Below are positions 1 to 64,000 of a DNA stretch of 64,000 nucleotides, piece after piece; position 1 is the first letter of the stretch, and each line of letters begins with the position of its first letter. The notes beneath the pieces were generated by a model. The model was not told the DNA's origin, made no database searches, and saw only the letters and a program-made list of their open reading frames with translations. The position numbers and the translations under genes are program-made. Source of the DNA: Methanocorpusculum sp. (GTDB lineage Archaea; Halobacteriota; Methanomicrobia; Methanomicrobiales; Methanocorpusculaceae); the NCBI GenBank assembly GCA_017408885.1, contig JAFQTT010000004.1, positions 1 to 64,000 of the forward strand. Reading direction: 5' to 3'.

Positions 1-167
1 AGTCCATCCTCCACAACATGGGTATCGAACACCGCAGATTCAGAATGACCTTCGTCTCTGCATCTGAGGGAGCAAAGTGGGCAGTTGTCGTCAACGACGT
101 TATCGACACTGTCAAAGCAATCGGTCCATCCCCGATCGCAGCAGAAAGAAAACGGAGAGGATTATAA
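1..167 (+). CDS. mvhD: MvhD-like hydrogenase delta subunit, C-terminal end (partial)
   Basis: The window opens inside a gene read in frame 3. The visible 54 residues include HNMGIEHRRFRMTFVSASEG followed by a helix and GPSP, which resembles the C terminus of the MvhD/FrhD iron-sulfur family. That family passes electrons from F420-nonreducing hydrogenase (or formate dehydrogenase) to heterodisulfide reductase HdrA. The stop TAA directly precedes the ATG of fwdD, so the gene heads or belongs to the formylmethanofuran dehydrogenase operon. This fits the known Hdr-Mvh-Fwd electron-bifurcating supercomplex. It could equally be the MvhD domain of an HdrA-MvhD fusion, because the N terminus lies outside the window. 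Confidence 0.7.
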   Translation, partial: SILHNMGIEHRRFRMTFVSASEGAKWAVVVNDVIDTVKAIGPSPIAAERKRRGL

Positions 168-740
168 ATGGCAGAAGGAGAATACTCCCCATTATCCAAA
201 CTCTTCCAGAACGAAGACTTCGAAGACTGGTCCAAGCCGCACCTTGTCGGTGCAACCACTGAGTACTCCTCCCTCCTCAAACTTCAGGCAATGAAGGAAG
301 GCGGAGAGAGAAAGTACGGCAACGGAATCATCGTCAGTGTTGTCACCTGTACTGAAATCAAGCAGGGTGTCGCAATCGAAACCGGAAAGACCTCCCAGGG
401 CTACTTTGACGCATGCAGTGTCATCGAGCTCGACGACGAGGACTTCAAGGCACTCGGAATCAACAAGAACACCAACGTCAGAGTAACCAGCGCAGCAGGA
501 ACTGTTGTCTTAAAGGCAATCGGAGCACGCCAGGGACTCTACCCAGGACTTGCACACATCCCAATGGGACCATGGGCAAACATCGTTGTTCCGTCCTACA
601 CCTACTCCACCGGTGAACCATGCTTCTGCGGATTCGACTGTCTCATCGAGCCAGCACCGGAAGCAAAGATCGAAAGCGCAGTTAAACTCATGCACGAGAA
701 GTGCGGTCTGGAATACGTAGGAGACCCACACTATGACTAA
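168..740 (+). CDS. fwdD: Formylmethanofuran dehydrogenase subunit D
   Basis: 190 residues. The C-terminal two thirds form a molybdopterin-dinucleotide-binding beta-barrel domain, as in the D subunit that, with FwdB, corresponds to the split catalytic subunit of formate dehydrogenases. Visible pieces are the VSVVTCTEIKQG strand, the ELDDEDFKALGI segment and GPWANIVVPS. The protein is longer than the usual D subunit of about 130 residues. It carries about 55 extra N-terminal residues and a C-terminal part with CFCGFDC. The ATG follows the mvhD stop with no gap and a GGAGAGG ribosome site lies just upstream. Its end overlaps fwdB by 8 bases, indicating translational coupling. Confidence 0.88.
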   Translation: MAEGEYSPLSKLFQNEDFEDWSKPHLVGATTEYSSLLKLQAMKEGGERKYGNGIIVSVVTCTEIKQGVAIETGKTSQGYFDACSVIELDDEDFKALGINKNTNVRVTSAAGTVVLKAIGARQGLYPGLAHIPMGPWANIVVPSYTYSTGEPCFCGFDCLIEPAPEAKIESAVKLMHEKCGLEYVGDPHYD

Positions 741-2103
741 ATGTATCAAGAATGTAATCTGTACCTTCTGCGGTACCCTTTGCGATGACCTTGAAGTCGA
801 CGTCAGCGACGACGGAAAGAGAATCGAACAGGTCAGAAACGCCTGTGCAATCGGTGCAGAAAAGTACCTCCACGTCGGAAACCCAGGTCGTGTTGTCGTC
901 CCGCGTATGCGTCAGGCAGACGGAACCTACAAAGACGTCTCCTACGACGAGGCAATCGACTTTACCGCAAAGACCCTCCTGAAAGCAAAGAAGCCACTCA
1001 TGTACGGCTGGTCCTCCACCAACTGTGAAGCAATCGCAGAAGGTAACATCCTCGCCGAGAAGATCGGTGGAGTTGTCGACAACTGTGCAACCGTTTGTCA
1101 CGGATCCTCCCTTCTTGCAATCCAGGACACTGGTGTACCATCCTGTACCTTAGGAGAAGTCAAGAACCGTGCTGACCGCATCATCTTCTGGGGATGCAAC
1201 CCGGCACACGCACACCCGAGACACATGTCCAGATACTCTATCTTCCCACGCGGATTCTTCTCCGCAAAGGGTCAGAAGGGTAGAAAGATCATCTGTGTCG
1301 ACTGCCGTGAGACTGACACTGCAAAGGTTGCAGACCACTTCGTCCGCATCAAGCAGAGTTACGACTACGAAGTCTTCGACGCACTCAGAACTCTCCTCCG
1401 CGGTGAGGAAATCCCGGACGAAGTCGGCGGTGTCCCAAGAGAGAAACTCCAGGAACTCATCGACATCTGTAAGGGCGGACGTTTCGTCACTCTCTTCTTC
1501 GGTATGGGACTTACCCACACTCTTGGAAGAAACCACAACATCGATGCAGGTATTAACTTCATCCGTGACTTAAACGACTACACCAAGGCAACTCTGATTG
1601 CAATGCGCGGTCACTACAACGTTACCGGTGCAGGTCAGGTTCTTGGATGGCAGTACGGATACCCGTTCGCATGCGACTTATCCAGACTCACCACTGCACG
1701 CCACAACCCGGGAGAGACCACCTCTGTCGACTTACTGGTTCGCCACGAAGTCGATGCATGTATGGTTATTGCAAGTGACCTTGCAGCACACTTCCCGTTC
1801 GAGGCAACCCGCAGAATGGCACACATCCCAACCATCACTCTCGACCCGCACATCTGTATGTCGACTGAGTTATCCGACCTTCACATCCCGGTCGCAATCG
1901 TCGGTGTTGAAGTCGGCGGATGCTGCTACCGTATGGATAACGTCCCAATCGACACCAGAAAGGTCATTGACGCACCAGAAGGTGTCTTAACTGATGAGGA
2001 AGTCTTCCAGCGCATCAACAAGCGCGTTGACGAGATCCTCGCAGAAGCAGGATGCAAGGACGCAGCAGAGTACCTTGAATACCTCGAGAAACAGGAGGCC
2101 TAA
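733..2103 (+). CDS. fwdB: Formylmethanofuran dehydrogenase subunit B (W/Mo catalytic subunit)
   Basis: 456 residues. The molybdopterin subunit reduces CO2 to formate at a tungsten or molybdenum centre in the first step of methanogenesis. The N-terminal 4Fe-4S motif is visible as Cys10, Cys13, Cys17 and Cys38. The candidate metal ligand is Cys122, followed by His123 in VCHGSS. This matches the Cys-His pair of the known Fwd structure and shows a cysteine-type rather than selenocysteine-type enzyme. GWSSTNCEA and WGCNPAHAHPRH are typical of the family. It lies between fwdD (8-base overlap) and fwdA (2-base gap). Codon use is strongly biased (GTC, ATC, AAG, CGC), as expected for high expression. 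Whether tungsten or molybdenum is used cannot be read from sequence. Confidence 0.95.
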   Translation: MTKCIKNVICTFCGTLCDDLEVDVSDDGKRIEQVRNACAIGAEKYLHVGNPGRVVVPRMRQADGTYKDVSYDEAIDFTAKTLLKAKKPLMYGWSSTNCEAIAEGNILAEKIGGVVDNCATVCHGSSLLAIQDTGVPSCTLGEVKNRADRIIFWGCNPAHAHPRHMSRYSIFPRGFFSAKGQKGRKIICVDCRETDTAKVADHFVRIKQSYDYEVFDALRTLLRGEEIPDEVGGVPREKLQELIDICKGGRFVTLFFGMGLTHTLGRNHNIDAGINFIRDLNDYTKATLIAMRGHYNVTGAGQVLGWQYGYPFACDLSRLTTARHNPGETTSVDLLVRHEVDACMVIASDLAAHFPFEATRRMAHIPTITLDPHICMSTELSDLHIPVAIVGVEVGGCCYRMDNVPIDTRKVIDAPEGVLTDEEVFQRINKRVDEILAEAGCKDAAEYLEYLEKQEA

Positions 2104-2105
2104 AC

Positions 2106-3824
2106 ATGACTGAAATTATCATCAAGAACGGTCACGTCTTCGACTCTGTCTCCGGACTCAAGGGCGAAGTTGCAGATGTCTGCATTAAAGACGGCAAGAT
2201 TGTCGAGTCTGTCGGAAACGGCGCAACCGTTATCGACGCAGCCGGCAAGACCGTCATGGCAGGCGCAGTTGATGTCCACACCCACGTTGCAGGACCAAAG
2301 GTCAACCTCGGCCGCTGGTACCGTCCGGAAGACAAGTTCCGCCTTGGAGAGCGCTGCTCTGCAAAGATGGGACCGAACACCCACATTGAGGGTGGTTTCT
2401 CCATTCCGACCGTCTTCAAGACCGGATACGAGTACGCCCGTATGGGATTCGCCTTCCTCATGGAAGCAGCAATGCCGCCACTCTACGCACGCCACGTGCA
2501 CGAGGAAATCCGTGACACTCCGATCCAGGACGAAGCAGCACTTCCGGTTTTCGGAAACAACTGGTTCATGTTCGAGTACCTGAAGAACGGCGAACTTGAC
2601 AATGCAGCAGCATACGTTGCATGGGTCCTCCGCCAGACTAAGGGATACGGTATCAAGTGTGTCAACCCAGGAGGATCCGAAGCATGGGGATGGGGTCTTA
2701 ACTGTATGACCGTCAACGACCCGGTTCCGTACTTCGAAATCACCCCGAAGGAGATCATCGACGGACTTATCGCAACCAACGAGCACTTAAAGCTCCCGCA
2801 CTCCGTCCACCTCCACTCCAACAACCTTGGAAACCCGGGCAACTACACCACCACTCTCGACTCCTTAAAGATCGCAGAGGGTCACAAGGCAAACAACGCA
2901 TTCGGCCGTGACACCGTCCTTCACCACACCCACTTACAGTTCCACGCATACGGCGGAACCACCTGGGCAGACTTCGAGTCTAAGGCAAAGGAAGTCATGG
3001 ACTACGTCAACAAGCAGGAGAACATCACCATCGATACCGGTAACGTCACCCTTGACGAGACCACCACCATGACCGCAGACGGTCCGTTCGAGTACCACCT
3101 CAGTGCACTCAACCACCTCAAGTGGGCAAACGTCGATGTTGAACTCGAGACTGCAGCTGGTGTTGTCCCGTACATCTACGGCAAGAACGTTAAGGTCTGT
3201 GAGATGCAGTGGGCAATCGGTCTTGAAATTGCACTCTACGCAAAGGACATGATGCGCACTATGATCACCACTGACCACCCGAACGCAGGTCCGTTCACCC
3301 GCTACCCGCGTGTATACGCATGGCTCATGGACAAAGAGTACCGTGACGCAGAACTGAACGGATTCAAGTGGTCCAGCAAGGTTATCGATGCAACTACCCT
3401 CGCAGAGATTGACCGCGAGATTTCCCTCTACGAGCTCTCCCAGATGACCCGTGCCGCACCGGCAAAGGTCCTTGGTCTTGGTTCCTCCTTCGGAGGTCTT
3501 GCACCAGGCATGAATGCAAACGTTGCTGTCTACGACATCAACCCGGACAACATGCCGAAGGGAATCGAGCTCGAGAACGCACTTGCAAAGGCTGCATACT
3601 TCTTCAAGGATGGAGTCAAGTGCGTCGAGAACGGTGTTGTTCTTGAAGCAAACCCGGTCGTTAAGGAGACCTACTGGGTCGACGCAAAGGTTCCGGAGAA
3701 CAAGCAGGTTCTCCACGATGTCAGCGAGAAGTTCTTAAAGTACTACTCCATCAACCTCGAGAACTACGATGTCGCACACCACTATGTCCCGCACCCGCAC
3801 GTCATTGAGATTGAGGAGGCTTAA
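2106..3824 (+). CDS. fwdA: Formylmethanofuran dehydrogenase subunit A (amidohydrolase)
   Basis: 572 residues. A zinc-dependent amidohydrolase that, in the structurally characterised complex, condenses the tunnelled formate with methanofuran. The N-terminal metal motif is VDVHTHVAGPK with His58 and His60. GYGIKCVNPGG places Lys184 where the carboxylated metal-bridging lysine of the family is expected. HSVHLHSNNLG and LHHTHLQFHAYGG supply further histidines, and TTDHPNAGPF the late aspartate. Length is normal. The start is supported by a GGAGG site at the end of fwdB. It sits between fwdB and fwdC with 2-base gaps on both sides, so the four subunits are one transcription unit. Confidence 0.95.
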   Translation: MTEIIIKNGHVFDSVSGLKGEVADVCIKDGKIVESVGNGATVIDAAGKTVMAGAVDVHTHVAGPKVNLGRWYRPEDKFRLGERCSAKMGPNTHIEGGFSIPTVFKTGYEYARMGFAFLMEAAMPPLYARHVHEEIRDTPIQDEAALPVFGNNWFMFEYLKNGELDNAAAYVAWVLRQTKGYGIKCVNPGGSEAWGWGLNCMTVNDPVPYFEITPKEIIDGLIATNEHLKLPHSVHLHSNNLGNPGNYTTTLDSLKIAEGHKANNAFGRDTVLHHTHLQFHAYGGTTWADFESKAKEVMDYVNKQENITIDTGNVTLDETTTMTADGPFEYHLSALNHLKWANVDVELETAAGVVPYIYGKNVKVCEMQWAIGLEIALYAKDMMRTMITTDHPNAGPFTRYPRVYAWLMDKEYRDAELNGFKWSSKVIDATTLAEIDREISLYELSQMTRAAPAKVLGLGSSFGGLAPGMNANVAVYDINPDNMPKGIELENALAKAAYFFKDGVKCVENGVVLEANPVVKETYWVDAKVPENKQVLHDVSEKFLKYYSINLENYDVAHHYVPHPHVIEIEEA

Positions 3825-3826
3825 AC

Positions 3827-4633
3827 ATGGATACTGTTACCATTACTTTAAAGAAAGTCCCGGGCCTCTACCTTGAGTGTGAGAGCGTTACCCCGGACAA
3901 GTTCGCAGGAAAGAACGCAGAAGAGATTGCAGCACTCCCGTGTGCTGAGGGTAAGCGCAACTATGTCCTCGGCGACTGGTTCGAGATTGCAGGCGCAGCA
4001 GGTGCAACCGCAGCAGACACTAAGATTGTCGTAAACGGTGCAGGTACTGACAAATGCAAGTACATCGGTGCATGGATGACCGCAGGCGAAGTTGTCGTCA
4101 ACGGTACCGCAGACATGTTCACCGGAGCATGGATGGAAGGCGGAAAGCTCACCGTTAAGGGAGATGTCCGCTCCTTCTCTGCACTTCAGATGAAGGGCGG
4201 AGAATTCATCATCGAAGGCCGTGCATGGAACTACCTTGCAGCCGCATACCGCGGTGACTGGAGAGGTATGCAGGGCGGAACTATCCGCGTCAAGGGCGAC
4301 GTCGGATCCGACCTTGGTACCTTCATGAACGGCGGAACCATCATCGTTGAGGGTAACGCAGATATCCACATCGGTACCCACGCAGAAGGCGGAACCATCA
4401 TCATCAAGGGCAAGGCACACCGCCGTGTCGGTGGACAGATGGTTAAGGGAGAAATCTACGTCTTTGGCGGATGCGATGTCATGATGCCAGGCTTCAAGAA
4501 GATCGAAGAGAGAGAGATTGAAGTTGACGGCGAGAAGCACGTCTTCAATGTCTTCATCGGTGACCTCGGCGAGCGCCACCCGAAGAGCAAGGGCGAGGTT
4601 GTTTACGGACACCTCTACACCCTGAAAGAGTAA
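3827..4633 (+). CDS. fwdC: Formylmethanofuran dehydrogenase subunit C
   Basis: 268 residues. The structural subunit has the right-handed beta-helix also found in the GXGXG domain of glutamate synthase. Glycine-rich turns recur about every 19-20 residues from residue 80 to 210: GAWMTAGEV, GAWMEGGKL, LQMKGGEF, MQGGTI, FMNGGTI, HAEGGTI, GQMVKGEI. A short C-terminal tail follows. The start lies 2 bases after the fwdA stop and is preceded by GAGGAGG. It is the last gene of the operon; the T-rich stretch that follows is the probable termination zone. Confidence 0.94.
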   Translation: MDTVTITLKKVPGLYLECESVTPDKFAGKNAEEIAALPCAEGKRNYVLGDWFEIAGAAGATAADTKIVVNGAGTDKCKYIGAWMTAGEVVVNGTADMFTGAWMEGGKLTVKGDVRSFSALQMKGGEFIIEGRAWNYLAAAYRGDWRGMQGGTIRVKGDVGSDLGTFMNGGTIIVEGNADIHIGTHAEGGTIIIKGKAHRRVGGQMVKGEIYVFGGCDVMMPGFKKIEEREIEVDGEKHVFNVFIGDLGERHPKSKGEVVYGHLYTLKE

Positions 4634-4860
4634 ATACTACTCTCTCATCTTTCTTTTTCCATTTCTTTTTGTTTTGCGGGTGCGCTGTGTTTGGTTTTGT
4701 GTTTCTGCTGTTTTTGTGTGTTTTTTGTTTTCTGTGATTTTTTTGTTCTGCGCGAGGGTGTTTCGGGGTCTGTTTTCGGGTTTGTTTTTCTGTTTTCTTT
4801 GTGGTGTTTTTTCTGCTGATAAATGCTTCTGCAATCCTTTATCATCTCAAAAATCAATTA
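4634..4860 (+). terminator. T-rich termination zone after fwdC
   Basis: About 200 bases are almost devoid of A and dominated by runs of T broken by G (TTTCTTTTTCC, GTTTTTGTGTG, ATTTTTTTGTTC, TTTTTCTG). There is no convincing hairpin. Archaeal RNA polymerase terminates on T tracts, so this is best read as a multi-step terminator for the highly expressed fwd operon. The open frames that cross it are low-complexity and not credible genes. Confidence 0.5.
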
Positions 4861-4920
4861 TTGATTAAGTGTTGGAAACAGGTCTGACTGATTCAATCCG
4901 TGTCTGAGCTTCTGACTTAA

Positions 4921-5148
4921 GTCGCGAAGTTTGCCATCCAGATAAGTGCAAACCTCTCCGGGCGGATTGTTTTGTTCGGCCGTTTCCCAAAAGGAACCGG
5001 CAGAAATTCTGCGATTTCGCAGGTATGTTTCAGTCCGGCAATGGTAAGAGAGGAAGTTGTTAACTTCAAACTCCCAAAGGCCCTCTACGATATGGGGCAG
5101 GCGGTTGTGGATACCGGAGGGGCTGAAAGTATGTTTATTGTTGATTAA
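4921..5148 (+). pseudogene. Decayed MNT-type nucleotidyltransferase remnant
   Basis: An open frame of 75 codons has no start and sits behind two in-frame stops. It reads ISANLSGRIVLFGRFPKGTG then RNSAIS. This follows the pattern of minimal nucleotidyltransferases (IVLFGSxAKGTxRxxSDID), but the active-site serine of GS has become Arg and both catalytic aspartates of DxD are lost. The rest (REEVVNFKLPKALYDMGQ) is not recognisable. No HEPN partner remains beside it. I infer a dead MntA-like gene; the short match makes this tentative. An intact HepT/MntA pair exists at 58.2-58.9 kb. Confidence 0.35.
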
Positions 5149-5279
5149 GACAGAATAGTTGTCGAAATGAGGGAATATCTGATGACAGGCAGCTCTTGGA
5201 CATACCGTATTTATGGTATATCTCGTGATTTAGTAGTATCTAATAAGTTTACTAATTGAATAATAAAAATGGTAAACGC

Positions 5280-5999
5280 TCAATCCCAAACAGCACATGG
5301 AACACAAACCGCACACTTTCCGCAAACATCAGCCCCAAGTTCTTCTTCAGCTTTTTTGCAGACAGAATAACAAAGCTCTCTGTCAAATCCGCCCTCAGAC
5401 AAAGCACCAGTCATACATCGTTTAACGCAGGCAAGACATTTTCCACCCGCCTTCGACGTGCACAGCTCTTCTGTCATCGGTAAATCACATGGCTCTTTTA
5501 AGGCAGTAACAACAGAGCCGAAACGTCCCATGCTGCCGGATTTTGTGATGAGCATATTGTTCAGTCCAAAAGTTCCAAGACCTGCTGCCTCTGCAACATG
5601 TCTTTGAGACCAGCGGCTAAGCAGCCTATCTGTATCAAAACCACCGGCAGGAATTGCAGCTTTAACGCCTGCCTCTTCGAGAGCGGAAACAAGAGCTTCA
5701 TTAATCTCTGCGATTAACTCATTTGTTTTGTTATACAAATCAGCCCAGAGTTGAGATGGGAAATCACCATCTCTGTTACACTCACCGGCGGCTTTTGTAA
5801 ACGGCAAAAAATAGGAGATAATAATCTCTGCTTCCGGCAGAACATCCTCAGGCATTAAATGGTCATCTGCAACAGATGACCTGATACCCCGGATATGTGC
5901 TGACGAAGCATCAGCGAAACCGACAAGAGGTTCTCTAATCCAGTCGGCACCGCGAATCTTTTCGCGAATTATTTCCAGAGCGGTTTCTTTGAAACTCAC
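5280..5999 (-). CDS. QueG-like iron-sulfur reductase family protein
   Basis: 239 residues. Similar in layout to the epoxyqueuosine reductase (QueG) family: a central AAGLGTFGLNNMLIT segment (residues 138-152) followed by a cysteine-rich ferredoxin region. Cysteines 180, 188, 191 and 195 and then 210, 214, 226, 229, 232 and 235 could hold two 4Fe-4S clusters. It is shorter than bacterial QueG, and most archaea make archaeosine rather than queuosine, so the substrate is unknown and the name describes only the fold. Its ATG overlaps the apgM stop by 4 bases (ATGA), so it is translationally coupled to the mutase. Confidence 0.7.
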   Translation of the reverse strand: MSFKETALEIIREKIRGADWIREPLVGFADASSAHIRGIRSSVADDHLMPEDVLPEAEIIISYFLPFTKAAGECNRDGDFPSQLWADLYNKTNELIAEINEALVSALEEAGVKAAIPAGGFDTDRLLSRWSQRHVAEAAGLGTFGLNNMLITKSGSMGRFGSVVTALKEPCDLPMTEELCTSKAGGKCLACVKRCMTGALSEGGFDRELCYSVCKKAEEELGADVCGKCAVCVPCAVWD

Positions 6000-7159
6000 T
6001 CTGAAAACACCATCGGAAGAAGGTCAACTGCCTTCATCAGACCATAGGCACCGTTTTCGCGGACATCCTTTTCGGTGTATGCAGTAACACCGTCTGCTTC
6101 ATCCTTACCCATAACAACGAACGGGACTGCATCATGGGTGTGGGTTTTCTTGGCGATTGGAGTTGGGTGGTCAGGCATCAGCATAACACATCCGTCAAAG
6201 TTTTCAAGGATGTAACCGATGGCCTCATCAAGACGCTCAATTGCTTTTATCTTCTCCTCAATGCTTCCTAAGTGACCTGCCTCATCAGTTGCCTCGACAT
6301 GCATGTACACAAAGTCTGCATCTCCTTTTAAGGTCTCAACAGCTGCCTTTGCTTTACCCATGTAGTTTGTGTCTAAGTATCCGGTTGCACCTTCAACTTT
6401 TACAATCTCCATGCCGCAGCATGCTGCAATTCCAAAGAGGAGGTCAACTGCGGAAATCATGGCTCCTTTCTTTCCAAACATCTCCTCGAACTTCGGCATA
6501 GCAGGCTTCTTTCCGGAACTCCACGGCCAGATGGTTGTTGCCGGATTCTTTCCTGCGGCTTTTCTTGCAAGATTTACAGGGTGTTTTTCGAAGACATCAG
6601 CCGCACGAACCATAGCTTTCATTACGGTGTCTGCATCAGGACCTCTTGGCATATAGTTATCTACGACCTCGTCAACGATGTCGTGAGGCGGATAGGACTC
6701 GACTCCTTCTCCTCCTGGAAACATCATTACATTTCTGTAGGAAACACCCGGGTAGAATCTAAGCCCCGGAATTTTTTCCTGCAAGGACTTGAAAAGCTCA
6801 GCTCCTTCTTCGCTTGTGATATGTCCTGCTGCAAAGTCCTTCATCTTGCCGTTTTCGATGGTGACTAAGTTACAGCGGTATGCCATGTCATCATCACCGA
6901 ACGGAACGCCCATGCTGAGTGCTTCAAGAGCCCCGCGTCCCGTATAATATTTCTCAGGGTCATATCCTAAGATGGACATGTTTGCAACATCAGAACCCGG
7001 AGTCATAGACTCATCAACGGTTTTGAGCATGCCGCATCTGCCCTTTCTGGCAATCATATCCATATTCGGTTTCTTGGCGACTTCAAGTGGAGTCTTTCCG
7101 CCTAACTCCTCAAGCGGCTCGTCAGCCGCACCGTCAGCTAAGATTAACAGATATTTCAT
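5996..7159 (-). CDS. apgM: Cofactor-independent phosphoglycerate mutase, archaeal type
   Basis: 387 residues. Interconverts 3- and 2-phosphoglycerate in gluconeogenesis. A member of the alkaline-phosphatase superfamily: LLILADGAADEP (metal Asp8/Asp9 region), MTPGSDVANMSILGYDP (nucleophile region, Ser56-Asp57 and Ser62), HVEATDEAGH and LMPDHPTP with late metal ligands. Length fits the archaeal enzyme, which is shorter than bacterial GpmI. It heads a two-gene operon with the QueG-like gene (4-base overlap). A-T-rich sequence with TATA-like words lies just upstream at about 7165-7195. Confidence 0.92.
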   Translation of the reverse strand: MKYLLILADGAADEPLEELGGKTPLEVAKKPNMDMIARKGRCGMLKTVDESMTPGSDVANMSILGYDPEKYYTGRGALEALSMGVPFGDDDMAYRCNLVTIENGKMKDFAAGHITSEEGAELFKSLQEKIPGLRFYPGVSYRNVMMFPGGEGVESYPPHDIVDEVVDNYMPRGPDADTVMKAMVRAADVFEKHPVNLARKAAGKNPATTIWPWSSGKKPAMPKFEEMFGKKGAMISAVDLLFGIAACCGMEIVKVEGATGYLDTNYMGKAKAAVETLKGDADFVYMHVEATDEAGHLGSIEEKIKAIERLDEAIGYILENFDGCVMLMPDHPTPIAKKTHTHDAVPFVVMGKDEADGVTAYTEKDVRENGAYGLMKAVDLLPMVFSE

Positions 7160-7218
7160 TATAAGAGTATATATCTGGTTTCTATAAGTTTAAGTGTTCG
7201 CCTTTGGGCATAAAAAAG

Positions 7219-7683
7219 TTAAATGTAGTTTCCAATGTCTTTATCAAGGGAAATTACAGTGTCACAGTACCGGCAGCGAAAACCTCTGGTCTGTGCGGCA
7301 AAGCGGGTTGGAACAGGCTCTTTGGTATTTGTAATACAGTTAGGATTCGGACATGTAATGACACCAACGATTTCCTGAGGGACCGATACAGTTTTTTTAT
7401 CAACAACACGGTAGTCCCGAATAATACTGATTGTTGCGTCAGGGGCAACGAGTGCGATTTTATCAACCTCTTCTTTTAAGAGTTCGCGGTCAGCAATCTT
7501 TACCAAATCCTTTCTTCCGCCTCTGGAACTTTCAACATTGCAGGCAACAGTTACAGTAACGCCGGTCCCTCTGGTGATTCCAAGGATATTGATGACAGTA
7601 AGTCCTTCGCCGGGTGTGATATGGTCGATTACAGTTCCGCGCTGAATCGGGGATATTACAAGAGTTTTTTCAGGCTTTGTCAT
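7219..7683 (-). CDS. pyrI: Aspartate carbamoyltransferase regulatory chain
   Basis: 154 residues. Regulatory subunit of aspartate transcarbamoylase, which binds nucleotides allosterically and joins the catalytic trimers. The N-terminal allosteric domain shows GTVIDHITPGEGLTVINILG. The C-terminal zinc domain carries four cysteines in CPNPNCIT and FRCRYCDT. Its start overlaps the end of pyrB by 4 bases, so both chains are made from one message. Confidence 0.95.
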   Translation of the reverse strand: MTKPEKTLVISPIQRGTVIDHITPGEGLTVINILGITRGTGVTVTVACNVESSRGGRKDLVKIADRELLKEEVDKIALVAPDATISIIRDYRVVDKKTVSVPQEIVGVITCPNPNCITNTKEPVPTRFAAQTRGFRCRYCDTVISLDKDIGNYI

Positions 7684-8594
7684 TGCTTCATCACCTCATT
7701 TAACATTGCCATTCTCACAGGCACACCGTTGTGGGCCTGATCAAAGTACTTTGCACATGGAAGTGTGTCAACTCTCGGATCAATTTCATCCACTCTTGGA
7801 AGAGGATGGAGAACAATCATATTCGGTTTTGCAGCCTCGAGAAGTTCAGGTGTGATTCTGTAGGTGGATGCATAGTTGTCGAAAGCAACAGGATCAGGGA
7901 ATCTTTCACGCTGAAGGCGGGTTACATATAATACATCAAGTTCCGGGAGACACTCTTCAATTGTGTCATGACAGATAAGCTCCACTCCGAGTTCGGATAA
8001 GTCAGCCTTTAAGGATGACGGGAAATCCAGACCTTCCGGAGCTATTGAGTGGATTCTTATGTTGTCATATTTGGATAGGGCAAACGCTAACGAGTGGACT
8101 GTTCTTCCGTATCTTAAGTCTCCCTGAAGTCCTATGTCGATATTTCTTAGAGGCATTGATTCTCTGATTGTGTAAAGGTCAAGGAGTGTCTGTGACGGAT
8201 GCTGGCCTGCCCCGTCTCCTCCGTTGATGACCGGGACAGACGCCACTTCGCTTGCGAGGCGTGCTGCCCCTTCTTTTGGATGGCGAAGGACAATTGCATC
8301 AGCATATCCTGAGACCACACGGATTGTATCAGACAGCGTTTCTCCTTTCGCAATTGATGTAGCCTCAACTGAACCAAGGTTCAGAATTTTACCGCCAAGT
8401 CTCATCATGGCAGATGAGAATGACATACGGGTTCTGGTACTTGGTTCGAAGAAGAGAACTGCCAGAATCTTTCCATCGAGTTCATGACCGGTTCCCTTGC
8501 CATGGTCAAACTCAGCAGCAGCGGATAAGAGTCTGTCAATCTCTTCCCTGTCCATGTCACGGACAGATAGGATGTTTCTCTGGTTTACAGTCAT
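7680..8594 (-). CDS. pyrB: Aspartate carbamoyltransferase catalytic chain
   Basis: 304 residues, the usual length. Catalyses the committed step of pyrimidine synthesis, carbamoyl phosphate plus aspartate. The carbamoyl-phosphate loop is visible as FEPSTRTRMSF. HPSQTLLDLYTI, TRLQRERFPD and HPLPRVDEI are the other standard motifs. First gene of the pyrBI pair; about 100 bases of A-T-rich sequence separate it from the next minus-strand gene. Confidence 0.96.
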   Translation of the reverse strand: MTVNQRNILSVRDMDREEIDRLLSAAAEFDHGKGTGHELDGKILAVLFFEPSTRTRMSFSSAMMRLGGKILNLGSVEATSIAKGETLSDTIRVVSGYADAIVLRHPKEGAARLASEVASVPVINGGDGAGQHPSQTLLDLYTIRESMPLRNIDIGLQGDLRYGRTVHSLAFALSKYDNIRIHSIAPEGLDFPSSLKADLSELGVELICHDTIEECLPELDVLYVTRLQRERFPDPVAFDNYASTYRITPELLEAAKPNMIVLHPLPRVDEIDPRVDTLPCAKYFDQAHNGVPVRMAMLNEVMKQ

Positions 8595-8694
8595 TGGTGA
8601 GCGCTCTTACAAATAGATAGAGTATTTGTCTCAATGGGATATATAATCATCCAAAAATAGGGAGGCAGGCTTGTTATAAAAAAATAAGAGATGC

Positions 8695-9843
8695 TCACCA
8701 GAAAATACGGCGGGCACGGCTCATACGTTCTGCAATCTTCACTCCAAACGGGCAGTTTCGCTCGCACATACGGCATTCGATGCAGTCGTCTGCATTGTAT
8801 TCAAGAGAGTTGTAATGCGCGGCAATTGTTTCCGGTGTCTCATCTGCTGCCAAAGCAAGGTCTAAGAGTTTGAAAACAACCGGGATATCGATATGTGCAG
8901 AACACGGTTTGCAGTGTCCGCAGTACATACAGTTTCCGGCAGTCTGAATCTGCGGATTGCCTAAAAAGACTGACGAGTAATCACGCTCGGTATCTGATGC
9001 CGTACAGTAAGATGCGGCAGCCTCGACTTCAGTTACACTGCTGCATCCGATAAGAACTGACGTCACTCCAGGACGCGTCAGTGAGTAATGGATACACTGA
9101 GAAACAGTCAGTGCAGTTCCAAACGGAGACTGCGACGCATCAAGCAGCCTTCCTCCTGCAAGTGCCTTCATTACCACTATGCCGATTCCTTCTGCCTCGC
9201 AGTATCCATATAACTCCCGGCGAGCTGAATCAGGACGGTGAACGCCGTCGGTTTTCAGTCCGGAAAACTCCATCTGGGAATAGATATCTGCGGCAGAGTC
9301 CTCGAAGTCGTATGCAGGATTTATCGAAAACATCAGGACATCAATCAGTCCGGTCTGCACAGCCCGAAGAGCGATTTCCGGATTGTGAGAACTGAGGCCG
9401 AGGAAGTGAATCTTTCCCTCTTCCTTTAGGGATTTTGCATATGTGATTATTTCAGTATCAAAGACTGCCGCATAGTCCTCTGCGGAGTCCACATAATGAA
9501 TCATGCCCACATCCACATAATCGGTCTGAAGCCTGGAAAGCAAATCCTCGAATGCTTCCTTCGTCTGTGAAAGATCACGGGTTCTCTTGTACTGTCCGTC
9601 TTCATAGACCGTGCAGATATGTCCCTGAATCAGCATCTTTTCCCTGCGTCCTTTAAGGGCAGAGCCGATATTTGAGCGGACATTTGGTTCCGGCATGAAG
9701 ATATCAATATAGTTCATGCCGCAGTCAATCGCAGAATCAATTACCGTGCATACCTCTTCTGCTGACTTTCCTTCAAGCCACTCTCCGCCAAGACCTACAC
9801 AGGATACAGAAAGACCGGTTCTTCCAAGTGTGCGGTATTCCAT
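8695..9843 (-). CDS. Aldo/keto reductase-fold protein with C-terminal 4Fe-4S domain
   Basis: 382 residues. The N-terminal 270 residues form an aldo/keto-reductase barrel (MEYRTLGRTGLSVSCVGLGG, YVDVGMIHYVD, LGLSSHNPE). The C terminus is ferredoxin-like with CMYCGHCKPC and CIECRMCERNCPFG, enough for two clusters. The barrel looks odd: where active reductases have a catalytic tyrosine, this reads DIFMPEPNVRSNIG, and where the active lysine is expected it reads LIQGHIC. A flavin- or cluster-based chemistry or a non-reductase role is possible. Substrate unknown. It is followed on the same strand, 49 bases beyond its upstream side, by the acyltransferase gene. Confidence 0.75.
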   Translation of the reverse strand: MEYRTLGRTGLSVSCVGLGGEWLEGKSAEEVCTVIDSAIDCGMNYIDIFMPEPNVRSNIGSALKGRREKMLIQGHICTVYEDGQYKRTRDLSQTKEAFEDLLSRLQTDYVDVGMIHYVDSAEDYAAVFDTEIITYAKSLKEEGKIHFLGLSSHNPEIALRAVQTGLIDVLMFSINPAYDFEDSAADIYSQMEFSGLKTDGVHRPDSARRELYGYCEAEGIGIVVMKALAGGRLLDASQSPFGTALTVSQCIHYSLTRPGVTSVLIGCSSVTEVEAAASYCTASDTERDYSSVFLGNPQIQTAGNCMYCGHCKPCSAHIDIPVVFKLLDLALAADETPETIAAHYNSLEYNADDCIECRMCERNCPFGVKIAERMSRARRIFW

Positions 9844-9892
9844 ACGTGTATATTCTCTTCCGAAGGGTAAGAGGATTTCTGTTCAAAAAAAG

Positions 9893-11098
9893 TTAGTAGT
9901 ACTCTTTTCCAATAAGGAAGCGGTAGAGTACCATGTATTTTACAGCAGAACGCGGGATGTTTGAATCGACTTCGTAGTAGGTTCCGTCTTTTAAGGAGAA
10001 GAGAATTTTCATCTGCAGGGAGAATGCAAATCCGGCAATCTCTTCAAACGAGAAGACATATTTGTCATCTTCTGTCTGGAACTCGAAGCGGTCTTTGTAG
10101 ATTGCAAAGCGTCCGTTTCCAAGGATGTCAACTGATTTGAGTGCACCGATTCTTTTTAAAACCTGGTCGTCATCAAACTCAACCGGTTTGTCTGCCGGGT
10201 ATTCGAGGAACTCCGGGAGACGCTCTTTGAAGTAGTCTCTTTGCCAGTGGTCCCAGGTTGCAATGTTGTCGATGATAAGTTCATCTTCCCCTGCTGCTTC
10301 AAAGAGACCGTACTCGGTGAAGCGGACTTTGTATCCGCATTCGCATGATAAGATGTCGTCTTTGCTGTGGAGTTTTCCAACAGCACGGCATTTTGGACAG
10401 ACGTATAAGGTGGTTTCCAGATTCTCGGCTAAGGCTTCTCCTGTGTATGGTGTCGGGTTTTTCTTCTGGTCGTCGAAGGTATTTACATACATGTCGCGGT
10501 TGATGATTTCGTTGATTTCATCAACCGATTTTGCCATAAGCTCTTCCGGAGAGTATTCTGCGACAAACTCTCCCCACATTCTTCCCTTTCTCTGGTGTTT
10601 TCCCCAGCGGGGCCTGCGGAGGTATCCGCCGTGGATTCTGTAGGTGATAAGACCTGCTCCAAGTTCAGCGCACTCTTTAACAAGCTTTCCGGTGGCAGGA
10701 GAGATGAATGCACTTTCTCCGTTGATTGAGCGTGCTCCTTCCGGGCTCATCCAGACGTTGGCTCCTGATTTTAAGACCTGCTTCATCTCGCGAATCATGT
10801 CATCTGCAGGGGCTCCTTTCTTTCTGATGATAAGTCCTGCACAGTTCATGACAACGGTTCTGAGAATCTTGTTTCTAAAGAGGTGTTCTCCTGCGACGTA
10901 GTACATCTGGCGTCTGAAAGGAACTCCGACTAAGAGATAATCCCAGAGAGTTGTGTGATTTGATAGTGCAAGGTACGGCTGATGTTTTGCGTACACCTTG
11001 TCATAGGTGTAGTTGATTTTGAACCGTACAAAAGGCGTTGCGGCAGTGCGTGCTAAGAAGAAGCAGAACCGATACCATAAAAGACGAAGTGAAGCCAT
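9893..11098 (-). CDS. PlsC-like acyltransferase with zinc-ribbon extension
   Basis: 401 residues. Residues 40-180 match the lysophosphatidic-acid acyltransferase fold: NHTTLWD gives the catalytic HX4D (His48, Asp53), SPEGARS (119-123) the second signature, and a hydrophobic N terminus could dip into the membrane. After residue 230 it leaves the family: a CPKC...CEC zinc-ribbon-like set (Cys234, 237, 252, 254) precedes about 140 acidic, aromatic residues. Archaeal membrane lipids are ethers, so an acyl substrate is unexpected; the true acceptor is unknown. The assignment to the acyltransferase superfamily is firm, the reaction is not. Confidence 0.72.
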   Translation of the reverse strand: MASLRLLWYRFCFFLARTAATPFVRFKINYTYDKVYAKHQPYLALSNHTTLWDYLLVGVPFRRQMYYVAGEHLFRNKILRTVVMNCAGLIIRKKGAPADDMIREMKQVLKSGANVWMSPEGARSINGESAFISPATGKLVKECAELGAGLITYRIHGGYLRRPRWGKHQRKGRMWGEFVAEYSPEELMAKSVDEINEIINRDMYVNTFDDQKKNPTPYTGEALAENLETTLYVCPKCRAVGKLHSKDDILSCECGYKVRFTEYGLFEAAGEDELIIDNIATWDHWQRDYFKERLPEFLEYPADKPVEFDDDQVLKRIGALKSVDILGNGRFAIYKDRFEFQTEDDKYVFSFEEIAGFAFSLQMKILFSLKDGTYYEVDSNIPRSAVKYMVLYRFLIGKEYY

Positions 11099-11222
11099 TT
11101 CTCCTTATCCATTCGCTGTAAGAAATGATAAGAGTATCTAAGATTCTGCACGGCACAAAATGACAGGCAAACATATTATCTCTCCTGTCTCATACCATAT
11201 ATCAGGATAATTCCGGGAGAAG

Positions 11223-11870
11223 ATGATGGAAATATCAGGATATAATATCGATATGATGTATGCTCACATCCGTGATTTTGCTGTTTCCCGTCAGATGGAA
11301 CAGACGGTGCAGGCACTTTCCTTTGCACGGAAGATGCATTCCGGACAATACAGAAAAAGCGGGGAGGAGTATATAATCCACCCGCTGACGATGGCATGTC
11401 ATGCTATTTCCTTAGGAATGGATGATGATACACTCATTTCAACGATTCTCCTGCATGATGTGTGTGAGGACTGCGGAGTTTCCCCGCAGGAACTGCCGGT
11501 AAGTCAGGAAGTACGCTATGGCGTGGAGCTGATGACATTTACTGTCCTGGAGGGGGAAACAAAGGATGCGGCAAAACGCAGGTATTATGACCGGCTTGGA
11601 GAGAATAAAACAGCTGCAGTAACAAAACTCATTGACAGGTGTCATAATGTGTCAACTATGGCGGGGACGTTTTCAAAAGAGAAGATGAAGGCATATATCG
11701 AAGAGACAAGGGATTATGTGCTGCCGCTGCTCTGCCGTACCCTGGAACGCTATCCTGATTTGGCAGGGGTTCTGTTCAGTATACACTATCACATAACCAG
11801 CGTTATTGATGCGGCTGAGCAGATACTGCTTACCGATGATGCTGGGAAAGAGAAGTATTTTCTCTCATAA
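11223..11870 (+). CDS. HD-domain protein related to (p)ppGpp hydrolases
   Basis: 215 residues. The fold is that of the SpoT/MESH1 hydrolase domain: [28 protein letters not shown] (the HD and ED metal/catalytic residues) and [12 protein letters not shown]. No synthetase, TGS or ACT domain is present, so it is a stand-alone small hydrolase. Hydrolysis of (p)ppGpp or a related nucleotide is inferred; the substrate in an archaeon is uncertain. Two ATG codons in a row (11223, 11226) follow a CGGGAGAAG ribosome site. It stands alone between a minus-strand gene and the MATE gene. Confidence 0.75.
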
Positions 11871-12017
11871 TTTATTTCCTTTTTTGAGTTTGCATGATTT
11901 CTGTCGGTTTCCCCGGCGATATGGTAGGAGATGCCTGCATTCAGGCAGTCCGGGTAAAAATCAGTGGATTACCACTATCTTTATTGTCTCAGAAATTGCA
12001 TTAATAGAGGTATCGTT

Positions 12018-13388
12018 ATGAGTGAACACAAGAATACATTAACGGACGGTAATGTAGGAAAAGCCCTCCTCATTATTGCCCTGCCGATTATTATCAGCAA
12101 CATGCTCCAGAGCGTTCTGGAGGTTGTTGATATGCACTTTATCGGTGAGCTTGGTGATACTTCTATCGCCGGCGGAACTTTAAGTGTATCGGTTATTATG
12201 GTCTTAACGACTGTGCTTATGGGTATAGTAACCGCTACCGCTGCGTTCGTTTCCCGGGCGTACGGTTCCGAAAAATATGAAAGAATTCAGGTTGTGTTAG
12301 CTCATGCAATTTATCTCGGTCTGATTTTCAGCGTTATCCTGGCAGTTATCGGATTTTTCTGGTCTGAGGATATTCTGTACTTTATGAGTCAGGGAGATGC
12401 AGCCCTTGCGGAAGAAGGGGCAAAGTTCCTGCGTCCGGCTCTGATGGGTAATTTCATTATGATGCTTTTGATGACGCTGACGACCGTTTTCCAGAGTACC
12501 GGAGATTCCCGGACACCGATGTTTGTGATGGTCGGCGTCAACATTGTCAATATTATCTTAAACCCGACGTTAATTCAGGGTCTCTGGATTTTCCCGGCTA
12601 TGGGGCTTGCGGGTTCTGCATACGCATCCCTCTCGTCCAGAGCAGTGGGTGTTATTCTGCTGATTCTTTGTATGTACTTCCTGCCGAAGCACAAATACGG
12701 TCCAATCAAGTTCCCGAAGAAGTTTATCTTCGAGCCGCGTCTGGTAATGGATATTTTTGTGATTGCCATTCCGTCTGCTGTGCAGAGCGGTATCAGAAGC
12801 TTTGCAATGGTCTTAATGATGGTAATTATCGCAGCATACGGCGAGGCAGCAATTGCAGCATACGGTATCTGTATCAGACTTGATATGCTTGGATTAATTG
12901 TTGCTATGGGATTATGTTCCGGTGTGGCTGTTATGGTCGGTCAGAATTTAGGAGCTAACAAGCCGGAGCGTGCAAAAAAGACTGTCCGCTATGCAGTAAC
13001 GGCCAACGCTATCTTCATGCTCGGTGTTGCAGTGCTCTATCTGTTTACCGCTCCGTATCTCCTTGGATTCTTTGGTGCAACAGAGGAGTCTCTGGCTATT
13101 GGAATTTCATTCATGCAGATTGTTCCATTCTCCTACTTCGTTATCGCAATGGGTATGACGATGGGCTTTGCAATGAATGGTGCGGGCGCTACGAGACCGG
13201 GTATGTATGCAGCAATTACCGGACAGGTTATCGTACAGGCAGGTCTTTCTGCAATTCTGATGATGACCGGACATCCAATCGAGCAGATTTGGTTTGCAAT
13301 CGTAATTGGTTCTGTTGTGGTCTTCCTTGTTGACCTCTTCTTCTACAAGAGAGGTTCCTGGATGAAACAGAGACTGAACCTCGATTAA
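12018..13388 (+). CDS. MATE-family efflux transporter
   Basis: 456 residues with about 12 hydrophobic segments in two homologous halves. Exports organic cations, drugs or toxins in exchange for Na+ or H+. Typical pieces are KALLIIALPIIISNMLQS at the first helix, FIGELGDTSIAGG, and TVFQSTGDSRTPMFV. The start at 12018 is chosen because AGAGGT lies upstream and the family begins just before the first helix; an in-frame ATG at 11964 would add residues that are not family-like. Substrate cannot be inferred. Confidence 0.9.
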   Translation: MSEHKNTLTDGNVGKALLIIALPIIISNMLQSVLEVVDMHFIGELGDTSIAGGTLSVSVIMVLTTVLMGIVTATAAFVSRAYGSEKYERIQVVLAHAIYLGLIFSVILAVIGFFWSEDILYFMSQGDAALAEEGAKFLRPALMGNFIMMLLMTLTTVFQSTGDSRTPMFVMVGVNIVNIILNPTLIQGLWIFPAMGLAGSAYASLSSRAVGVILLILCMYFLPKHKYGPIKFPKKFIFEPRLVMDIFVIAIPSAVQSGIRSFAMVLMMVIIAAYGEAAIAAYGICIRLDMLGLIVAMGLCSGVAVMVGQNLGANKPERAKKTVRYAVTANAIFMLGVAVLYLFTAPYLLGFFGATEESLAIGISFMQIVPFSYFVIAMGMTMGFAMNGAGATRPGMYAAITGQVIVQAGLSAILMMTGHPIEQIWFAIVIGSVVVFLVDLFFYKRGSWMKQRLNLD

Positions 13389-13465
13389 TACCATTCTTTT
13401 TTTGTACTGAGACTAATCTTAGAGAAACCAAAAACTTCATATTTTCCCGCCGTGAATTATCATCT

Positions 13466-13966
13466 ATGAAGAAGATGCTTTTTGTGCTGGCGGTTTTTCT
13501 TCTTGGAATTCTTGCCTGTCCTGCCGCAGCGGATGAACCGCTTCGGATAAATCCGGCACCAATCAGCCCTGCCCCAGTTGAGGATTGCGAGACATGTGCT
13601 GAGGTTTTAATCGAGCCGGTTCCGCTTGATATGGTTGTGAAATTTATCATGTTCGGTAAGTTTGGCGATGATAAAATAGGACTTCTTTCTTCGTTTGTTC
13701 ATGCGTTAAAGGAAGAGCCGGTTAGTTTCTATATGTATATGGTTTCCTTTTCCCCAGGTTATCATGGAGACGGAAATATGCATGATTCACAGATGCTTTC
13801 AGCAGATAAGAATCCGACATGGACAGTTCCCGAATGCAGGTTCACTGCTGAGACAGGATATGTGTATGCAGGATGGAGGATTTACGAAAACCACGTGTAT
13901 CCCGGAGAAGAAATTGTTCTGACCGAATACAACACCATAGCAACTGCCATCTGGAAAGCTGCTTAA
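13466..13966 (+). CDS. Secreted protein with InlB-type beta-repeat
   Basis: 166 residues. A clear signal peptide (MKKMLFVLAVFLLGILACPA followed by AA) is followed by a Pro-rich linker. The C terminus reads FTAETGYVYAGWRIYENHVY then PGEEIVL...ATAIWK. This matches the Listeria/Bacteroides InlB B-repeat pattern (GYxFAGW...YxPGD...AxW), a module common in methanogen surface proteins. The middle (residues 45-110) is not recognised. No C-terminal anchor is seen, so it is probably released or held by a partner. Function unknown. Confidence 0.6.
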   Translation: MKKMLFVLAVFLLGILACPAAADEPLRINPAPISPAPVEDCETCAEVLIEPVPLDMVVKFIMFGKFGDDKIGLLSSFVHALKEEPVSFYMYMVSFSPGYHGDGNMHDSQMLSADKNPTWTVPECRFTAETGYVYAGWRIYENHVYPGEEIVLTEYNTIATAIWKAA

Positions 13967-14030
13967 CTCTTTTTTTCAACCCTCCTTATAGGATAGTTAA
14001 TTACTTTACAAAACCCATAACTAGTCACAC

Positions 14031-15755
14031 ATGGCCGAATACGAAGATACTTACGAAAAAGTAATGGAGCTTGCCAGAAGAAGAGGATTCGTCTGGCCGT
14101 CTTCTGAAATATACGGATCTGTTGCCGGATTCATCGACTACGGACCGCTTGGCGCAATGCTCAAACGCCGTATCGAAAATATCTGGAGAAACTTCTACGT
14201 TGTCCAGGAAGGATACTATGAAATCGAATGCCCGACTGTTGGTATCGAGCCAATCTATGTCGCATCCGGACACGTCGGAGGCTTCTCCGACAAAATGTTC
14301 CAGTGCCCGCACTGCCAGGAATTCCTCCGTGCAGACCACGTCGCAGAAGCATTCGGCATCCCGCATGCAGGAACCATGTCCAAAGAAGAACTCCACGACG
14401 TCTTACTCGACAAGGAATGCCCGGCCTGCGGCAAAGTCTTAGGAGACGTCGAAGTCTTCGACTTCAACTTAATGTTTACCACCTCCATTGGCCCTGGAGG
14501 ACAGAGAAAAGGATACTTAAGACCGGAAACCGCACAGGGAATGTTCGTCGACTTCCCAAGACTTCTTAGATTCTATCGTGACCACCTGCCGTTTGGTGCA
14601 GTCCAGATTGGAAAATCCTACAGAAACGAAATCTCCCCGCGTCAGGGAATGATTCGCCTGAGAGAATTCACCCAGGCAGAAGCAGAAATCTTCGTCCACC
14701 CGGATGAAAAAGACCACCCGCAGTTCTTCCGCTACGCAGACTACTCCATGCCGCTTTGCGGAATCGCACAGCAGGAAAAAGATGAGCCGGCTGTTGTCAG
14801 AACCATGCGTCAGGCAGTCGATGAAGGCATCATCGCAAACGAGTACGTCGCATACTACGTCGCAATGACGCACGACATCTTAACCACTGTCGGATTCAAC
14901 CCGGAGAAGATCAGATTCCGCCAGCACATGCCCGATGAGCGTGCCCACTACGCAACCGACTGCTGGGATGCAGAAGCATTCTCCGACCGCTTCGGCTGGG
15001 TTGAGATTGTCGGAATTGCAGACAGAACCAACTACGACTTAAAAGCACACGCAGCAGTCTCCGGACAGAAGAACACCGTCTTTGTCCAGTACCCGGAGCC
15101 GAAGAAGGTTCACCACAAGGCAATTGTACCTAACTACGGCAAGATGGGACCGGTCTTCCGCGGAAAAGCAAAGGCAGTCGCAGAAGCCATGGCACAGGCT
15201 GAACCGACCGAGGAAGGAATCCGCGTCACCGTTGACGGAGAAGAAATCCTCGTCGCACCGGACATGTACACCGTCAAAGACGAAATGGTCGATGTCTTCG
15301 GAGAAGATGTCATGCCGCACGTCATCGAACCGTCCTACGGTATTGACCGTATCTGCTACATGGTCTTAGAACACGCATACTCTGAAGACGTCGCAGACGG
15401 AGAGACCAGAACCGTTATGAGATTCAAGAACGGTGTCGCCCCGGTTCAGGTTGCAGTTCTTCCGCTCATGGCAAGAGACGGCATGGACGAGATTGCAAGA
15501 AAACTCGTCCTCGACCTCCAGGCAGAAGGTCTCCAGACCGAGTACGATGACGCAGGTGCAATCGGCCGCCGTTACAGAAGACAGGACGAAGTCGGAACTC
15601 CGTTCTGTATCACTGTCGACTACGACACAAAAGAAGACGGAACCGTCACCCTCCGTGACCGTGACTCCATGAAGCAGGTAAGAGGCAAGATGGAAGACGT
15701 CGTCGCAAAGATTCCGCTGCTCTTAAAGGGCAAGCTCACCTTCGACGCTTTCTAA
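14031..15755 (+). CDS. glyS: Glycyl-tRNA synthetase, archaeal/eukaryotic alpha2 type
   Basis: 574 residues. Class II synthetase charging tRNA-Gly. Visible motifs are RRRGFVWPSSEIYGSVAGF, the zinc-type cysteines CPHC (about residue 89) and CPAC (about 132), GYLRPETAQG (motif 2 region), SPRQGMIRLREFTQAEAE, PSYGIDRICYMVLEHAY (motif 3) and the C-terminal anticodon-binding domain (VAVLPLMARDG). One base separates its stop from the hef start, so the two may be co-transcribed. Confidence 0.96.
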   Translation: MAEYEDTYEKVMELARRRGFVWPSSEIYGSVAGFIDYGPLGAMLKRRIENIWRNFYVVQEGYYEIECPTVGIEPIYVASGHVGGFSDKMFQCPHCQEFLRADHVAEAFGIPHAGTMSKEELHDVLLDKECPACGKVLGDVEVFDFNLMFTTSIGPGGQRKGYLRPETAQGMFVDFPRLLRFYRDHLPFGAVQIGKSYRNEISPRQGMIRLREFTQAEAEIFVHPDEKDHPQFFRYADYSMPLCGIAQQEKDEPAVVRTMRQAVDEGIIANEYVAYYVAMTHDILTTVGFNPEKIRFRQHMPDERAHYATDCWDAEAFSDRFGWVEIVGIADRTNYDLKAHAAVSGQKNTVFVQYPEPKKVHHKAIVPNYGKMGPVFRGKAKAVAEAMAQAEPTEEGIRVTVDGEEILVAPDMYTVKDEMVDVFGEDVMPHVIEPSYGIDRICYMVLEHAYSEDVADGETRTVMRFKNGVAPVQVAVLPLMARDGMDEIARKLVLDLQAEGLQTEYDDAGAIGRRYRRQDEVGTPFCITVDYDTKEDGTVTLRDRDSMKQVRGKMEDVVAKIPLLLKGKLTFDAF

Positions 15756-15756
15756 G

Positions 15757-18039
15757 ATGAGTTATATAAGCCGCAAAAATATTCCGGAGAATACAATTGA
15801 GGCTCGGTCATACCAGACCGCGATTGCAGACAGTGCTCTGTCTGCAAATACCTTAGTTGTTCTCCCGACCGGTATGGGCAAAACGGCTGTTGCCTTACTT
15901 GTTGCGGCTGCCCGGATTGATTCGGGCAAAATCCTGATGCTTGCTCCAACCAAACCTCTGGTCGAGCAGCACTTACGCTATTTTTCCAAAAATCTCCTGC
16001 TCGAAGAAGGCGATGTCGTCATGTTTACCGGATCTACCGCATCTCCGAAGCGTGTTGAGATGTGGAACTCAGCACGGTTCGTAGTAGCCACTCCTGAGGT
16101 CATCAAAAACGATTTGATTGCAGGACGCTATGACCTAAAAGATGTCTCGCTTTTAATCGTTGATGAGTGTCACCGAACCGTTGGAAACTATGCATACGTC
16201 TTTATTGGACGCAGATACAACGAAACAGCCGCCTCGCCTCTGGTTCTTGGAATGACAGCGTCTCCCGGTTCAGACCCGGAACATGTCGCAGAAATCTGTG
16301 AGCATCTGTCGATTACATCAGTCGAAAGCCGTGTGGAAACTGATGCGGATGTAAGGCCGTATGTTCACGAGAGGGATTTGGAGTACATGACTTTGGAACT
16401 CCCCGAAGACCTCTGGCTTGCTGTGTCTGTCTTAAACAGTCTCTTAGATGACAGGCTCTCCAAACTTGCCGAGATGAACTATCGCGTTCCAAAACGCGAG
16501 GCTCTCTCAATGAAGGCCTTGAATGCTCTCCGTGCCCAGATTCAGATGCGGATGCAGGAGAAGGACAAGACTGCATACACCGCAGTCTCTGTGCATGCCG
16601 AGCTGATGAAGTTGAAGCATGGAGTGATGCTTGCCGAATCGCAGGGCTCAACAGCGCTTCGTGCTTATCTTCTTCGCTTACAGACCGAAGGTCAGGGCGG
16701 GGGAAGCAAGGCATCTCAAAGAATCAGTGCAGACAGCCGTTTCCAAAGACTTCTTACACTCTCAGAGACCTGGACAAAAGAACTTCACCCAAAGGCGGAT
16801 GCAGTTGTTCGAATCGTTCAGGAACAGATGACAGAGTTTGCGGATTCGAAGATTATTGTGTTCGTGACCTACCGCGATTCTGTGCAGATGTTAGTCGATT
16901 ACTTAAATGAGGCAGGAATCACCGCACGGCGTTTCGTGGGTCAGGCATCCCGCGACAGCGAAAAAGGCCTCTCGCAGAAACAGCAGATTGAAGCAATCAG
17001 GCAGTTCCGCGAGGGTGAGTACTCGGTTCTTGTTGCAACGTCTGTGGGCGAGGAAGGTCTTGATATTCCAGCCACTGATCTTGTTGTTTTCTACGAGTCA
17101 GTTCCGTCTGAGGTTCGAAGCATTCAGCGAAAGGGAAGAACCGGCAGAAACACCTCCGGAAAGGTGATTGTTTTAATCACCAAGGGTACGGCTGATGAAA
17201 CCTTCCGCTGGGTTTCCAATGCGAAGGAAAAGCAGATGCTCAAAGGGGTTTCTGCTATGCGCAGCGGAAAAGTTCCAACTAAGCTTTTCACTGTTCCTGC
17301 GGCAGGAGAGTCGTCATATGGAGTTTCAGGACAGCAGACGTTGTCTGATATTTTCACCGCAAAACGTGAGGAGGAAGATGATGAGGATGTGGTTCCTGTA
17401 ACTGTTGACAACCGCGAGATGCAGTCAAAAGTCCCTGAGCATTTAAGCAATCTCGGGGCAAAAATCCATCTCGAACATCTTCCGGCAGGCGATTATTCTG
17501 TAGGTCGTGTTTTAATCGAGCGGAAAACTATTCAGGACTTTGTGGATACTTTAGTTGACCGTGATCTTTTCGGTCAGGTAAAGGCTCTTGCGGAGTCGGC
17601 CATCCGTCCGGTGATGATTGTTGAGGGTGGAAGTATTTCAGATTTGTACGATCTTCGAAACATCCATCCAAATGCTATTCGAAATACACTTGCATCTATT
17701 GCGGCAGACTATGATGTCTCGGTTCTCTTTACGAAGGATTCAAATGAGACGGCGGAGATGATTTACGCTTTTGCAAGACGCGAGGCTGGAGGAGAGAGAG
17801 CTGAGCGGTCGAAGCATTCAGCAAAGACTGCAAGACACACAAACGATGCTCTGCTCTATATCTTAACTGCTTTCCCGGAGGTGGGGCCGAAGGCAGGCCG
17901 GGAGCTGCTTCGCGAGTTTGGAACTCTTCGCCGAATTCTTTCGGCATCTAAAGAAGAGCTGATGGCTGTCAAAGGTATTGGAGAAAAGACAGCATCGGCG
18001 ATTGTGTCTACGGCTGTGAAAACATGGGAGGAAAAATGA
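15757..18039 (+). CDS. hef: Hef: fork-structure helicase/XPF-family endonuclease
   Basis: 760 residues. An archaeal repair protein acting on stalled replication forks, related to FANCM and XPF. Order of domains: superfamily-2 helicase (PTGMGKTA Walker A near residue 37; DECH box in VDECHRTVGN; motif VI QRKGRTGR), XPF nuclease (VDNREM and the catalytic ERKTIQDFVDT), and a C-terminal helix-hairpin-helix pair (FPEVGPKAGRELL, VKGIGEKTASAI). All catalytic motifs are intact. Start is one base after the glyS stop, and its stop overlaps the next small gene by 4 bases. Confidence 0.95.
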   Translation: MSYISRKNIPENTIEARSYQTAIADSALSANTLVVLPTGMGKTAVALLVAAARIDSGKILMLAPTKPLVEQHLRYFSKNLLLEEGDVVMFTGSTASPKRVEMWNSARFVVATPEVIKNDLIAGRYDLKDVSLLIVDECHRTVGNYAYVFIGRRYNETAASPLVLGMTASPGSDPEHVAEICEHLSITSVESRVETDADVRPYVHERDLEYMTLELPEDLWLAVSVLNSLLDDRLSKLAEMNYRVPKREALSMKALNALRAQIQMRMQEKDKTAYTAVSVHAELMKLKHGVMLAESQGSTALRAYLLRLQTEGQGGGSKASQRISADSRFQRLLTLSETWTKELHPKADAVVRIVQEQMTEFADSKIIVFVTYRDSVQMLVDYLNEAGITARRFVGQASRDSEKGLSQKQQIEAIRQFREGEYSVLVATSVGEEGLDIPATDLVVFYESVPSEVRSIQRKGRTGRNTSGKVIVLITKGTADETFRWVSNAKEKQMLKGVSAMRSGKVPTKLFTVPAAGESSYGVSGQQTLSDIFTAKREEEDDEDVVPVTVDNREMQSKVPEHLSNLGAKIHLEHLPAGDYSVGRVLIERKTIQDFVDTLVDRDLFGQVKALAESAIRPVMIVEGGSISDLYDLRNIHPNAIRNTLASIAADYDVSVLFTKDSNETAEMIYAFARREAGGERAERSKHSAKTARHTNDALLYILTAFPEVGPKAGRELLREFGTLRRILSASKEELMAVKGIGEKTASAIVSTAVKTWEEK

Positions 18040-18167
18040 GTTTCTGGAAAGGATTTCTTGAGTGGTTCTGCGGAAAGCAGGAGACCACAACATCTGCACA
18101 ATTTTCGAAGATGATGAAGACTGTGTCAAAGATGGAAGAGGAAGGACGAAAAGGGAAAGAGGAGTAG
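18036..18167 (+). CDS. 43-residue small protein coupled to hef
   Basis: The ATG overlaps the hef stop (ATGA) and is preceded by GGGAGGAAAA, a good ribosome site. The product begins MSFWKGFLEWFCGKQ and ends in a charged, helical, Lys/Glu-rich tail (SKMEEEGRKGKEE). An aromatic N-terminal helix with a basic/acidic tail suggests a membrane-surface or protein-binding peptide. No family recognised. The overlap and ribosome site make translation likely; function is unknown. Confidence 0.5.
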   Translation: MSFWKGFLEWFCGKQETTTSAQFSKMMKTVSKMEEEGRKGKEE

Positions 18168-18189
18168 GTAACTTTCCTCTTCTGTTTTT

Positions 18190-18229
18190 TGCTCAATAAT
18201 TTTATTACACATCACGCCGATTATCTTTC
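18190..18229 (+). promoter_or_regulatory. Promoter/leader repeat copy 1
   Basis: The 43 bases ending in the ATG at 18230 align without gaps to those before 19140 and 19844. Shared elements are TGCTCAAT, an A/T block resembling a TATA box (TTTTATTACA here), TCACGC and GATTATCTTTC before ATG. The TATA-like block lies about 25-30 bases before the ATG, so the transcript would have little or no leader. Confidence 0.6.
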
Positions 18230-18871
18230 ATGAAACTATCGAAGACTACAGCACTGCGGCTGATGGCGCTCTCAGGTCTTCTGCCACTTCTCTATGTGAT
18301 ATCCCGCATAAATTCTCATGGATATCCGTTAGTTGAGCCAACTTTTCCACAACTGATTCTCTCAGCATTTATTGTTATCCTGACATCAGTGATTCTGGTT
18401 TTAGGAATCATTGGAGGAGTTTTACTCACAAAAAAGACAGAATCATTTTCTCCATTTGGCTTTACGCTTGCATCCGGGATTATGTTCCTCTTTATGATGT
18501 TTTATGTGTGGCTTCTTTTTAATTCATCAAATCCGATCTCTATTGCAATCAGTTTAGGTGATAATGCAGGATTCAGCTTCGGTTTTACAGCTATTTTCTA
18601 TGCGGTGTTTCTCTCTTCAGTTGTTGGAAAAGAAAACAGAAAGCTTCGTACCCTCTCCATCGCATATGGTGTCTTTAGTATCATCACGATTATTCAATTC
18701 GTCATGACGCCTGCGATAGGAGACAGCATGGATGTAGCAAACGCTGTGTATCCTGCATACTACTCTCTGTTTACAATGGATGCCGTCACAGTTACCTGTA
18801 TTTTCCCGGCAATCCTTGGTATCCTGCTTCTGATTTTTGTCTGGAAAGCTGACTTATTTTTAGAAGAGTGA
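18230..18871 (+). CDS. Polytopic membrane protein, unknown family
   Basis: 213 residues with about six hydrophobic segments (near residues 8-25, 42-67, 77-100, 112-131, 143-161 and 180-205) and no large soluble domain. I do not recognise a family. It is the first of a small island of orphan membrane genes and shares its 43-bp promoter/leader with two downstream genes. A hairpin overlaps its stop codon. Confidence 0.6.
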   Translation: MKLSKTTALRLMALSGLLPLLYVISRINSHGYPLVEPTFPQLILSAFIVILTSVILVLGIIGGVLLTKKTESFSPFGFTLASGIMFLFMMFYVWLLFNSSNPISIAISLGDNAGFSFGFTAIFYAVFLSSVVGKENRKLRTLSIAYGVFSIITIIQFVMTPAIGDSMDVANAVYPAYYSLFTMDAVTVTCIFPAILGILLLIFVWKADLFLEE

Positions 18872-18884
18872 GTATTCTCACTCT
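18865..18884 (+). terminator. Hairpin at the gene end
   Basis: AGAGTGAG-TATT-CTCACTCT is a perfect 8-bp stem with a 4-base loop. It includes the stop codon of the preceding membrane gene and is followed by TTTATCTTC. Likely terminator or 3'-end stabiliser. Confidence 0.5.
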
Positions 18885-19099
18885 TTATCTTCAAGATTCT
18901 GTAAATTTATCTCATTGTCTTTATCTTTACATGTGGATTCGTGTTTCTCGAGTAAGGACAATGAATTCTAATCAATCGTAAATTAATTCGAAAGAGGCTT
19001 TCATCAGGTAGGCTTGAAGCGAAGCTTCGTGAGTGTTTTTTTGAATAATCGAAATTAAAATACCCCTGCGTGATTATATTCTCAGATATAGCGAGTAGT

Positions 19100-19139
19100 T
19101 GCTCAATTAATTTATTACATCTCACGCTGATTATCTCTC
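19100..19139 (+). promoter_or_regulatory. Promoter/leader repeat copy 2
   Basis: TGCTCAATTA, ATTTATTACA, TCTCACGCTG and ATTATCTCTC, then ATG at 19140. Gap-free alignment with the copies before 18230 and 19844. The TATA-like ATTTATTACA occupies the same position as in copy 1. Confidence 0.6.
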
Positions 19140-19526
19140 ATGGCAAAGAAAGAAAACTTAGGAATCCGCATCATAATCTGCGTAGCTCTACTTGGAATAA
19201 TTTTAGCCGCTGTTCCTTTTTTCTTCTCCATAATAGAGGAACCGGCTAATCCCGCATTCATTTTTAGTGAATACGAGACCGTACCTGAAGATGCACTCAT
19301 TGTATTAAAACTAACAGAGACGGATTACGAAAAGTACCCGGTTCTAAGAAATATCCCCGAACCAATCTATGTTGACAGGTCGCCTATCTCTGATATATAC
19401 AGCCGTCCCGGATATCTTGACAAAGATGATGTAAGAAGCTTTTCGAACAGGTATTGTTCATCGACTACCTATATCGAACACAACGGGAAATTCTATCAAC
19501 CGCTCAGTGTAGTTACCTTATCATAA
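19140..19526 (+). CDS. Membrane-anchored small protein, paralogue of the next gene
   Basis: 128 residues. A basic N terminus (MAKKENLGIR) and one strong transmembrane helix (residues 10-32) are followed by an extracellular or cytoplasmic domain of about 80 residues. That domain contains LKLTETDYEKYPVLRNIPEP, RPGYLDKDDVRSF and YIEHNGKFYQ, all repeated in the adjacent gene. No known family. The shared pattern (LTExDYxxYPxLRNIPE ... RPGY ... YIEHNG) defines a small domain duplicated in tandem. Confidence 0.55.
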   Translation: MAKKENLGIRIIICVALLGIILAAVPFFFSIIEEPANPAFIFSEYETVPEDALIVLKLTETDYEKYPVLRNIPEPIYVDRSPISDIYSRPGYLDKDDVRSFSNRYCSSTTYIEHNGKFYQPLSVVTLS

Positions 19527-19528
19527 TC

Positions 19529-19771
19529 ATGACACCACTCCCGGAGAATGCAAACATTGTAAAACTCACCGAAGAAGACTACCAGAGATATCCGGAGCTT
19601 AGAAACATCCCGGAGACAATTAAGATAGAAGCCATGTTATACGAGGCATTCTTTGTACGCCCCGGATACATCACGGAAAAAACTGCAAACCGGATGTGGG
19701 AAGCATATGGAGATAACAGATACATCGAACACAACGGAGTAATCTACAAATTCCGCATGCCTATACACTGA
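19529..19771 (+). CDS. Stand-alone copy of the LTEEDY/RPGY/YIEHNG domain
   Basis: 80 residues, starting at the ATG two bases after the upstream stop and in a different frame. It is the soluble domain of its neighbour without the membrane anchor: KLTEEDYQRYPELRNIPETI, VRPGYITEK, YIEHNGVIYKF. The earlier ATG at 19454 would read through the neighbour's coding region and is unlikely. Tight spacing suggests co-translation, perhaps giving a soluble partner of the anchored form. Function unknown. Confidence 0.5.
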   Translation: MTPLPENANIVKLTEEDYQRYPELRNIPETIKIEAMLYEAFFVRPGYITEKTANRMWEAYGDNRYIEHNGVIYKFRMPIH

Positions 19772-19803
19772 GGAGAATCACAAATATCTAATCCACTATT
19801 TTT

Positions 19804-19843
19804 TGCTCAATAAATATAATATGGCTCATGCAGATTATCTGTC
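19804..19843 (+). promoter_or_regulatory. Promoter/leader repeat copy 3
   Basis: TGCTCAATAA, ATATAATATG, GCTCATGCAG and ATTATCTGTC, then ATG at 19844. Same length and order as copies 1 and 2, although the middle has diverged. It is preceded by a run of seven T that may also end the upstream transcript. Confidence 0.55.
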
Positions 19844-19930
19844 ATGAACAAAAAAATACTATACCTCATCCTTGGAGCTGCCATATTTTTTATAATACTT
19901 GAAGTGATACTCTATCTACAGTACATCTAA
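19844..19930 (+). CDS. 28-residue single-span membrane peptide
   Basis: Reads MNKKILYLILGAAIFFIILE followed by VILYLQYI and a stop. It has a basic N terminus and one hydrophobic helix. It would be ignored by length, but its start sits exactly where the genes at 18230 and 19140 start relative to the shared 43-bp leader. Either it is a real membrane peptide or a truncated relative that kept the anchor and lost its domain. Confidence 0.4.
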   Translation: MNKKILYLILGAAIFFIILEVILYLQYI

Positions 19931-20032
19931 TAGCCATCAACCATATTGAGCTGAATTTCTGTATCTCAATCGGCTGTCTGAAAAACTTATCTTCGGCTCA
20001 CATTGGGGCTAAGCCGTAGGCGCACGCCCCAC

Positions 20033-20054
20033 AGGCGTCGCGGGGATATGGGCG
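20033..20054. repeat. Dispersed 22-bp repeat, copy A
   Basis: Its reverse complement (CGCCCATATCCCCGCG followed by ACGCCT) matches 24442-24463 at 21 of 22 positions. It lies 10 bases beyond the RNase P RNA 3' end. Confidence 0.5.
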
Positions 20055-20063
20055 AAAAGAAGA

Positions 20064-20379
20064 TGCGTGAGTCGGAGTAATAAGCCTCCTTCTGTTTTTG
20101 CGGCATTCGGCTTAGCGTTGTACCCGGACTATTGGATCAGGTAAAATCCTTAGCAGCCCTGTTTCAACTTTCACCCACAGAGATTCGCCGTTCCATCACA
20201 TTCCTCAGCGTCAGCGCTCGACATTTTCTGTCTCATTGCTCGACTGAGAGTGTATCGTTTCTGTTCCAGAGCTGTGACTCTCGCCACCCGTACTTGCATA
20301 CGGCTGTGTTACCTGAATGGTGGGAGGACTTTCCTCAGCACATAATGTACCGTCGGCCGCGTGCTCCCTCTCACGCGGA
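20064..20379 (-). ncRNA. rnpB: RNase P RNA, archaeal
   Basis: On the minus strand the 5' strand of helix P4 and its flank read GCTGAGGAAAGTCCTCCCAC (about 20336 to 20318), and the 3' P4 strand reads ACAGAAGGAGGCTTAT (20095-20080). These are the universal RNase P signatures. CAGAAACGATAC and GGTGAAAGTTGAAACAG lie between them as in euryarchaeal RNAs. The ends are set by helix P1: GCGTGAG near 20376 pairs with CTCACGC at 20071-20065. About 316 nt, a normal archaeal size. A TATA-like TTATATTC at about 20406-20399 sits some 25 bases before the 5' end. The 94-codon frame on the plus strand here is an artefact. The RNA is the catalytic part of the tRNA 5'-processing enzyme. Confidence 0.92.
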
Positions 20380-20429
20380 TAAATATTGGCGGGAAAAGAA
20401 TATAATGATTACATGACCTGCACAAACAC

Positions 20430-20472
20430 AATGTATGTTTTTGTACATTGATGACAACTTATTTAATATATT
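20430..20472 (+). promoter_or_regulatory. trpB2 promoter with TRP-box-like operator
   Basis: TGTACA (20442-20447) with an inverted partner AATGTA (20430-20435) stands just upstream of an A/T-rich TATA region (TTATTTAATATATTAG, 20459-20474). The ATG of trpB2 follows at 20487. TGTACA is the TRP-box core bound by the TrpY repressor of Methanothermobacter. Use of the same system here is inference. Confidence 0.4.
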
Positions 20473-20486
20473 AGAGCCATCTAATA

Positions 20487-21866
20487 ATGAGAACAATGCC
20501 TGAGGAGACTATCCCCTACAAAATCTACGTCACCGAAGACGAGATGCCGAAACAGTGGTACAATATCAAAGTCGATATGCCAAAAAAACCGGCTCCGCTG
20601 TTAAACCCGAAGACAGGAAAACCAATCACATTCGAAGAACTGAGAACCATCTTCTGCGATGAACTTGCAAAACAGGAACTTGACGAAACAAACCGCTTCA
20701 TCGACATCCCGCAGGAGATTTTAGACTTCTACAAAATGTATAGACCATCTCCGCTGGTTCGTGCATACTGCTTAGAGAAAAAACTTGGAACTCCGGCACA
20801 CATTTACTACAAGTTCGAAGGAAACAACACAAGCGGAAGCCACAAATTAAACTCCGCAATCGTCCAGGCATACTATGCTAAAAAACAGGGATTAAAGGGA
20901 GTTACAACCGAAACCGGGGCAGGCCAGTGGGGAACTGCTCTATCCATGGCATGCGGATACTTAGAGATTGACTGTCAGGTCTACATGGTTAAATCCTCCT
21001 ACGAACAGAAACCATTCAGACGCGAAGTAATGCGTACCTACGGGGCAAACGTCACTCCGTCACCATCTGAGACCACAGAAGTTGGAAGAAAAATCAACGA
21101 AGAATATCCGGGAACTCCTGGAAGCTTAGGATGTGCAATCTCCGAAGCAGTTGAAGCAGCAACCACTCAGGAAGGATACCGCTATGTCCTTGGAAGTGTT
21201 CTCTCACAGGTTCTCCTCCACCAAACCGTAATTGGTCTCGAGTGTAAGCTTGCAATGGACAAATATGGAATTAAGCCGGACATTATCATCGGATGTGCAG
21301 GCGGAGGATCGAATCTCGGAGGTCTGATTGCTCCATTCATGGGCGAAAAACTCAGAGGCGAAGCTGACTACCGCTTTATCGCAGTCGAACCTGCATCATG
21401 TCCGACCTTAACCCGCGGTGTTTATGCATATGATTACTGCGATACAGGAAAAGTCTGCCCGCTTCAGAAAATGTACACTCTTGGAAGCGGATTCATGCCG
21501 GCAGCATCCCACGCCGGAGGACTTCGCTACCACGGAATGAGCTCAATCCTCTCTGAATTCTATGACGAGGGATTAATGGAAGCAGTGTCAGTCGAGCAGA
21601 CCGAAGTCTTTGCAGCCGCAAAAGAGTTCGCACGCGTCGAAGGAATTCTCCCGGCACCTGAAAGCAGTCACGCAATCAAAGTAGCAATCGATGAAGCACT
21701 CAAGTGCAAAGAAACCGGAGAACAGAAGGTAATTCTCTTCGGATTAACCGGTACTGGATACTTCGACATGTACGCATACGAGAAGTTCAACAACGGAGTA
21801 ATGACCGATTACATCCCGACAGACGAAGAAATTGCAAAATCTGTGGCAGAACTGCCGCAGGTCTGA
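20487..21866 (+). CDS. trpB2: Tryptophan synthase beta chain, TrpB2 type
   Basis: 459 residues. The long N-terminal extension (IPYKIYVTEDEMPKQWYNIK) and length mark the TrpB2 branch rather than classic TrpB. It condenses indole with serine (or O-phosphoserine) using PLP. The PLP lysine is in NTSGSHKLNSAI, the carboxylate motif in ETGAGQWG, and the phosphate loop in CAGGGSNLGG. TrpB2 does not depend on a TrpA partner, and no trpA is nearby. It may start at 20487 or at the ATG at 20496. Single-gene unit with its own promoter. Confidence 0.93.
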   Translation: MRTMPEETIPYKIYVTEDEMPKQWYNIKVDMPKKPAPLLNPKTGKPITFEELRTIFCDELAKQELDETNRFIDIPQEILDFYKMYRPSPLVRAYCLEKKLGTPAHIYYKFEGNNTSGSHKLNSAIVQAYYAKKQGLKGVTTETGAGQWGTALSMACGYLEIDCQVYMVKSSYEQKPFRREVMRTYGANVTPSPSETTEVGRKINEEYPGTPGSLGCAISEAVEAATTQEGYRYVLGSVLSQVLLHQTVIGLECKLAMDKYGIKPDIIIGCAGGGSNLGGLIAPFMGEKLRGEADYRFIAVEPASCPTLTRGVYAYDYCDTGKVCPLQKMYTLGSGFMPAASHAGGLRYHGMSSILSEFYDEGLMEAVSVEQTEVFAAAKEFARVEGILPAPESSHAIKVAIDEALKCKETGEQKVILFGLTGTGYFDMYAYEKFNNGVMTDYIPTDEEIAKSVAELPQV

Positions 21867-21892
21867 TCTTTTTTAGTACCTTGGAATTATCT

Positions 21893-22279
21893 CTATTCCA
21901 TAATACTATTTTGAAGCAAAACCTCAGACTCCCCAGTATCCTCATTCTCAGATGAACTGACTGGTAGAAATCCGTTTTTCAAATAAAACCGCATAGCCCC
22001 TTCATTTTTCGAAAACACATGGACAGACAGGCTGCCTTTCAAAGATACAGCATGAGAAATTAGATGCCTTCCAATCCCCATTCCTCTCGAATCACCTCTT
22101 ACAAAAAGCCCTGCCACGTAAGATTTGTCGAGACCAATAAAACCCCTGACCTCACCGTCATCAAACACATACACTTCCGCATCACAAATCGCAGACGCGG
22201 TCTCCTCAAAACGTTCCTCAAAAAAAGAAAGCGGGATAAAAGAGTGTGCCTCACTGTTTCCAGAAAGCCAGATATCCAT
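21893..22279 (-). CDS. GNAT-family N-acetyltransferase
   Basis: 128 residues. The acetyl-CoA pyrophosphate loop is visible as VRGDSRGMGIGRHLI (Q/RxxGxG pattern), preceded by the YVAGLFV strand and followed by VHVFSKNEGAMRFYLKNGF, the usual C-terminal GNAT segment. The acceptor is unknown. It is convergent with trpB2 and is not tightly coupled to a neighbour. Confidence 0.8.
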   Translation of the reverse strand: MDIWLSGNSEAHSFIPLSFFEERFEETASAICDAEVYVFDDGEVRGFIGLDKSYVAGLFVRGDSRGMGIGRHLISHAVSLKGSLSVHVFSKNEGAMRFYLKNGFLPVSSSENEDTGESEVLLQNSIME

Positions 22280-22317
22280 AACCTCTAAGAGGTCGCTCTA
22301 TCTAAACTCTCTAATCA

Positions 22318-23037
22318 TCAAAGAATCCAGGACTGCATATCAGATGCGGCATACTTGTAATCCCATGGAATCTTATGACTCATATGAACACACCAGAACT
22401 CTTTTGCGTTCAGCTCGCGTCCGAGGCGTTCTGCATCTGCTGTGTTCATGTGTTTTGCAATATTTACACCCGGCGGGAAGATGCCGTCCAAGAGAAGAAG
22501 GTCTGCATCACGCATTAAATCAAGCGACTCTTCGCAAATTTCAGCTCTTGTATCGCAGGAGTAAACAAACGTTTTTCCGTCAGCTCTGATACGCATACCG
22601 TACGTCGGCGTGTCATGAACAACCGGGAAAAGCGTAACCTCCATTCCGCAAATTTCCACCGGTTCGAATGGAAGAACTGGAATCTCCTCGTGGCGTATAA
22701 AGGAAAAGATGCTTCCGCAGTAGTCTAAGACTTCAGGTGCTCCATAGACTTTGATAATCTCTCGCTGAACGCGGTAGAAATCCGCAAAACCCATGAAATG
22801 GTCGAAGTGTCCGTGCGTCCAGATGACACCGTCGATATGCGGGGCATTTGATGCAAGAAGCTGGCGGCGAAGGTCTGGTGTTGTATCGATTAGCAGATTC
22901 TGTCCTTTGTGTTCGATTAAAATCGAAGTCCGAAGACGTTCCAGTCCTTTCTCCTTTGCTTCGCGGCATACCTCACAGTCACAGTTAACCTTTGGAGTGC
23001 CTACAGTATCACCGGTTCCAAGGACAGTAATCTTCAT
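22318..23037 (-). CDS. PhnP-like metallo-beta-lactamase-fold hydrolase
   Basis: 239 residues. Starts MKITVLGTGDTVGTPKVNCD, with a family CxC/C zinc site (CDCEVC), then metal motif WTHGHFDHFMG (HxHxDH), VVHDTPTYG and SCDTRAE (metal Asp). This resembles PhnP-type phosphodiesterases and tRNase Z relatives, without the extra arm of tRNase Z. The chosen ATG is one base beyond the AAA-ATPase stop; the longer frame upstream would run into that gene. Probably co-transcribed with the ATPase. Substrate unknown, likely a cyclic phosphodiester or nucleic acid. Confidence 0.78.
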   Translation of the reverse strand: MKITVLGTGDTVGTPKVNCDCEVCREAKEKGLERLRTSILIEHKGQNLLIDTTPDLRRQLLASNAPHIDGVIWTHGHFDHFMGFADFYRVQREIIKVYGAPEVLDYCGSIFSFIRHEEIPVLPFEPVEICGMEVTLFPVVHDTPTYGMRIRADGKTFVYSCDTRAEICEESLDLMRDADLLLLDGIFPPGVNIAKHMNTADAERLGRELNAKEFWCVHMSHKIPWDYKYAASDMQSWIL

Positions 23038-23038
23038 C

Positions 23039-24319
23039 TTACTCGCATCCGCTTCTAACAGCGTTTCTTCTCTGAACAAGCTCCATGCCTGCTGCAACGT
23101 CTGCTTCGTTTAACTCTTTTCTTCCTGCGAGAAGGGCGGTTACGATTGCCTCGGTCAGCATCATACGAAGGTCAGCTCCGGAGAATCCTTCGGTCATCTC
23201 TGCAATGTCTTTGAAGTCCATCGAACATGGAATATCGGATGCAACATGGTGAAGGATTGCCTCTCTCATCTCGGTGTTTGGAAGAGTGAAGCTGATAATT
23301 TCATCAAAGCGTCTCCATGCTGCTTCATCAAGCATTCCTGCGTGGTTGGTGGCCCCGATTAACAGAACTTTGTCTTTGATTAAGTTGATGTGGTCGATAC
23401 ACTTGAGAAGCGTGTTTACAGCACGTTTCATAGTTCCGTTGTCATCTGAGATACGTGTCTTTGCGACGTAATCGAACTCATCGATGAAGAGAATACAAGG
23501 TGCAATACGCTTTGCAAGGTCAAATATTCTGTCGATGTTTTTGGAGGTCTCACCAAGGTACTGTGAGGTAATCATGGAAAGGCGAACTTCGATTACCGGC
23601 ATGTGAACTGCACGGGAAAGTGCTAAGGCAAAGGAGGTTTTTCCGGTTCCAGGCGGCCCTACTAAAAGGATTCTTCCAAGCTCATAGATTCTGTGTGCTC
23701 TAAGGAACTCCTGATTTTCGAGTGAGGTCTGGACTTTTTTGACGATTGCAAGCTGTTCATCACTGCATACAAGGTCTTCTAAAGAGAATTCAATCTCATT
23801 TGGAGCGTACGGGATTACTAAGTCAACCGCTTCTTTCATGGATTCGGATTTTTCGATGACTGCGGCAATCTTTCCTTTGAGGGCTTCTTCGGTGTCTTCG
23901 AAGAGAGGGACCATGCGGCGTGCTTCGCTGTATGAGACAGTTGTCTCTCCTGCGGTTTCGATTGAAAGCGTGAGTGCCGGGTTTTTCATGATCTCAGTGC
24001 CTGTGTGGCGGAAGTACCATTTGAGGGCTGGAAGGTATGAGGTAACTCCGAACTGACTTAAGTCATTTACAATTAAGTAGGAGTTTTTGCTGTTCTCTAA
24101 GAGCTGGCGTGCTGCCAGGTTTGGGAAGTGGGATTTTAAGATTCCTTCTTTGATTGTAACAGGGCGTGCGATGACGCCTGCCGCTTCCGGACAGAACATG
24201 GCACGAAGGTTTGGGGGAAGATCATTTACCTCGAGGGCAGGGTTTGTGTTGACTGCTTCAGCGGTTAAGATTATTTCAGTTAACTGAAGAAGTCCCGGAT
24301 CTATTGTTGACGCTTCCAT
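23039..24319 (-). CDS. AAA-family ATPase with novel N-terminal domain
   Basis: 426 residues. The C-terminal half is a single AAA module: Walker A GPPGTGKT (221-228), Walker B ILFIDEFDYVAKT, sensor-1 IGATNHAG, arginine region AAWRRFDE, and an AAA lid ending in SGADLRMMLTEAI. The first 200 residues are not recognisable and have no transmembrane helix. One AAA module distinguishes it from Cdc48, and no protease motif is present. It is followed after one base by the metallo-beta-lactamase gene, so the two may work together. Confidence 0.8.
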   Translation of the reverse strand: MEASTIDPGLLQLTEIILTAEAVNTNPALEVNDLPPNLRAMFCPEAAGVIARPVTIKEGILKSHFPNLAARQLLENSKNSYLIVNDLSQFGVTSYLPALKWYFRHTGTEIMKNPALTLSIETAGETTVSYSEARRMVPLFEDTEEALKGKIAAVIEKSESMKEAVDLVIPYAPNEIEFSLEDLVCSDEQLAIVKKVQTSLENQEFLRAHRIYELGRILLVGPPGTGKTSFALALSRAVHMPVIEVRLSMITSQYLGETSKNIDRIFDLAKRIAPCILFIDEFDYVAKTRISDDNGTMKRAVNTLLKCIDHINLIKDKVLLIGATNHAGMLDEAAWRRFDEIISFTLPNTEMREAILHHVASDIPCSMDFKDIAEMTEGFSGADLRMMLTEAIVTALLAGRKELNEADVAAGMELVQRRNAVRSGCE

Positions 24320-24410
24320 ACTTGTCCATATATGTTAGCGTGTAACTTGCATAAGGTTTTTGCAGATGAGGCATATGTCGAATCTATTTTTCGATGCAGT
24401 AAGGTTTGTA

Positions 24411-24438
24411 AAACAGTTTAGATAATTTTAGACATGCA
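24411..24438 (+). repeat. 28-bp direct repeat, copy 1
   Basis: AAACAGTTTAGATAATTT continuing TAGACATGCA. Recurs at 24536-24563 with one difference (TTTAG versus TTTGG). Confidence 0.6.
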
Positions 24439-24441
24439 GCC

Positions 24442-24463
24442 CGCCCATAACCCCGCGACGCCT
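24442..24463. repeat. Dispersed 22-bp repeat, copy B
   Basis: CGCCCATAACCCCGCG followed by ACGCCT. Matches the reverse complement of 20033-20054 at 21 of 22 positions. Confidence 0.5.
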
Positions 24464-24535
24464 TACCTGCATGCGGCTCTTCGAGCCTTAGCAGGAGCAA
24501 ATGTCTTTTTCAAATTTCATGGTTTGAATTTGAGA

Positions 24536-24563
24536 AAACAGTTTGGATAATTTTAGACATGCA
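24536..24563 (+). repeat. 28-bp direct repeat, copy 2
   Basis: Second copy of 24411-24438, offset by 125 bases; the sequence following each copy differs. Confidence 0.6.
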
Positions 24564-24990
24564 CCCTTGTTAAAGCGGTCACAACTCCGCGGATGCATGT
24601 CTGAGGTAATAAATGTTAAACACGCTCTTCGAACATGTAGAGTGCTGCGAGGGCAGTTTAACTCTGAATAATATATTGTTCTGTCAAGTATAAAATGTTG
24701 TCCCATATGGGTGAAAATTGAGTATGAGAAAAGGAGGATGGGATTCATCATCCTTCTCTCTTTTTCGAAGGGCTATCCACTCCCGTATTTCACGGGAAAC
24801 AGCCGAAAAGGCTGTAATTGCCATTAATATGGTATTCAACATTTGTCACCTCGGCCAGTTTGTGGACTGACCAGTATCTATATTGGAATTCATTCTATTT
24901 TAAGACTATAATCGCTTTTATTTTCAAATCTAAGCTCCATGCTTGGTTATTGTGGTTAATTTGTACACATTTTGTGCACAGAAAAAAAAG

Positions 24991-26643
24991 TTATGAAAAG
25001 TCAATGAGCTCCAAAAGCTTTGCCGCACCCGGTACAGCCTTTTCGAACTCTTCAGCATTTCTAAACGGCATCTTTGAAAGAAGCTTTGAGGCAGACTTTG
25101 CAGAAACTCCAGGAAGCCACTTCAAAGCCGCAGGCGGCAGATGGTTTACAGGAATCGGGTATGGAAGAGCTGTCAGAGACCTTGCCCCGTATGAGACAGC
25201 CGCACATGATACAACACTTCCAACCGGTAATTTCTGCGGGATTCCAATTAACACCGGATAAGTTCCCATCTGGCGTCCGAAAGAAACCTGTCCAGATACC
25301 TCGATTAAGACATCACTGAATACTGTTCCAACAGGAAAAACCCTCTCAAGCATCGGGACATCAAAGTTTGCTCTGACATCATCTTTGAACGCATGGAACT
25401 GCTTATCGAACTTTCCAATCGTATTGTTTTCGTATGCCCTTGTTCCTTCAAACGGCATAAGCTGTCTGATGTTTACTCTGCGGACAAGAAGACCTGCGTC
25501 AAAGATTCTCTTAAGAAATGCCTTGTTCTCCGCAAAAGTCTGCTCAGTCTCTCCGGCAAGTCCCGAGATGAAATTTAATCCCGGCAGAAGTTCCGGGATT
25601 CCGCATTTTCTAACCGCTCCGACCTCATTTACAATCTCAACAGCTCTAAAGATATCATCAGCTGAACCTTTCAGATTGTTTGCCTCAACTACTGCCTGGT
25701 CTGCCGACTCGATTCCAAATGCCGCGATATCACCTGCTGTATGTCCGGCAACAATCTCAGCTAAAGCATCGCGTGCTGCATCCTCGTGTCTTGCAATCGT
25801 TCCCGGATTTACGTTGTCGATATGAAGCGTTTTAAGATTTGGGGCTTTCTCTCTTATTCCCGAAAAGAGACATCGGATTTTATCCGCGTCCGGCTTTGGA
25901 AACTCTCCGCCTGAAACACCGTATGCGAGAAGATCCGGCTGTCTTCCTAAACGAAAATGCCTTGCTCCCGCTTCATAAAGGGCGGCTGTTTCAGCGAAGA
26001 TACCTGATGCCTCACGCTGTCTCGGCATTCCATAGAAAGGCTCGGTACAAAAAGAACATCCTCCTGTAACACAGCGGGAACATCCGCGGGCTGTCTCGAG
26101 TTCGAGCATCACGAAAGGATACATCGGATGCTGACGGATAATATCAGCACCAAGAGCTGACCAGCGGTCGAAGTCTGCATAGTTCAAAATCCCTTCCGGC
26201 TCTCCTCCCGAAAGATATGAATCAAGAGCTGCCGCCGGATCGCCGGAAAGCATTCCGGTCCAGCCTGACACAGCCTGTTTCTTTGCGGCCTCTCCTCCTT
26301 CTGGTGAGTATCCGAATGCGATAGGTCCTCCAAGGAAGGATGTTGTCTTCTTGGAAAAAGTAAATCCAAGCTGCTGAAGTTCTAAAAGAGTTGCCGGAGT
26401 CCCTGCCAGATATTTGCCCGGGACGGTAACCCCGGCAATCATCACAACAAGCTTTGCATCCCGAAGAGAGGCAGTCTTCATCGGGTCTTTTCTAAGCTGG
26501 TCGATTGTAAAGTACTCAGGAGAATGCCCGTGCTCTTTTAGAACTCCGGCAACGGTTCTAATGTATGGGGAAATATATGGGGGAACACCTAAACAGGCCG
26601 GCTCATCCACATATCCGTCTATTATGACCGTCTCAGATATCAT
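24991..26643 (-). CDS. Radical SAM protein with C-terminal helix-hairpin-helix
   Basis: 550 residues. The cysteine cluster is GCSRCVTGGCSFCTEP, a spacing unlike the common CX3CX2C. GIESADQAVVEANNL, SGLAGETEQTF and VRRVNIRQLMPFEGTRAYEN resemble the MiaB/YgiQ-type barrel. The C-terminal ALKWLPGVSAKSASKLLSKM looks like a helix-hairpin-helix, suggesting nucleic-acid binding. The N-terminal 150 residues could be a degenerate cobalamin-binding-type domain. Start at 26643 (MISETVIIDGYVDEP) is chosen because it overlaps mptE by 11 bases, the same overlap used at the next gene junction. Substrate unknown. Confidence 0.78.
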   Translation of the reverse strand: MISETVIIDGYVDEPACLGVPPYISPYIRTVAGVLKEHGHSPEYFTIDQLRKDPMKTASLRDAKLVVMIAGVTVPGKYLAGTPATLLELQQLGFTFSKKTTSFLGGPIAFGYSPEGGEAAKKQAVSGWTGMLSGDPAAALDSYLSGGEPEGILNYADFDRWSALGADIIRQHPMYPFVMLELETARGCSRCVTGGCSFCTEPFYGMPRQREASGIFAETAALYEAGARHFRLGRQPDLLAYGVSGGEFPKPDADKIRCLFSGIREKAPNLKTLHIDNVNPGTIARHEDAARDALAEIVAGHTAGDIAAFGIESADQAVVEANNLKGSADDIFRAVEIVNEVGAVRKCGIPELLPGLNFISGLAGETEQTFAENKAFLKRIFDAGLLVRRVNIRQLMPFEGTRAYENNTIGKFDKQFHAFKDDVRANFDVPMLERVFPVGTVFSDVLIEVSGQVSFGRQMGTYPVLIGIPQKLPVGSVVSCAAVSYGARSLTALPYPIPVNHLPPAALKWLPGVSAKSASKLLSKMPFRNAEEFEKAVPGAAKLLELIDFS

Positions 26644-27262
26644 GGCCCAAGAGATGGAGGAGTTTTCTTGCAATCATGAGCTTTCCATGCTTTACAGGGT
26701 CAACTGATTTGTCGTCTAAGTCGAAACCAATCAGGGAAACCGAGTTTGCTCCAAGCTCATATGCGGCAAAAACACCGCGGTCTCCGTCTGAGATTCCGCC
26801 AAAGTTATAGACATTTTCAAGCGGAGTACTCTGAGTTGTTCCGACAACTGGTCCTTTCATCTTCGGGACCCATGATTTTACAAGAGGCATGTTGTCCCCG
26901 TGTGCATGGACCGCAAGAATTGTCCCTGCCTCGTTCATCTCCAAAACATCGTCATCCAGGCCGTCAAGGTCTGTGAAAACAATATCCGGGATAACTCCGC
27001 CCTTTTTCATAACGCGGGCTGCGGCATCTGCGGCGATTACAACTTTTCCATCAAAGTCAGTATCTCTTATATCATCTAAAAGAGACGGGGCATTTCCCGC
27101 GACAATAACATCCGACCCTGAAATGGTGTCAGTTAAAAGAGATATGTCATTTCGCGGAAGAATTGAGGATAAGAGGCGGGCTGCCTCTTCGTCATCCTCA
27201 CGGGAGAAGCCGAAGTAATCCAGAATTCTTACGTAGTACTCGTCCCAGACTTCAGGCTTCAT
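26633..27262 (-). CDS. mptE: 6-hydroxymethyl-7,8-dihydropterin diphosphokinase, MptE type
   Basis: 209 residues. Archaeal DUF115-related enzyme that activates the pterin for tetrahydromethanopterin (or folate) synthesis, the one-carbon carrier that accepts the formyl group made by Fwd. Motifs: SDVIVAGNAPSLLDDI (nucleotide loop), VIAADAAARVMKKGGVIPDI, VFTDLDGLDDD, AVHAHGDNM and LIGFDLDDK. The start MKPEVWDEYY is chosen because it overlaps the upstream stop in ATGAAGCCTGA. It lies between the radical SAM and RCK-DHH genes in one operon. Confidence 0.88.
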   Translation of the reverse strand: MKPEVWDEYYVRILDYFGFSREDDEEAARLLSSILPRNDISLLTDTISGSDVIVAGNAPSLLDDIRDTDFDGKVVIAADAAARVMKKGGVIPDIVFTDLDGLDDDVLEMNEAGTILAVHAHGDNMPLVKSWVPKMKGPVVGTTQSTPLENVYNFGGISDGDRGVFAAYELGANSVSLIGFDLDDKSVDPVKHGKLMIARKLLHLLGHDI

Positions 27263-28745
27263 CGTCCTCGTCCTCGGCAATTCCGACAATCTTCATGAAG
27301 TTGGCAAGAATCGAGTCAATAACCATTGAAAGCAGTTCTTCTTTGTCGCGAACGAGACTGAATGCCTGAAGCGGGATGGACATGGCAGCCATAGTTGCGT
27401 GTCCTCCGGCAGATGCTCCCGGAATTCCTGCGAATGCTTCCTTTAACACGTCTCCGACATGAAGTCTGATGTCCTTGTTTCTGGCTGACAGAATAATTGC
27501 TGTGTCTGTGATTCCGTAAACGAGAGCTGTTGTTACTCCTTCAAGATTTAAGAGAAGGTCTGCTGCCTGCGGAATTGCATCGCGGTTTCTGACATATCCG
27601 ACATTCGAGAATAGATATCCCTGACGAATATCACGGTTCTGAATTGCGGCTCCAAGGACTTCGATTGTTTCCTGAGAGATGGACGGTGCCATTACGAGTT
27701 CTAAGAGCTGTCTGTCTGCGTACGGCAGAAGGAATGCTGCGTTGTGTAAGTCCTGCGGGCTTACGTTTCTCTGGAACTCGTGTGTGTCTGCTCTGATACC
27801 GTAGAAGAGGGCAGTTGCGAGTTTTGTGTCAAGCGGGAGGTATAACTCCTGAATGTACTGGGTTAAGATGGATGCGGTTGCCCCTGCTTCAGGTCTTATA
27901 TCCATGAAGTCCGGGACATTTTGTCTTTCAACGCCTTCTGTGCTGTGGTGGTCGATGATGATATTGATTTTTGTGTCAGCTGGAAGGTCGTTGTTCATTC
28001 CGGGAGCTACACAGTCAACGAGTGCTGTGTAGTCACACTCTGCAAGGAGTTCGGATGTGAGGTGTTCCATTTTAATCTCTAAGAGATTTACGAATGCACG
28101 GTTTTCCTGGTGTCCGATGTTTCCTTCGTAGAGAATGTGACATTTGAGTTTGCCCTTGGATGCTTCTTCAGCAATTGAACAGAGTGCAATTGCACTTGAA
28201 ATTGCATCCGGGTCAGGATTTTTGTGGGTGATGATTCCAAGTGTTCCGGACCATGATTCGAGAAGTGAATAAAGTCTCTGCGCGTTTCTTGACGCGATGA
28301 GGTTTACCATGTGGTTGACTGCGGATTTTGCAACAACAGTCTGAGGGTAGAGTACGACGTCAGCCCCCGCATCTGCCATCTGGTCTGATGAGAAGTGGTC
28401 CATGGAACGCGCGATGATATTCGAGGCCGGGAATCTTGCTCTGATATGCAGAACCGCTGCGAGGTTTGCATCTTTGTTGGAAGAGAGGATAAATGCTACT
28501 TCCGGTTCCGGCATTGTCTCGTAGAATGCCTCATCCGTCATGTCTCCACGCATTACCTGGTGACGGTGGTCGCGTAAATCGTCAAGACGTTTCTCGTCGT
28601 AATCGACAATTAAGACGTTTTCATCCGATTCGTGAAGTTCTTCCAATACTTTGTATCCGATACTTCCGCAACCGAGGATGATATATTTTATTTTCTTGTT
28701 CTTCTGAATAAGGGATAGGGGGGAAACCCCATCTGTTTCAGCCAT
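27252..28745 (-). CDS. RCK (TrkA-N)-DHH-DHHA1 phosphoesterase
   Basis: 497 residues. Residues 18-140 form a nucleotide-binding Rossmann/RCK domain (IILGCGSIGYKVLEEL, VDYDEKRLDDL). Residues 170-330 form a DHH phosphoesterase with all metal motifs (THKNPDPDAISSAIAL, DCVAPG, IDHHSTEG), and the DHHA1 domain ends in GGHATMAAMSIP. DHH-DHHA1 proteins include the c-di-AMP phosphodiesterase GdpP, and RCK domains can bind c-di-AMP, so cyclic-dinucleotide turnover tied to K+ control is an attractive inference. First gene of the operon with mptE (11-base overlap). Confidence 0.85.
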   Translation of the reverse strand: MAETDGVSPLSLIQKNKKIKYIILGCGSIGYKVLEELHESDENVLIVDYDEKRLDDLRDHRHQVMRGDMTDEAFYETMPEPEVAFILSSNKDANLAAVLHIRARFPASNIIARSMDHFSSDQMADAGADVVLYPQTVVAKSAVNHMVNLIASRNAQRLYSLLESWSGTLGIITHKNPDPDAISSAIALCSIAEEASKGKLKCHILYEGNIGHQENRAFVNLLEIKMEHLTSELLAECDYTALVDCVAPGMNNDLPADTKINIIIDHHSTEGVERQNVPDFMDIRPEAGATASILTQYIQELYLPLDTKLATALFYGIRADTHEFQRNVSPQDLHNAAFLLPYADRQLLELVMAPSISQETIEVLGAAIQNRDIRQGYLFSNVGYVRNRDAIPQAADLLLNLEGVTTALVYGITDTAIILSARNKDIRLHVGDVLKEAFAGIPGASAGGHATMAAMSIPLQAFSLVRDKEELLSMVIDSILANFMKIVGIAEDEDDEA

Positions 28746-28817
28746 ACCATATCTGTTTGTATCTTAAGATAATAAATCTGCACGTGATGATGGTTTTGTC
28801 TGTTTGAAAAAGAAATC

Positions 28818-28876
28818 TATAAATACGTATAAGTTTAATTTATTTAGGTCAAGCTACAAAGAAGCTTGAGTGTACC
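28818..28876 (+). promoter_or_regulatory. tRNA-Lys promoter and leader hairpin, copy 1
   Basis: TATAAATA begins 59 bases before the tRNA. A perfect 6-bp hairpin CAAGCT-ACAAAGA-AGCTTG occupies 28850-28868. The second tRNA copy has the same TATAAATA at the same distance and the same stem with one loop change. Confidence 0.55.
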
Positions 28877-28950
28877 GGGCCCGTGGCTTAGTCAGGCATA
28901 GCGTCGGACTCTTAATCCGAATGTCAGGGGTTCAAATCCCTTCGGGCCCG
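28877..28950 (+). tRNA. tRNA-Lys(CTT), copy 1
   Basis: 74 nt cloverleaf. Acceptor GGGCCCG pairs with CGGGCCC, anticodon arm TCGGA-CTCTTAA-TCCGA gives CTT, T arm AGGGG-TTCAAAT-CCCTT, discriminator G, no encoded CCA and no intron. Reads Lys AAG codons. Confidence 0.97.
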
Positions 28951-29021
28951 CTTGTTTTTCTGTGTTTTTGTAAGTCAGCTGTTCAGTATTTCTCTTTGTT
29001 CTCCGGATTGAATGCGCATTG

Positions 29022-29080
29022 TATAAATAGTTCAACAGCTAATCTATTTAGGTCAAGCTACAATGAAGCTTGAGTGTATC
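29022..29080 (+). promoter_or_regulatory. tRNA-Lys promoter and leader hairpin, copy 2
   Basis: TATAAATA at 29022-29029, again 59 bases before the tRNA, and hairpin CAAGCT-ACAATGA-AGCTTG at 29054-29072. The only change in the hairpin is in the loop. Confidence 0.55.
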
Positions 29081-29154
29081 GGGCCCGTGGCTTAGTCAGG
29101 CATAGCGTCGGACTCTTAATCCGAATGTCAGGGGTTCAAATCCCTTCGGGCCCG
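29081..29154 (+). tRNA. tRNA-Lys(CTT), copy 2
   Basis: Identical to the copy at 28877. With 41 bases of leader, the 115-bp unit repeats at an offset of 204 bases with only three differences, all in the leader. The sequence between TATA box and leader differs, so each copy has its own promoter. Confidence 0.97.
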
Positions 29155-29268
29155 CTTGTTTTGTACTATTTTGCAGACTTTCTGATACGGTAGCTGTTTT
29201 TGTTTTTCACCGTCAAACACTACATCTTATATTCTCTAAGATTCTATTATCCTATAAGCAGATTGGGC

Positions 29269-29817
29269 ATGAAACGCGTCATCAACTATACCTTAAACCA
29301 GAACAAAGGCATCGTTATTCGGATAGATGATACTGCCGTTGAAAAGGTTATGGTCTGGGCTCTTGGAGACGGCGAAGAGAAAGATGTTCGCGAAACTATT
29401 GCATACTGGTGTGATACAATCACTGCAGCAGGTGGAAAAAATGCCGCATATCACAAAAACGGAGAGGAGTTCTTTGATATCTATACTCATCTTCAAAGAG
29501 GCGGAGAACTTCTTTTCCATGATGCTGTATCAGATGCTACATATACATTAACCCGCGATGTTCTGGTTGAGGGAATTAAGCTTGCTCTCTATGAGTATTA
29601 CTACCGTCTCTATAAGGAAAATATTGCAGCTCTTATTTCGATGGAGCTTTTAAAATACACTGACGGTGTCTATGAGCTTGATTTCCCAAGAGAGAACTGG
29701 AATATGTTTGGTGACTATGCTGTACAGTTCGCGCTTTTCAAGGATGTTTACTATACTCACCACAGCGTAAGAAATCTTGGAAACATCAGAATACATATCC
29801 CAAGATTCAAGCCTTAA
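29269..29817 (+). CDS. Uncharacterised soluble protein
   Basis: 182 residues from MKRVINYTLNQNKG. No signal peptide or membrane helix, mixed alpha/beta, with an aromatic run LALYEYYYRLYKENIAAL and a basic end (RIHIPRFKP). The ATG at 29269 is preferred over the upstream alternative at 29200, whose extra residues (Phe/Tyr-rich, 23 codons) fall in promoter-like A/T sequence. I recognise no family. It is flanked by tRNA-Lys and the ABC transporter and has no operon partner. Confidence 0.5.
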   Translation: MKRVINYTLNQNKGIVIRIDDTAVEKVMVWALGDGEEKDVRETIAYWCDTITAAGGKNAAYHKNGEEFFDIYTHLQRGGELLFHDAVSDATYTLTRDVLVEGIKLALYEYYYRLYKENIAALISMELLKYTDGVYELDFPRENWNMFGDYAVQFALFKDVYYTHHSVRNLGNIRIHIPRFKP

Positions 29818-29938
29818 TTTTTTGCTGATTTAAACCGCTGTCTTTATCTTATTTGAAAACCAAAATCCCTGTTAACGAAGGTTTTCTTTAAATGATTTTA
29901 TTGTTGGGAATTCCTTCTTTGATTGAGGTGTATTTTAC

Positions 29939-30814
29939 ATGAAGAAATCAGTATTTGCAGTACTTGCAGTATTCCTCCTTGCCGTTCTCTTTGTCGGCGG
30001 AGTTTCCGCAGAGAAGGTCATCACTGGTGTAGATGATCTTGCAGGGGCAAAGATTGGTGTTCAGCTTGGAACTACCGGGGACACCTATGCCACCACCTTC
30101 GAAGGTGACGAGGCAGGAACCACCATCATCCGCTACCCGAAGGGAGCAGATGCAGTTCAGGCATTAAAGACCAACAAGATTGACTGTGTCATTATCGACA
30201 ACCACCCAGCAGAGAGTTTCGTTTCCAAGAACCCTGATTTAATGATTCTTGACAACGTACTTGTCGATGAACTTGGTGTTGAAGAGTATGCAATCTGTGT
30301 AAAGAAAGACAGTCCGTTAACCGCAGAGATTAACGCAGCACTCGCAAAACTTGAAGCAGACGGAACTCTCGACCAGATTATGCTCAACTACATTGGTGAC
30401 GATGCAGGAACTATGCCGTACGTTAAGAAGGATGTAGAACGCCCGAATGGTGTTCTTGTCATGGCAACCAACGCAGAATTCCCGCCATACGAATCCTATG
30501 AAGGAGACAAGATTGTTGGAATCGATGTTGATATTGCACAGGCAATCTGTGATGAACTTGGATACGAGTTAAAGATTACTGACATGGCATTCGATGCAGT
30601 CATCGTCGCAGTCCAGACTGGAAAGGCAGATGTTGGTATTGCAGGTCTCTCTGTAACTGAGGACAGATTAAAGAATGCAGATTTCTCTGACCCGTACACA
30701 ACTGCAAAGCAGGTTATCATCGTCAAGAACCCTGAGGCAGCCGCATCCCCGGCACCGATTCTCGGACTTCTTGCAGGTCTTGGAGTGGCAGCACTTGCCC
30801 TCAGAAGACTCTAA
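29939..30814 (+). CDS. Polar amino-acid-type substrate-binding protein, apparently circularly permuted, with C-terminal anchor
   Basis: 291 residues. Signal peptide 1-24. Residues 31-154 (VDDLAGAKIGVQLGTTGDTY to LDQIMLNYIGD) correspond to the second half of family-3 binding proteins. Residues 171-264 (GVLVMATNAEFPPYESYEGD to DPYTTAKQVIIVKN) correspond to the first half, the reverse of the normal order. The signature after the first strand (FPPYE, VGIDVDIA) and the late signature (GKADVGIAGLSVTEDR) are intact. It ends SPAPILGLLAGLGVAALALR plus RL: a hydrophobic segment and Arg pair resembling archaeal C-terminal sorting tails. The permease and ATPase follow. Ligand probably a polar amino acid. 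Confidence 0.85.
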   Translation: MKKSVFAVLAVFLLAVLFVGGVSAEKVITGVDDLAGAKIGVQLGTTGDTYATTFEGDEAGTTIIRYPKGADAVQALKTNKIDCVIIDNHPAESFVSKNPDLMILDNVLVDELGVEEYAICVKKDSPLTAEINAALAKLEADGTLDQIMLNYIGDDAGTMPYVKKDVERPNGVLVMATNAEFPPYESYEGDKIVGIDVDIAQAICDELGYELKITDMAFDAVIVAVQTGKADVGIAGLSVTEDRLKNADFSDPYTTAKQVIIVKNPEAAASPAPILGLLAGLGVAALALRRL

Positions 30815-30879
30815 TTTTTTTCTTTTCTTAAACTTACGAGTAACAATTATTATTGTCTAATAGAACCAACAGTTACAGA

Positions 30880-31665
30880 ATGGTTCTTGAATTTTCAAAG
30901 AAATCCGTGCTTAGGTCATTCATTCTGGTCCTTGCCGCATTTCTTTTAATATCCATCATCGTTTCACCCGCAGCAGCAGCGGATGGGGGTTTTATCGATA
31001 AGATTTATGATACTCTAATCGAAGATGACCGGTATCAATATCTTTTAACCGGTCTGCAGAATACTCTGATTATCACATTCTTCTCGCTGATTCTTGGATT
31101 GGTGCTTGGTTCGTTAATCGCTGTTGTTCGAACAGTCCACGACATGAAAGGAAAGCTGAAACTATTAAACCTCATCGCACGCGGTTACTTAACCGTTATT
31201 CGCGGAACTCCTGTATTAATTCAGCTTCTTATCATCTACTTTGTGATATTCGCGTCTGTGGATGTGGCTTTGGTGCCGGTGGCAATTGTTGCATTCGGAC
31301 TGAACTCTGCTGCATACATTGCAGAAATCATCAGGGCTGGAATCAACTCTGTTCCAAAGGGACAGTTCGAGGCAGGTTCAAGTTTAGGTCTGCCGTTTGC
31401 AATTACGATGATTACCATCATTATCCCGCAGGCAATCAAGAATATCTTACCGGCACTCTGTAATGAAGGAATTGTACTCTTAAAGGAAACGTCTATCTCC
31501 GGTTACATCGGTCTTGTTGATTTAACCAAGGGAGGAGATATCATCCGCAGTCAGACATTCGAAGCATTCATTCCATACATTCTTGTTGCGTTAATCTATC
31601 TGACTGTTGTTGTCATTCTGACGTACTTTGTCAAGAAACTGGAGGTAAAGTTAAATGCCAGCTAA
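30880..31665 (+). CDS. Amino-acid ABC transporter permease
   Basis: About 261 residues from the ATG at 30880; a TTG at 30853 in frame would add nine residues. Hydrophobic N-terminal helix, then a segment like a fused loop ([20 protein letters not shown]) and the HisM/GlnP-type core: [36 protein letters not shown], and the EAA loop [20 protein letters not shown]. Five to six membrane spans. It would act as a homodimer with the ATPase encoded next, overlapping it by 11 bases. No clear ribosome site at either start, so the start is uncertain. Confidence 0.9.
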
Positions 31666-32398
31666 CGGAAAAGTCTTAATCGAAGTAAAAGGTCTTCGCA
31701 AAGCCTTTGGGGACAACGAAGTCTTAAAAGGAATTGATACAACCGTCTGCGAAGGAGAAGTTATCGCAATTGTCGGACCATCCGGATGCGGAAAATCCAC
31801 CTTCCTTCGCTCATTAAATCTCCTTGAAGTCCCGACAGGCGGTCAGATTCTCTTCGAAGGTGTTGACATCACTGACAAATCCGTCAACATCAACAAAATG
31901 CGGGAAAAGATTGGCATGGTATTCCAGCAGTTCAACCTCTTCCCGAACATGACCGTCAAAGAAAACATCATGCTCGCACCAGTCCGCTTAAAGATTATGA
32001 GCAAGGAAGAAGCATCCAAAAAAGCTGACGAGCTCTTAAAGAGAATCGGACTTTTAGACAAAGCAGATGCAAGACCGCAGCAGCTTTCCGGAGGTCAGCA
32101 GCAGAGAATCGCCATCATCCGTTCTCTTGCCATGAACCCTGACGTCATGCTTTTCGATGAACCAACCTCTGCCCTCGACCCTGAAATGGTCGGCGAAGTA
32201 TTAAGCCTCATGAAAGACCTCGCAGAATCCGGCATGACCATGATGATTGTAACCCATGAAATGGGATTCGCACGCGAAGTAGCAGACCGTGTATTCTTCA
32301 TCAATGACGGTGTAATTCAGGAAGAAAACACCCCGCAGGAGTTCTTCGCAAACCCGAAGAATCCGAGATTAAAAGAGTTCTTATCAAAAGTACTCTGA
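31655..32398 (+). CDS. Amino-acid ABC transporter ATP-binding protein
   Basis: 247 residues, the normal GlnQ/HisP length. Walker [11 protein letters not shown]-loop [13 protein letters not shown], signature LSGGQQQR, Walker [14 protein letters not shown] and switch His in [14 protein letters not shown] are all present. Powers uptake by the permease whose gene it overlaps by 11 bases. A hairpin terminator follows at 32432. Confidence 0.95.
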
Positions 32399-32431
32399 CT
32401 TTTTCTTTTTTGAACAGCTTTCATCTGATTT

Positions 32432-32456
32432 TTGCAGGAAAAAAATGCTCCTGCAA
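32432..32456 (+). terminator. Hairpin after the ABC transporter operon
   Basis: TTGCAGGA and TCCTGCAA are a perfect 8-bp inverted repeat separated by nine A-rich bases; T-rich stretches lie just upstream (32399-32411). Likely 3' end of the transporter transcript. Confidence 0.5.
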
Positions 32457-32544
32457 TGACTGTAAATTACTTCAATCCTCTTACTGACTATATGCAGTTA
32501 GCAAGGGTTATCTATTCTGAAAATCCATTAATAGATACAGACCT

Positions 32545-33753
32545 ATGGACCGTGACTATCAACCAATCAACCTCAAAGATGTCTTAATCGAAATGAAAGA
32601 CATCTCCGAACTTGCGGTTGATCTGGCTTACTCGGCCGTGCTTTTTGAAAGCAGTGCCATCGCTGACGAAGTAATCGAACTCGAAGAACAGATGAACGAT
32701 CTGGTGTATCAGGCAAGAATCACCAGCATGATGAGTGTCAGGAGAATCGAAGAGACCGAACCAATGAGCGGCCTCTTACAGCTCGCAGAAGCCTCACAGC
32801 GAATCTCAAACCACGCAGCAGACATCGGCAAAAACATCATGCGCCATGTCTCATTCCCTGCAAACTTACGCCGTGCCCTTCCTGACGCAGAAGAAGCAAC
32901 CCACCGGACTGTTGTCATGCCTGAAAGCCAGCTTGACGGAGCACGCTTAGGCGACATCAAACTCCAGTCTGCAACCGGAATCCGCATTATCCTGATTCGC
33001 CGCATGCAGCAGAGAATCTACGACCCTGACAAACATGCCGTTCTTCGTGCAGGCGATGTGTTAATCGGCAGAGGTCCTGACTACGGATTCCCTGAACTTT
33101 GCAGACTTGCAGGTCAGCCGGAACCAAACGACGATGAAATCACTGTAGAGTCTATCAGTGATCTCGATCGTGCAGCACAGCTCATGATTGAGATGAAAAA
33201 CATCAGCGAACTTGCTGTAGGCCTCGCCTACTCAGCTCTCCTTCACGAAAACTTAGACCTCGCAAATGAAGTCGTAGCCTTAGAAGAAGAGCTTGACGAA
33301 ATGCGTCTTCAGCTTGACCTCTGGACACTTCAGGCCGCCAAAAAGACCGAAGATGTCGCAAGCCTTCGCGGAATGTTTTACATGTCCTCCTTTGCCGAGT
33401 CCATCTCGGACGCTGCATGTTCCATTGCCGATGTAGTCATCCGCGAAATCGACGTTCCGCCAATCATCAAACGTATCGTTAGAGAATCCGACGAAGTCAT
33501 CTCCTGGGTCACGGTCGCCAAAGGCTCTGCCTTAGACGGAAAAGCACTTGCCGAAAGCAAAGTCGGTTCGGTTACCGGAATGGTCATCATCGCAATCAAA
33601 CACGATAACCGCTGGATTTACCGTCCAAGCAGAAATGTCGTACTCCATGCTGGAGACCTTCTTGTCTCCCGCGGCAGACGTGACGGAGAAGAAAAACTGT
33701 ACGGCTTATGCGGTGCAGACATAGAAGAACTGGAAGAGTTCGAAGAGGAATAA
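32545..33753 (+). CDS. Duplicated PhoU/TrkA-C protein, potassium-transport regulator-like
   Basis: 402 residues built of two similar halves. Each has a PhoU-like helical part (LIEMKDISELAVDLAYSAVL and MIEMKNISELAVGLAYSALL, residues about 10-110 and 214-310) followed by an RCK_C/TrkA-C beta domain (LKSA/LDGARLGDIKLQSATGIRIIL and LDGKALAESKVGSVTGMVI). Each half ends with HAVLRAGDVLIGRG or NVVLHAGDLLVSRG. No transmembrane helix. RCK_C domains bind ions or cyclic dinucleotides on K+ channels and transporters, so this is a probable cytoplasmic regulator. No channel gene is adjacent. The acidic tail is EELEEFEEE. Confidence 0.8.
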   Translation: MDRDYQPINLKDVLIEMKDISELAVDLAYSAVLFESSAIADEVIELEEQMNDLVYQARITSMMSVRRIEETEPMSGLLQLAEASQRISNHAADIGKNIMRHVSFPANLRRALPDAEEATHRTVVMPESQLDGARLGDIKLQSATGIRIILIRRMQQRIYDPDKHAVLRAGDVLIGRGPDYGFPELCRLAGQPEPNDDEITVESISDLDRAAQLMIEMKNISELAVGLAYSALLHENLDLANEVVALEEELDEMRLQLDLWTLQAAKKTEDVASLRGMFYMSSFAESISDAACSIADVVIREIDVPPIIKRIVRESDEVISWVTVAKGSALDGKALAESKVGSVTGMVIIAIKHDNRWIYRPSRNVVLHAGDLLVSRGRRDGEEKLYGLCGADIEELEEFEEE

Positions 33754-33761
33754 ACATAAAC

Positions 33762-35603
33762 ATGACAGAAATGGTATACCGGCTTGGCCCGGGATGTGAA
33801 GTAGATGATGTTGTCGAAGGAAACATCTACATTGGAAAAGTCCAGGGATTCGCAACCTTTGGTACATTTGTTCAGTTAAACGACAAAACCAAAGGCCTTC
33901 TCCACAAAAGCAACGTAAAGACCGAAAAGAAGGAACGCGATACAATTCTCGTACTCGTCAACCAGATTCGCCCGAATGGAAATATCGACCTTCGCGAAGT
34001 AATCATGGAAGAGGGAAGCTACGAGACCAAACTTGTCTCGAAGAAGGTTGTAATCTCCAAACTCTCAGACCTCAGAAACAAACTTGGAAGAAACATCACA
34101 GTCGAAGCTGATGTTGTCCAGATTAAGCAGACGTCTGGTCCTACCATCTTTACTGTATGCGATGAGACTGGAACCGAGGATGCTGCCGCATTCACCGAAG
34201 CCGGTGTCAGATCTTATCCGGAAGTTCAGTTAGGCGATGTTGTCCGCATCTTCGGAGAGGCAAACAAGAGAAACAATCAGGTCCAGATTGAAGTCTCTGA
34301 CATGATTATCTTAAGAGGCGAGGAAGCAGACCATGTAAGAGCCCGCATCAACCGTGCATTAGAAGAGCGTGCCGAACCGCCGGCAGATGTCGAGCCTCTT
34401 GTTGACTCCGAGGTTCTTCGTGCACTCTGGCCTGAGATGAGAAAGCTTGCAAAAATTGTCCGCCGTGCAGTCTTAACTCAGCAGCCGATTATTCTTCGCC
34501 ACCATGCAGATGCAGACGGTATCTGTGCAGCCGTGTCTGTCGAGACCGCAGTTCTCCAGTACATCAGAGAAAACGGCGGAGATCCGGACATGGACAACTT
34601 CCTCTTCCGCCGCTCCCCGTCCAAGGCTCCGTTCTATGAGATTGAGGATGTCACCCGCGATCTTGACATGATGCTCAAAGACAATGTCCGTTTTGGTCAG
34701 AAATTCCCGCTTATCCTGTTAATGGACAACGGTTCGACCGAGGAAGACATGCCGTCTTACAAGATGACTGAGGTATACAACCTTGATGTTATCGTAGCAG
34801 ACCACCATCACCCTGATGACACAATTGACAAGTACCTGTTAGCCCACGTAAACCCGTACCACGTCGGAGGGGACTTCGGTGTCACTGCCGGTATGCTTGG
34901 AACCGAAATCGCACGTCTCATCTTCCCGGGAATTGAAAAGAAGATTCTCCACTTCCCGGCTGTTGCAGGAGTTGCCGACCGTTCCGAAGCTCCGGAACTT
35001 CAGCAGTATCTCGCATTAATCGATGGCAAGTACACAATTGATGAGTGCCGCGACATGGCTCTTGCCCTGGATTACGAGCAGTACTGGCTCAGATTCAATG
35101 ACGGACGCGAGATTGTAAAGGATATCTTAAATATCAACAACGCTGAAGACCGTCACAATCGCTTAGTTGCTCTATTAGTTGAGGAGGCAAACACTGCAAT
35201 TAATGAGCAGGTCGAAACTATGATGCCGCACGTAAAAGAACAGGTGTTGGAGTCAGGGGCTCGTCTCTTCCAGGCAGATGTCGAGATGTTTGCCCACCGT
35301 TTCACCTTCCCTCCGCCGGGTAAGTCTTCCGGCGAGGTTCACGACGTTCTCTGTCACAAGTATGAGGGCGAGCCAATCGTAACATTAGGCCTTGGTCCGG
35401 ACTTTGCAGTTATCCGTTCCCGCGGTGTGTTAATGAACATTCCGCAGATGGTTCGCTCCATGCGCGATGAGATGCCGGGGGCAGGCATTTCCGGCGGAGG
35501 TCACCTCGTTGTCGGCAGTATCAAGTTTGTTGAGGGCATGCGGTCTGAAGTTATTGCCAAGATGATTGAGAAAATCTCAGAGTTCGGAGTAGAACAGCTC
35601 TAA
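33762..35603 (+). CDS. RecJ-like DHH nuclease with S1 and OB domains
   Basis: 613 residues. Residues 1-75 are an S1 RNA-binding fold (VEGNIYIGKVQGFATFGTFV), residues 105-190 a second OB fold, and residues 240-613 a DHH-DHHA1 core: RHHADADGICAAVSVE, LMDNGSTEED, VADHHHPDDT, GVADRSEA and GISGGGHLVVGSIKF. Catalytic residues are intact. Archaeal proteins of this layout are single-strand nucleases related to RecJ/Cdc45. The start at 33762 is chosen because it follows the upstream stop by 8 bases; an earlier in-frame start would overlap the neighbour. Confidence 0.85.
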   Translation: MTEMVYRLGPGCEVDDVVEGNIYIGKVQGFATFGTFVQLNDKTKGLLHKSNVKTEKKERDTILVLVNQIRPNGNIDLREVIMEEGSYETKLVSKKVVISKLSDLRNKLGRNITVEADVVQIKQTSGPTIFTVCDETGTEDAAAFTEAGVRSYPEVQLGDVVRIFGEANKRNNQVQIEVSDMIILRGEEADHVRARINRALEERAEPPADVEPLVDSEVLRALWPEMRKLAKIVRRAVLTQQPIILRHHADADGICAAVSVETAVLQYIRENGGDPDMDNFLFRRSPSKAPFYEIEDVTRDLDMMLKDNVRFGQKFPLILLMDNGSTEEDMPSYKMTEVYNLDVIVADHHHPDDTIDKYLLAHVNPYHVGGDFGVTAGMLGTEIARLIFPGIEKKILHFPAVAGVADRSEAPELQQYLALIDGKYTIDECRDMALALDYEQYWLRFNDGREIVKDILNINNAEDRHNRLVALLVEEANTAINEQVETMMPHVKEQVLESGARLFQADVEMFAHRFTFPPPGKSSGEVHDVLCHKYEGEPIVTLGLGPDFAVIRSRGVLMNIPQMVRSMRDEMPGAGISGGGHLVVGSIKFVEGMRSEVIAKMIEKISEFGVEQL

Positions 35604-35655
35604 CCGAGTTTCTTTTTTTTTAATCCTCTGTGTTAATTTACATCCAGTAACAGAA

Positions 35656-35700
35656 ACTATATATGCTGTCATAACCTATATTTACTAGAGGTAAGTCACG
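35656..35700 (+). promoter_or_regulatory. TATA box and ribosome site of the small DUF7123-like gene
   Basis: ACTATATATGC (about 35656-35666) is a good TATA box and AGAGGT (35689-35694) a ribosome site seven bases before the ATG at 35701, so the transcript has a leader of roughly 10-15 bases. Confidence 0.5.
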
Positions 35701-35967
35701 ATGACTGAACCCAGAACATTACTCGAAAGATATAACGATACCCAGTCTAAAATTCTTGGATACTTAAAGGCAGGCGTTGCCAAAGGCAGCAAGTTCTTCA
35801 AGGCAAAATATATCGCAAAAGACCTTGGACTGTCCTCGAAAGAGGTCGGAACGAACCTTGCCATTCTCTCTCAGATTTGTGATGATCTTGAGATTTCCCG
35901 TTGGAGTTATTCCAACAGCACCACCTGGATGGTAACATCCAAGGATGAAGCAGAAACAGCTGCATAA
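35701..35967 (+). CDS. Small winged-helix-like protein, DUF7123 type
   Basis: 88 residues, conserved in haloarchaea and methanogens as far as I recall. Layout fits a single winged helix: helix TQSKILGYLKAGVAKGSKFF, recognition region YIAKDLGLSSKEVGTNLAIL and a wing ISRWSYSNSTTWMVT. A DNA-binding role is inferred. Own promoter and ribosome site; convergent with the next gene. Confidence 0.65.
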   Translation: MTEPRTLLERYNDTQSKILGYLKAGVAKGSKFFKAKYIAKDLGLSSKEVGTNLAILSQICDDLEISRWSYSNSTTWMVTSKDEAETAA

Positions 35968-36025
35968 GTCTCCCAAAATATTACCCCGCATGCGTCTCAT
36001 GCTGCACACCTCCTTTTTTTTATTT

Positions 36026-37066
36026 TTAAGAGAATGCTGATATTCTTGTCTGTTTTGTCCGTCCAAGGGACAGATAAGGCAGTGCACGCTTCATTACAAC
36101 ACCTAAATCCCGCAGGACTTTTGTGTTTCTTACATTTTCGCTGTCTCTTACCTGAAGAATACGTCTGGCAGACATAGGGCCTATTCCCGGCACCCGGATT
36201 AGTTCGAGATAATCTGCTTCTGCCGGATTTACCTGCGGCATATTTTTTGCGAGAAGTACTTTTGGATCAGTGTTTAGAAGCATTCCGTCTTCATCAAAAA
36301 CAGGGGATGTTTCCTGCCTCGTATAGCCGTAAAGTCGAAGCAGGGCATCTACCTGATACCAGCGGTTAGCCCGCCAGACAGGGGTATTTTCATGAGTCTC
36401 AAGGGGTGTGTTTGAAATTGCATGAAATGCGGAGTAATAAACCCTTGCCGGGTTGTACTTTTCGTAGCTTGTCATTACTGTTTTGAATATGTCATAGTCC
36501 GTTTCGTCTGCGGCTCCGACAACAAACTGGGTTGAATGTTTATGCGGCATGATTTCAGACAGCCATTTGTGGCGGAGAAGCAGGTCTGTTTTGTACTCCT
36601 TGACAGTGGCAAGCTCTTGTAAGTGAGAGGCGTCGGGTGCTTCGAGGTTGATGCTAAGTCTCGTTGCATACTTTGCCATCTCTGCAATATCAGAACGGGA
36701 CGCTCCTGGAAGAACTTTTAGGTGAAGATAACCGGTAAACCCTCCTTTTCGAATCAGGCGTGCGGTTTCGGTTATTCTTTCCATTCCAAGGTCGGTGTCT
36801 CCTCTTGGAATCCCGGTACTAAGCAGTAACCCGCCGACACGTCCCTGACGATGCAGTTCAAGAAATCCATGTGCCATTTCTTCAGGGGTGAAGTTGATTC
36901 CTTTCTTTTTTGTGCAGATTTCGCAGTATGCACAGTCAAAGGAACATGTTCCTTCAAGCAGGATTTTCAATGGCTCGCAGTGGTGAGTTTTTCCTTCGGA
37001 CCTTCCGGTCTGATCAAAAAACGGTGAGCGGGTTGCCTGTTCGATTTTCCGGGTCAGTTCCGACAT
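36026..37066 (-). CDS. Radical SAM/helix-hairpin-helix protein, DNA-modification/repair type
   Basis: 346 residues. CSFDCAYCEIC contains the CX3CX2C cluster. The barrel includes GLLLSTGIPRGDTDL and LSINLEAPDASHL. The C terminus has LIRVPGIGPMSARRILQVRD, a helix-hairpin-helix. This is the family often encoded next to uracil-DNA-glycosylase-like genes in bacteria and thought to act on DNA; no glycosylase gene is adjacent here. The reaction is unproven. A TATA-like TTTATATAC lies at about 37098-37090 on the minus strand. Confidence 0.82.
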   Translation of the reverse strand: MSELTRKIEQATRSPFFDQTGRSEGKTHHCEPLKILLEGTCSFDCAYCEICTKKKGINFTPEEMAHGFLELHRQGRVGGLLLSTGIPRGDTDLGMERITETARLIRKGGFTGYLHLKVLPGASRSDIAEMAKYATRLSINLEAPDASHLQELATVKEYKTDLLLRHKWLSEIMPHKHSTQFVVGAADETDYDIFKTVMTSYEKYNPARVYYSAFHAISNTPLETHENTPVWRANRWYQVDALLRLYGYTRQETSPVFDEDGMLLNTDPKVLLAKNMPQVNPAEADYLELIRVPGIGPMSARRILQVRDSENVRNTKVLRDLGVVMKRALPYLSLGRTKQTRISAFS

Positions 37067-37390
37067 TACACTTCATACTTCGATTCAGGGGTATATAAAT
37101 CCCTGACCGCGCGGTGCGAAAGTGCCCTGTGTTTTTTGGATGGTTAAAATTTAGGGGGTTTGTTGGGGTTTGATTTTGAAACGGTGTCGTTTAATGCCTT
37201 AAACGCACTTTCGCGAAAATGGATTTTGGTATATATATCTATTGGTTGGATTATATTGATGGTTAATGAATTCGTTCACAAACAATTAATTTTCTTCAAA
37301 TTTCTCAGTTACAATATTCCCGAGATTAATATTACGCAATCTTTGTTTCTGCATAGAGTATACAACAGAATTTAATTTTTCATCTCTCAT
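37067..37390. other. 324-bp intergenic region with long-range inverted repeat
   Basis: Contains the radical SAM promoter (37090-37098), a perfect 10-bp inverted pair GCGAAAGTGC (37116-37125) and GCACTTTCGC (37205-37214), and an A/T-rich TATATATAT stretch near 37230. A 71-codon plus-strand frame starts at a TTG and has biased, Phe/Ile-rich composition; I do not accept it as a gene. Confidence 0.4.
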
Positions 37391-38422
37391 TCAAGCCATG
37401 TTCTCTTTTACCAAACAGTTTCTCTCATGCTCTTTTCCCATGTCACTTTCACGCCATGCTCTATCGTATGCCATTAAGAACTCTTTAGAGGTGTTTCCAT
37501 TCTTAACAGCCGATACAGCAGCCTCTGCTGCAAGACGCCCTGTAAACATCGCATTGTAGATTCCATGTCCTGTTACAGGATTAGAGAGACGCGCTGCATC
37601 TCCAACGATTAAGATACCGTCTGCTGCTGTCTCTTTAAGCGGTTTACATACAGGAACTCCTCCCACCGAGCGTTCAGTTATCTTTCCATTCGGATAATTC
37701 TTTTCGACGAAATGATTGAGATAATCACAGGCTCTTTTTCCATCTGCTGATTCAGTTCCGAGAATTCCAACACCAATGTTGGCTGAGCGTTTTCCTTTCG
37801 GGAAAATCCAGAGATGTCCGCCTGGAGCATCTTCTGGTGAGATATAGAACTGCATCTCTTTTTCGTCTATATCGATATCATTTACAAGATACTGTGCACA
37901 GGATTTAATGCCGTCAAGCGGGATTGTGGTATCTATTCCTGCCCACTTTGCAAACTTTGACTCAATCCCGTCTGCGGCAATCACAATCTTTGCTCTTACC
38001 TCGTATCTTTTACCGTGCTGTTCGATAACAGCTCCGCAGACTTTTTCTCCTTCCATAATTGGAGCTGACGCTCTTGCATGAACCTGAATCTCAGCTCCGG
38101 CTTCCGCTGCACGCCAGATAAGCTCACGATCAAAGATTTTGCGATCGAGAATAATAGTTTCTCCATCGTGGATGGTTTTCTTAGAACTATCAGGCCCGAT
38201 TAATACTGATGAGTCAATCTCTGCTTTGATAAATCTCTGTTCTGCTTCGATAAATTCAAGCAGTTCATCCTTTCCGATACTTTCTCCGGAGCGTACCGGA
38301 ACTCCGACTGCCGAACGCTTCTCGACAAGAAGAACAGACAGACCTGCTTCTGCGGCAGTTCGGGCTGCAACAGCCCCTGCAGGTCCTCCTCCAACAACTA
38401 AGATGTCGTAACTGTCTTTCAT
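37391..38422 (-). CDS. Geranylgeranyl reductase family flavoprotein
   Basis: 343 residues. FAD-dependent enzyme that saturates the geranylgeranyl chains of archaeal ether lipids. The N-terminal dinucleotide motif is [33 protein letters not shown] is the active-site loop pattern, with Ser in place of the Cys seen in some members. [19 protein letters not shown] binds FAD. A slightly short member (usual about 390-400). Its ATG overlaps the stop of a ferredoxin gene by 4 bases, matching its need for a ferredoxin donor. Confidence 0.88.
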
Positions 38423-38598
38423 TCCTCACTCCGGAGGATTGCGCCAAGCGGGCATACAGTACTGCACAGTTTGCATTTCGGCTTGCAAAGCACAGAATCA
38501 ACTGACAGATATGCGTCAATTAATTCCAGAGCTCCGCTTGGACAAACAGATACACATGCCCCGCAGTAACCGCAGACCTCACGGCGAATTGTAATCAT
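38419..38598 (-). CDS. Two-cluster 4Fe-4S ferredoxin, partner of the reductase
   Basis: 59 residues starting [20 protein letters not shown]. Two cluster motifs are complete: [12 protein letters not shown] and [11 protein letters not shown] with Cys31 and Cys35 nearby. The ATGA overlap with the downstream reductase shows translational coupling. In Methanosarcina acetivorans a ferredoxin encoded next to geranylgeranyl reductase is the specific electron donor, so the same role is very likely here. Too short for common length cut-offs and easily missed. Confidence 0.85.
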
Positions 38599-38634
38599 TG
38601 AGATATAATGGGTTTTGCGGAGTAAAAAAAGTGA

Positions 38635-39393
38635 TTATGGTCTAAGACCGCTTCCACCCTGAACGGTGAAGGTCTCACCACTGATGTAAGATGCGTCTTC
38701 GGACTGGAGGAACACACAAATTCTTCCGATATCGTTTTCTGCATCTCCGAATCTTCCAAGCGGGATTCCTTTGATGGTTGCCTCGTAAAGGTCAGGATAT
38801 TCCTTTCTCCATGCATCGAGCTGTTCGGTGTAGACAAGCGGACAGACAACATTGATGTTGATTCCATCCGGTCCCCATTCTGTTGCAGCAACACGTGAAA
38901 GTCCGCGAATACCTTCCTTTGCAGCTGCATAGGAGGACTGTCCCGGCTTTCCAAAGAGACCTGCACCGGATGCGAAGTTGATAACGCTTCCCTTGGATTC
39001 CTTGAGGTATGGGTAGCACTCTCTCATGTAGAAGAATGCTGCATAAAGACCTGAGTTGACTGCTAAGTCAAAGTCCTCTTTTGTGTGATCCTTTAACAGA
39101 ACTCCGGACTTGGAGACCTGTGCATTGTTGACAAGGACATCAATTTTGCCGAACTTTTCGATGGTCTGTCTGACAGCTTCTTTAACCTGTGCTTCATCTC
39201 CGCCGTCTGCTGCAACCGGAAGGACGGTAACTCCGTATGCTTCCAGTTTCTCCTTGGCACTCTGTAAGCGCTCAATGGTTCTTCCGGTGATGACTAAGTT
39301 TGCTCCTTCTTTTGCGAAAGCAGTTGCAATACCAAATCCAATTCCTTTGCCGCCGCCGGTTACAATGGCGACTTTGTTATCCATCTTTCCCAT
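38635..39393 (-). CDS. Short-chain dehydrogenase/reductase
   Basis: 252 residues, classical SDR. NAD(P) motif TGGGKGIGFG, NNAQVSKSG (usually NNAG), catalytic Ser in INFASGAG, YAAAKEG (Tyr-Lys pair) and a C-terminal SGETFTVQGGSGL. Resembles glucose-1-dehydrogenase/3-oxoacyl-ACP-reductase-like enzymes; the substrate cannot be told. Either ATG at 39393 or 39384 could be used. Separate from the ferredoxin gene by 37 bases on the same strand. Confidence 0.85.
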   Translation of the reverse strand: MGKMDNKVAIVTGGGKGIGFGIATAFAKEGANLVITGRTIERLQSAKEKLEAYGVTVLPVAADGGDEAQVKEAVRQTIEKFGKIDVLVNNAQVSKSGVLLKDHTKEDFDLAVNSGLYAAFFYMRECYPYLKESKGSVINFASGAGLFGKPGQSSYAAAKEGIRGLSRVAATEWGPDGININVVCPLVYTEQLDAWRKEYPDLYEATIKGIPLGRFGDAENDIGRICVFLQSEDASYISGETFTVQGGSGLRP

Positions 39394-39573
39394 ACTGAAG
39401 AATGGACTTTTGTTCTATAAAAATGTCTGGATTAATTGTCTCAAATCCGATGGATTTTACAGACTTTTGAATTTGGATTGTAAATCTGATGTTTTTTCAT
39501 GCGCGGTCTGTGTGGAAATATGCGCAAAGAACAATCTTTTAGAAAAATTTACGGAATTTAACAAAAAGTGAAG

Positions 39574-39646
39574 TGCCTTCAGCCGGAATTGAACCGGCGA
39601 CATACAGATCTTCAGTCTGTCGCTCTCCCTACTGAGCTATAAAGGC
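39574..39646 (-). tRNA. tRNA-Phe(GAA)
   Basis: 73 nt cloverleaf on the minus strand. Acceptor GCCTTTA with TGAAGGC (one G-T pair), D stem GCTC/GAGC, anticodon arm ACAGA-CTGAAGA-TCTGT (GAA), T arm GCCGG-TTCAATT-CCGGC, discriminator A. No intron, no CCA encoded. Confidence 0.96.
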
Positions 39647-39741
39647 GCTTGTGCGATAATAATGTTGTATTTGGTACTATTTATAATCTTTGAAATCATG
39701 TCCCAAACATATTATCTTTAAGTAGAACCCATGTTTATACA

Positions 39742-40713
39742 ATGGGCATCTTTGGAAAGAAAAAAACATCTGCAAAAAAACAGACACTCCAAGAAAAAAT
39801 CGTAAATAGGACATCAAACGTAGTCCATTTAACGCATAATGATCTGGATGCCGCAGGTTCTGATGCTATCTGCCGTATGGTATTTGGAGAGGAGCTTGTA
39901 ACCCTTTTCTCATCTGTAAACCGCTTTGAATGGTTCATCGCGCAGGTTGCAGGATGCAATGGAAAAGGCGATACACTTGTAATTAGTGATCTGGGATACC
40001 AGAAAGGAATTGAGGACAAGGTAAGAAAAGCACATGCAGCAGGATGGAACATCAGGTGGTTTGATCACCACAAATGGACCGACGAGGAAAAAGCCCGCGT
40101 TACTCCGTATGTGGAAAGCCTCACTGTTGATACATCCCGCTGTGCAACAGGAGTTCTATGCCATTCTTTGAAGCCAGAACAGTCATATGCAGAAGAGGTT
40201 GCCCGTGTTGTATGCGACTATGATTTATGGAAACATGAAGACAAGCGCTCGGCGGTTCTTGGAATTGTTACATCAGGCAGTTCAAACTTAAAACTCATCC
40301 GCGACAAACTGGCGCAGGGAATCATCATTGATGACGAGGTTCAATCCATCTTTGACAGAATCGAGAGGGAAAAGAACAAGTGCATCAAAAAGTCTCTTCG
40401 TGCTGCAAAGATTCATGACGGCAAGTACAAAATCGCTGTTATGCCGTCTTATGGATATCCGAGCGAAACAGCAGCCGAGGTTCGAAAAATCCTTGGAACT
40501 GATATCGAACTTCTTGTCTTTGATAACGGCAAATTCTCGATTCGAAGTGTCCCGGATATCAGCCACTTAATCGCACGTGAGTTTAATGGCGGCGGACATC
40601 CGAATGCATCAGGCGGAAATCTTGGATATGGGTGGAAAGAGAAAGCGCTCTTTAAGATTTTCCGACACGTCTCAAAACGAAAAGAGTTCCTTTCTGTTGC
40701 AGAGAAGTTCTAA
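39742..40713 (+). CDS. DHH-family phosphoesterase
   Basis: 323 residues. The DHH core shows LTHNDLDAAGSDA, VISDLGYQKG, WFDHHKWTDEE and VCDYDLWKHED, and the DHHA1 domain ends with FNGGGHPNASGGNLG. All metal ligands are present. A basic N terminus (FGKKKTSAKKQ). Related to oligoribonuclease/NrnA or c-di-AMP phosphodiesterases; no extra domain helps choose. Third DHH protein in this window. Confidence 0.85.
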   Translation: MGIFGKKKTSAKKQTLQEKIVNRTSNVVHLTHNDLDAAGSDAICRMVFGEELVTLFSSVNRFEWFIAQVAGCNGKGDTLVISDLGYQKGIEDKVRKAHAAGWNIRWFDHHKWTDEEKARVTPYVESLTVDTSRCATGVLCHSLKPEQSYAEEVARVVCDYDLWKHEDKRSAVLGIVTSGSSNLKLIRDKLAQGIIIDDEVQSIFDRIEREKNKCIKKSLRAAKIHDGKYKIAVMPSYGYPSETAAEVRKILGTDIELLVFDNGKFSIRSVPDISHLIAREFNGGGHPNASGGNLGYGWKEKALFKIFRHVSKRKEFLSVAEKF

Positions 40714-40790
40714 TCCAAATTGGTAATGAATAATAGCTATACAAACTAATATATTTGGAGCAAAATAAGCGGGAGTTCCAGTACTCAGTC

Positions 40791-41639
40791 ATGAATACCA
40801 AGTTCAGATTAGAAAAGCGTGCCACAAAAGGCGGCGACAAATATTATCTGGTGTATCCTGTAATTACACCGAAACGCAAAACAAAAATTTCCCGCCTTAT
40901 TAAAACAGGCGATGCACCAACTGATGCTGAATTTGAGACTGCTGTTCTTCAGTACACTGAAGAGTTTACAAAGCGTGCGGCAGAAAAGTATGCTGAGTTC
41001 AGGGTAGAAGAGCTATACTTCCAGTATATTCCGCCGTTCCTCGGAAAAGGACTTGAGAAAACCCGCTATCTTTACAATACTTATGTCTCATCTCTCTCTG
41101 ATGACGAGCGTGAGGATTTTGAAGAACTCTATGATGCAAAATATATCGCAGGAACGGCTGCCATCGAAGAAATTTCTGCTGCATCAAGCAAACTCACCAG
41201 AAACTTCCGTCTGGTTAAAACATGCAGGGAGTCTGCTGTTGAGAAAGTAACTCCAGAGTTCATCCGCGAAATCCACAGTCTTATTTTAATGGAGCTTCCG
41301 GAAGAGACCGGGGTTTTCCGTGAGGATGGAAACGTCGAAGCAAGACTTCAGATGACACTTAATGAGTATTACAGCAGAGTTGATGCAGGATACTGCGTGT
41401 TCGAGCAGGCAGTTCTCTTCCTCTATCGCTTCTTAGTTATTCATCCGTTCAACACTGCAAATGGTCTTGTCGCACGCGAAATCTTCAACTTCCTTTTAGA
41501 GTGTGACGGATACCCGCGCTTAGTGTTTCCGGCAGACTTTGCAAAACACTACAGTATGGCTCTCGATTTCGGAGACAAAAAAGATTATCAGCGCATGGTA
41601 ACGCTCTTTGCATCTATTTCCATGCGGCAGACTGTCTGA
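40791..41639 (+). CDS. Fic-domain protein with degenerate active-site motif
   Basis: 282 residues from the ATG at 40791 (a TTG at 40755 is in frame but less likely). The fold is Fic: EIHSLILMELPEETGVFRED is the pre-motif hairpin. At 218-229 the active loop reads HPFNTANGLVAR instead of HPFx(D/E)GNGRxxR. Histidine and the last Arg are kept, while the Mg-binding acidic residue (Thr), the Gly (Ala) and the first Arg (Leu) are lost. An inhibitory-helix-like TAAIEE (122-127) precedes it. AMP transfer is doubtful; another activity or a pseudo-enzyme is possible. No toxin-antitoxin partner lies nearby. Confidence 0.7.
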   Translation: MNTKFRLEKRATKGGDKYYLVYPVITPKRKTKISRLIKTGDAPTDAEFETAVLQYTEEFTKRAAEKYAEFRVEELYFQYIPPFLGKGLEKTRYLYNTYVSSLSDDEREDFEELYDAKYIAGTAAIEEISAASSKLTRNFRLVKTCRESAVEKVTPEFIREIHSLILMELPEETGVFREDGNVEARLQMTLNEYYSRVDAGYCVFEQAVLFLYRFLVIHPFNTANGLVAREIFNFLLECDGYPRLVFPADFAKHYSMALDFGDKKDYQRMVTLFASISMRQTV

Positions 41640-41643
41640 TTAC

Positions 41644-42582
41644 TCAGACCATATTTTTCGGCGTTCCATTCATGAACGCCTGAATATTTTCAAACACCAT
41701 TTTTGCACGCTTGACAAGTGCTTCTTTTGTTGCAAATCCTATGTGCGGTGCAGCTATCAGATTTTCTGCATGAAGGATGGACAAGTCTTTCGAAAGCGGG
41801 GGTTCTGTGTCAAAGACATCTACACATGCTCCGGCAATCTGTCTATTGTTTAAACATTCTGCAAGAGATTCTGCGTCAACAACAGGCCCTCTTGCTGTGT
41901 TGATGAGAACAGCAGACGGTTTCATCAGTTTCATATTTTCAGCATTAAGCATCCCGCGTGTTTCATTTGTCAGCGGTACGTGGACTGATACAATGTCACA
42001 TATGGATAGAAGTGTTTCAAGATCGGTATAAGTTACACCTTCAATTTCCTTTTCAGTTCTGGAGTATGCATAGGTTCTGCATCCAAATGCCTGTGCGATT
42101 GTGAGAACCCGCGTTCCAATCGCTCCTGTTCCAATTACACCGAAGTTCTTTCCTTCAAGTTCGAATCCAATAAGTCCATCCCTGGTTTTCTCTTCACGAA
42201 CAGCTTTTCCGCATGCTTCAAGGTTTCTGTAGAGAGAGATAAGCATTCCAAAGACAAGATCAGACACTGCGGCAGTTGAGTATCCGGCACAGTTGCAGAC
42301 TGTGATATTTTTCTTTCTGCATGTCTCAAGCGGGATGTGGTCAACTCCTGTAAAAGCAACAGCAATCAGTTTAGCCTGTTTCCATCCGGAAACAACTTCG
42401 TCTGATATCGGCTGGTTTGCAAGAACGATAATTTCAGCATCAGCTCCCCGTCTGATAAGTTCTTCTGCGTCTTCGCTTCGAGAGTTGTAGCACACAAGCT
42501 CTGCATCCGGCACAAGTCCTGCGGCTAGTTCTTCGAGCTGACTTTTATCAACTCCAAGCGGTTCGATTACAACAATTTTCAT
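41644..42582 (-). CDS. D-isomer 2-hydroxyacid dehydrogenase
   Basis: 312 residues. NAD motif FGVIGTGAIGTRVL; catalytic Arg in NTARGPVVD, Glu in DTEPPL and His in APHIGFATKEA. Related to phosphoglycerate/glycerate/lactate dehydrogenases; lacks the ACT domain of SerA. Start overlaps the stop of the exonuclease-like gene by 4 bases (ATGA). Confidence 0.88.
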   Translation of the reverse strand: MKIVVIEPLGVDKSQLEELAAGLVPDAELVCYNSRSEDAEELIRRGADAEIIVLANQPISDEVVSGWKQAKLIAVAFTGVDHIPLETCRKKNITVCNCAGYSTAAVSDLVFGMLISLYRNLEACGKAVREEKTRDGLIGFELEGKNFGVIGTGAIGTRVLTIAQAFGCRTYAYSRTEKEIEGVTYTDLETLLSICDIVSVHVPLTNETRGMLNAENMKLMKPSAVLINTARGPVVDAESLAECLNNRQIAGACVDVFDTEPPLSKDLSILHAENLIAAPHIGFATKEALVKRAKMVFENIQAFMNGTPKNMV

Positions 42583-43250
42583 TCTGTTACCTGTGATTTT
42601 TCAAGCATGCGTTTCGCAAGCGTTACCATTTCGCAAACCTCTCCTTCGCATCTTTCAGAGATTCCCTTGTAGTCCTTTTCGTCTGCCATCTCCCAGACAA
42701 CTTTTCCAGTCGGTTTTTTGTCACGTTCAGGCATGAAGAGGTCTGCTAAAGCATTGTGCGTTCTTGGGTAAAGTATTGGTGAGTTTGACGGGATAAACCC
42801 GATTCCCGCAACAGCCATGTCTACAACTCTGCATTTACAGATGGTTTCGTAAATTTCATCTGCACTGTCAACTTCGTATGTCAGACATTTTGAGAGAATG
42901 CACGGCATGTCAAACATGGAGATTCCAACACCGGATACAACAGGGTCTGCATGATGCTGTTTTTTGAGCGCAGCTCTTTTTCTCATCCCTGAAAATATCT
43001 GATAGATGGATGAGATTACTTCTGCTTCGTCTCCTTCGTCCCAAACCCAGTGATGTTCGAAGTCAGGTTTTGACAGAACCTCTCCTAATCTCGGACGTGA
43101 GAGATGAAACACTCCTCCAAGCAGTGTGTGGCCTTCTTTGAACGGGTTTACTGCAAGTGAGGGTCCTGTCTTTCTTTTGCGGTCCTCTTTTGGGACATAT
43201 GCTTCCAGGTCAAAAATAAGAAGCTCGGTTGATATTGGGAACTTTACCAT
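42579..43250 (-). CDS. Predicted DEDD-type 3'-5' exonuclease-fold protein
   Basis: 223 residues. LIFDLEAYVP fits Exo motif I (DxE), SGVGISMFDMPCI resembles motif II (xFDxP), CRVVDMAVAG is a middle strand, and the C-terminal DYKGISERCEGEVCEMVTLA resembles motif III with Asp replaced by Glu. This is the RNase H-like exonuclease arrangement of family-B polymerase proofreading domains, here without a polymerase. The match is motif-level only. Middle gene of a coupled trio with MarC (1-base overlap) and the dehydrogenase (4-base overlap). Confidence 0.5.
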   Translation of the reverse strand: MVKFPISTELLIFDLEAYVPKEDRKRKTGPSLAVNPFKEGHTLLGGVFHLSRPRLGEVLSKPDFEHHWVWDEGDEAEVISSIYQIFSGMRKRAALKKQHHADPVVSGVGISMFDMPCILSKCLTYEVDSADEIYETICKCRVVDMAVAGIGFIPSNSPILYPRTHNALADLFMPERDKKPTGKVVWEMADEKDYKGISERCEGEVCEMVTLAKRMLEKSQVTE

Positions 43251-43885
43251 TAAATCACCGACAGTGCAATTAAACCAAGGATTCCTGTCCAGATTGTATG
43301 GACTGCGATTGCTGTTAAGAGAAGTCCCATGATTTTAGAGAGAATGACAAGTATGGTCTCTCCCAATATCTTTTTGATGAATGTTGAGAAGACAAGAATC
43401 AGCCAGATACATACAAGGGCTAAGATTATTGCGATAAATGTTATAAGAAGCCCGTCCTGTGCTCCAAGAATCATGACCGTTGTAATGGCTCCCGGACCGC
43501 ACATAATGGGGGTTCCAATGATAACTCCTGCCATGGCTTTTTTCCCGACACGGTCAGGACTGGAGAGACTCTTGTGTCCGGCAGACGATCCTCCGATTTC
43601 GATTCCCAATACAATCTGAAGACCAAGGATGAACAGGATTACACCGCCTGCTACTTTGAAGCTTTCGAGTTCGATATTTAGTAAGTCAAAGACTATGTCG
43701 TTGAAGAACAGGAAAGACAGCATCAGAATTCCGGCGACTGCTGTTGCGATAAATGCCTGTTTGATGACCTCTGCTTTTGTCAGATTCTGAGTTAGGTTGA
43801 TGAACATCGAAACCGACAGCAGAGGGTCTAATATGATAATCATCGTAAACCAGGCGGAAAGTACCGGGAGAAGGTATTCTATCAT
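43250..43885 (-). CDS. MarC/SnatA-family membrane protein
   Basis: 211 residues, six membrane spans. MIEYLLPVLSAWFTMIIILD then PLLSVSMFINLTQNLT is the family's first-helix signature; PIMCGPGAITTVMIL is the conserved mid-protein motif. Some relatives export amino acids, but the role of most is unknown. Its stop overlaps the next start by one base (TAATG). The secreted beta-protein gene lies 4 bases upstream on the same strand. Confidence 0.85.
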   Translation of the reverse strand: MIEYLLPVLSAWFTMIIILDPLLSVSMFINLTQNLTKAEVIKQAFIATAVAGILMLSFLFFNDIVFDLLNIELESFKVAGGVILFILGLQIVLGIEIGGSSAGHKSLSSPDRVGKKAMAGVIIGTPIMCGPGAITTVMILGAQDGLLITFIAIILALVCIWLILVFSTFIKKILGETILVILSKIMGLLLTAIAVHTIWTGILGLIALSVI

Positions 43886-43889
43886 GATA

Positions 43890-44435
43890 TCAGATTCTGT
43901 GAAGGTTTATTGTGAATTCCTGGTCTGCAATTGAGTTGTCAGTCAGTCCAAGTTTGTATGGATTGAGCTTGAATGTGAGTTTTTCTCCGCTGCAGGTAAT
44001 TGCTGTGTCAGTTCCTGAAATTACTGCGTTGAATTTGTCCCCTCCAAGGTATTCCCATTCGGCTCCGCTTTTGAAGTCATGGTTTCCAAACATGGATGAT
44101 GTTAAAGAGCCGCTGAACTGTGCAGTTCCGTCATCTTCTATGTCAGCATAGAACTCAACAGATGCCACAAATGGAATACTTGAGGTTCCGCTCCACTCTC
44201 CGGCAATCAGATGCGCTCCAGGTTTTGCAGTGTCTATGTATTCCTGCTCTGCGTTTTCAGGTTCTGCCTTGGGGTTTGTATCTGGAACTTCCGGGTTTTG
44301 TATTTCAGGGCTTGTATCTGTTACTCCTGACAATTCTATCTGCGGGGTATCATCTGTGATATCAGTCCCACCGATTGCTCCAAATGACAGGACGGAAAGA
44401 ATTGCCATGATTGCGGAAAATAAATCAAAGGCCAT
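43890..44435 (-). CDS. Exported or membrane-anchored beta-rich protein
   Basis: 181 residues. One hydrophobic N-terminal segment (residues 4-25, signal or anchor), a Pro/Glu/Asp linker (26-72), then about 105 residues of beta-strand pattern: LIAGEWSGTSSIPFVASVEF, DIEDDGTAQFSG, YLGGDKFNAVISG and FKLNPYKLG. The same pattern occurs in the adjacent gene (44486-44812). It suggests a small lipocalin-like barrel exposed outside the cell. No family recognised. Confidence 0.6.
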   Translation of the reverse strand: MAFDLFSAIMAILSVLSFGAIGGTDITDDTPQIELSGVTDTSPEIQNPEVPDTNPKAEPENAEQEYIDTAKPGAHLIAGEWSGTSSIPFVASVEFYADIEDDGTAQFSGSLTSSMFGNHDFKSGAEWEYLGGDKFNAVISGTDTAITCSGEKLTFKLNPYKLGLTDNSIADQEFTINLHRI

Positions 44436-44485
44436 ACAATATACTCATCCTGAAAGGATAAAAAAGATTGTGTATGCAGTATGTT

Positions 44486-44812
44486 TTACCTGCGTTTCAT
44501 TTCAAGAGGGATGTTCATGTCGTACTTCGGATTTGTTACAGCTCCGAGTTTGTACGGGTTGACTGTTGTTTTCAGGCATCCGTTCTGGATGATGAATTCA
44601 ATCTGATAGTCTCTGTATTTTCCAACGAATCTGTTTTCACCGCAGTGTTCCCAGCAGATATCATCTGCCGAGACGTTCATGGTGTCTCCTAAAATTTTTA
44701 CCTTCCCGTTGGCTTTTGCTGTTCCGTCCTCGCAGAATGTGATTATGCATTCACCGGATGCAAGAAGCGGGATTGTTTTTCTGCCGTGCCATTCACCAAG
44801 TATTCTTTTCAT
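44486..44812 (-). CDS. Small beta-rich protein, paralogue of the upstream neighbour domain
   Basis: 108 residues from the ATG (MKRILGEWHGRK); a TTG two codons upstream is less likely. It repeats the domain of 43890-44435: ILGEWHGRKTIPLLASGECI, CEDGTAKANG, ENRFVGKYRDYQIEF and TVNPYKLGAVT. No signal peptide, so a cytoplasmic form of the same domain. Function unknown. Confidence 0.55.
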   Translation of the reverse strand: MKRILGEWHGRKTIPLLASGECIITFCEDGTAKANGKVKILGDTMNVSADDICWEHCGENRFVGKYRDYQIEFIIQNGCLKTTVNPYKLGAVTNPKYDMNIPLEMKRR

Positions 44813-44866
44813 GTACAAAATAGTCGACGTGCAGGTATAAAGGATTCTTGGTGTTTAAAAAGAGGG

Positions 44867-45838
44867 TTATGCCCCGTAGACTCTCTTTTTGAGGTCGAGG
44901 ACAAGAGGCAGGATACTTTCATCAATCCATTCTGACGTACAGTATTTTTCGTAAACACACAGTCTTTCTTTGACTTCGTATCCCTTTGCGATTGTTTTGA
45001 GCTCTTCGATTGCAGGCCACGGGTGTTCGGGGTTGATGTAGTCAATGGTTACAGGAGATACTCCTCCAAGGTCATTTACGCCGTATGCAAGAAGCCGTCC
45101 TGCGTCTGCTAAGTTTGGCGGAATCTGGACTGAGATGCTGTCTGGAAGAATCTCTGCTGCAAGGCTTAGAGTGTCTGCTACGGTATCAAGTGTTGCACCC
45201 GGGACATCTGCCATTTCAGTTCCGGGTTTCGGGCAGAAGTTCTGGATGATGATTTCCTGAATGTGACCAAAGCGTTTCTGGATGTCTGCGACTACCTGAA
45301 GGGATTCGATTCTGTCGTCGCGGGTCTCACCGATTCCAAGAAGCAGTCCTGTTGTAAATGGAATCTTCAGTTTTCCAGCCGTCTCAATCATCTCGATTCT
45401 AACAGCCGGATCTTTTCCGGGGCTGTGGCGGTGTGCGTGAACGTCTGCTGTTGTTTCAAGCATCAGTCCCATGCTTGCAGTAACAGTACGCATGCGGCTC
45501 ATCTCCTCTTCATTGATGATTCCGACATTAGAGTGCGGAAGAATTCCTTTGGAGAGGGCATATTTGCTCATATCGTAACAGTAGTCAAGAATCGAATCAT
45601 ATCCGATTTTCTGAAGATGCTTTGTAAATCCGCGTTCAAGTTCCGGGCGTTCGCCAAAGGTGAAGAGTGCTTCTGTGCATGAGAACTCTGCTCCGCGGTC
45701 TAAGGTTGCTTTGACCTCAGATGGTTCCATTACGCATCCTTCTGTCACAGGTTCCTTGAATGAGCAGTAACTGCATGCATTTCCGCATACATGTGTAAGC
45801 GGCAGGAACACATTGCGGGAAAAGGTAATCTTCTTCAT
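44867..45838 (-). CDS. cofG: 7,8-didemethyl-8-hydroxy-5-deazariboflavin synthase subunit 1
   Basis: 323 residues. Radical SAM subunit that, with CofH, builds the F0 chromophore of coenzyme F420, the hydride carrier of methanogenesis. Cluster motif CGNACSYC (CX3CX2C) near residue 18, then PHSNVGIINEEE, HSPGKDPAVR, LLLGIGETRDDR and QNFCPKPGTEM typical of CofG. Length normal. cofH is not in view. Its start overlaps the small membrane gene by 4 bases. Confidence 0.93.
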   Translation of the reverse strand: MKKITFSRNVFLPLTHVCGNACSYCSFKEPVTEGCVMEPSEVKATLDRGAEFSCTEALFTFGERPELERGFTKHLQKIGYDSILDYCYDMSKYALSKGILPHSNVGIINEEEMSRMRTVTASMGLMLETTADVHAHRHSPGKDPAVRIEMIETAGKLKIPFTTGLLLGIGETRDDRIESLQVVADIQKRFGHIQEIIIQNFCPKPGTEMADVPGATLDTVADTLSLAAEILPDSISVQIPPNLADAGRLLAYGVNDLGGVSPVTIDYINPEHPWPAIEELKTIAKGYEVKERLCVYEKYCTSEWIDESILPLVLDLKKRVYGA

Positions 45839-46020
45839 CTTTCCTCCGGCGGATACTTACGTGCTTTTGAGAAAATCACGAAGGATATCAGAAGGGAGAT
45901 TACTGCGATGATATAGAATGCACCTATCTGGAAGAGAAGTCCTGCAATTGCGGCAATAATTGCTGCGATCAGAAATCCTCTGGACCATCGTTCAAAGAAT
46001 AATCGGTATGACTGCACCAT
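45835..46020 (-). CDS. Small two-span membrane protein
   Basis: 61 residues. After a basic amphipathic start (YRLFFERWSRG) come two hydrophobic helices (residues 15-33 and 34-51) and a basic end (SKARKYPPEER). ATGA overlap with cofG supports translation. No known family. Confidence 0.55.
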   Translation of the reverse strand: MVQSYRLFFERWSRGFLIAAIIAAIAGLLFQIGAFYIIAVISLLISFVIFSKARKYPPEER

Positions 46021-46084
46021 TTCTTATCTATTGGAATCATGAGAACATCAAGTTTTATACTTTTTCAGGGCATATCTATGATGT

Positions 46085-47575
46085 ATGCTGGAAGCTTTGT
46101 TCTGGGGTCTGATAGGGAATGCATATATTCCATTCGCCGTACCATTCCTGCTTTTGGATATTATATTATGTATTACTGTGGTTTTTCTGGAACGTAAAAA
46201 TCCTACAGTGGCTCTTGCGTGGGTTCTTGCATTTGTTGTGTTTCCGGTTTTCGGTTTTATCGTCTACATGTTTTTTGGGCGTCACTTGTATGGTGCGCGT
46301 ATTTTTTCCAAAAAGACGGAAGCGGATATTGTCTATAAAAATATCGCACAGGAACAACTTTCCAGATGGCTTGAGTATCGCAATGAGTCTCTTGATGCTG
46401 ATGGGTTTGAAAAAACAGCAGCACTTCTTTTGAATACTGATGATGCAGTTCTTTCAGCGAACAATGATGTCTCGGTTTTTACTGATGGCTATGATAAATT
46501 TGCAGAGATGAAGGAGGCAATTCTTTCTGCAAAGCATCATATCCATATTGAATATTATATTATCCGTGATGATGAGCTTGGACGGGAGATTGTGTCTCTT
46601 CTGGCTCAAAAGGCAGCAGAAGGTGTTGAGGTGCGTGCTATTTTTGATGCTGCCGGTACGTTCTGGATTCATAAGAAGAAGTTTTTCGGATCTATCTGTG
46701 AGGCCGGCGGCGATGTTCGTATTTTCTTCCCTCTAAAGATTCCATTCTTAAATACACGTCTTCACTTTAGAAATCATAGAAAGATTCTGGTTGTAGATGG
46801 TAAGGTTGGGTTTATTGGAGGATTCAATATCGGTGATGAGTATCTTGGAAAGGGTGAGCTTGGATGCTGGCGTGATACTCATCTGATGATAAAGGGCATG
46901 GCTGTTGCAAGTCTTCAGCGCAGGTTTGTGATGGATTGGAATTATGTTGCAAAGGATGCAAGGCTTTTTGTAACGGCTGAGAGTACTGAGTATTTCCCGT
47001 CTGATTTGATTGAAATGCACGGAACATCCAAAGTTCAGATTGCATCTTCCGGTCCGGATTCTCCAAAGAAGGCGATTTATTCAGGATATCTTAGTTTGAT
47101 TGGTCAGGCAAAGAAGTCGGTGTATATCCACACTCCGTACTTTATTCCGGATGAGCCGATTTATACCGCTTTGATTCTTGCGGCAAAGTCAGGTGTTGAT
47201 GTAAGAATTGTGATTCCATGCAAACCTGACCATCCGTTTGTTTACTGGGCGAACCATTCATATCTTGGAGAACTCCTGGGAGCAGGTGTTCGCGGATATA
47301 CTTACAATGATGGTTTTATTCACAGTAAGGCATCCGTCTTTGATGGGAAAGTTATGACTGTCGGAACAGCCAACTGGGATATCAGGAGTTTTAAGCTGAA
47401 CTTTGAGACGAATGCGTTTGTGTATGATGAGGCAGTGTGTGGAAGGGCTCGTGACTCTTATCTGAAAGAGCTCGAATCGAACTGTACTGAGATTACTTAT
47501 GAGATGTATAAGAACAGATCTGTAATGGTTCGGATAAAAGAGAGTCTTTCGAGACTTATGTCTCCTCTTCTTTGA
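46085..47575 (+). CDS. Cardiolipin synthase-like phospholipase D family enzyme
   Basis: 496 residues. Two N-terminal membrane helices (residues 1-27 and 34-55) and a GRHLYG motif, then two PLD catalytic motifs: HFRNHRKILVVDGKVGFIGG (HxKx4D, ends with G-G) and FIHSKASVFDGKVMTVGTAN. Length matches bacterial Cls. In archaea this class makes archaeal cardiolipin analogues, inferred here. Stands alone; a convergent gene ends 6 bases downstream. Confidence 0.88.
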   Translation: MLEALFWGLIGNAYIPFAVPFLLLDIILCITVVFLERKNPTVALAWVLAFVVFPVFGFIVYMFFGRHLYGARIFSKKTEADIVYKNIAQEQLSRWLEYRNESLDADGFEKTAALLLNTDDAVLSANNDVSVFTDGYDKFAEMKEAILSAKHHIHIEYYIIRDDELGREIVSLLAQKAAEGVEVRAIFDAAGTFWIHKKKFFGSICEAGGDVRIFFPLKIPFLNTRLHFRNHRKILVVDGKVGFIGGFNIGDEYLGKGELGCWRDTHLMIKGMAVASLQRRFVMDWNYVAKDARLFVTAESTEYFPSDLIEMHGTSKVQIASSGPDSPKKAIYSGYLSLIGQAKKSVYIHTPYFIPDEPIYTALILAAKSGVDVRIVIPCKPDHPFVYWANHSYLGELLGAGVRGYTYNDGFIHSKASVFDGKVMTVGTANWDIRSFKLNFETNAFVYDEAVCGRARDSYLKELESNCTEITYEMYKNRSVMVRIKESLSRLMSPLL

Positions 47576-47580
47576 TTTTT

Positions 47581-48180
47581 TTATTTTCCAAGAGCTTCGA
47601 ACATCTTCTCGGCTGCGGCGAGCTCCTCGCGCGTATTTACATTAAATGCTAATCCGGGTTCATTTAGGAGAACCGCTTTTTCATCCTGAACTTCTCCAAC
47701 AAGAGATCCGGTTAAGATATTCAAAGCACAAGGAGTTGCAGCAACTCCGTCTATGATTTCTCTGTATCGTGGAAGCATTCCAAGCTCCTCGCAGAGGGAA
47801 ATAGGAATCCATGTGGAGCAGGCAGGCTTTCCGGATGCAAAATATGCATCGCGGACGCAGCTTACAATCTCTGCTGTAAGATATGGAATATCCGCGGCCG
47901 CTGTAAAGAGAGGGCCGTCTTCTCCGGATAGGGTCACTGCTTCACACATGTCTTCTACATAGCCTGCTCCTTCAGTGTCGATGAACTCGATGTCATTTGC
48001 TCTGCAGAAGTTTCTGGTAAACGGTGTTTTGTGTGATGTAACAACAATCGGCTCAACATCGGCCTGTGCGAATGCTTCGATTACGCGGGAAAGCATAGGG
48101 CGTCCTGCAACAGTTACCAGGGCTTTTTCTCCAAGGCGAAGTCTTGAACCTTCTCCGCCTGCGAGAATTAATGCAAGCAT
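47581..48180 (-). CDS. cobY: Adenosylcobinamide-phosphate guanylyltransferase, archaeal
   Basis: 199 residues. Archaeal replacement for bacterial CobU in cobamide nucleotide-loop assembly. LALILAGGEGSRLRLGEKAL is the nucleotidyltransferase loop, AAADIPYLTAEIV the metal Asp, and GLAFNVNTREELAAAE the C-terminal signature. Overlaps the end of cobD by 13 bases. Confidence 0.88.
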   Translation of the reverse strand: MLALILAGGEGSRLRLGEKALVTVAGRPMLSRVIEAFAQADVEPIVVTSHKTPFTRNFCRANDIEFIDTEGAGYVEDMCEAVTLSGEDGPLFTAAADIPYLTAEIVSCVRDAYFASGKPACSTWIPISLCEELGMLPRYREIIDGVAATPCALNILTGSLVGEVQDEKAVLLNEPGLAFNVNTREELAAAEKMFEALGK

Positions 48181-49157
48181 TCTGAAAGTGCCTCCAGAAC
48201 ACGGCGGTTTTTGTCGCGTGTTTCGACTGAAACCCTGATGCAGTCAGGAAGTTCAAAGGATGTGCAGTCGCGAACTGAGATTCCGTGCTCAAGCATCTTT
48301 GCCCAGATTTTTGATGCAGGCTGTCCAAGTTTTATTGTGATGAAATTTACCTGGGACGGGTAGCACGAAAGCCCGAGTTTTTCAATCTCTGATATGTACC
48401 AGTTACGTTCCTCGGTGATTTTTTCTGCGGATTTCCTGAGTTCATCGTAGTGGTCGAATGCCGCTATTGCGTACTTTTCCGCAAATGCATTTACTGTCCA
48501 TGGGGTTCTTGCTGTCTCGATTTTCTCAATCAGTTCAGCATCTCCAAAAGCAAATCCGAATCTAAGTCCTGGTACTGTGAAGCATTTTGTAATCGAGCGC
48601 ATCACAAAGAGGTTTTCTGATCTGATGTCTGAGATTGATTCATCCCTTTCTGCAAGCTCCATGAATGCTTCATCCACAAATAGCATAGATGAATCCTCCT
48701 CTGCCTCTTTTACGAGGTTTAACATCTCAGCGCGCGGAGTGAGTATTCCTGTCGGGTTGTTCGGGTTGCAGATAAATCGAATGTCGGCTTTTGCATTTTG
48801 AATCACGGTTTTTCCTGCAAGGCGTGCGGAAAGACCGTACTCTGCGAATGTCGGCATGTCGATTCTGCATGTTTTGCCGTCTGTAACTTTGCAGAAAACG
48901 CGGATAATCTCCGCTGAGCCGTTTCCAACGCATATCTCTTCGATATTCCTGTTGAAGGTGTGGGCAATTTTTTCCTTCAGTTCGGTATAGGAATCATCAG
49001 GATATACGGCTAAATCATCGTGATTATACGCGCAGGTAAATTCCGGGACAAAAGGGTTCATACTCGCGCTCACATCAAGGAGCGAATCTCCGAACCTTTT
49101 TTTCATCTCCAGAATTTTGCCCCCGTGAACTGCTTTTTTTGGAAATTCAGACGGCAT
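48168..49157 (-). CDS. cobD: Threonine-phosphate decarboxylase-like aminotransferase
   Basis: 329 residues, fold-type I PLP enzyme of the HisC family. HGGKILEMKKRFGDSLLDVS near the start is typical of CobD, which supplies (R)-1-amino-2-propanol phosphate for cobamide assembly. PNNPTG binds substrate, LFVDEAFMEL the PLP Asp, and MRSITKCFTVPGLRFGFA contains the PLP lysine. Neighbouring cobY (13-base overlap) supports this over histidinol-phosphate aminotransferase, and a separate hisC lies at 53.7 kb. Confidence 0.88.
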   Translation of the reverse strand: MPSEFPKKAVHGGKILEMKKRFGDSLLDVSASMNPFVPEFTCAYNHDDLAVYPDDSYTELKEKIAHTFNRNIEEICVGNGSAEIIRVFCKVTDGKTCRIDMPTFAEYGLSARLAGKTVIQNAKADIRFICNPNNPTGILTPRAEMLNLVKEAEEDSSMLFVDEAFMELAERDESISDIRSENLFVMRSITKCFTVPGLRFGFAFGDAELIEKIETARTPWTVNAFAEKYAIAAFDHYDELRKSAEKITEERNWYISEIEKLGLSCYPSQVNFITIKLGQPASKIWAKMLEHGISVRDCTSFELPDCIRVSVETRDKNRRVLEALSECLH

Positions 49158-49257
49158 TGGTTGATATATTATTGTTCTTCTTCCGTCTTATACTCTCTCA
49201 GTCGTATTTTTGACTGTTCTCTTTTATTGTTTTGATGGGTTTTCTCGTGCGATAGCT

Positions 49258-49366
49258 TTATATTATACTAAGTTCAATTATGTTTTGTCCAAAACAGGAT
49301 GTCAGTCAATCGTCTGATGTGCGTCAGCTAAATGTCAGACAAATGTCTGACGCATGTCAGATTGGA
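49258..49366 (+). promoter_or_regulatory. Promoter and six-unit 11-bp operator array of the RHH-ftsZ operon
   Basis: TTTATATTATA (49258-49268) is a TATA box; transcription should begin near 49290. From 49301 to 49366 six consecutive 11-base units each begin with GTC(A/T)G, at 49301, 49312, 49323, 49334, 49345 and 49356. Units 4 and 5 form a perfect 18-bp inverted repeat GTCAGACA-AA-TGTCTGAC (49334-49351). The last unit contains the GGAG ribosome site of the RHH gene. Such helically phased arrays are typical of ribbon-helix-helix repressors, so autoregulation of the operon is likely. Confidence 0.7.
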
Positions 49367-49373
49367 GATATAC

Positions 49374-49565
49374 ATGGACCGAATTACAATCCGTTTACCC
49401 CCGCAGCAGGTTGAAATGCTTGAGAGACTGGTAGAAATTGGTGAGTTCCCCTCAGTTTCCGAAGCAGTGCGCTATGCCGTGCGCGACTTCCTCTCCCAAA
49501 AGAGTGAGCGGATTTTACGGGACAGTGATTCAATATCTACCTTCGACATTGGTATCAACTGTTAA
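49374..49565 (+). CDS. Ribbon-helix-helix regulator upstream of ftsZ (CdrS-like)
   Basis: 63 residues from MDRITIRLPPQQVEMLERLV. The first strand DRITIRLP and helices VEMLERLVEIGEFPSVSEAV and RYAVRDFLSQKSER are the MetJ/Arc/CopG fold, working as a dimer whose beta-ribbon reads the DNA major groove. The ATG at 49374 follows TTGGAGATATAC; the longer frame from 49332 would translate the operator. It precedes ftsZ by 17 bases, the same arrangement as the haloarchaeal CdrS regulator of cell division. Likely represses or tunes its own operon. Confidence 0.82.
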   Translation: MDRITIRLPPQQVEMLERLVEIGEFPSVSEAVRYAVRDFLSQKSERILRDSDSISTFDIGINC

Positions 49566-49582
49566 TTCAGGGGTGTTAAAAA

Positions 49583-50743
49583 ATGCAGAGTATCATTAAC
49601 GAAGCGCTCAAAAACGCAGAACTCGAAAAAGGAATGCAGACTACCTCCATCGTTGACGATGAGGACATGCTCGGACAGCCGAGAATTGTTATCGTCGGAT
49701 GCGGAGGTGCTGGAAACAACACCATCAACCGTCTCCACAACATGAAGGTCGGAGGGGCTGAGACTATCGCAATCAACACCGATAAGCAGCACCTTGACAT
49801 GATTCAGGCAGACAAGCGTGTTTTAATCGGAAAATCCTTAACCCGCGGTCTTGGAGCAGGAGGATTCCCGGATGTCGGACGCCGTGCAGCAGAGATGGCA
49901 CGCCCGACCTTAGAGGAGCTCTTAAAGGATGCTGACCTCGTCTTCGTCACTGCTGGTATGGGTGGTGGAACCGGAACCGGTTCTGCACCGGTTGTTGCAC
50001 AGATTGCAAAGGAGCACGGAGCAATCGTTATCGCAATGGTCTCCTATCCGTTCCAGGTTGAGCGTGCAAGAATGCTCAAAGCAGAAGACGGTCTTGAGGC
50101 AATGCGCCAGGCAGCAGACTCTGTTATCGTTCTCGACAACAACAGACTCAAGAACTTTGTCCCGAACCTCCCGCTTGGACAGGCATTCTCCGTTATGGAT
50201 CAGATTATCGCAGAGACTGTTAAAGGAATCTCTGAGACTATCACTGAGCCGTCCTTAATCAACATCGACTACGCAGATGTCCGCGCCATCATGAGCAAGG
50301 GCGGTCTTGCAGTCATGCTCATTGGAGAGTCCAAGCAGCAGAACAAGGCAGAGTCTGTCATCCGTGACTGTCTCGCACACCCGCTTCTCGACATCGACTT
50401 CAGAGGCGCAACCGGAGGTCTTATCCACATCACTGGCGGAAACGATTTAACTCTGCACGATGCAGAAGAGATTGCACAGCAGCTCACCTATGAGCTCGAT
50501 CCGCACGCAGATGTTATCTGGGGTGCGCGCGTTAGAAAGGACTTTGAAGGCAAGGTCTCTGTTATGGCAATCATGACCGGTATCCACAGCCCTCAGATTA
50601 TCGGAGGCGGCTCTGAGTCAAGAGTCATCGGCAGATCCCAGCCGCAGGTTCAGCAGTCCTTTACTTCACCAGTTTCCACAACCTCTCACAGCAACCCGGA
50701 GCCGATTCGCACCAGCGGCGGTAACTTTGACTGGATTATCTAA
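49583..50743 (+). CDS. ftsZ: Cell-division GTPase FtsZ, FtsZ2-like
   Basis: 386 residues. Tubulin-fold GTPase forming the division ring. GTP motifs: [39 protein letters not shown], and [20 protein letters not shown] with the T7-region residues after it. [20 protein letters not shown] and [18 protein letters not shown] resemble archaeal FtsZ2. The C-terminal tail is Ser/Thr/Pro-rich and ends GGNFDWII, the likely partner-binding peptide. An AGGGGTG ribosome site lies before the ATG. Co-transcribed with the RHH gene. Confidence 0.93.
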
Positions 50744-51134
50744 GGTCATAGTCTTACAAAGACGTACTACATCAGTCCATACACCAATAATACAGGATTC
50801 ACATCAATACAATATTTCAGGGGGCTACACCACCCCTGGTTCACCTTGTATGCGAAGAAATGGAAGAGCTTCGCATACGACCACCCCCCGTTTGCGGGGG
50901 CTGTTTTACAATATCTTTAAATTCTAATACCGCCTTTAATTATAGGAAAGTCGTACATCTGATGGTTTGATAAAAACCTGTGAGATGGTAAACCGGTATG
51001 GGAGTCTGAATACACTTATTGAAAAGTTGAACTTGTTTTTCCTTCATTATTCAGTATTTTGTATGTAAGATGACCGCGCCGTAATTCTGTTTCATCGGAA
51101 ACCCTCAGACGACTACTCAGGAAAGGTAAGAACG
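50744..51134 (+). other. 391-bp region with three consecutive hairpins after ftsZ
   Basis: Three stems lie within 83 bases: CAGGGG-GCTACACCA-CCCCTG (50818-50838), GTATGCGAAG with CTTCGCATAC around an 11-base loop (50848-50878), and CCCCCG-TTTG-CGGGGG (50885-50900) followed by CTGTTTTAC. The last is a plausible terminator; the group could be the ftsZ 3' untranslated region or a small RNA. The rest (50907-51118) is A/T-rich and holds the coiled-coil gene promoter. No gene seen. Confidence 0.5.
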
Positions 51135-52022
51135 TTGACCGAAGATCTTGTCGAAAAGAGAAAAACACTTCTTGAACAGTCTGAAGAACACAAGGCAAAA
51201 CGCAATGAGTTAAACGCACAGGCAAGCCAGTTTGCTCGCGAGAGAAACGAGTTAAACAACGCAACCCGCCAGTTTGTCGAGGATGCTCAGAAGAACAAAG
51301 AGCTCCGTGACCAGTCTAACCACGATGTTCAGGCACTGAAAGAGAAGAGAAACGAGTTAAACGACAAGGCAAATGCCCTCTTTGAAGAAATCGACGCACT
51401 CCGCGGAGAGCAGGGCGGAACCGCAGCAGCAGCTGCAGCACCGCACGAGAAGAAGCCGTCCGCAAAAGATATCCAGCGCCAGATTGACCAGCTCGAGGAG
51501 AAGCAGCAGACTGAACAGATGTCCAAAGAGAAGGAGAATGAGATTGTTGACAAGATCAAGCAGCTCAAGGCCGAACTCAAGGACCAGGAAGTCGAGCACG
51601 AGCAGAACAAAGAGGTTCGCACCCGCTTAGTTGAGGCACGCGAGTACAGAAAGCAGGCATCTGCAATGCACGCAGAAGTTACCGAGAAGGCTGAGCTTGC
51701 ACAGAAGCACCACGATTTAATGGTCGAGTGCTACAGAAAGGCAGACAAGTCACGCGAGGGAGCAGACGCAAAGCACAAGCAGTTTGTCGAGGCACAGGAA
51801 GCAGCAGATGCTGAGCACAAGAAGTTCATCGAGTGCCAGAAGCAGCTCCGCGACTACGATAAGGTTATCACTGGTGTCCGCAACAAGCAGAAGAAGGTCA
51901 AGACTGTGAAAGAGAACAAGTCCGCACGCAAGGAAGCAGAGACTATCTTCAATGCTTTCAAGAGCGGAGGAAAGCTCACCACTGAAGACCTCTTAAAGCT
52001 TCAGCGCTCCAAGCTTATCTAA
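51135..52022 (+). CDS. Long coiled-coil protein, conserved in archaea
   Basis: 295 residues, almost entirely charged heptads: KRKTLLEQSEEHKAKRNELN, two more copies of KRNELND/RERNELN, an Ala-rich hinge near 95 (GGTAAAAAAPHEKKPS), then KDIQRQIDQLEEKQQTEQMS and more coil. The basic end is KTVKENKSARKEA. No signal or membrane segment. A protein of this type is widespread in Euryarchaeota with unknown role; the basic end may contact nucleic acid. The start codon is TTG at 51135, supported by AGGAAAGGT ten bases upstream and the absence of any nearby ATG. Confidence 0.75.
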   Translation: MTEDLVEKRKTLLEQSEEHKAKRNELNAQASQFARERNELNNATRQFVEDAQKNKELRDQSNHDVQALKEKRNELNDKANALFEEIDALRGEQGGTAAAAAAPHEKKPSAKDIQRQIDQLEEKQQTEQMSKEKENEIVDKIKQLKAELKDQEVEHEQNKEVRTRLVEAREYRKQASAMHAEVTEKAELAQKHHDLMVECYRKADKSREGADAKHKQFVEAQEAADAEHKKFIECQKQLRDYDKVITGVRNKQKKVKTVKENKSARKEAETIFNAFKSGGKLTTEDLLKLQRSKLI

Positions 52023-52026
52023 GTTC

Positions 52027-52056
52027 GAGAGAGTTATCTCTCAATCAATATTTTTT
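52027..52056 (+). terminator. Terminator of the coiled-coil gene
   Basis: GAGAGA-GTTA-TCTCTC is a perfect 6-bp stem (52027-52042), followed by AATCAATA and TTTTTT (52051-52056). Confidence 0.6.
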
Positions 52057-52303
52057 CCTTTGTTGTTTTGTTTGTTTCTTTTTCTGTTGATTTTGTTGTA
52101 TTCGATTTTTGAAGTACTCGATGTCAGTTTCGTTCTTTGAGTGTGTTTATGCCGCGCTGAGTTTTCCCGCGTTTGTGCTGTGTCTTTGGTGTGGGTGGTA
52201 AAATACGGGTTTTGGAGGTGATTTGTACAATTTTGAAACGCAATCTTTTTATGTTTGGGAGTAGACTATTATTGGCAGTTGTGTTAGACAACTAAGCATG
52301 TAG

Positions 52304-52376
52304 GCTGATATAGTGTAGAGGCCAATCATGCTGGCCTTTCACGCCAGCGACTCGGGTTCGAATCCCGATATCAGCA
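52304..52376 (+). tRNA. tRNA-Glu(TTC)
   Basis: 73 nt. Acceptor GCTGATA with TATCAGC, anticodon arm CTGGC-CTTTCAC-GCCAG (TTC), T arm CGGGT-TCGAATC region with CCCGAT, discriminator A, no CCA. A TTTTTATG TATA-like box lies near 52245 and CTCTTTTTC follows the 3' end. Reads GAA/GAG. Confidence 0.95.
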
Positions 52377-52570
52377 CTCTTTTTCTTGTGTTTCTTAAGT
52401 TTCTAAAATAGAAGGGGATTTTGCTGTTCCGAATTGAAGGAGGGGTTTTTACCCCTCTTCAATAAGCAGCCTGATTAGGTATTCTTCGATTACGAGGCAT
52501 ACCCAGAGCAGGTAGTAGAGTGATATAAGATTATAGAAACCCCATCCTTTTCTCTCTGAAAGCTAGCGAC

Positions 52571-52624
52571 GCATATAAACGCTTTCAGCACAAAATTATA
52601 CACATAAATTGGAAAGCACTTGAC
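52571..52624 (+). promoter_or_regulatory. argD promoter region
   Basis: CATATAAACG (about 52571-52580) is a TATA-like box 45-54 bases before the argD ATG, and GGAAAG (52611-52616) a weak ribosome site. The preceding 190 bases after tRNA-Glu hold no clear gene; a 28-codon hydrophobic frame on the minus strand (about 52540-52452) lacks a start codon. Confidence 0.4.
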
Positions 52625-53755
52625 ATGACATACAAAGAACTTGATGCAAAATACTTCATGCCCTGTTTTGGACGGTCCATGCAGATTGTCAAAGGAGAGG
52701 GATGCACAGTCTTTGATGATGAAGGAAAATCCTATCTTGACCTCGTTGCAGGAATTGCTGTATGCAGTACAGGTCACTGCCACCCAAAGGTAGTAGAAGC
52801 CATCTGCAGTCAGGCACAGAAACTGATTCACTGCTCAAACCTATACTATGTTGAAGGTCAGGCAGAGTTTGCAGAAAAGCTCTCCAAAGCATCCGGCATG
52901 GGAAAGGTATTCTTCGGAAACAGCGGGGCTGAAGCAAACGAAGCAGCTATGAAGCTTGCCCGTGTACGCTCAGGCCGCAAAAACTTTGTCTCATTTACCC
53001 ATGACTTCCACGGAAGAACCATAGGTTCTCTTGCAGTAACCCACAAGCCGGCAATCCGTGAGCCGTTTGAGCCGCTTGGAACTCCATGCAGCTTCGCAGA
53101 ATACGGAGACCTTGAAGGCTTAAAGAATCTCGTAAACAAAGACACAGCAGCAGTCATCCTTGAACCAATCCAGGGTGAGACCGGTGTCATTATCCCTGAT
53201 GACGACTTCCTCCCGGGAGTTCGCGATATCTGCGATGACGCAGGAGCATTCATGATTGTTGATGAAGTCCAGACCGGAATGGGAAGAACCGGAGAATGGT
53301 TCGCATTCCAGCACAGCAAAGTGCAGCCTGACATCATCTCGATTGCAAAAGGTATTGCATCCGGATTCCCGATGGGGGCAATTGTCGCACGTGAAGGCCT
53401 TGAATTTACCAGAAGCGAACATGGAAGCACATTTGCAGGAGGACCAATCGCCTGTGCCGCAGGTCTTGCAACATATGATGTAATCGAGTCAGTCCTGCCT
53501 GAAGTATCTGCAAAAGGCGAACTCTTCCGCGAAGGCCTTTCACGCTTCAACCCGCGTGTTAGAGGATTAATGGTTGGATTTACCATCGGTGAGCGTGCCG
53601 CAGAGCTTTCTGCCGAATGTCAGAAGAACGGAGTTCTGATTAATGTTGCAGCAGATGGAAATATTCGCTTAGTGCCGCCGCTTGTAATCAGCAACGAAGA
53701 AATTGCCCGTGCTGTTGAGGTAATCAATGAAGCCGCAGATACGCTCGGAATATAA
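52625..53755 (+). CDS. argD: Acetylornithine aminotransferase
   Basis: 376 residues. PLP enzyme of arginine synthesis (and possibly lysine). VAGIAVCSTGHCHPKVVEAI, FFGNSGAEANEAAMKLAR, FMIVDEVQTGMGRTGEWFA and the PLP lysine in ISIAKGIASGFPMGA are all present, and FAGGPIACAAG follows. Normal length. Its end overlaps the hisC start by 29 bases, so amino-acid biosynthesis genes are coupled here. Confidence 0.93.
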   Translation: MTYKELDAKYFMPCFGRSMQIVKGEGCTVFDDEGKSYLDLVAGIAVCSTGHCHPKVVEAICSQAQKLIHCSNLYYVEGQAEFAEKLSKASGMGKVFFGNSGAEANEAAMKLARVRSGRKNFVSFTHDFHGRTIGSLAVTHKPAIREPFEPLGTPCSFAEYGDLEGLKNLVNKDTAAVILEPIQGETGVIIPDDDFLPGVRDICDDAGAFMIVDEVQTGMGRTGEWFAFQHSKVQPDIISIAKGIASGFPMGAIVAREGLEFTRSEHGSTFAGGPIACAAGLATYDVIESVLPEVSAKGELFREGLSRFNPRVRGLMVGFTIGERAAELSAECQKNGVLINVAADGNIRLVPPLVISNEEIARAVEVINEAADTLGI

Positions 53756-54785
53756 TGGTAAAGGATATGTCTATGCCGCATCAGCAGCAGACATAGCCAA
53801 AGAAACAGGCTTTGAAAAAATCGCACGGTTAGCCTCAAACGAAAATCCGTTTGAGCCGTCACCTGCCATCCGCAAAGCAGCAGCAGAAGCTCTCGCAGAT
53901 ATCAACAGATACCCGGATCCGTCATCTGCAAAACTCCGCGAAGCAATCCGTCGTCACATCTACGATGCTCCGGTTGTCGTATCAGGTTCCGGAATGGATG
54001 GAGTTATTGAGACTGTTATCCGCGTTGTAGTTGCCCCGGGAGACAAAGTTGCTGTCGCAGCACCGACATTTTCCGTATACGGGCTTGCCGCAAAAGCAGC
54101 ATCAGCAGAAATTGTCAACATCCAGGCAAAAGAGGACTTCACAATTGATGTTGACGCATTCATTGAAGGTGCAAAGGACGCTAAGCTTTCCTTCCTCTGC
54201 ACACCGAACAATCCAACCGGAACAACTGTTCCTGCCGCAGATGTAAAACGCATCCTCGAAAACATCAGCGGATTCCTCTTCCTCGACTGTGCATACATTG
54301 AGTTTGCCGATGAAGATTACTATCAGCTACTTTCTTTCGACAACCTCATTATCGGAAGAACGCTTTCCAAAGTTTACGGATTGGCAGGTCTTAGAATTGG
54401 ATATGCCTTTGTTCCTGAGTGGTTCGTTGGACCATACATGGCAGGGGTTACGCCATTCTCGTTAAACTGCGTATCAGAAGCGGCAGGAGCGGCAGCCCTC
54501 GAAAACCCTGAATGCAGAGATGCTCTTGTATCTCACGTACGCTCATGGAGAAAACGCTTCGAGGATGAAATCCCGTTCCCAGTTCTTCCAAGCGGAGCAA
54601 ACTTCGTGTTAATCAACACTGCACCGATTAAAAGCGATGATGCGGTAAAGCAGTTACAGAAGATGGGAATCTTAGTGCGTTCATGTTCCAGTTTCCCCGG
54701 ACTTGGCGAGACTTATGTCAGAGTATCCATTGGAGACGACTGGGAAAACGAGAGATTCCTTGAAGGAGTGAAGAAGCTGTGCTAA
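53727..54785 (+). CDS. hisC: Histidinol-phosphate aminotransferase
   Basis: 352 residues. LASNENPFEPSPAIRKAA is the HisC N-terminal signature; TPNNPTGTT, LFLDCAYIEFAD and RTLSKVYGLAGLRIGYAF (PLP lysine) follow, with RSCSSFPGLGETYVRVSIG near the end. Starts inside argD by 29 bases and overlaps the kinase gene by 7. A second fold-type I enzyme at 48.2 kb is assigned to cobamide synthesis. Confidence 0.92.
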   Translation: MKPQIRSEYNGKGYVYAASAADIAKETGFEKIARLASNENPFEPSPAIRKAAAEALADINRYPDPSSAKLREAIRRHIYDAPVVVSGSGMDGVIETVIRVVVAPGDKVAVAAPTFSVYGLAAKAASAEIVNIQAKEDFTIDVDAFIEGAKDAKLSFLCTPNNPTGTTVPAADVKRILENISGFLFLDCAYIEFADEDYYQLLSFDNLIIGRTLSKVYGLAGLRIGYAFVPEWFVGPYMAGVTPFSLNCVSEAAGAAALENPECRDALVSHVRSWRKRFEDEIPFPVLPSGANFVLINTAPIKSDDAVKQLQKMGILVRSCSSFPGLGETYVRVSIGDDWENERFLEGVKKLC

Positions 54786-55288
54786 TCGGAATCACCGGAA
54801 CTCCGGGAACAGGAAAGACCTCTGTGGCAGAAGCTCTTCGAAAACGCGGAGTTGATGTATTAGACCTAAAGACAACTGTTGCCCCATATGTTCTCGAACA
54901 TGATGATGAGATGGGAGCAGACATAGTTGATGTTGAAGAGTGGGCGAAGGCAAACCAGTTCCTCGAAGGATATGCTGAAGGGTCAATCGCCCACTTCCTC
55001 CCGTGCGAGAAGATTGTTGTCCTTCGATGCAGACCGGATGTATTAGCAGACCGCCTTGCTCCGCGCGGTTACTCTGAAGCAAAAATCCGCGAGAATGCCG
55101 AAGCAGAAGCACTTGATGTTATTCTGATTGAAACAGCAGATGCCTTTGCGGCAGAACAAATATATGAAATCGACACTACATCTATAGATAGTGAAACCGC
55201 AGCAGAGCAGATTGTTGCCTTCGCAGAAGGAAAAATCCCTGCTTCGTTTGGTTCTATCGACTGGTCGGAATACGTGATGTCTTTATGA
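54779..55288 (+). CDS. Fap7/AK6-type adenylate kinase-like NTPase
   Basis: 169 residues. Starts at a GTG overlapping hisC. P-loop GITGTPGTGKTSV, the ADIVDVEEWAK and SIAHFLPCEKIVVLRCRPDV segments and the LID-like RGYSEAKIRENAEAEALDVI define the AK6/Fap7 group, which has adenylate kinase activity and, in eukaryotes and archaea, takes part in small-subunit ribosome maturation. The stop overlaps the next gene by 4 bases. Confidence 0.88.
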   Translation: MLIGITGTPGTGKTSVAEALRKRGVDVLDLKTTVAPYVLEHDDEMGADIVDVEEWAKANQFLEGYAEGSIAHFLPCEKIVVLRCRPDVLADRLAPRGYSEAKIRENAEAEALDVILIETADAFAAEQIYEIDTTSIDSETAAEQIVAFAEGKIPASFGSIDWSEYVMSL

Positions 55289-55920
55289 GTCTTGAGTCTC
55301 TTCGCCCCAAAATCCAGTGGTTTTTAACCCCTACCGCACGGTTCTTTTCGAAGCTTCCAATTACGCCGAATATGTGGAGTGTTATATCACTTTTCTGTGC
55401 ATTTGCCGCAGGAATATCATTTGCATTCGGCTATCCGCTTCTTGGAGTGCTGTTTGTTGTCTTAAATGCCTGTCTTGATGTCTTAGACGGAGCACTTGCA
55501 CGCTATATGGGCATTGCAAGCCCTGTTGGTGATTATCTTGACCATGTTTTTGACCGCTATGCAGATACTGCGATTGTTATCGGTATTCTTGTATGGGGAG
55601 TTCAGATCTGGAACTGTCCAATTCCTGCATGGGCTATTGGTATGTTTGCCATCACCGGTGTTCTTCTTTCATCCTACATGGGAACTCAGGCACAGGCTGT
55701 TGGTATGAAGAGAAACTATGGAGGAATTCTTGGACGTGCAGACCGTCTGATTCTCTTAACGGTTCTCGGTGTCGCAGAGTTCATCTTCCCGAATCCAATC
55801 TTCTTCGGTCTGACCTTCCTTGGATGGCTTCTGGTGATTTACGGTCTCTTAGGACACATCACTGCAGTCCAGCGGTTTGTTATGGGCATTAAGGAATTGA
55901 ATGCTCAGTACAAAAAATAA
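55285..55920 (+). CDS. CDP-alcohol phosphatidyltransferase, archaetidylinositol-phosphate synthase-like
   Basis: 211 residues with about five to six membrane spans. The family motif DGALARYMGIASPVGDYLDH then VFDRYAD contains the required DG-x2-AR-x8-G-x3-D-x3-D set (start of motif near residue 69). The enzyme joins a CDP-activated ether lipid to an alcohol phosphate such as inositol phosphate in the membrane. Exact acceptor is inferred from methanogen synteny. Last gene of the argD-hisC-kinase cluster (4-base overlap). Confidence 0.85.
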   Translation: MSLESLRPKIQWFLTPTARFFSKLPITPNMWSVISLFCAFAAGISFAFGYPLLGVLFVVLNACLDVLDGALARYMGIASPVGDYLDHVFDRYADTAIVIGILVWGVQIWNCPIPAWAIGMFAITGVLLSSYMGTQAQAVGMKRNYGGILGRADRLILLTVLGVAEFIFPNPIFFGLTFLGWLLVIYGLLGHITAVQRFVMGIKELNAQYKK

Positions 55921-55952
55921 TTCTTTTTTAATTGAAAATAAAAAATGAGAGC

Positions 55953-57287
55953 TTATGATCTAAGCTCTGCATCAATAGCACGGGCTGCATCCTTTGCAGT
56001 TCCCATTGCTAAGATAACGGTGGCAGCTCCGGTTGCAACATCGCCTCCGGCATAGACTTTTGCAATAGAGGTCTGACCAACTTCGTTTACTGTGACGCTT
56101 CCGTTTCTGTTTCTTGCTAAGTCCGGCATCATGCGGAGAAGAAGCGGGTTTGGTCCCTGACCGATTGCTTCGACAACGACATCAGCTTCAACGATGAAGT
56201 TGCTGCCCTCGATTTCTTTAATCGAGCTTCTGCCGTCCTCTCCAGGCTCTCCAATCTCCATCTTGATTGCCTCAACACCGCAGACAGCATTGTTCTCGCC
56301 GATGAATCTGACCGGGTTAGTTGCAGTCATGAAGTTGATTCCCTCCTCTTTGGCGTGGCGGACTTCATCTAAACGTGCCGGCATATCTGCTTCGGTTCTG
56401 CGGTACATTAAGGTAACATCTGAACCCATGCGCTTTGCAACGCGGGCTGCATCCATAGCCACATTTCCTCCGCCGATTACAACAACCTTCTTTCCGCGCT
56501 TGACAGGAGTGTCAAAGATTGGGAAGTTCTGTGCACCCATTAAGTTGACACGGGTTAAGAACTCGTTTGCAGAGTAGATGCCAGGGAGGTTCTCTCCCTC
56601 GATTCCCATAAAGTACGGAAGACCTGCACCGGTTCCAAGGAACACTGCATCATAGGAGAGGAGTTCGTCTACCGGAACAGAACGGCCTACAACATGGTTT
56701 GTCTTAATCTCAACACCAAGGCGCTTGACTGCATCAATTTCTGCCTGTACGATGTCTTTTGGAAGACGGAATGCCGGAATACCGTACATGAGAACGCCTC
56801 CTGCTTCGTGGAGGGATTCAAAGACGGTGACTGCGTGTCCAAGACGTGCAAGCTCTGCAGCTGCGGAAAGACCTGCCGGACCGGAACCAACGACTGCGAC
56901 CTTCTTTCCAGACGGCTCTGCCGGAATCGGACACTCGCGTTTTTCCTCGACGTCTGCAACGAAGCGCTCTAAGTGACCGATAGAGATCGGCTGTCCTTTC
57001 TTACCTAAGATACAGACACCCTGACACTGGGTTTCCTGCGGACAGACACGGCCGCAGATGGCAGGCAGCATGTTGTCCTGCTTGATGATGGTAACGGCTT
57101 TCTTGAAGTCCTCTTCAGCAATTGCTTTGACGAATGCCGGGATATCGATTCCAACAGGACATCCTTCAACACACTTCGGTTTCTTGCACTGGATACAGCG
57201 CTTTGCTTCTGCGACTGCCTCTTCTGCGGTAAATCCAAGGTCAACTTCACTGAAGTCTCTGATTCTTTCTTCTGCTGCTCTATCCAT
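55953..57287 (-). CDS. NfnB/SudA-type NADPH-binding flavoprotein (GltD family)
   Basis: 444 residues. N-terminal 4Fe-4S clusters: RCIQCKKPKCVEGCPVGIDI and CGRVCPQETQCQGVC. Then FAD domain VAVVGSGPAGLSAAAELARL and NADPH domain VVVIGGGNVAMDAARVAKRM, ending with a second FAD contact VYAGGDVATGAATVILAMG. The pattern matches the small subunit of glutamate synthase, but an FNR-like partner directly upstream (no gap) instead of a GltB subunit points to NfnB, which transfers electrons between NADPH, NADH and ferredoxin. The homologous complex was called sulfide dehydrogenase in Pyrococcus. Confidence 0.87.
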   Translation of the reverse strand: MDRAAEERIRDFSEVDLGFTAEEAVAEAKRCIQCKKPKCVEGCPVGIDIPAFVKAIAEEDFKKAVTIIKQDNMLPAICGRVCPQETQCQGVCILGKKGQPISIGHLERFVADVEEKRECPIPAEPSGKKVAVVGSGPAGLSAAAELARLGHAVTVFESLHEAGGVLMYGIPAFRLPKDIVQAEIDAVKRLGVEIKTNHVVGRSVPVDELLSYDAVFLGTGAGLPYFMGIEGENLPGIYSANEFLTRVNLMGAQNFPIFDTPVKRGKKVVVIGGGNVAMDAARVAKRMGSDVTLMYRRTEADMPARLDEVRHAKEEGINFMTATNPVRFIGENNAVCGVEAIKMEIGEPGEDGRSSIKEIEGSNFIVEADVVVEAIGQGPNPLLLRMMPDLARNRNGSVTVNEVGQTSIAKVYAGGDVATGAATVILAMGTAKDAARAIDAELRS

Positions 57288-58142
57288 TTAGTTCACCTTC
57301 CGGCATCTGCATTCGTGGTGTTCTTCATGATATTCAAGGGACTGTTTTTCCTCGGCCATATACATTCTCTGTCTTGCCATTAAGTCGTCCCAGTCAACGA
57401 TGTGTGCATCGAACTCAGGTCCGTCAACGCATGCGAATTTCATCTCTCCGCCGACAGTTACACGGCAGGAGCCGCACATGCCTGTTCCATCGACCATGAC
57501 TGGATTTAAGGATACGAAGGTCTTGATATTGTATGGACGGGTAACTTCGCTTGTGACCTTCATCATCATGCCGGGGCCGATAATCCAGACTTTGTCAATC
57601 TTTCTTCCGCTTTCGCAGAGATCCTTTAATGGTCCGCTTGCAAAGCCCTTGATTCCGTAAGAACCGTCATCGGTTGTGACGTAGAGTTCGTCACAGAGTT
57701 CCTTCATGTCGTCTTCGAAGATTAAGAGGTCCTTGGTTCTGGCACCGATAATTCCGATTACGTAGTTTCCTGCTTTCTTTGCAGCCTCGGCAAGAATTGG
57801 AGTACATGCAACACCGACACCGCCTCCAACGATGACTACTGTCTCGTTTCCTTCGGCGATTTCGCTCGGGCATCCGAGAGGGCCTACGACATCGCGCAGG
57901 ACATCGCCTGCTTTTAAGGTGGAGAGGAGTTTGGTGGTGGTTCCAATGGCCATGAAGGCGATTCTGATGTTGTCGCCTTCGGTTCCGGAGATGGTCAAAG
58001 GAACACGTTCGCCTGCCCCGTCCGGGTGAATAATACAGAACTGTCCGGCTTTTGCGTTTCTTGCAACCTGCGGTGCATGAATCCACATCTCAAAGACTGC
58101 GTCAGAGAGAGCCTGTGCCTGAATTATAGTATATTCTTCCAT
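57288..58142 (-). CDS. NfnA/SudB-type FNR-like subunit with 2Fe-2S cluster
   Basis: 284 residues. FAD-binding ferredoxin-reductase fold: AGQFCIIHPDGAGERVPLTI, VGPLGCPSEI, VIVGGGVGVACTPILAEAA (NAD region) and GMMMKVTSEV. The C-terminal MCGSCRVTVGGEMKFACVDG holds the 2Fe-2S cysteines. Last base of this gene is next to the first base of the flavoprotein gene. Together they form a candidate electron-bifurcating transhydrogenase; that activity is inferred from the family. Confidence 0.87.
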   Translation of the reverse strand: MEEYTIIQAQALSDAVFEMWIHAPQVARNAKAGQFCIIHPDGAGERVPLTISGTEGDNIRIAFMAIGTTTKLLSTLKAGDVLRDVVGPLGCPSEIAEGNETVVIVGGGVGVACTPILAEAAKKAGNYVIGIIGARTKDLLIFEDDMKELCDELYVTTDDGSYGIKGFASGPLKDLCESGRKIDKVWIIGPGMMMKVTSEVTRPYNIKTFVSLNPVMVDGTGMCGSCRVTVGGEMKFACVDGPEFDAHIVDWDDLMARQRMYMAEEKQSLEYHEEHHECRCRKVN

Positions 58143-58241
58143 AATCTGTTCCTTTGATATTTGCAGTGTATGTATTGGTTGTACAGTACCTTAATGGTAG
58201 CGGAGAAAGAATGATAGAAAAATAATATTATCAAAAAAGTG

Positions 58242-58577
58242 TCATTCGATGAGACGCATCAGCATCTCATAGAGAGGCGGAATATCATAGATTAATGTAT
58301 TCCATGTTTCTTCTAAATTGATAGTGGCATATCCATGTGCCAGTTTGTCCCGCATGCCGGTAATCTGTCTCCAGGGTATTTCAGAGTGAAGCTCTCTGAA
58401 TTCATTGTTTACTCCTTTTGCTGCTTCACCAATTATTTCCAGAGAACGAACTAAGGCATTCTGATAGAATGGGCGTGAAAGAAACTCGTCTTTTGAGATC
58501 TCAGGAAGTTCTTCTCTAATAATTTCAATCTGATCCAGCATATCACGAACATAAACAAGCGGATCTTTTACGTTCAT
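58242..58577 (-). CDS. hepT: HepT-type HEPN toxin
   Basis: 111 residues. HEPN-fold RNase toxin with active motif RDKLAHGY (RX4H plus conserved Tyr) and typical RSLEIIGEAAKGV. In characterised type VII HepT/MntA systems the antitoxin adds AMP to this tyrosine region. Its start overlaps the antitoxin stop by 4 bases. Confidence 0.88.
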   Translation of the reverse strand: MNVKDPLVYVRDMLDQIEIIREELPEISKDEFLSRPFYQNALVRSLEIIGEAAKGVNNEFRELHSEIPWRQITGMRDKLAHGYATINLEETWNTLIYDIPPLYEMLMRLIE

Positions 58578-58903
58578 GCCATAACCTCATTCTGAATGAA
58601 AATAACGTCCTGTTCTATATATGGTCTGATTGACGGTTTCATATATTTTATCGGCATCAAGTCCACTTTTCGTCCAAAGAGATTTTCCAGATAATCAATG
58701 AGATTTACTGTATGAAACATTCCATACTCTGTTCCTTCCCGATATGAGTAGAGAATGTCAATATCACTATCCGCAGTATCTTCACCGCGAGAGACAGAGC
58801 CGAAAACTGCCAGAGTATCAACTCCAAAACGTTCCCTGATTTCAACAATGTGGGTTTCGAGTTTTGTGAGGACGTCCTCCTTGATACTGACATAAGCAGG
58901 CAT
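58574..58903 (-). CDS. mntA: MntA-type nucleotidyltransferase antitoxin
   Basis: 109 residues. Minimal nucleotidyltransferase: VFGSVSRGEDTADSDIDILY carries GSx10DxD intact, and KVDLMPIKYMKP is the third acidic strand. The partner toxin follows in the usual order (antitoxin first). A decayed relative of this domain sits at 4.9 kb. Confidence 0.9.
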   Translation of the reverse strand: MPAYVSIKEDVLTKLETHIVEIRERFGVDTLAVFGSVSRGEDTADSDIDILYSYREGTEYGMFHTVNLIDYLENLFGRKVDLMPIKYMKPSIRPYIEQDVIFIQNEVMA

Positions 58904-59006
58904 TATATTATGATAGATATTAGTTGAGGATGTTTATGAAGTTTGGCCTGCTGTTATTTCAAAAACCGTTTGCTTCTTCTTATCTCCCGCCTAATATATA
59001 TATTCA

Positions 59007-59468
59007 ATGAATAACAGCTTTGAGCGGGAGATGGTGCAGTGCATGAACCGGTTCTTTACGGAGAACCGCAAGCGCGGGTTTGCCTACCGCTTAAAGCAGT
59101 CCACTTTTAATACGCAGTACGTAGATATCATCGTGGATTCAAAGGAGCCCGGATATTATCTGGCAATCGAGTGTAAGTCGCTGAAAGGAAAACGGCTGTC
59201 TTTTTCGAGCAATTTCCACAAGGATAAGGACGGGGTTCACCAGATTGATAACATCTCGGGTTTTATCAGCTATACGGGACGCAGAGGTTTTCTTGCAGCA
59301 GAATTCCGCGGCGGGCAGAAGAATGAGGCATACTTAATGCCCTGGGAGCTGGTCTTGGAGTATTTCGATTCGGCTGCGAGTATTCCAATCGAGGCATTCC
59401 GCGAGTGTGTGGTTTTAGAGCGGATTCCTGGAGGATATAGACTGCCTGCCGGACTTCCGGAAGAGTGA
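59007..59468 (+). CDS. PD-(D/E)XK-like nuclease, Holliday-resolvase-related
   Basis: 153 residues. QYVDIIVDSKEPGYYLAIEC followed by KSLKGKRLSF gives the D-x(n)-E-x-K signature of PD-(D/E)XK nucleases; RGGQKNEAYLMPWELVLEYF is a helical C-terminal part. Similar to archaeal Hjc-like and uncharacterised resolvase-like proteins, but no specific family is certain. A TATATATAT box lies just before the ATG, implying a leaderless transcript. Located in a defence-like strip next to HepT/MntA. Confidence 0.65.
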   Translation: MNNSFEREMVQCMNRFFTENRKRGFAYRLKQSTFNTQYVDIIVDSKEPGYYLAIECKSLKGKRLSFSSNFHKDKDGVHQIDNISGFISYTGRRGFLAAEFRGGQKNEAYLMPWELVLEYFDSAASIPIEAFRECVVLERIPGGYRLPAGLPEE

Positions 59469-59890
59469 GAGAGGGGGCATACCGGATTTAGATGATTGCG
59501 TAAGGGCTGCATAGTTTGAAAAAAAAGGGGATTTGCTCCTAAATTATGTATTATGGGATTATCACAGAATACATTTTGAAAAACCGCAGATAACGCATCC
59601 TCATACGAGGAAACAGTCTGCAATTTGCCTCTGTCCTTACTTGGAAAAGAACGCAGAATCGCCAGCCTTTCAGGCTTGCTCATGGCTTGAGTCACTTCGT
59701 GCCTCGCGCCACACGCAGACGCGGGCGTGCCGCCCGCAGCAACGCGTCGCTACGAGAGGGCACTCCTCAAGGCAGTTCCAAAGCGGCTGCAGCATGCAAG
59801 AGCCGGAGGCTCAAAGCTATAACACAGTCGCAGGACGCATCAGCGGTTATCTTTCTGTGTTTGGCGCTTTGAACACACACAGTTATTCAA
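59469..59890. other. Gene-free, G+C-rich patch with small stems
   Basis: No credible gene. The composition shifts to G+C-rich in 59690-59810, with short stems GCCT-TTC-AGGC (59664-59674), GCGGGC-GTGCC-GCCCGC (59722-59738) and AGCC-GGA-GGCT (59801-59811). It could be a decayed mobile element or structured RNA; it replaced or truncated the surface-protein gene whose 3' end follows. Confidence 0.35.
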
Positions 59891-60205
59891 TTGAGAAAAA
59901 AAAGCAGGGGAGGGTTTTCCCTGATGGAAGGTATTTGTCAGCCGTTACTTTCTGCGAAGCACAACAGCCGCGGCAAGTCCGCTGAGCACCATTCAACCTA
60001 CATTGTCGATGGCGATTCTATCTACTACATTGCAGAAACTCCATCATTTAGCCCGTTCAAGATTGACTACATCGAAAACGGTTCAACAAATCGTAACGGC
60101 AGCGAAGAACCAAACACACCGTCAGATAATCCTGCATCCACTCCGATTCCAATCCTTGGAATCCTCGCAGGTCTTGGAGCTGCAGCAGCCCTTAGAAGAA
60201 AGTAA
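59891..60205 (+). pseudogene. 3' remnant of a C-terminally anchored surface-protein gene
   Basis: The frame has no ATG before a surface-domain end: STYIVDGDSIYYIAETPSFS then PFKIDYIEN, similar to the end of PGF-pre-PGF-type domains. A Thr/Ser/Asn/Pro linker leads to TPIPILGILAGLGAAAALRR plus K. That tail nearly matches the tail of the binding protein at 29939 (PAPILGLLAGLG). No signal peptide or N-terminal part is found upstream, so I read it as a truncated gene. Confidence 0.55.
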
Positions 60206-60567
60206 ACTGATAAGCAGATAATCCCCTGCTTAAAAGTTTAAGAAAAAAACACAAAACGTAATAGGCGAAAAGTCTGAAACGAAAAACAGGATAAACGGGA
60301 ACTGCCATCCCAACCTGTTTTATTCACTAAAACAGAGCCGCAAAGCTCATCCGGGCGGACTGTATCTGATGTCCATTCATTCATAAATACGTCTTAACAG
60401 TCAATACATCTGACAGAACAGTCTGTTTACTTGGAAATATCTGCTTGATACAAACAGCAGACACCAGGCATCAGATATCCGCAAACCGGACACTAATATT
60501 TTACTCATCTTCTGACAAAGTTAGAACCCTTATATCATCATAAAACCAATATAGTCTCTAACTACTC
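60206..60567. other. 362-bp intergenic region before the DUF432 operon
   Basis: No gene. An imperfect inverted repeat, GCGGActgTATCTGATG (60358-60374) against CATCAGATATCCGC (60470-60483), may mark a decayed element or a hairpin. AACCCTTATATCATC (60526-60540) holds a TATA-like box about 35 bases before the DUF432 start. Confidence 0.35.
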
Positions 60568-61401
60568 ATGCCGCTATCAAGAATCTATACAGCCACCTCT
60601 GCCTCAAGAAGAAGAAGAAAGGCACTCACCTACAGCAAAGGCGAATCTGTTTCCGGCCCATCATTTACATACGGAAAATTCAACTTTGACTACTCAATAA
60701 ACTTTCAGGGCCTGAAACTCGGATTCGAAGACAAAAACGGCATGTATCACTACAAAAGAAACATCGTTGGATGGAAACATGAATCAAACATCGCCTCACA
60801 GACAGGCATCTTCTATCTCCAGCCAATCGAACCGTTAAATCTGCCTGACAACGTAACAGACTTCATCGAAATCCAATTCAAAGAAATAACAATCGAACCG
60901 AATGGAAAAGCCGTTGTATTCCTCACCATGCCGATTGAAATCGGCGTATTCTTAGAAGCCAAAAACGGAGAGAGAAACCTGCTTGATATCGTCACATTCT
61001 GTCATCCCAAATTCTCACTTTACGGAGCTGCATCCAGAGGGGTTATCACACGCTTCTATGAAAGCGAAGTATACTCCATGCCGCCTGCTGTAGATAACTA
61101 TAAAGAAGGCCTCCTTCGTCTCGAAATCGAAAACGACACAGACGAATGGACAACAGTAGGACGAGTAATTCTCTATCAGAAAGGGCTCATTCTCTACTAT
61201 GACGAAACAACTGTCTGCGCCTGTGCAAAAATGATTGTCAGAAGTCATGACGTAGCAGACGTTGTTGGAATCGCACAGCCGATTAGAGAAGGAATGACCG
61301 AATCAATACAGGTATTCGAATCAAGAAAAACAACTCCGTTCTGCAACATCGAAGGAGCACTTCTCGATTCTACTTTCACAATGGACATGGGGATGAGATA
61401 A
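60568..61401 (+). CDS. DUF432 family protein
   Basis: 277 residues, soluble and beta-rich. FNFDYSINFQGLKLGFEDKN, YLQPIEPLNLPDNVTDFIEI, VFLTMPIEIGVFLE and SLYGAASRGVITRFYESEV are of the archaeal DUF432 family, typically encoded beside MscS channels as here. The stop is directly followed by the mscS ATG. The function is unknown; a role in controlling the channel is inferred from conserved neighbourhood. Confidence 0.8.
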   Translation: MPLSRIYTATSASRRRRKALTYSKGESVSGPSFTYGKFNFDYSINFQGLKLGFEDKNGMYHYKRNIVGWKHESNIASQTGIFYLQPIEPLNLPDNVTDFIEIQFKEITIEPNGKAVVFLTMPIEIGVFLEAKNGERNLLDIVTFCHPKFSLYGAASRGVITRFYESEVYSMPPAVDNYKEGLLRLEIENDTDEWTTVGRVILYQKGLILYYDETTVCACAKMIVRSHDVADVVGIAQPIREGMTESIQVFESRKTTPFCNIEGALLDSTFTMDMGMR

Positions 61402-62325
61402 ATGGCAGAAATCGATACCAACGGAATCTTCAACTCGTTAGTATACGGTCAGGTAACTGTTGGAAATATCATCTTATTCATACTGTTCATTGTAATAACC
61501 TTCATCCTCGCCCGTGTCATCTCAGGATTAATCCGGAGAACTCTTGCGGGAAAAACCGAAGCAAAAACAATTGACCTGACGGTCAAAAGTATCCGGACAA
61601 TCATCTACGCAGTAGGCATCATAGTGGCCTGTACTCAGCTCAAAATCGACCTATCAGGCCTTCTCGTTGCAGGAGGAGTTGTCGGAGTTGCTGTCGGTTT
61701 TGCAAGTCAGAACACACTCTCAAACCTCGTTGCAGGAATCCTTCTGATGTTTGAACGCCCAGTAAATGTTGGAGACAGCATCATTGTAAACGGAACCGAA
61801 GGATATGTCGAAGGAATAGGACTTCTCTCAACCCGCGTTAGAACCTACAGCGGACTTTATGTCAGAATCCCAAATGATTCACTCTTCACATCCGAGATTA
61901 CCAACCTTGTCTCAAACGTTGCAAGACGCTTCGACTACAACATCAGCATCAGATACTCTGATGATGCCAAAAAAGCAATCAAGGCAGCGAAACGTGTAAT
62001 AGAAGAACACCCGTATGCATTAAAGAACCCCGCACCTTCGGTCTATGTTGACAGCCTTGGAGCACATGGAATCGAACTGAAAGTCCGCATATGGTCACCA
62101 TCCGGATTCTGGTGGGATGCAAGAACTGAACTTCTCTGGACAATCTTCAAAGCTCTTCGCCATGAAGACATTGACGTACCGTTTGACCAGCTCACTGTAT
62201 GGTTCGGTGAAGAGGACGCAGCAAAACTGCAAAGCAGTCTTGAAGAAGGTACAGATATGACTGTCGAAGAGATTCTTGGGAAAAGCGAAAAAGCTCCGGA
62301 GAACGCAAACACAGGAAGAGTATAA
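61402..62325 (+). CDS. MscS-family mechanosensitive channel
   Basis: 307 residues. Three N-terminal membrane helices (about 20-43, 63-85, 90-115). The pore helix reads GGVVGVAVGFASQNTLSNLV, followed by GILLMFERPVNVGDSIIVNG (beta domain) and VRIPNDSLFTSEITNL. C-terminal cytosolic cage present, ending in a charged tail. Releases solutes during osmotic down-shock. Stop overlaps the HEAT gene by one base (TAATG). Confidence 0.92.
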   Translation: MAEIDTNGIFNSLVYGQVTVGNIILFILFIVITFILARVISGLIRRTLAGKTEAKTIDLTVKSIRTIIYAVGIIVACTQLKIDLSGLLVAGGVVGVAVGFASQNTLSNLVAGILLMFERPVNVGDSIIVNGTEGYVEGIGLLSTRVRTYSGLYVRIPNDSLFTSEITNLVSNVARRFDYNISIRYSDDAKKAIKAAKRVIEEHPYALKNPAPSVYVDSLGAHGIELKVRIWSPSGFWWDARTELLWTIFKALRHEDIDVPFDQLTVWFGEEDAAKLQSSLEEGTDMTVEEILGKSEKAPENANTGRV

Positions 62326-62792
62326 TGGAAGAGTTACTAAAAGCAATCAAATCTGAAAATCTTGACGAAAGACATGCTGCCGTTTCGAAGATGGCAGAAC
62401 GTGCCCGCGAAAATCCTAATGCCTCAGCCGATATTATCTCTGCACTTCGCAAATCAGATATCTCTGGACGCTGGTATCTTGGACGTGCTCTATTAAAGAT
62501 TGGTCCGTCTGTAATTCCTGTCCTAATTAAAGAAGCAGAGACCGAAACAGAAGCTGACGTACAAAAATACTTTGGCGCTGTCCTTGCATCTTTTGGAAAA
62601 GAGTCCGTAGCTCCTCTTGTAGGTCTCTTCTCTTCTGAAAATGCAGCAGCCCGCGGAATGGCAGGAGCTGCCCTTGAAAAAATCGGAGAGCCTGCTCTTG
62701 ACTCTCTTCTTGACGCGGCAAAGTCTGAGAACCAGACAGTTAAAATCTGCGCAGGCCTTGTCCTGATGAAACTTGGAGTATACAGTTACTAA
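62325..62792 (+). CDS. HEAT/PBS-lyase-like repeat protein
   Basis: 155 residues of four to five helical repeats: [60 protein letters not shown] and [21 protein letters not shown] scaffold or adaptor; no enzyme motif. The stop overlaps the polC ATG by one base, linking it to replication. Confidence 0.8.
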
Positions 62793-64000
62793 TGGCAGAA
62801 CTTGCAACCTCACCCCGTTACCGTGCCTATCTTGACTCATTAATTACGGATCTTAACCGCATAATGGATATAGCATCCGAAGCCAAAGCTAAAGGTTTTG
62901 ATCCAAGACCTGAGGTGGAGGTTCCAATCGCATCGGATTTAGCGGGACGTGTGGAAGCACTTTTAGGATACAAAGGAGTTGCCGCAGAAATCAGGCGTCT
63001 TGAAGAAGAGATGTCCCGTGAACTTGCCTCCTTAAAAATCTGCGATGCCTTTGTCGAAGGAAAGTTTGGCGAGACAAAAAGAGAAGACATCGTAGATCAT
63101 GCAATCCGCACCTCTATGGCTATTTTAACAGAAGGTGTGGTTGCAGCACCAACTGAGGGTGTAGGACAGATTAGTATCCGCAAAAATGATGACGGGTCTG
63201 AGTATCTCTCGATTGCTTATGCAGGTCCTATTCGTTCTGCCGGAGGAACTGCTCAGGCACTTTCAGTTTTAGTTGGCGACTACATCCGCCGTCTTTTGAA
63301 GATGGAACGCTACAAGCCTCGTGTTGAAGAAATCGAGCGTTACGTCGAGGAGATTAAGCAGTACAACAACATCCAAAGTATGCAGTATCTCCCAAAGGAC
63401 GATGATATCCGAATGATTATCAAAAACTGTCCGGTCTGTATTGACGGAGAGCCGACCGAGCAGGAGGAAGTTTCTGGATATCGCAACCTTGAAAGGGTTG
63501 AGACAAATACTGTCAGAGGCGGTATGTGCCTTGTTGTGGCGGAGGGTATCGGATTAAAAGCTCCAAAGATTCAGAAGAATGTGGCAAAGATGGAGCTTGA
63601 CGGCTGGGAATGGCTTGAGGATTTAATTAACGGTACAACTCCTGCTTCCCCAGCCCCTGAAGAAGAGGAAGAGCCTGGCATTCATCCAAAGGATAAATAC
63701 ATGCGTGATATGCTGGCGGGCCGTCCTGCATTTTCGTATCCGATGCGAAAAGGAGGATTCCGTCTTCGCCTTGGACGCGGCAGAAACACAGGTTTTGCAA
63801 CCTGCGGATTCAACCCTGCAACCCTTCACATCTTAGGAGACTACCTCGCTGTTGGAACGCAGATGAAGGTCGAGCGTCCGGGAAAGGCCTGCGGTGTAGT
63901 TCCTGTTAGTACGATTGAAGGGCCGACAGTCCGTCTTACATCAGGCGAGGTTCGCCGTATTGACGACATGGAAGAGGCAAAGGCTCTTCTTGCCGAGGAT
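62792..64000 (+). CDS. polC: DNA polymerase D large subunit DP2 (partial)
   Basis: The first 403 residues are visible, the gene continues beyond the window. Replicative polymerase of euryarchaea, catalytic subunit partnering with DP1. [59 protein letters not shown] and [20 protein letters not shown] are clear DP2 N-terminal sequences, as is [23 protein letters not shown] overlaps the HEAT gene by one base. An intein, common in this gene, is not present in the visible part. Confidence 0.96.

Follow-up and report, generated by a model that had tools for sequence, protein, structure and literature searches.

The window analysed here is a 64,000-nucleotide stretch of DNA from the archaeon Methanocorpusculum sp. 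(assembly GCA_017408885.1, contig JAFQTT010000004.1, positions 1 to 64,000). Within it, a receptor, a permease, and an ATPase form a three-gene cluster with the following features:

29939..30814, + strand: circularly permuted family-3 substrate-binding protein, 291 amino acids plus stop (ORF, Pfam, PDB matches, rotation test)
29939..30013, + strand: signal-peptide-like leader, residues 1-25 (sequence; pLDDT below 50 for residues 1-23)
30020..30403, + strand: family C half (lobe 2 and the terminal lobe-1 helices), residues 28-155, here first (PDB and profile matches)
30404..30439, + strand: linker between the former C and N ends, residues 156-167 (rotation test)
30440..30730, + strand: family N half (lobe 1 core, FPPYE ... 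TEDR ... hinge strand), residues 168-264, here second (Pfam, PDB)
30731..30811, + strand: C-terminal tail PEAAASPAPILGLLAGLGVAALALRRL, anchor/sorting-like, immediately past the hinge strand (tail kind recurs in the genome; archaeosortase A gene)
30853..31665, + strand: amino acid ABC permease, normal order, with an additional N-terminal leader (ORF, Pfam, NCBIfam)
31655..32398, + strand: amino acid ABC ATPase (GlnQ-like), normal order (ORF, Pfam, NCBIfam)

The gene cluster and the C-terminal tail

The receptor ORF is a single unbroken frame with its own leader and stop, and it contains no N half ahead of the C half and no C half behind the N half. The original prediction, made from the sequence, had described a continuous frame with a signal-peptide-like start, the hinge strand QVIIVKN, and a hydrophobic C-terminal tail; all are present in the 291-residue ORF. 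A pattern check found no lipobox in leader residues 1-25. The neighbouring genes have the normal order that had been claimed for them, with BPD_transp_1 positions 1-179 matching permease residues 82-264 and ABC_tran positions 1-137 matching ATPase residues 24-172 (Pfam). The archaeal permeases carry an additional leader ahead of their first transmembrane part. Upstream of the receptor, positions 29200-29814 encode a 205-residue protein that matches no Pfam family at E up to 1. Two other loci (L011 and L039) also have a homologue of it upstream.

The tail is of a kind that recurs in this genome, where a search with a limit of E 10 gave 11 matches, the receptor's own included, and nine other proteins end in it. 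Its rough form, S-P-x-P-x-x-G-x-L-A-G-L-x-A-A-x-x-L-R-R, is seen in at least 10 proteins of the genome (L184-L193). Archaeosortase A (ArtA) is encoded in the same genome (190.9 bits against a cut-off of 75). The PGF-CTERM model TIGR04126 gave no match to the last 60 residues of the receptor at E up to 10, and the tail of L047 scored 16.2 bits against its cut-off of 24.5. The receptor gene is under purifying selection, with dN of 0.073-0.147 and dS of 0.518-0.749 in comparisons with four congeners; in two more distant comparisons, dS was 2.4 and beyond saturation.

Order of the halves in the receptor

The receptor scores 116 bits against SBP_bac_3 (PF00497; cut-off 26.4) in two stretches, the best of which places residues 173-264 on family positions 1-92. 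The same division appears against solved structures: residues 9-104 of AncQR (4zv1) match receptor residues 170-264, and residues 109-232 match residues 28-153 (phmmer). An unbroken alignment is obtained with 6h30, the GlnPQ two-domain tandem, whose residues 101-328 match receptor residues 27-262, and this alignment crosses the junction of SBD1 and SBD2. Among the 60 of 95 solved chains listed, the 6h30 tandem is the only one whose best stretch covers both halves.

In the rotation test, a profile was built from 38 canonical relatives, the mature window domain was rotated at every fifth residue, and the best single stretch was scored. The native order gave 151.6 bits, and rotation at residue 156, 161, or 166 gave 295.5 bits, with model positions 2-218 in a single stretch. 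Swapping the halves lowered the score in all 15 canonical controls (the first fell from 376 to 194 bits), and it raised the score in 91 of 91 proteins earlier classed as hinge-permuted, by 52.2 to 166.7 bits (median 151.9). These scores indicate a permuted order in which a bridge of about 12 residues joins the old ends, with the new ends placed at the crossover past QVIIVKN. Both the reversal of the two family segments and the break at the hinge strand, as originally described, are thus borne out by the Pfam and PDB matches and by the best rotation cuts at residues 156-166. By the same PDB matches and rotation scores, the receptor lacks the N-half-then-C-half order of SBP_bac_3; it is a permuted derivative of the family, not a canonical member. 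It also falls below the cut-offs of the curated NCBIfam models TIGR01096 (135.2 against 256.35 bits), GlnH (110.8 against 303 bits), and ArtJ_Ecoli (91.7 against 510 bits), and the permutation itself may lower these scores.

Predicted structure

The AlphaFold2 model of the receptor is a confident two-lobe fold (pLDDT 85.7, pTM 0.79), with both lobes confident, which supports a natural circular permutation. In this predicted model, the receptor has the type II two-lobe fold, and each half matches a TmArgBP domain structure. In sequential structure alignment, the top Z score went to OpuAC (12.8 over 211 residues), which suggests that OpuAC shares the chain order of the receptor. The last domain strand of the model (residues 254-263) continues into the tail, consistent with the placement of the C terminus beside the hinge that had been proposed. 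A model of the fused protein L040, built from a 3-row alignment, was of poor quality and was not used.

Alternatively, the C half of one chain could pair with the N half of another in a domain-swapped dimer or oligomer. The linker between the halves is short, at about 12 residues, and a segment-swapped dimer was formed by one of a pair of permuted half-proteins engineered from a ribose-binding protein, according to the available text of that study (PMC9815098). However, both lobes of the monomer model are predicted with confidence, and a canonical tandem receptor (L100) spans the same pair of ends with linkers about as long. A swapped assembly is therefore unlikely, and a fold closed within one chain is the preferred reading.

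Ligand and function

Arg243 and Asp87 are invariant in 45 of 45 aligned permuted proteins, a hand-chosen set that does not include the paralogue L105. In GlnBP and LAOBP, their equivalents grip the carboxylate and the amine, respectively, of the amino acid. The receptor in the window keeps this conserved Arg and Asp of SBP_bac_3. Genes near the permuted receptors give hints only: the Roseburia porci copy L046 adjoins an arginine-deiminase/DDAH-family gene, and the other scanned neighbours were uninformative, so the ligand is not named here.

A sensor or decoy binding protein, in place of an importer's receptor, might explain the surface-anchor-type tail of the archaeal form and the existence of a bacterial paralogue (L105) without the binding arginine. 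This reading is quite improbable, however, because permease and ATPase genes follow both archaeal and bacterial permuted receptors wherever the locus extends far enough, and 29 distinct ORFs are fused to a permease (one of them, L178, is broken). A role as the receptor of an importer is preferred. An uptake role also fits the available part of a study of Methanocorpusculum, in which host-associated species show reduced aromatic amino acid synthesis and the gut is suggested to supply amino acids (PMC10035134).

Distribution of the permuted order

Homologues with the same order of halves occur in archaea and bacteria, including a named Blautia strain, which agrees with the original proposal of a natural permutation. 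The titled records nearest to the receptor are from Methanocorpusculum, and the permuted order is present in 8 of 25 Methanocorpusculum genomes, its own included; one of these is a tandem C-N-C-N. Among 29 loci from titled records, 12 are permuted, 16 are canonical, and one is a C half alone. The 12 permuted loci comprise four from Methanocorpusculum, one from a Methanosarcinaceae MAG, and seven from bacteria, among them Blautia glucerasea MSK.21.93 (L044) and Roseburia porci (a copy with an inner stop).

The permuted order is common in gut Lachnospiraceae, the family of Blautia. At least 63 of 299 genomes carry a permuted ORF with a match at E 1.7e-66 or better, a count made by hand in which G196 is cut by a contig end and G224 is excluded as a canonical triple. 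Further divergent permuted ORFs occur in G041, G109, and G322 of the same sample. In the order-level sample, 13 of 196 genomes match at E 1e-53 or better (12 hinge-permuted and one with a cut in lobe 2), and five of the 13 were already in the family sample. At the level of the bacterial phylum, the same threshold is reached by 4 of 398 genomes, and three of the four were already in the family sample. In the phylum to which the window belongs, one of 294 genomes matched at 1e-45 among the matches listed, namely the window genome itself; other permuted congeners fell outside the listed part, and more divergent forms would escape this threshold.

An artefact, either a canonical gene with exchanged halves or a junction of tandem genes read as one, is scarcely credible: the window genome is a draft (13 contigs, 90.52% complete) and relatives do have tandem canonical receptors (L100), but the ORF starts with a leader of its own, ends at its own stop, and contains no further half on either side, the same order stands in independent assemblies, including that of Blautia glucerasea MSK.21.93, and within contigs of about 3.5 Mb (G300 and G131), and the protein is maintained by selection. 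The recurrence in independent assemblies removes the earlier worry about misassembly, and assembly error is rejected.

Architectures and a second permutation

Across 182 loci, the distinct ORFs include 65 of C-N, 60 of canonical N-C, and 29 of C-N-permease architecture, so that permuted receptors occur both alone and fused to a permease. Rarer forms are C-N-C (three), C-N-C-N (one, L015), C-N-C-N-permease-ATPase (one, 1149 residues), N-C-N-C-N-C-permease (one), C alone (two), and N-permease (one). Fragments of L046, L107, and L178, which are broken or truncated at a contig end, are included in these counts. The fetched ORFs counted as hinge-permuted have a C half at the start and an N half last before any permease. 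The possibility that matches to both halves merely mark junctions of tandem canonical domains was true, among the fetched ORFs, only of G224/L100 (N-C-N-C-N-C-permease), which was excluded from the permuted count as a canonical triple.

Three bacterial ORFs of C-N-C architecture were counted apart from the hinge-permuted ones:

L177:1158-1955, lobe-2-cut ORF, bacterial
L152:1246-2052, lobe-2-cut ORF, bacterial
L179:1393-2256, lobe-2-cut ORF, bacterial

These proteins open midway through lobe 2 (profile C 69-71 to 123-124); the N half follows, and the initial part of lobe 2 (C 4-10 to 70-72) closes the chain. Judged by these profile coordinates, they represent a different circular permutation, cut inside lobe 2. 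In L177, the cut falls between the helix PAKAFVAEN and the strand LKILDTEY. This second permutation, the permease fusions, and the abundance of the order in Lachnospiraceae all lay beyond the reach of the original prediction.

Several individual loci depart further from the common forms. L101:1588-5034 encodes a single chain of 1149 residues with a leader, C-N-C-N, a permease, an ATPase, and about 120 further residues, and on its predicted domains it is an importer half within one polypeptide. L100:1413-4331 encodes three nearly identical canonical receptor domains and a permease in 973 residues, stop to stop; its type is a plausible kind of intermediate for permutation. The permuted paralogue L105:2096-3469 lacks the binding-site arginine of the TEDR motif and is possibly not an amino acid binder. 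In Roseburia porci, the fused permuted receptor L046:3962-5527 has a stop inside the N half, and an intact fused copy (L119) lies elsewhere in the genome.

Descent and origin

The nearest canonical relatives are 63% identical to the receptor once the halves are placed in register, and permuted and canonical receptors have mean identities of about 54-62% per half. Identities of the N and C halves correlate within permuted (0.75) and within canonical (0.68) proteins, so both halves seem to share one history. A 142-row alignment was obtained from 161 rows by removing near-duplicates and gappy rows, and L046, L107, and L178 (broken or cut off) were excluded. A 96-row tree further excluded long-branch or remote rows, including permuted L101, L103, L105, L122, L148, and L149, the lobe-2-cut L179, and, of the canonical rows, most archaeal ones and two others; the rest were thinned. 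In this tree, for which the program warned of unsettled bootstrap, most permuted rows (62) fall into a clade that also takes in one canonical row (96/86), and the remaining five group separately (99/86). The two lobe-2-cut rows nest within a canonical clade (99/96). The AU test does not reject a single clade for the 67 hinge-permuted rows (p-AU 0.311), and adding the two lobe-2-cut rows to it gives a borderline result (p 0.0501). The divergent L101, L102, and L104 have linkers of a common pattern that differs from the main clade's, so that more than one permutation event is conceivable.

The near-identical triple in L100 indicates that in-frame tandem duplication does happen in this group, and a C1-N2 segment of a tandem that had lost its outer halves would have exactly the permuted order. 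It is slightly favoured that the receptors of Lachnospiraceae and gut methanogens were permuted repeatedly, by one or perhaps several events at the hinge and by a separate one in lobe 2, with permease-fused tandems as the generator. If so, one recent family would hold canonical, two permuted, tandem-permuted, and single-chain importer forms together.

In the permease tree, the six archaeal permeases are united in a single clade (98). Support is 0 for the group of 11 rows that encloses it and 93 for the one beyond, of 13 rows, in which the seven non-archaeal rows are fused permeases. The main archaeal group of receptors lies among fused receptors with moderate support in a quick 142-row tree; in the 96-row tree it has no resolved place, and other archaeal rows lie elsewhere. 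The permease and receptor trees disagree on the number of transfers into archaea. The spread of the permuted order, common in Lachnospiraceae and not detected in the other genomes sampled from the window's own phylum, suggests transfer from bacteria to gut methanogens.

Proposed explanation

Taken as a whole, the gene is very probably the receptor of a polar amino acid ABC importer, permuted at the hinge, of bacterial descent, and tethered by its tail, with its function predicted. A canonical receptor would most likely have been duplicated in tandem and in frame (N-C-N-C), and C-N would have remained once the outer N and C halves were lost. The old C end, a terminal helix of lobe 1, would thereby be connected with the old N end, the first strand of lobe 1, by the roughly 12-residue linker. 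Bridging of the old ends would let the lobes and the binding cleft re-form within one chain, with the start and end of the chain now both at the hinge. The predicted ligand is a polar amino acid, whose carboxylate would be gripped by Arg243 and whose amine by Asp87. Gut methanogens may have received the system from Lachnospiraceae-type bacteria, and the archaeal receptor would be tethered through a resident-type tail where its fused bacterial relatives run into the permease. Most likely, then, it is a working amino acid receptor of bacterial descent, with an archaeal anchor tail past the hinge strand.

Comparison with known systems

The natural permutation of the type II fold is already known between remote families. 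In the available text of the CPSARST paper, the OpuAC/ProX glycine betaine binding proteins are circular permutants of one another with a type II fold, and permutation is described among glycine betaine binding proteins (2b4l, 1r9l, and 1sw1), molybdate binding proteins, and CysB, with less than 24% identity between any pair shown (PMC2395249). OpuAC (PF04069) is not among the six Pfam families listed for the window receptor at E up to 1; its fold, and probably its chain order, resemble those of the receptor. Unlike the receptor described here, OpuAC/ProX belong to another family with another ligand class and are highly diverged, whereas permuted and canonical proteins in the present case are up to 63% identical. 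No report of natural permutation within SBP_bac_3 was found in the literature searched, an absence that is weak because it concerns open-licence papers, available in part. With the same reservation, the permutation within family 3 appears to be new; its canonical relatives are unusually close, and the cut lies at more than one site.

The SBP_bac_3 proteins (PF00497), such as GlnH, ArtJ, LAO, TmArgBP, and AncQR, are homologous to the window receptor over both halves, share its binding-site Arg and Asp, and have their halves in the canonical order, the reverse of that in the receptor; PAAT-type permease and ATPase genes adjoin the receptor, whose termini lie at the hinge crossover and not in lobe 1. 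The permutation is hidden from standard domain annotation because the Pfam model still matches. GlnPQ (SBD1-SBD2-permease) has tandem receptor domains fused to a permease, as do some bacterial relatives; however, each GlnPQ domain has the canonical N-C order, whereas the bacterial fusions run C-N-permease, and the receptor of the window is not fused. Circularly permuted binding proteins were reportedly engineered for biosensors by Clifton et al. in 2017, and the scaffolds are said to tolerate permutation. Those proteins are man-made, whereas the window receptor is natural and under selection.

Close permuted and canonical pairs from the same bacterial family, with homologous partners, allow a direct test of what chain order, the position of the termini, and a tether at the hinge do to lobe closure, ligand release, and permease docking. 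The case is also well populated, and the close relatives make it possible to follow candidate steps of permutation, namely duplication in tandem, loss of the outer halves, and a second cut. The family-3 receptors amount to a natural experiment in which rewired binding proteins are still retained by evolution.
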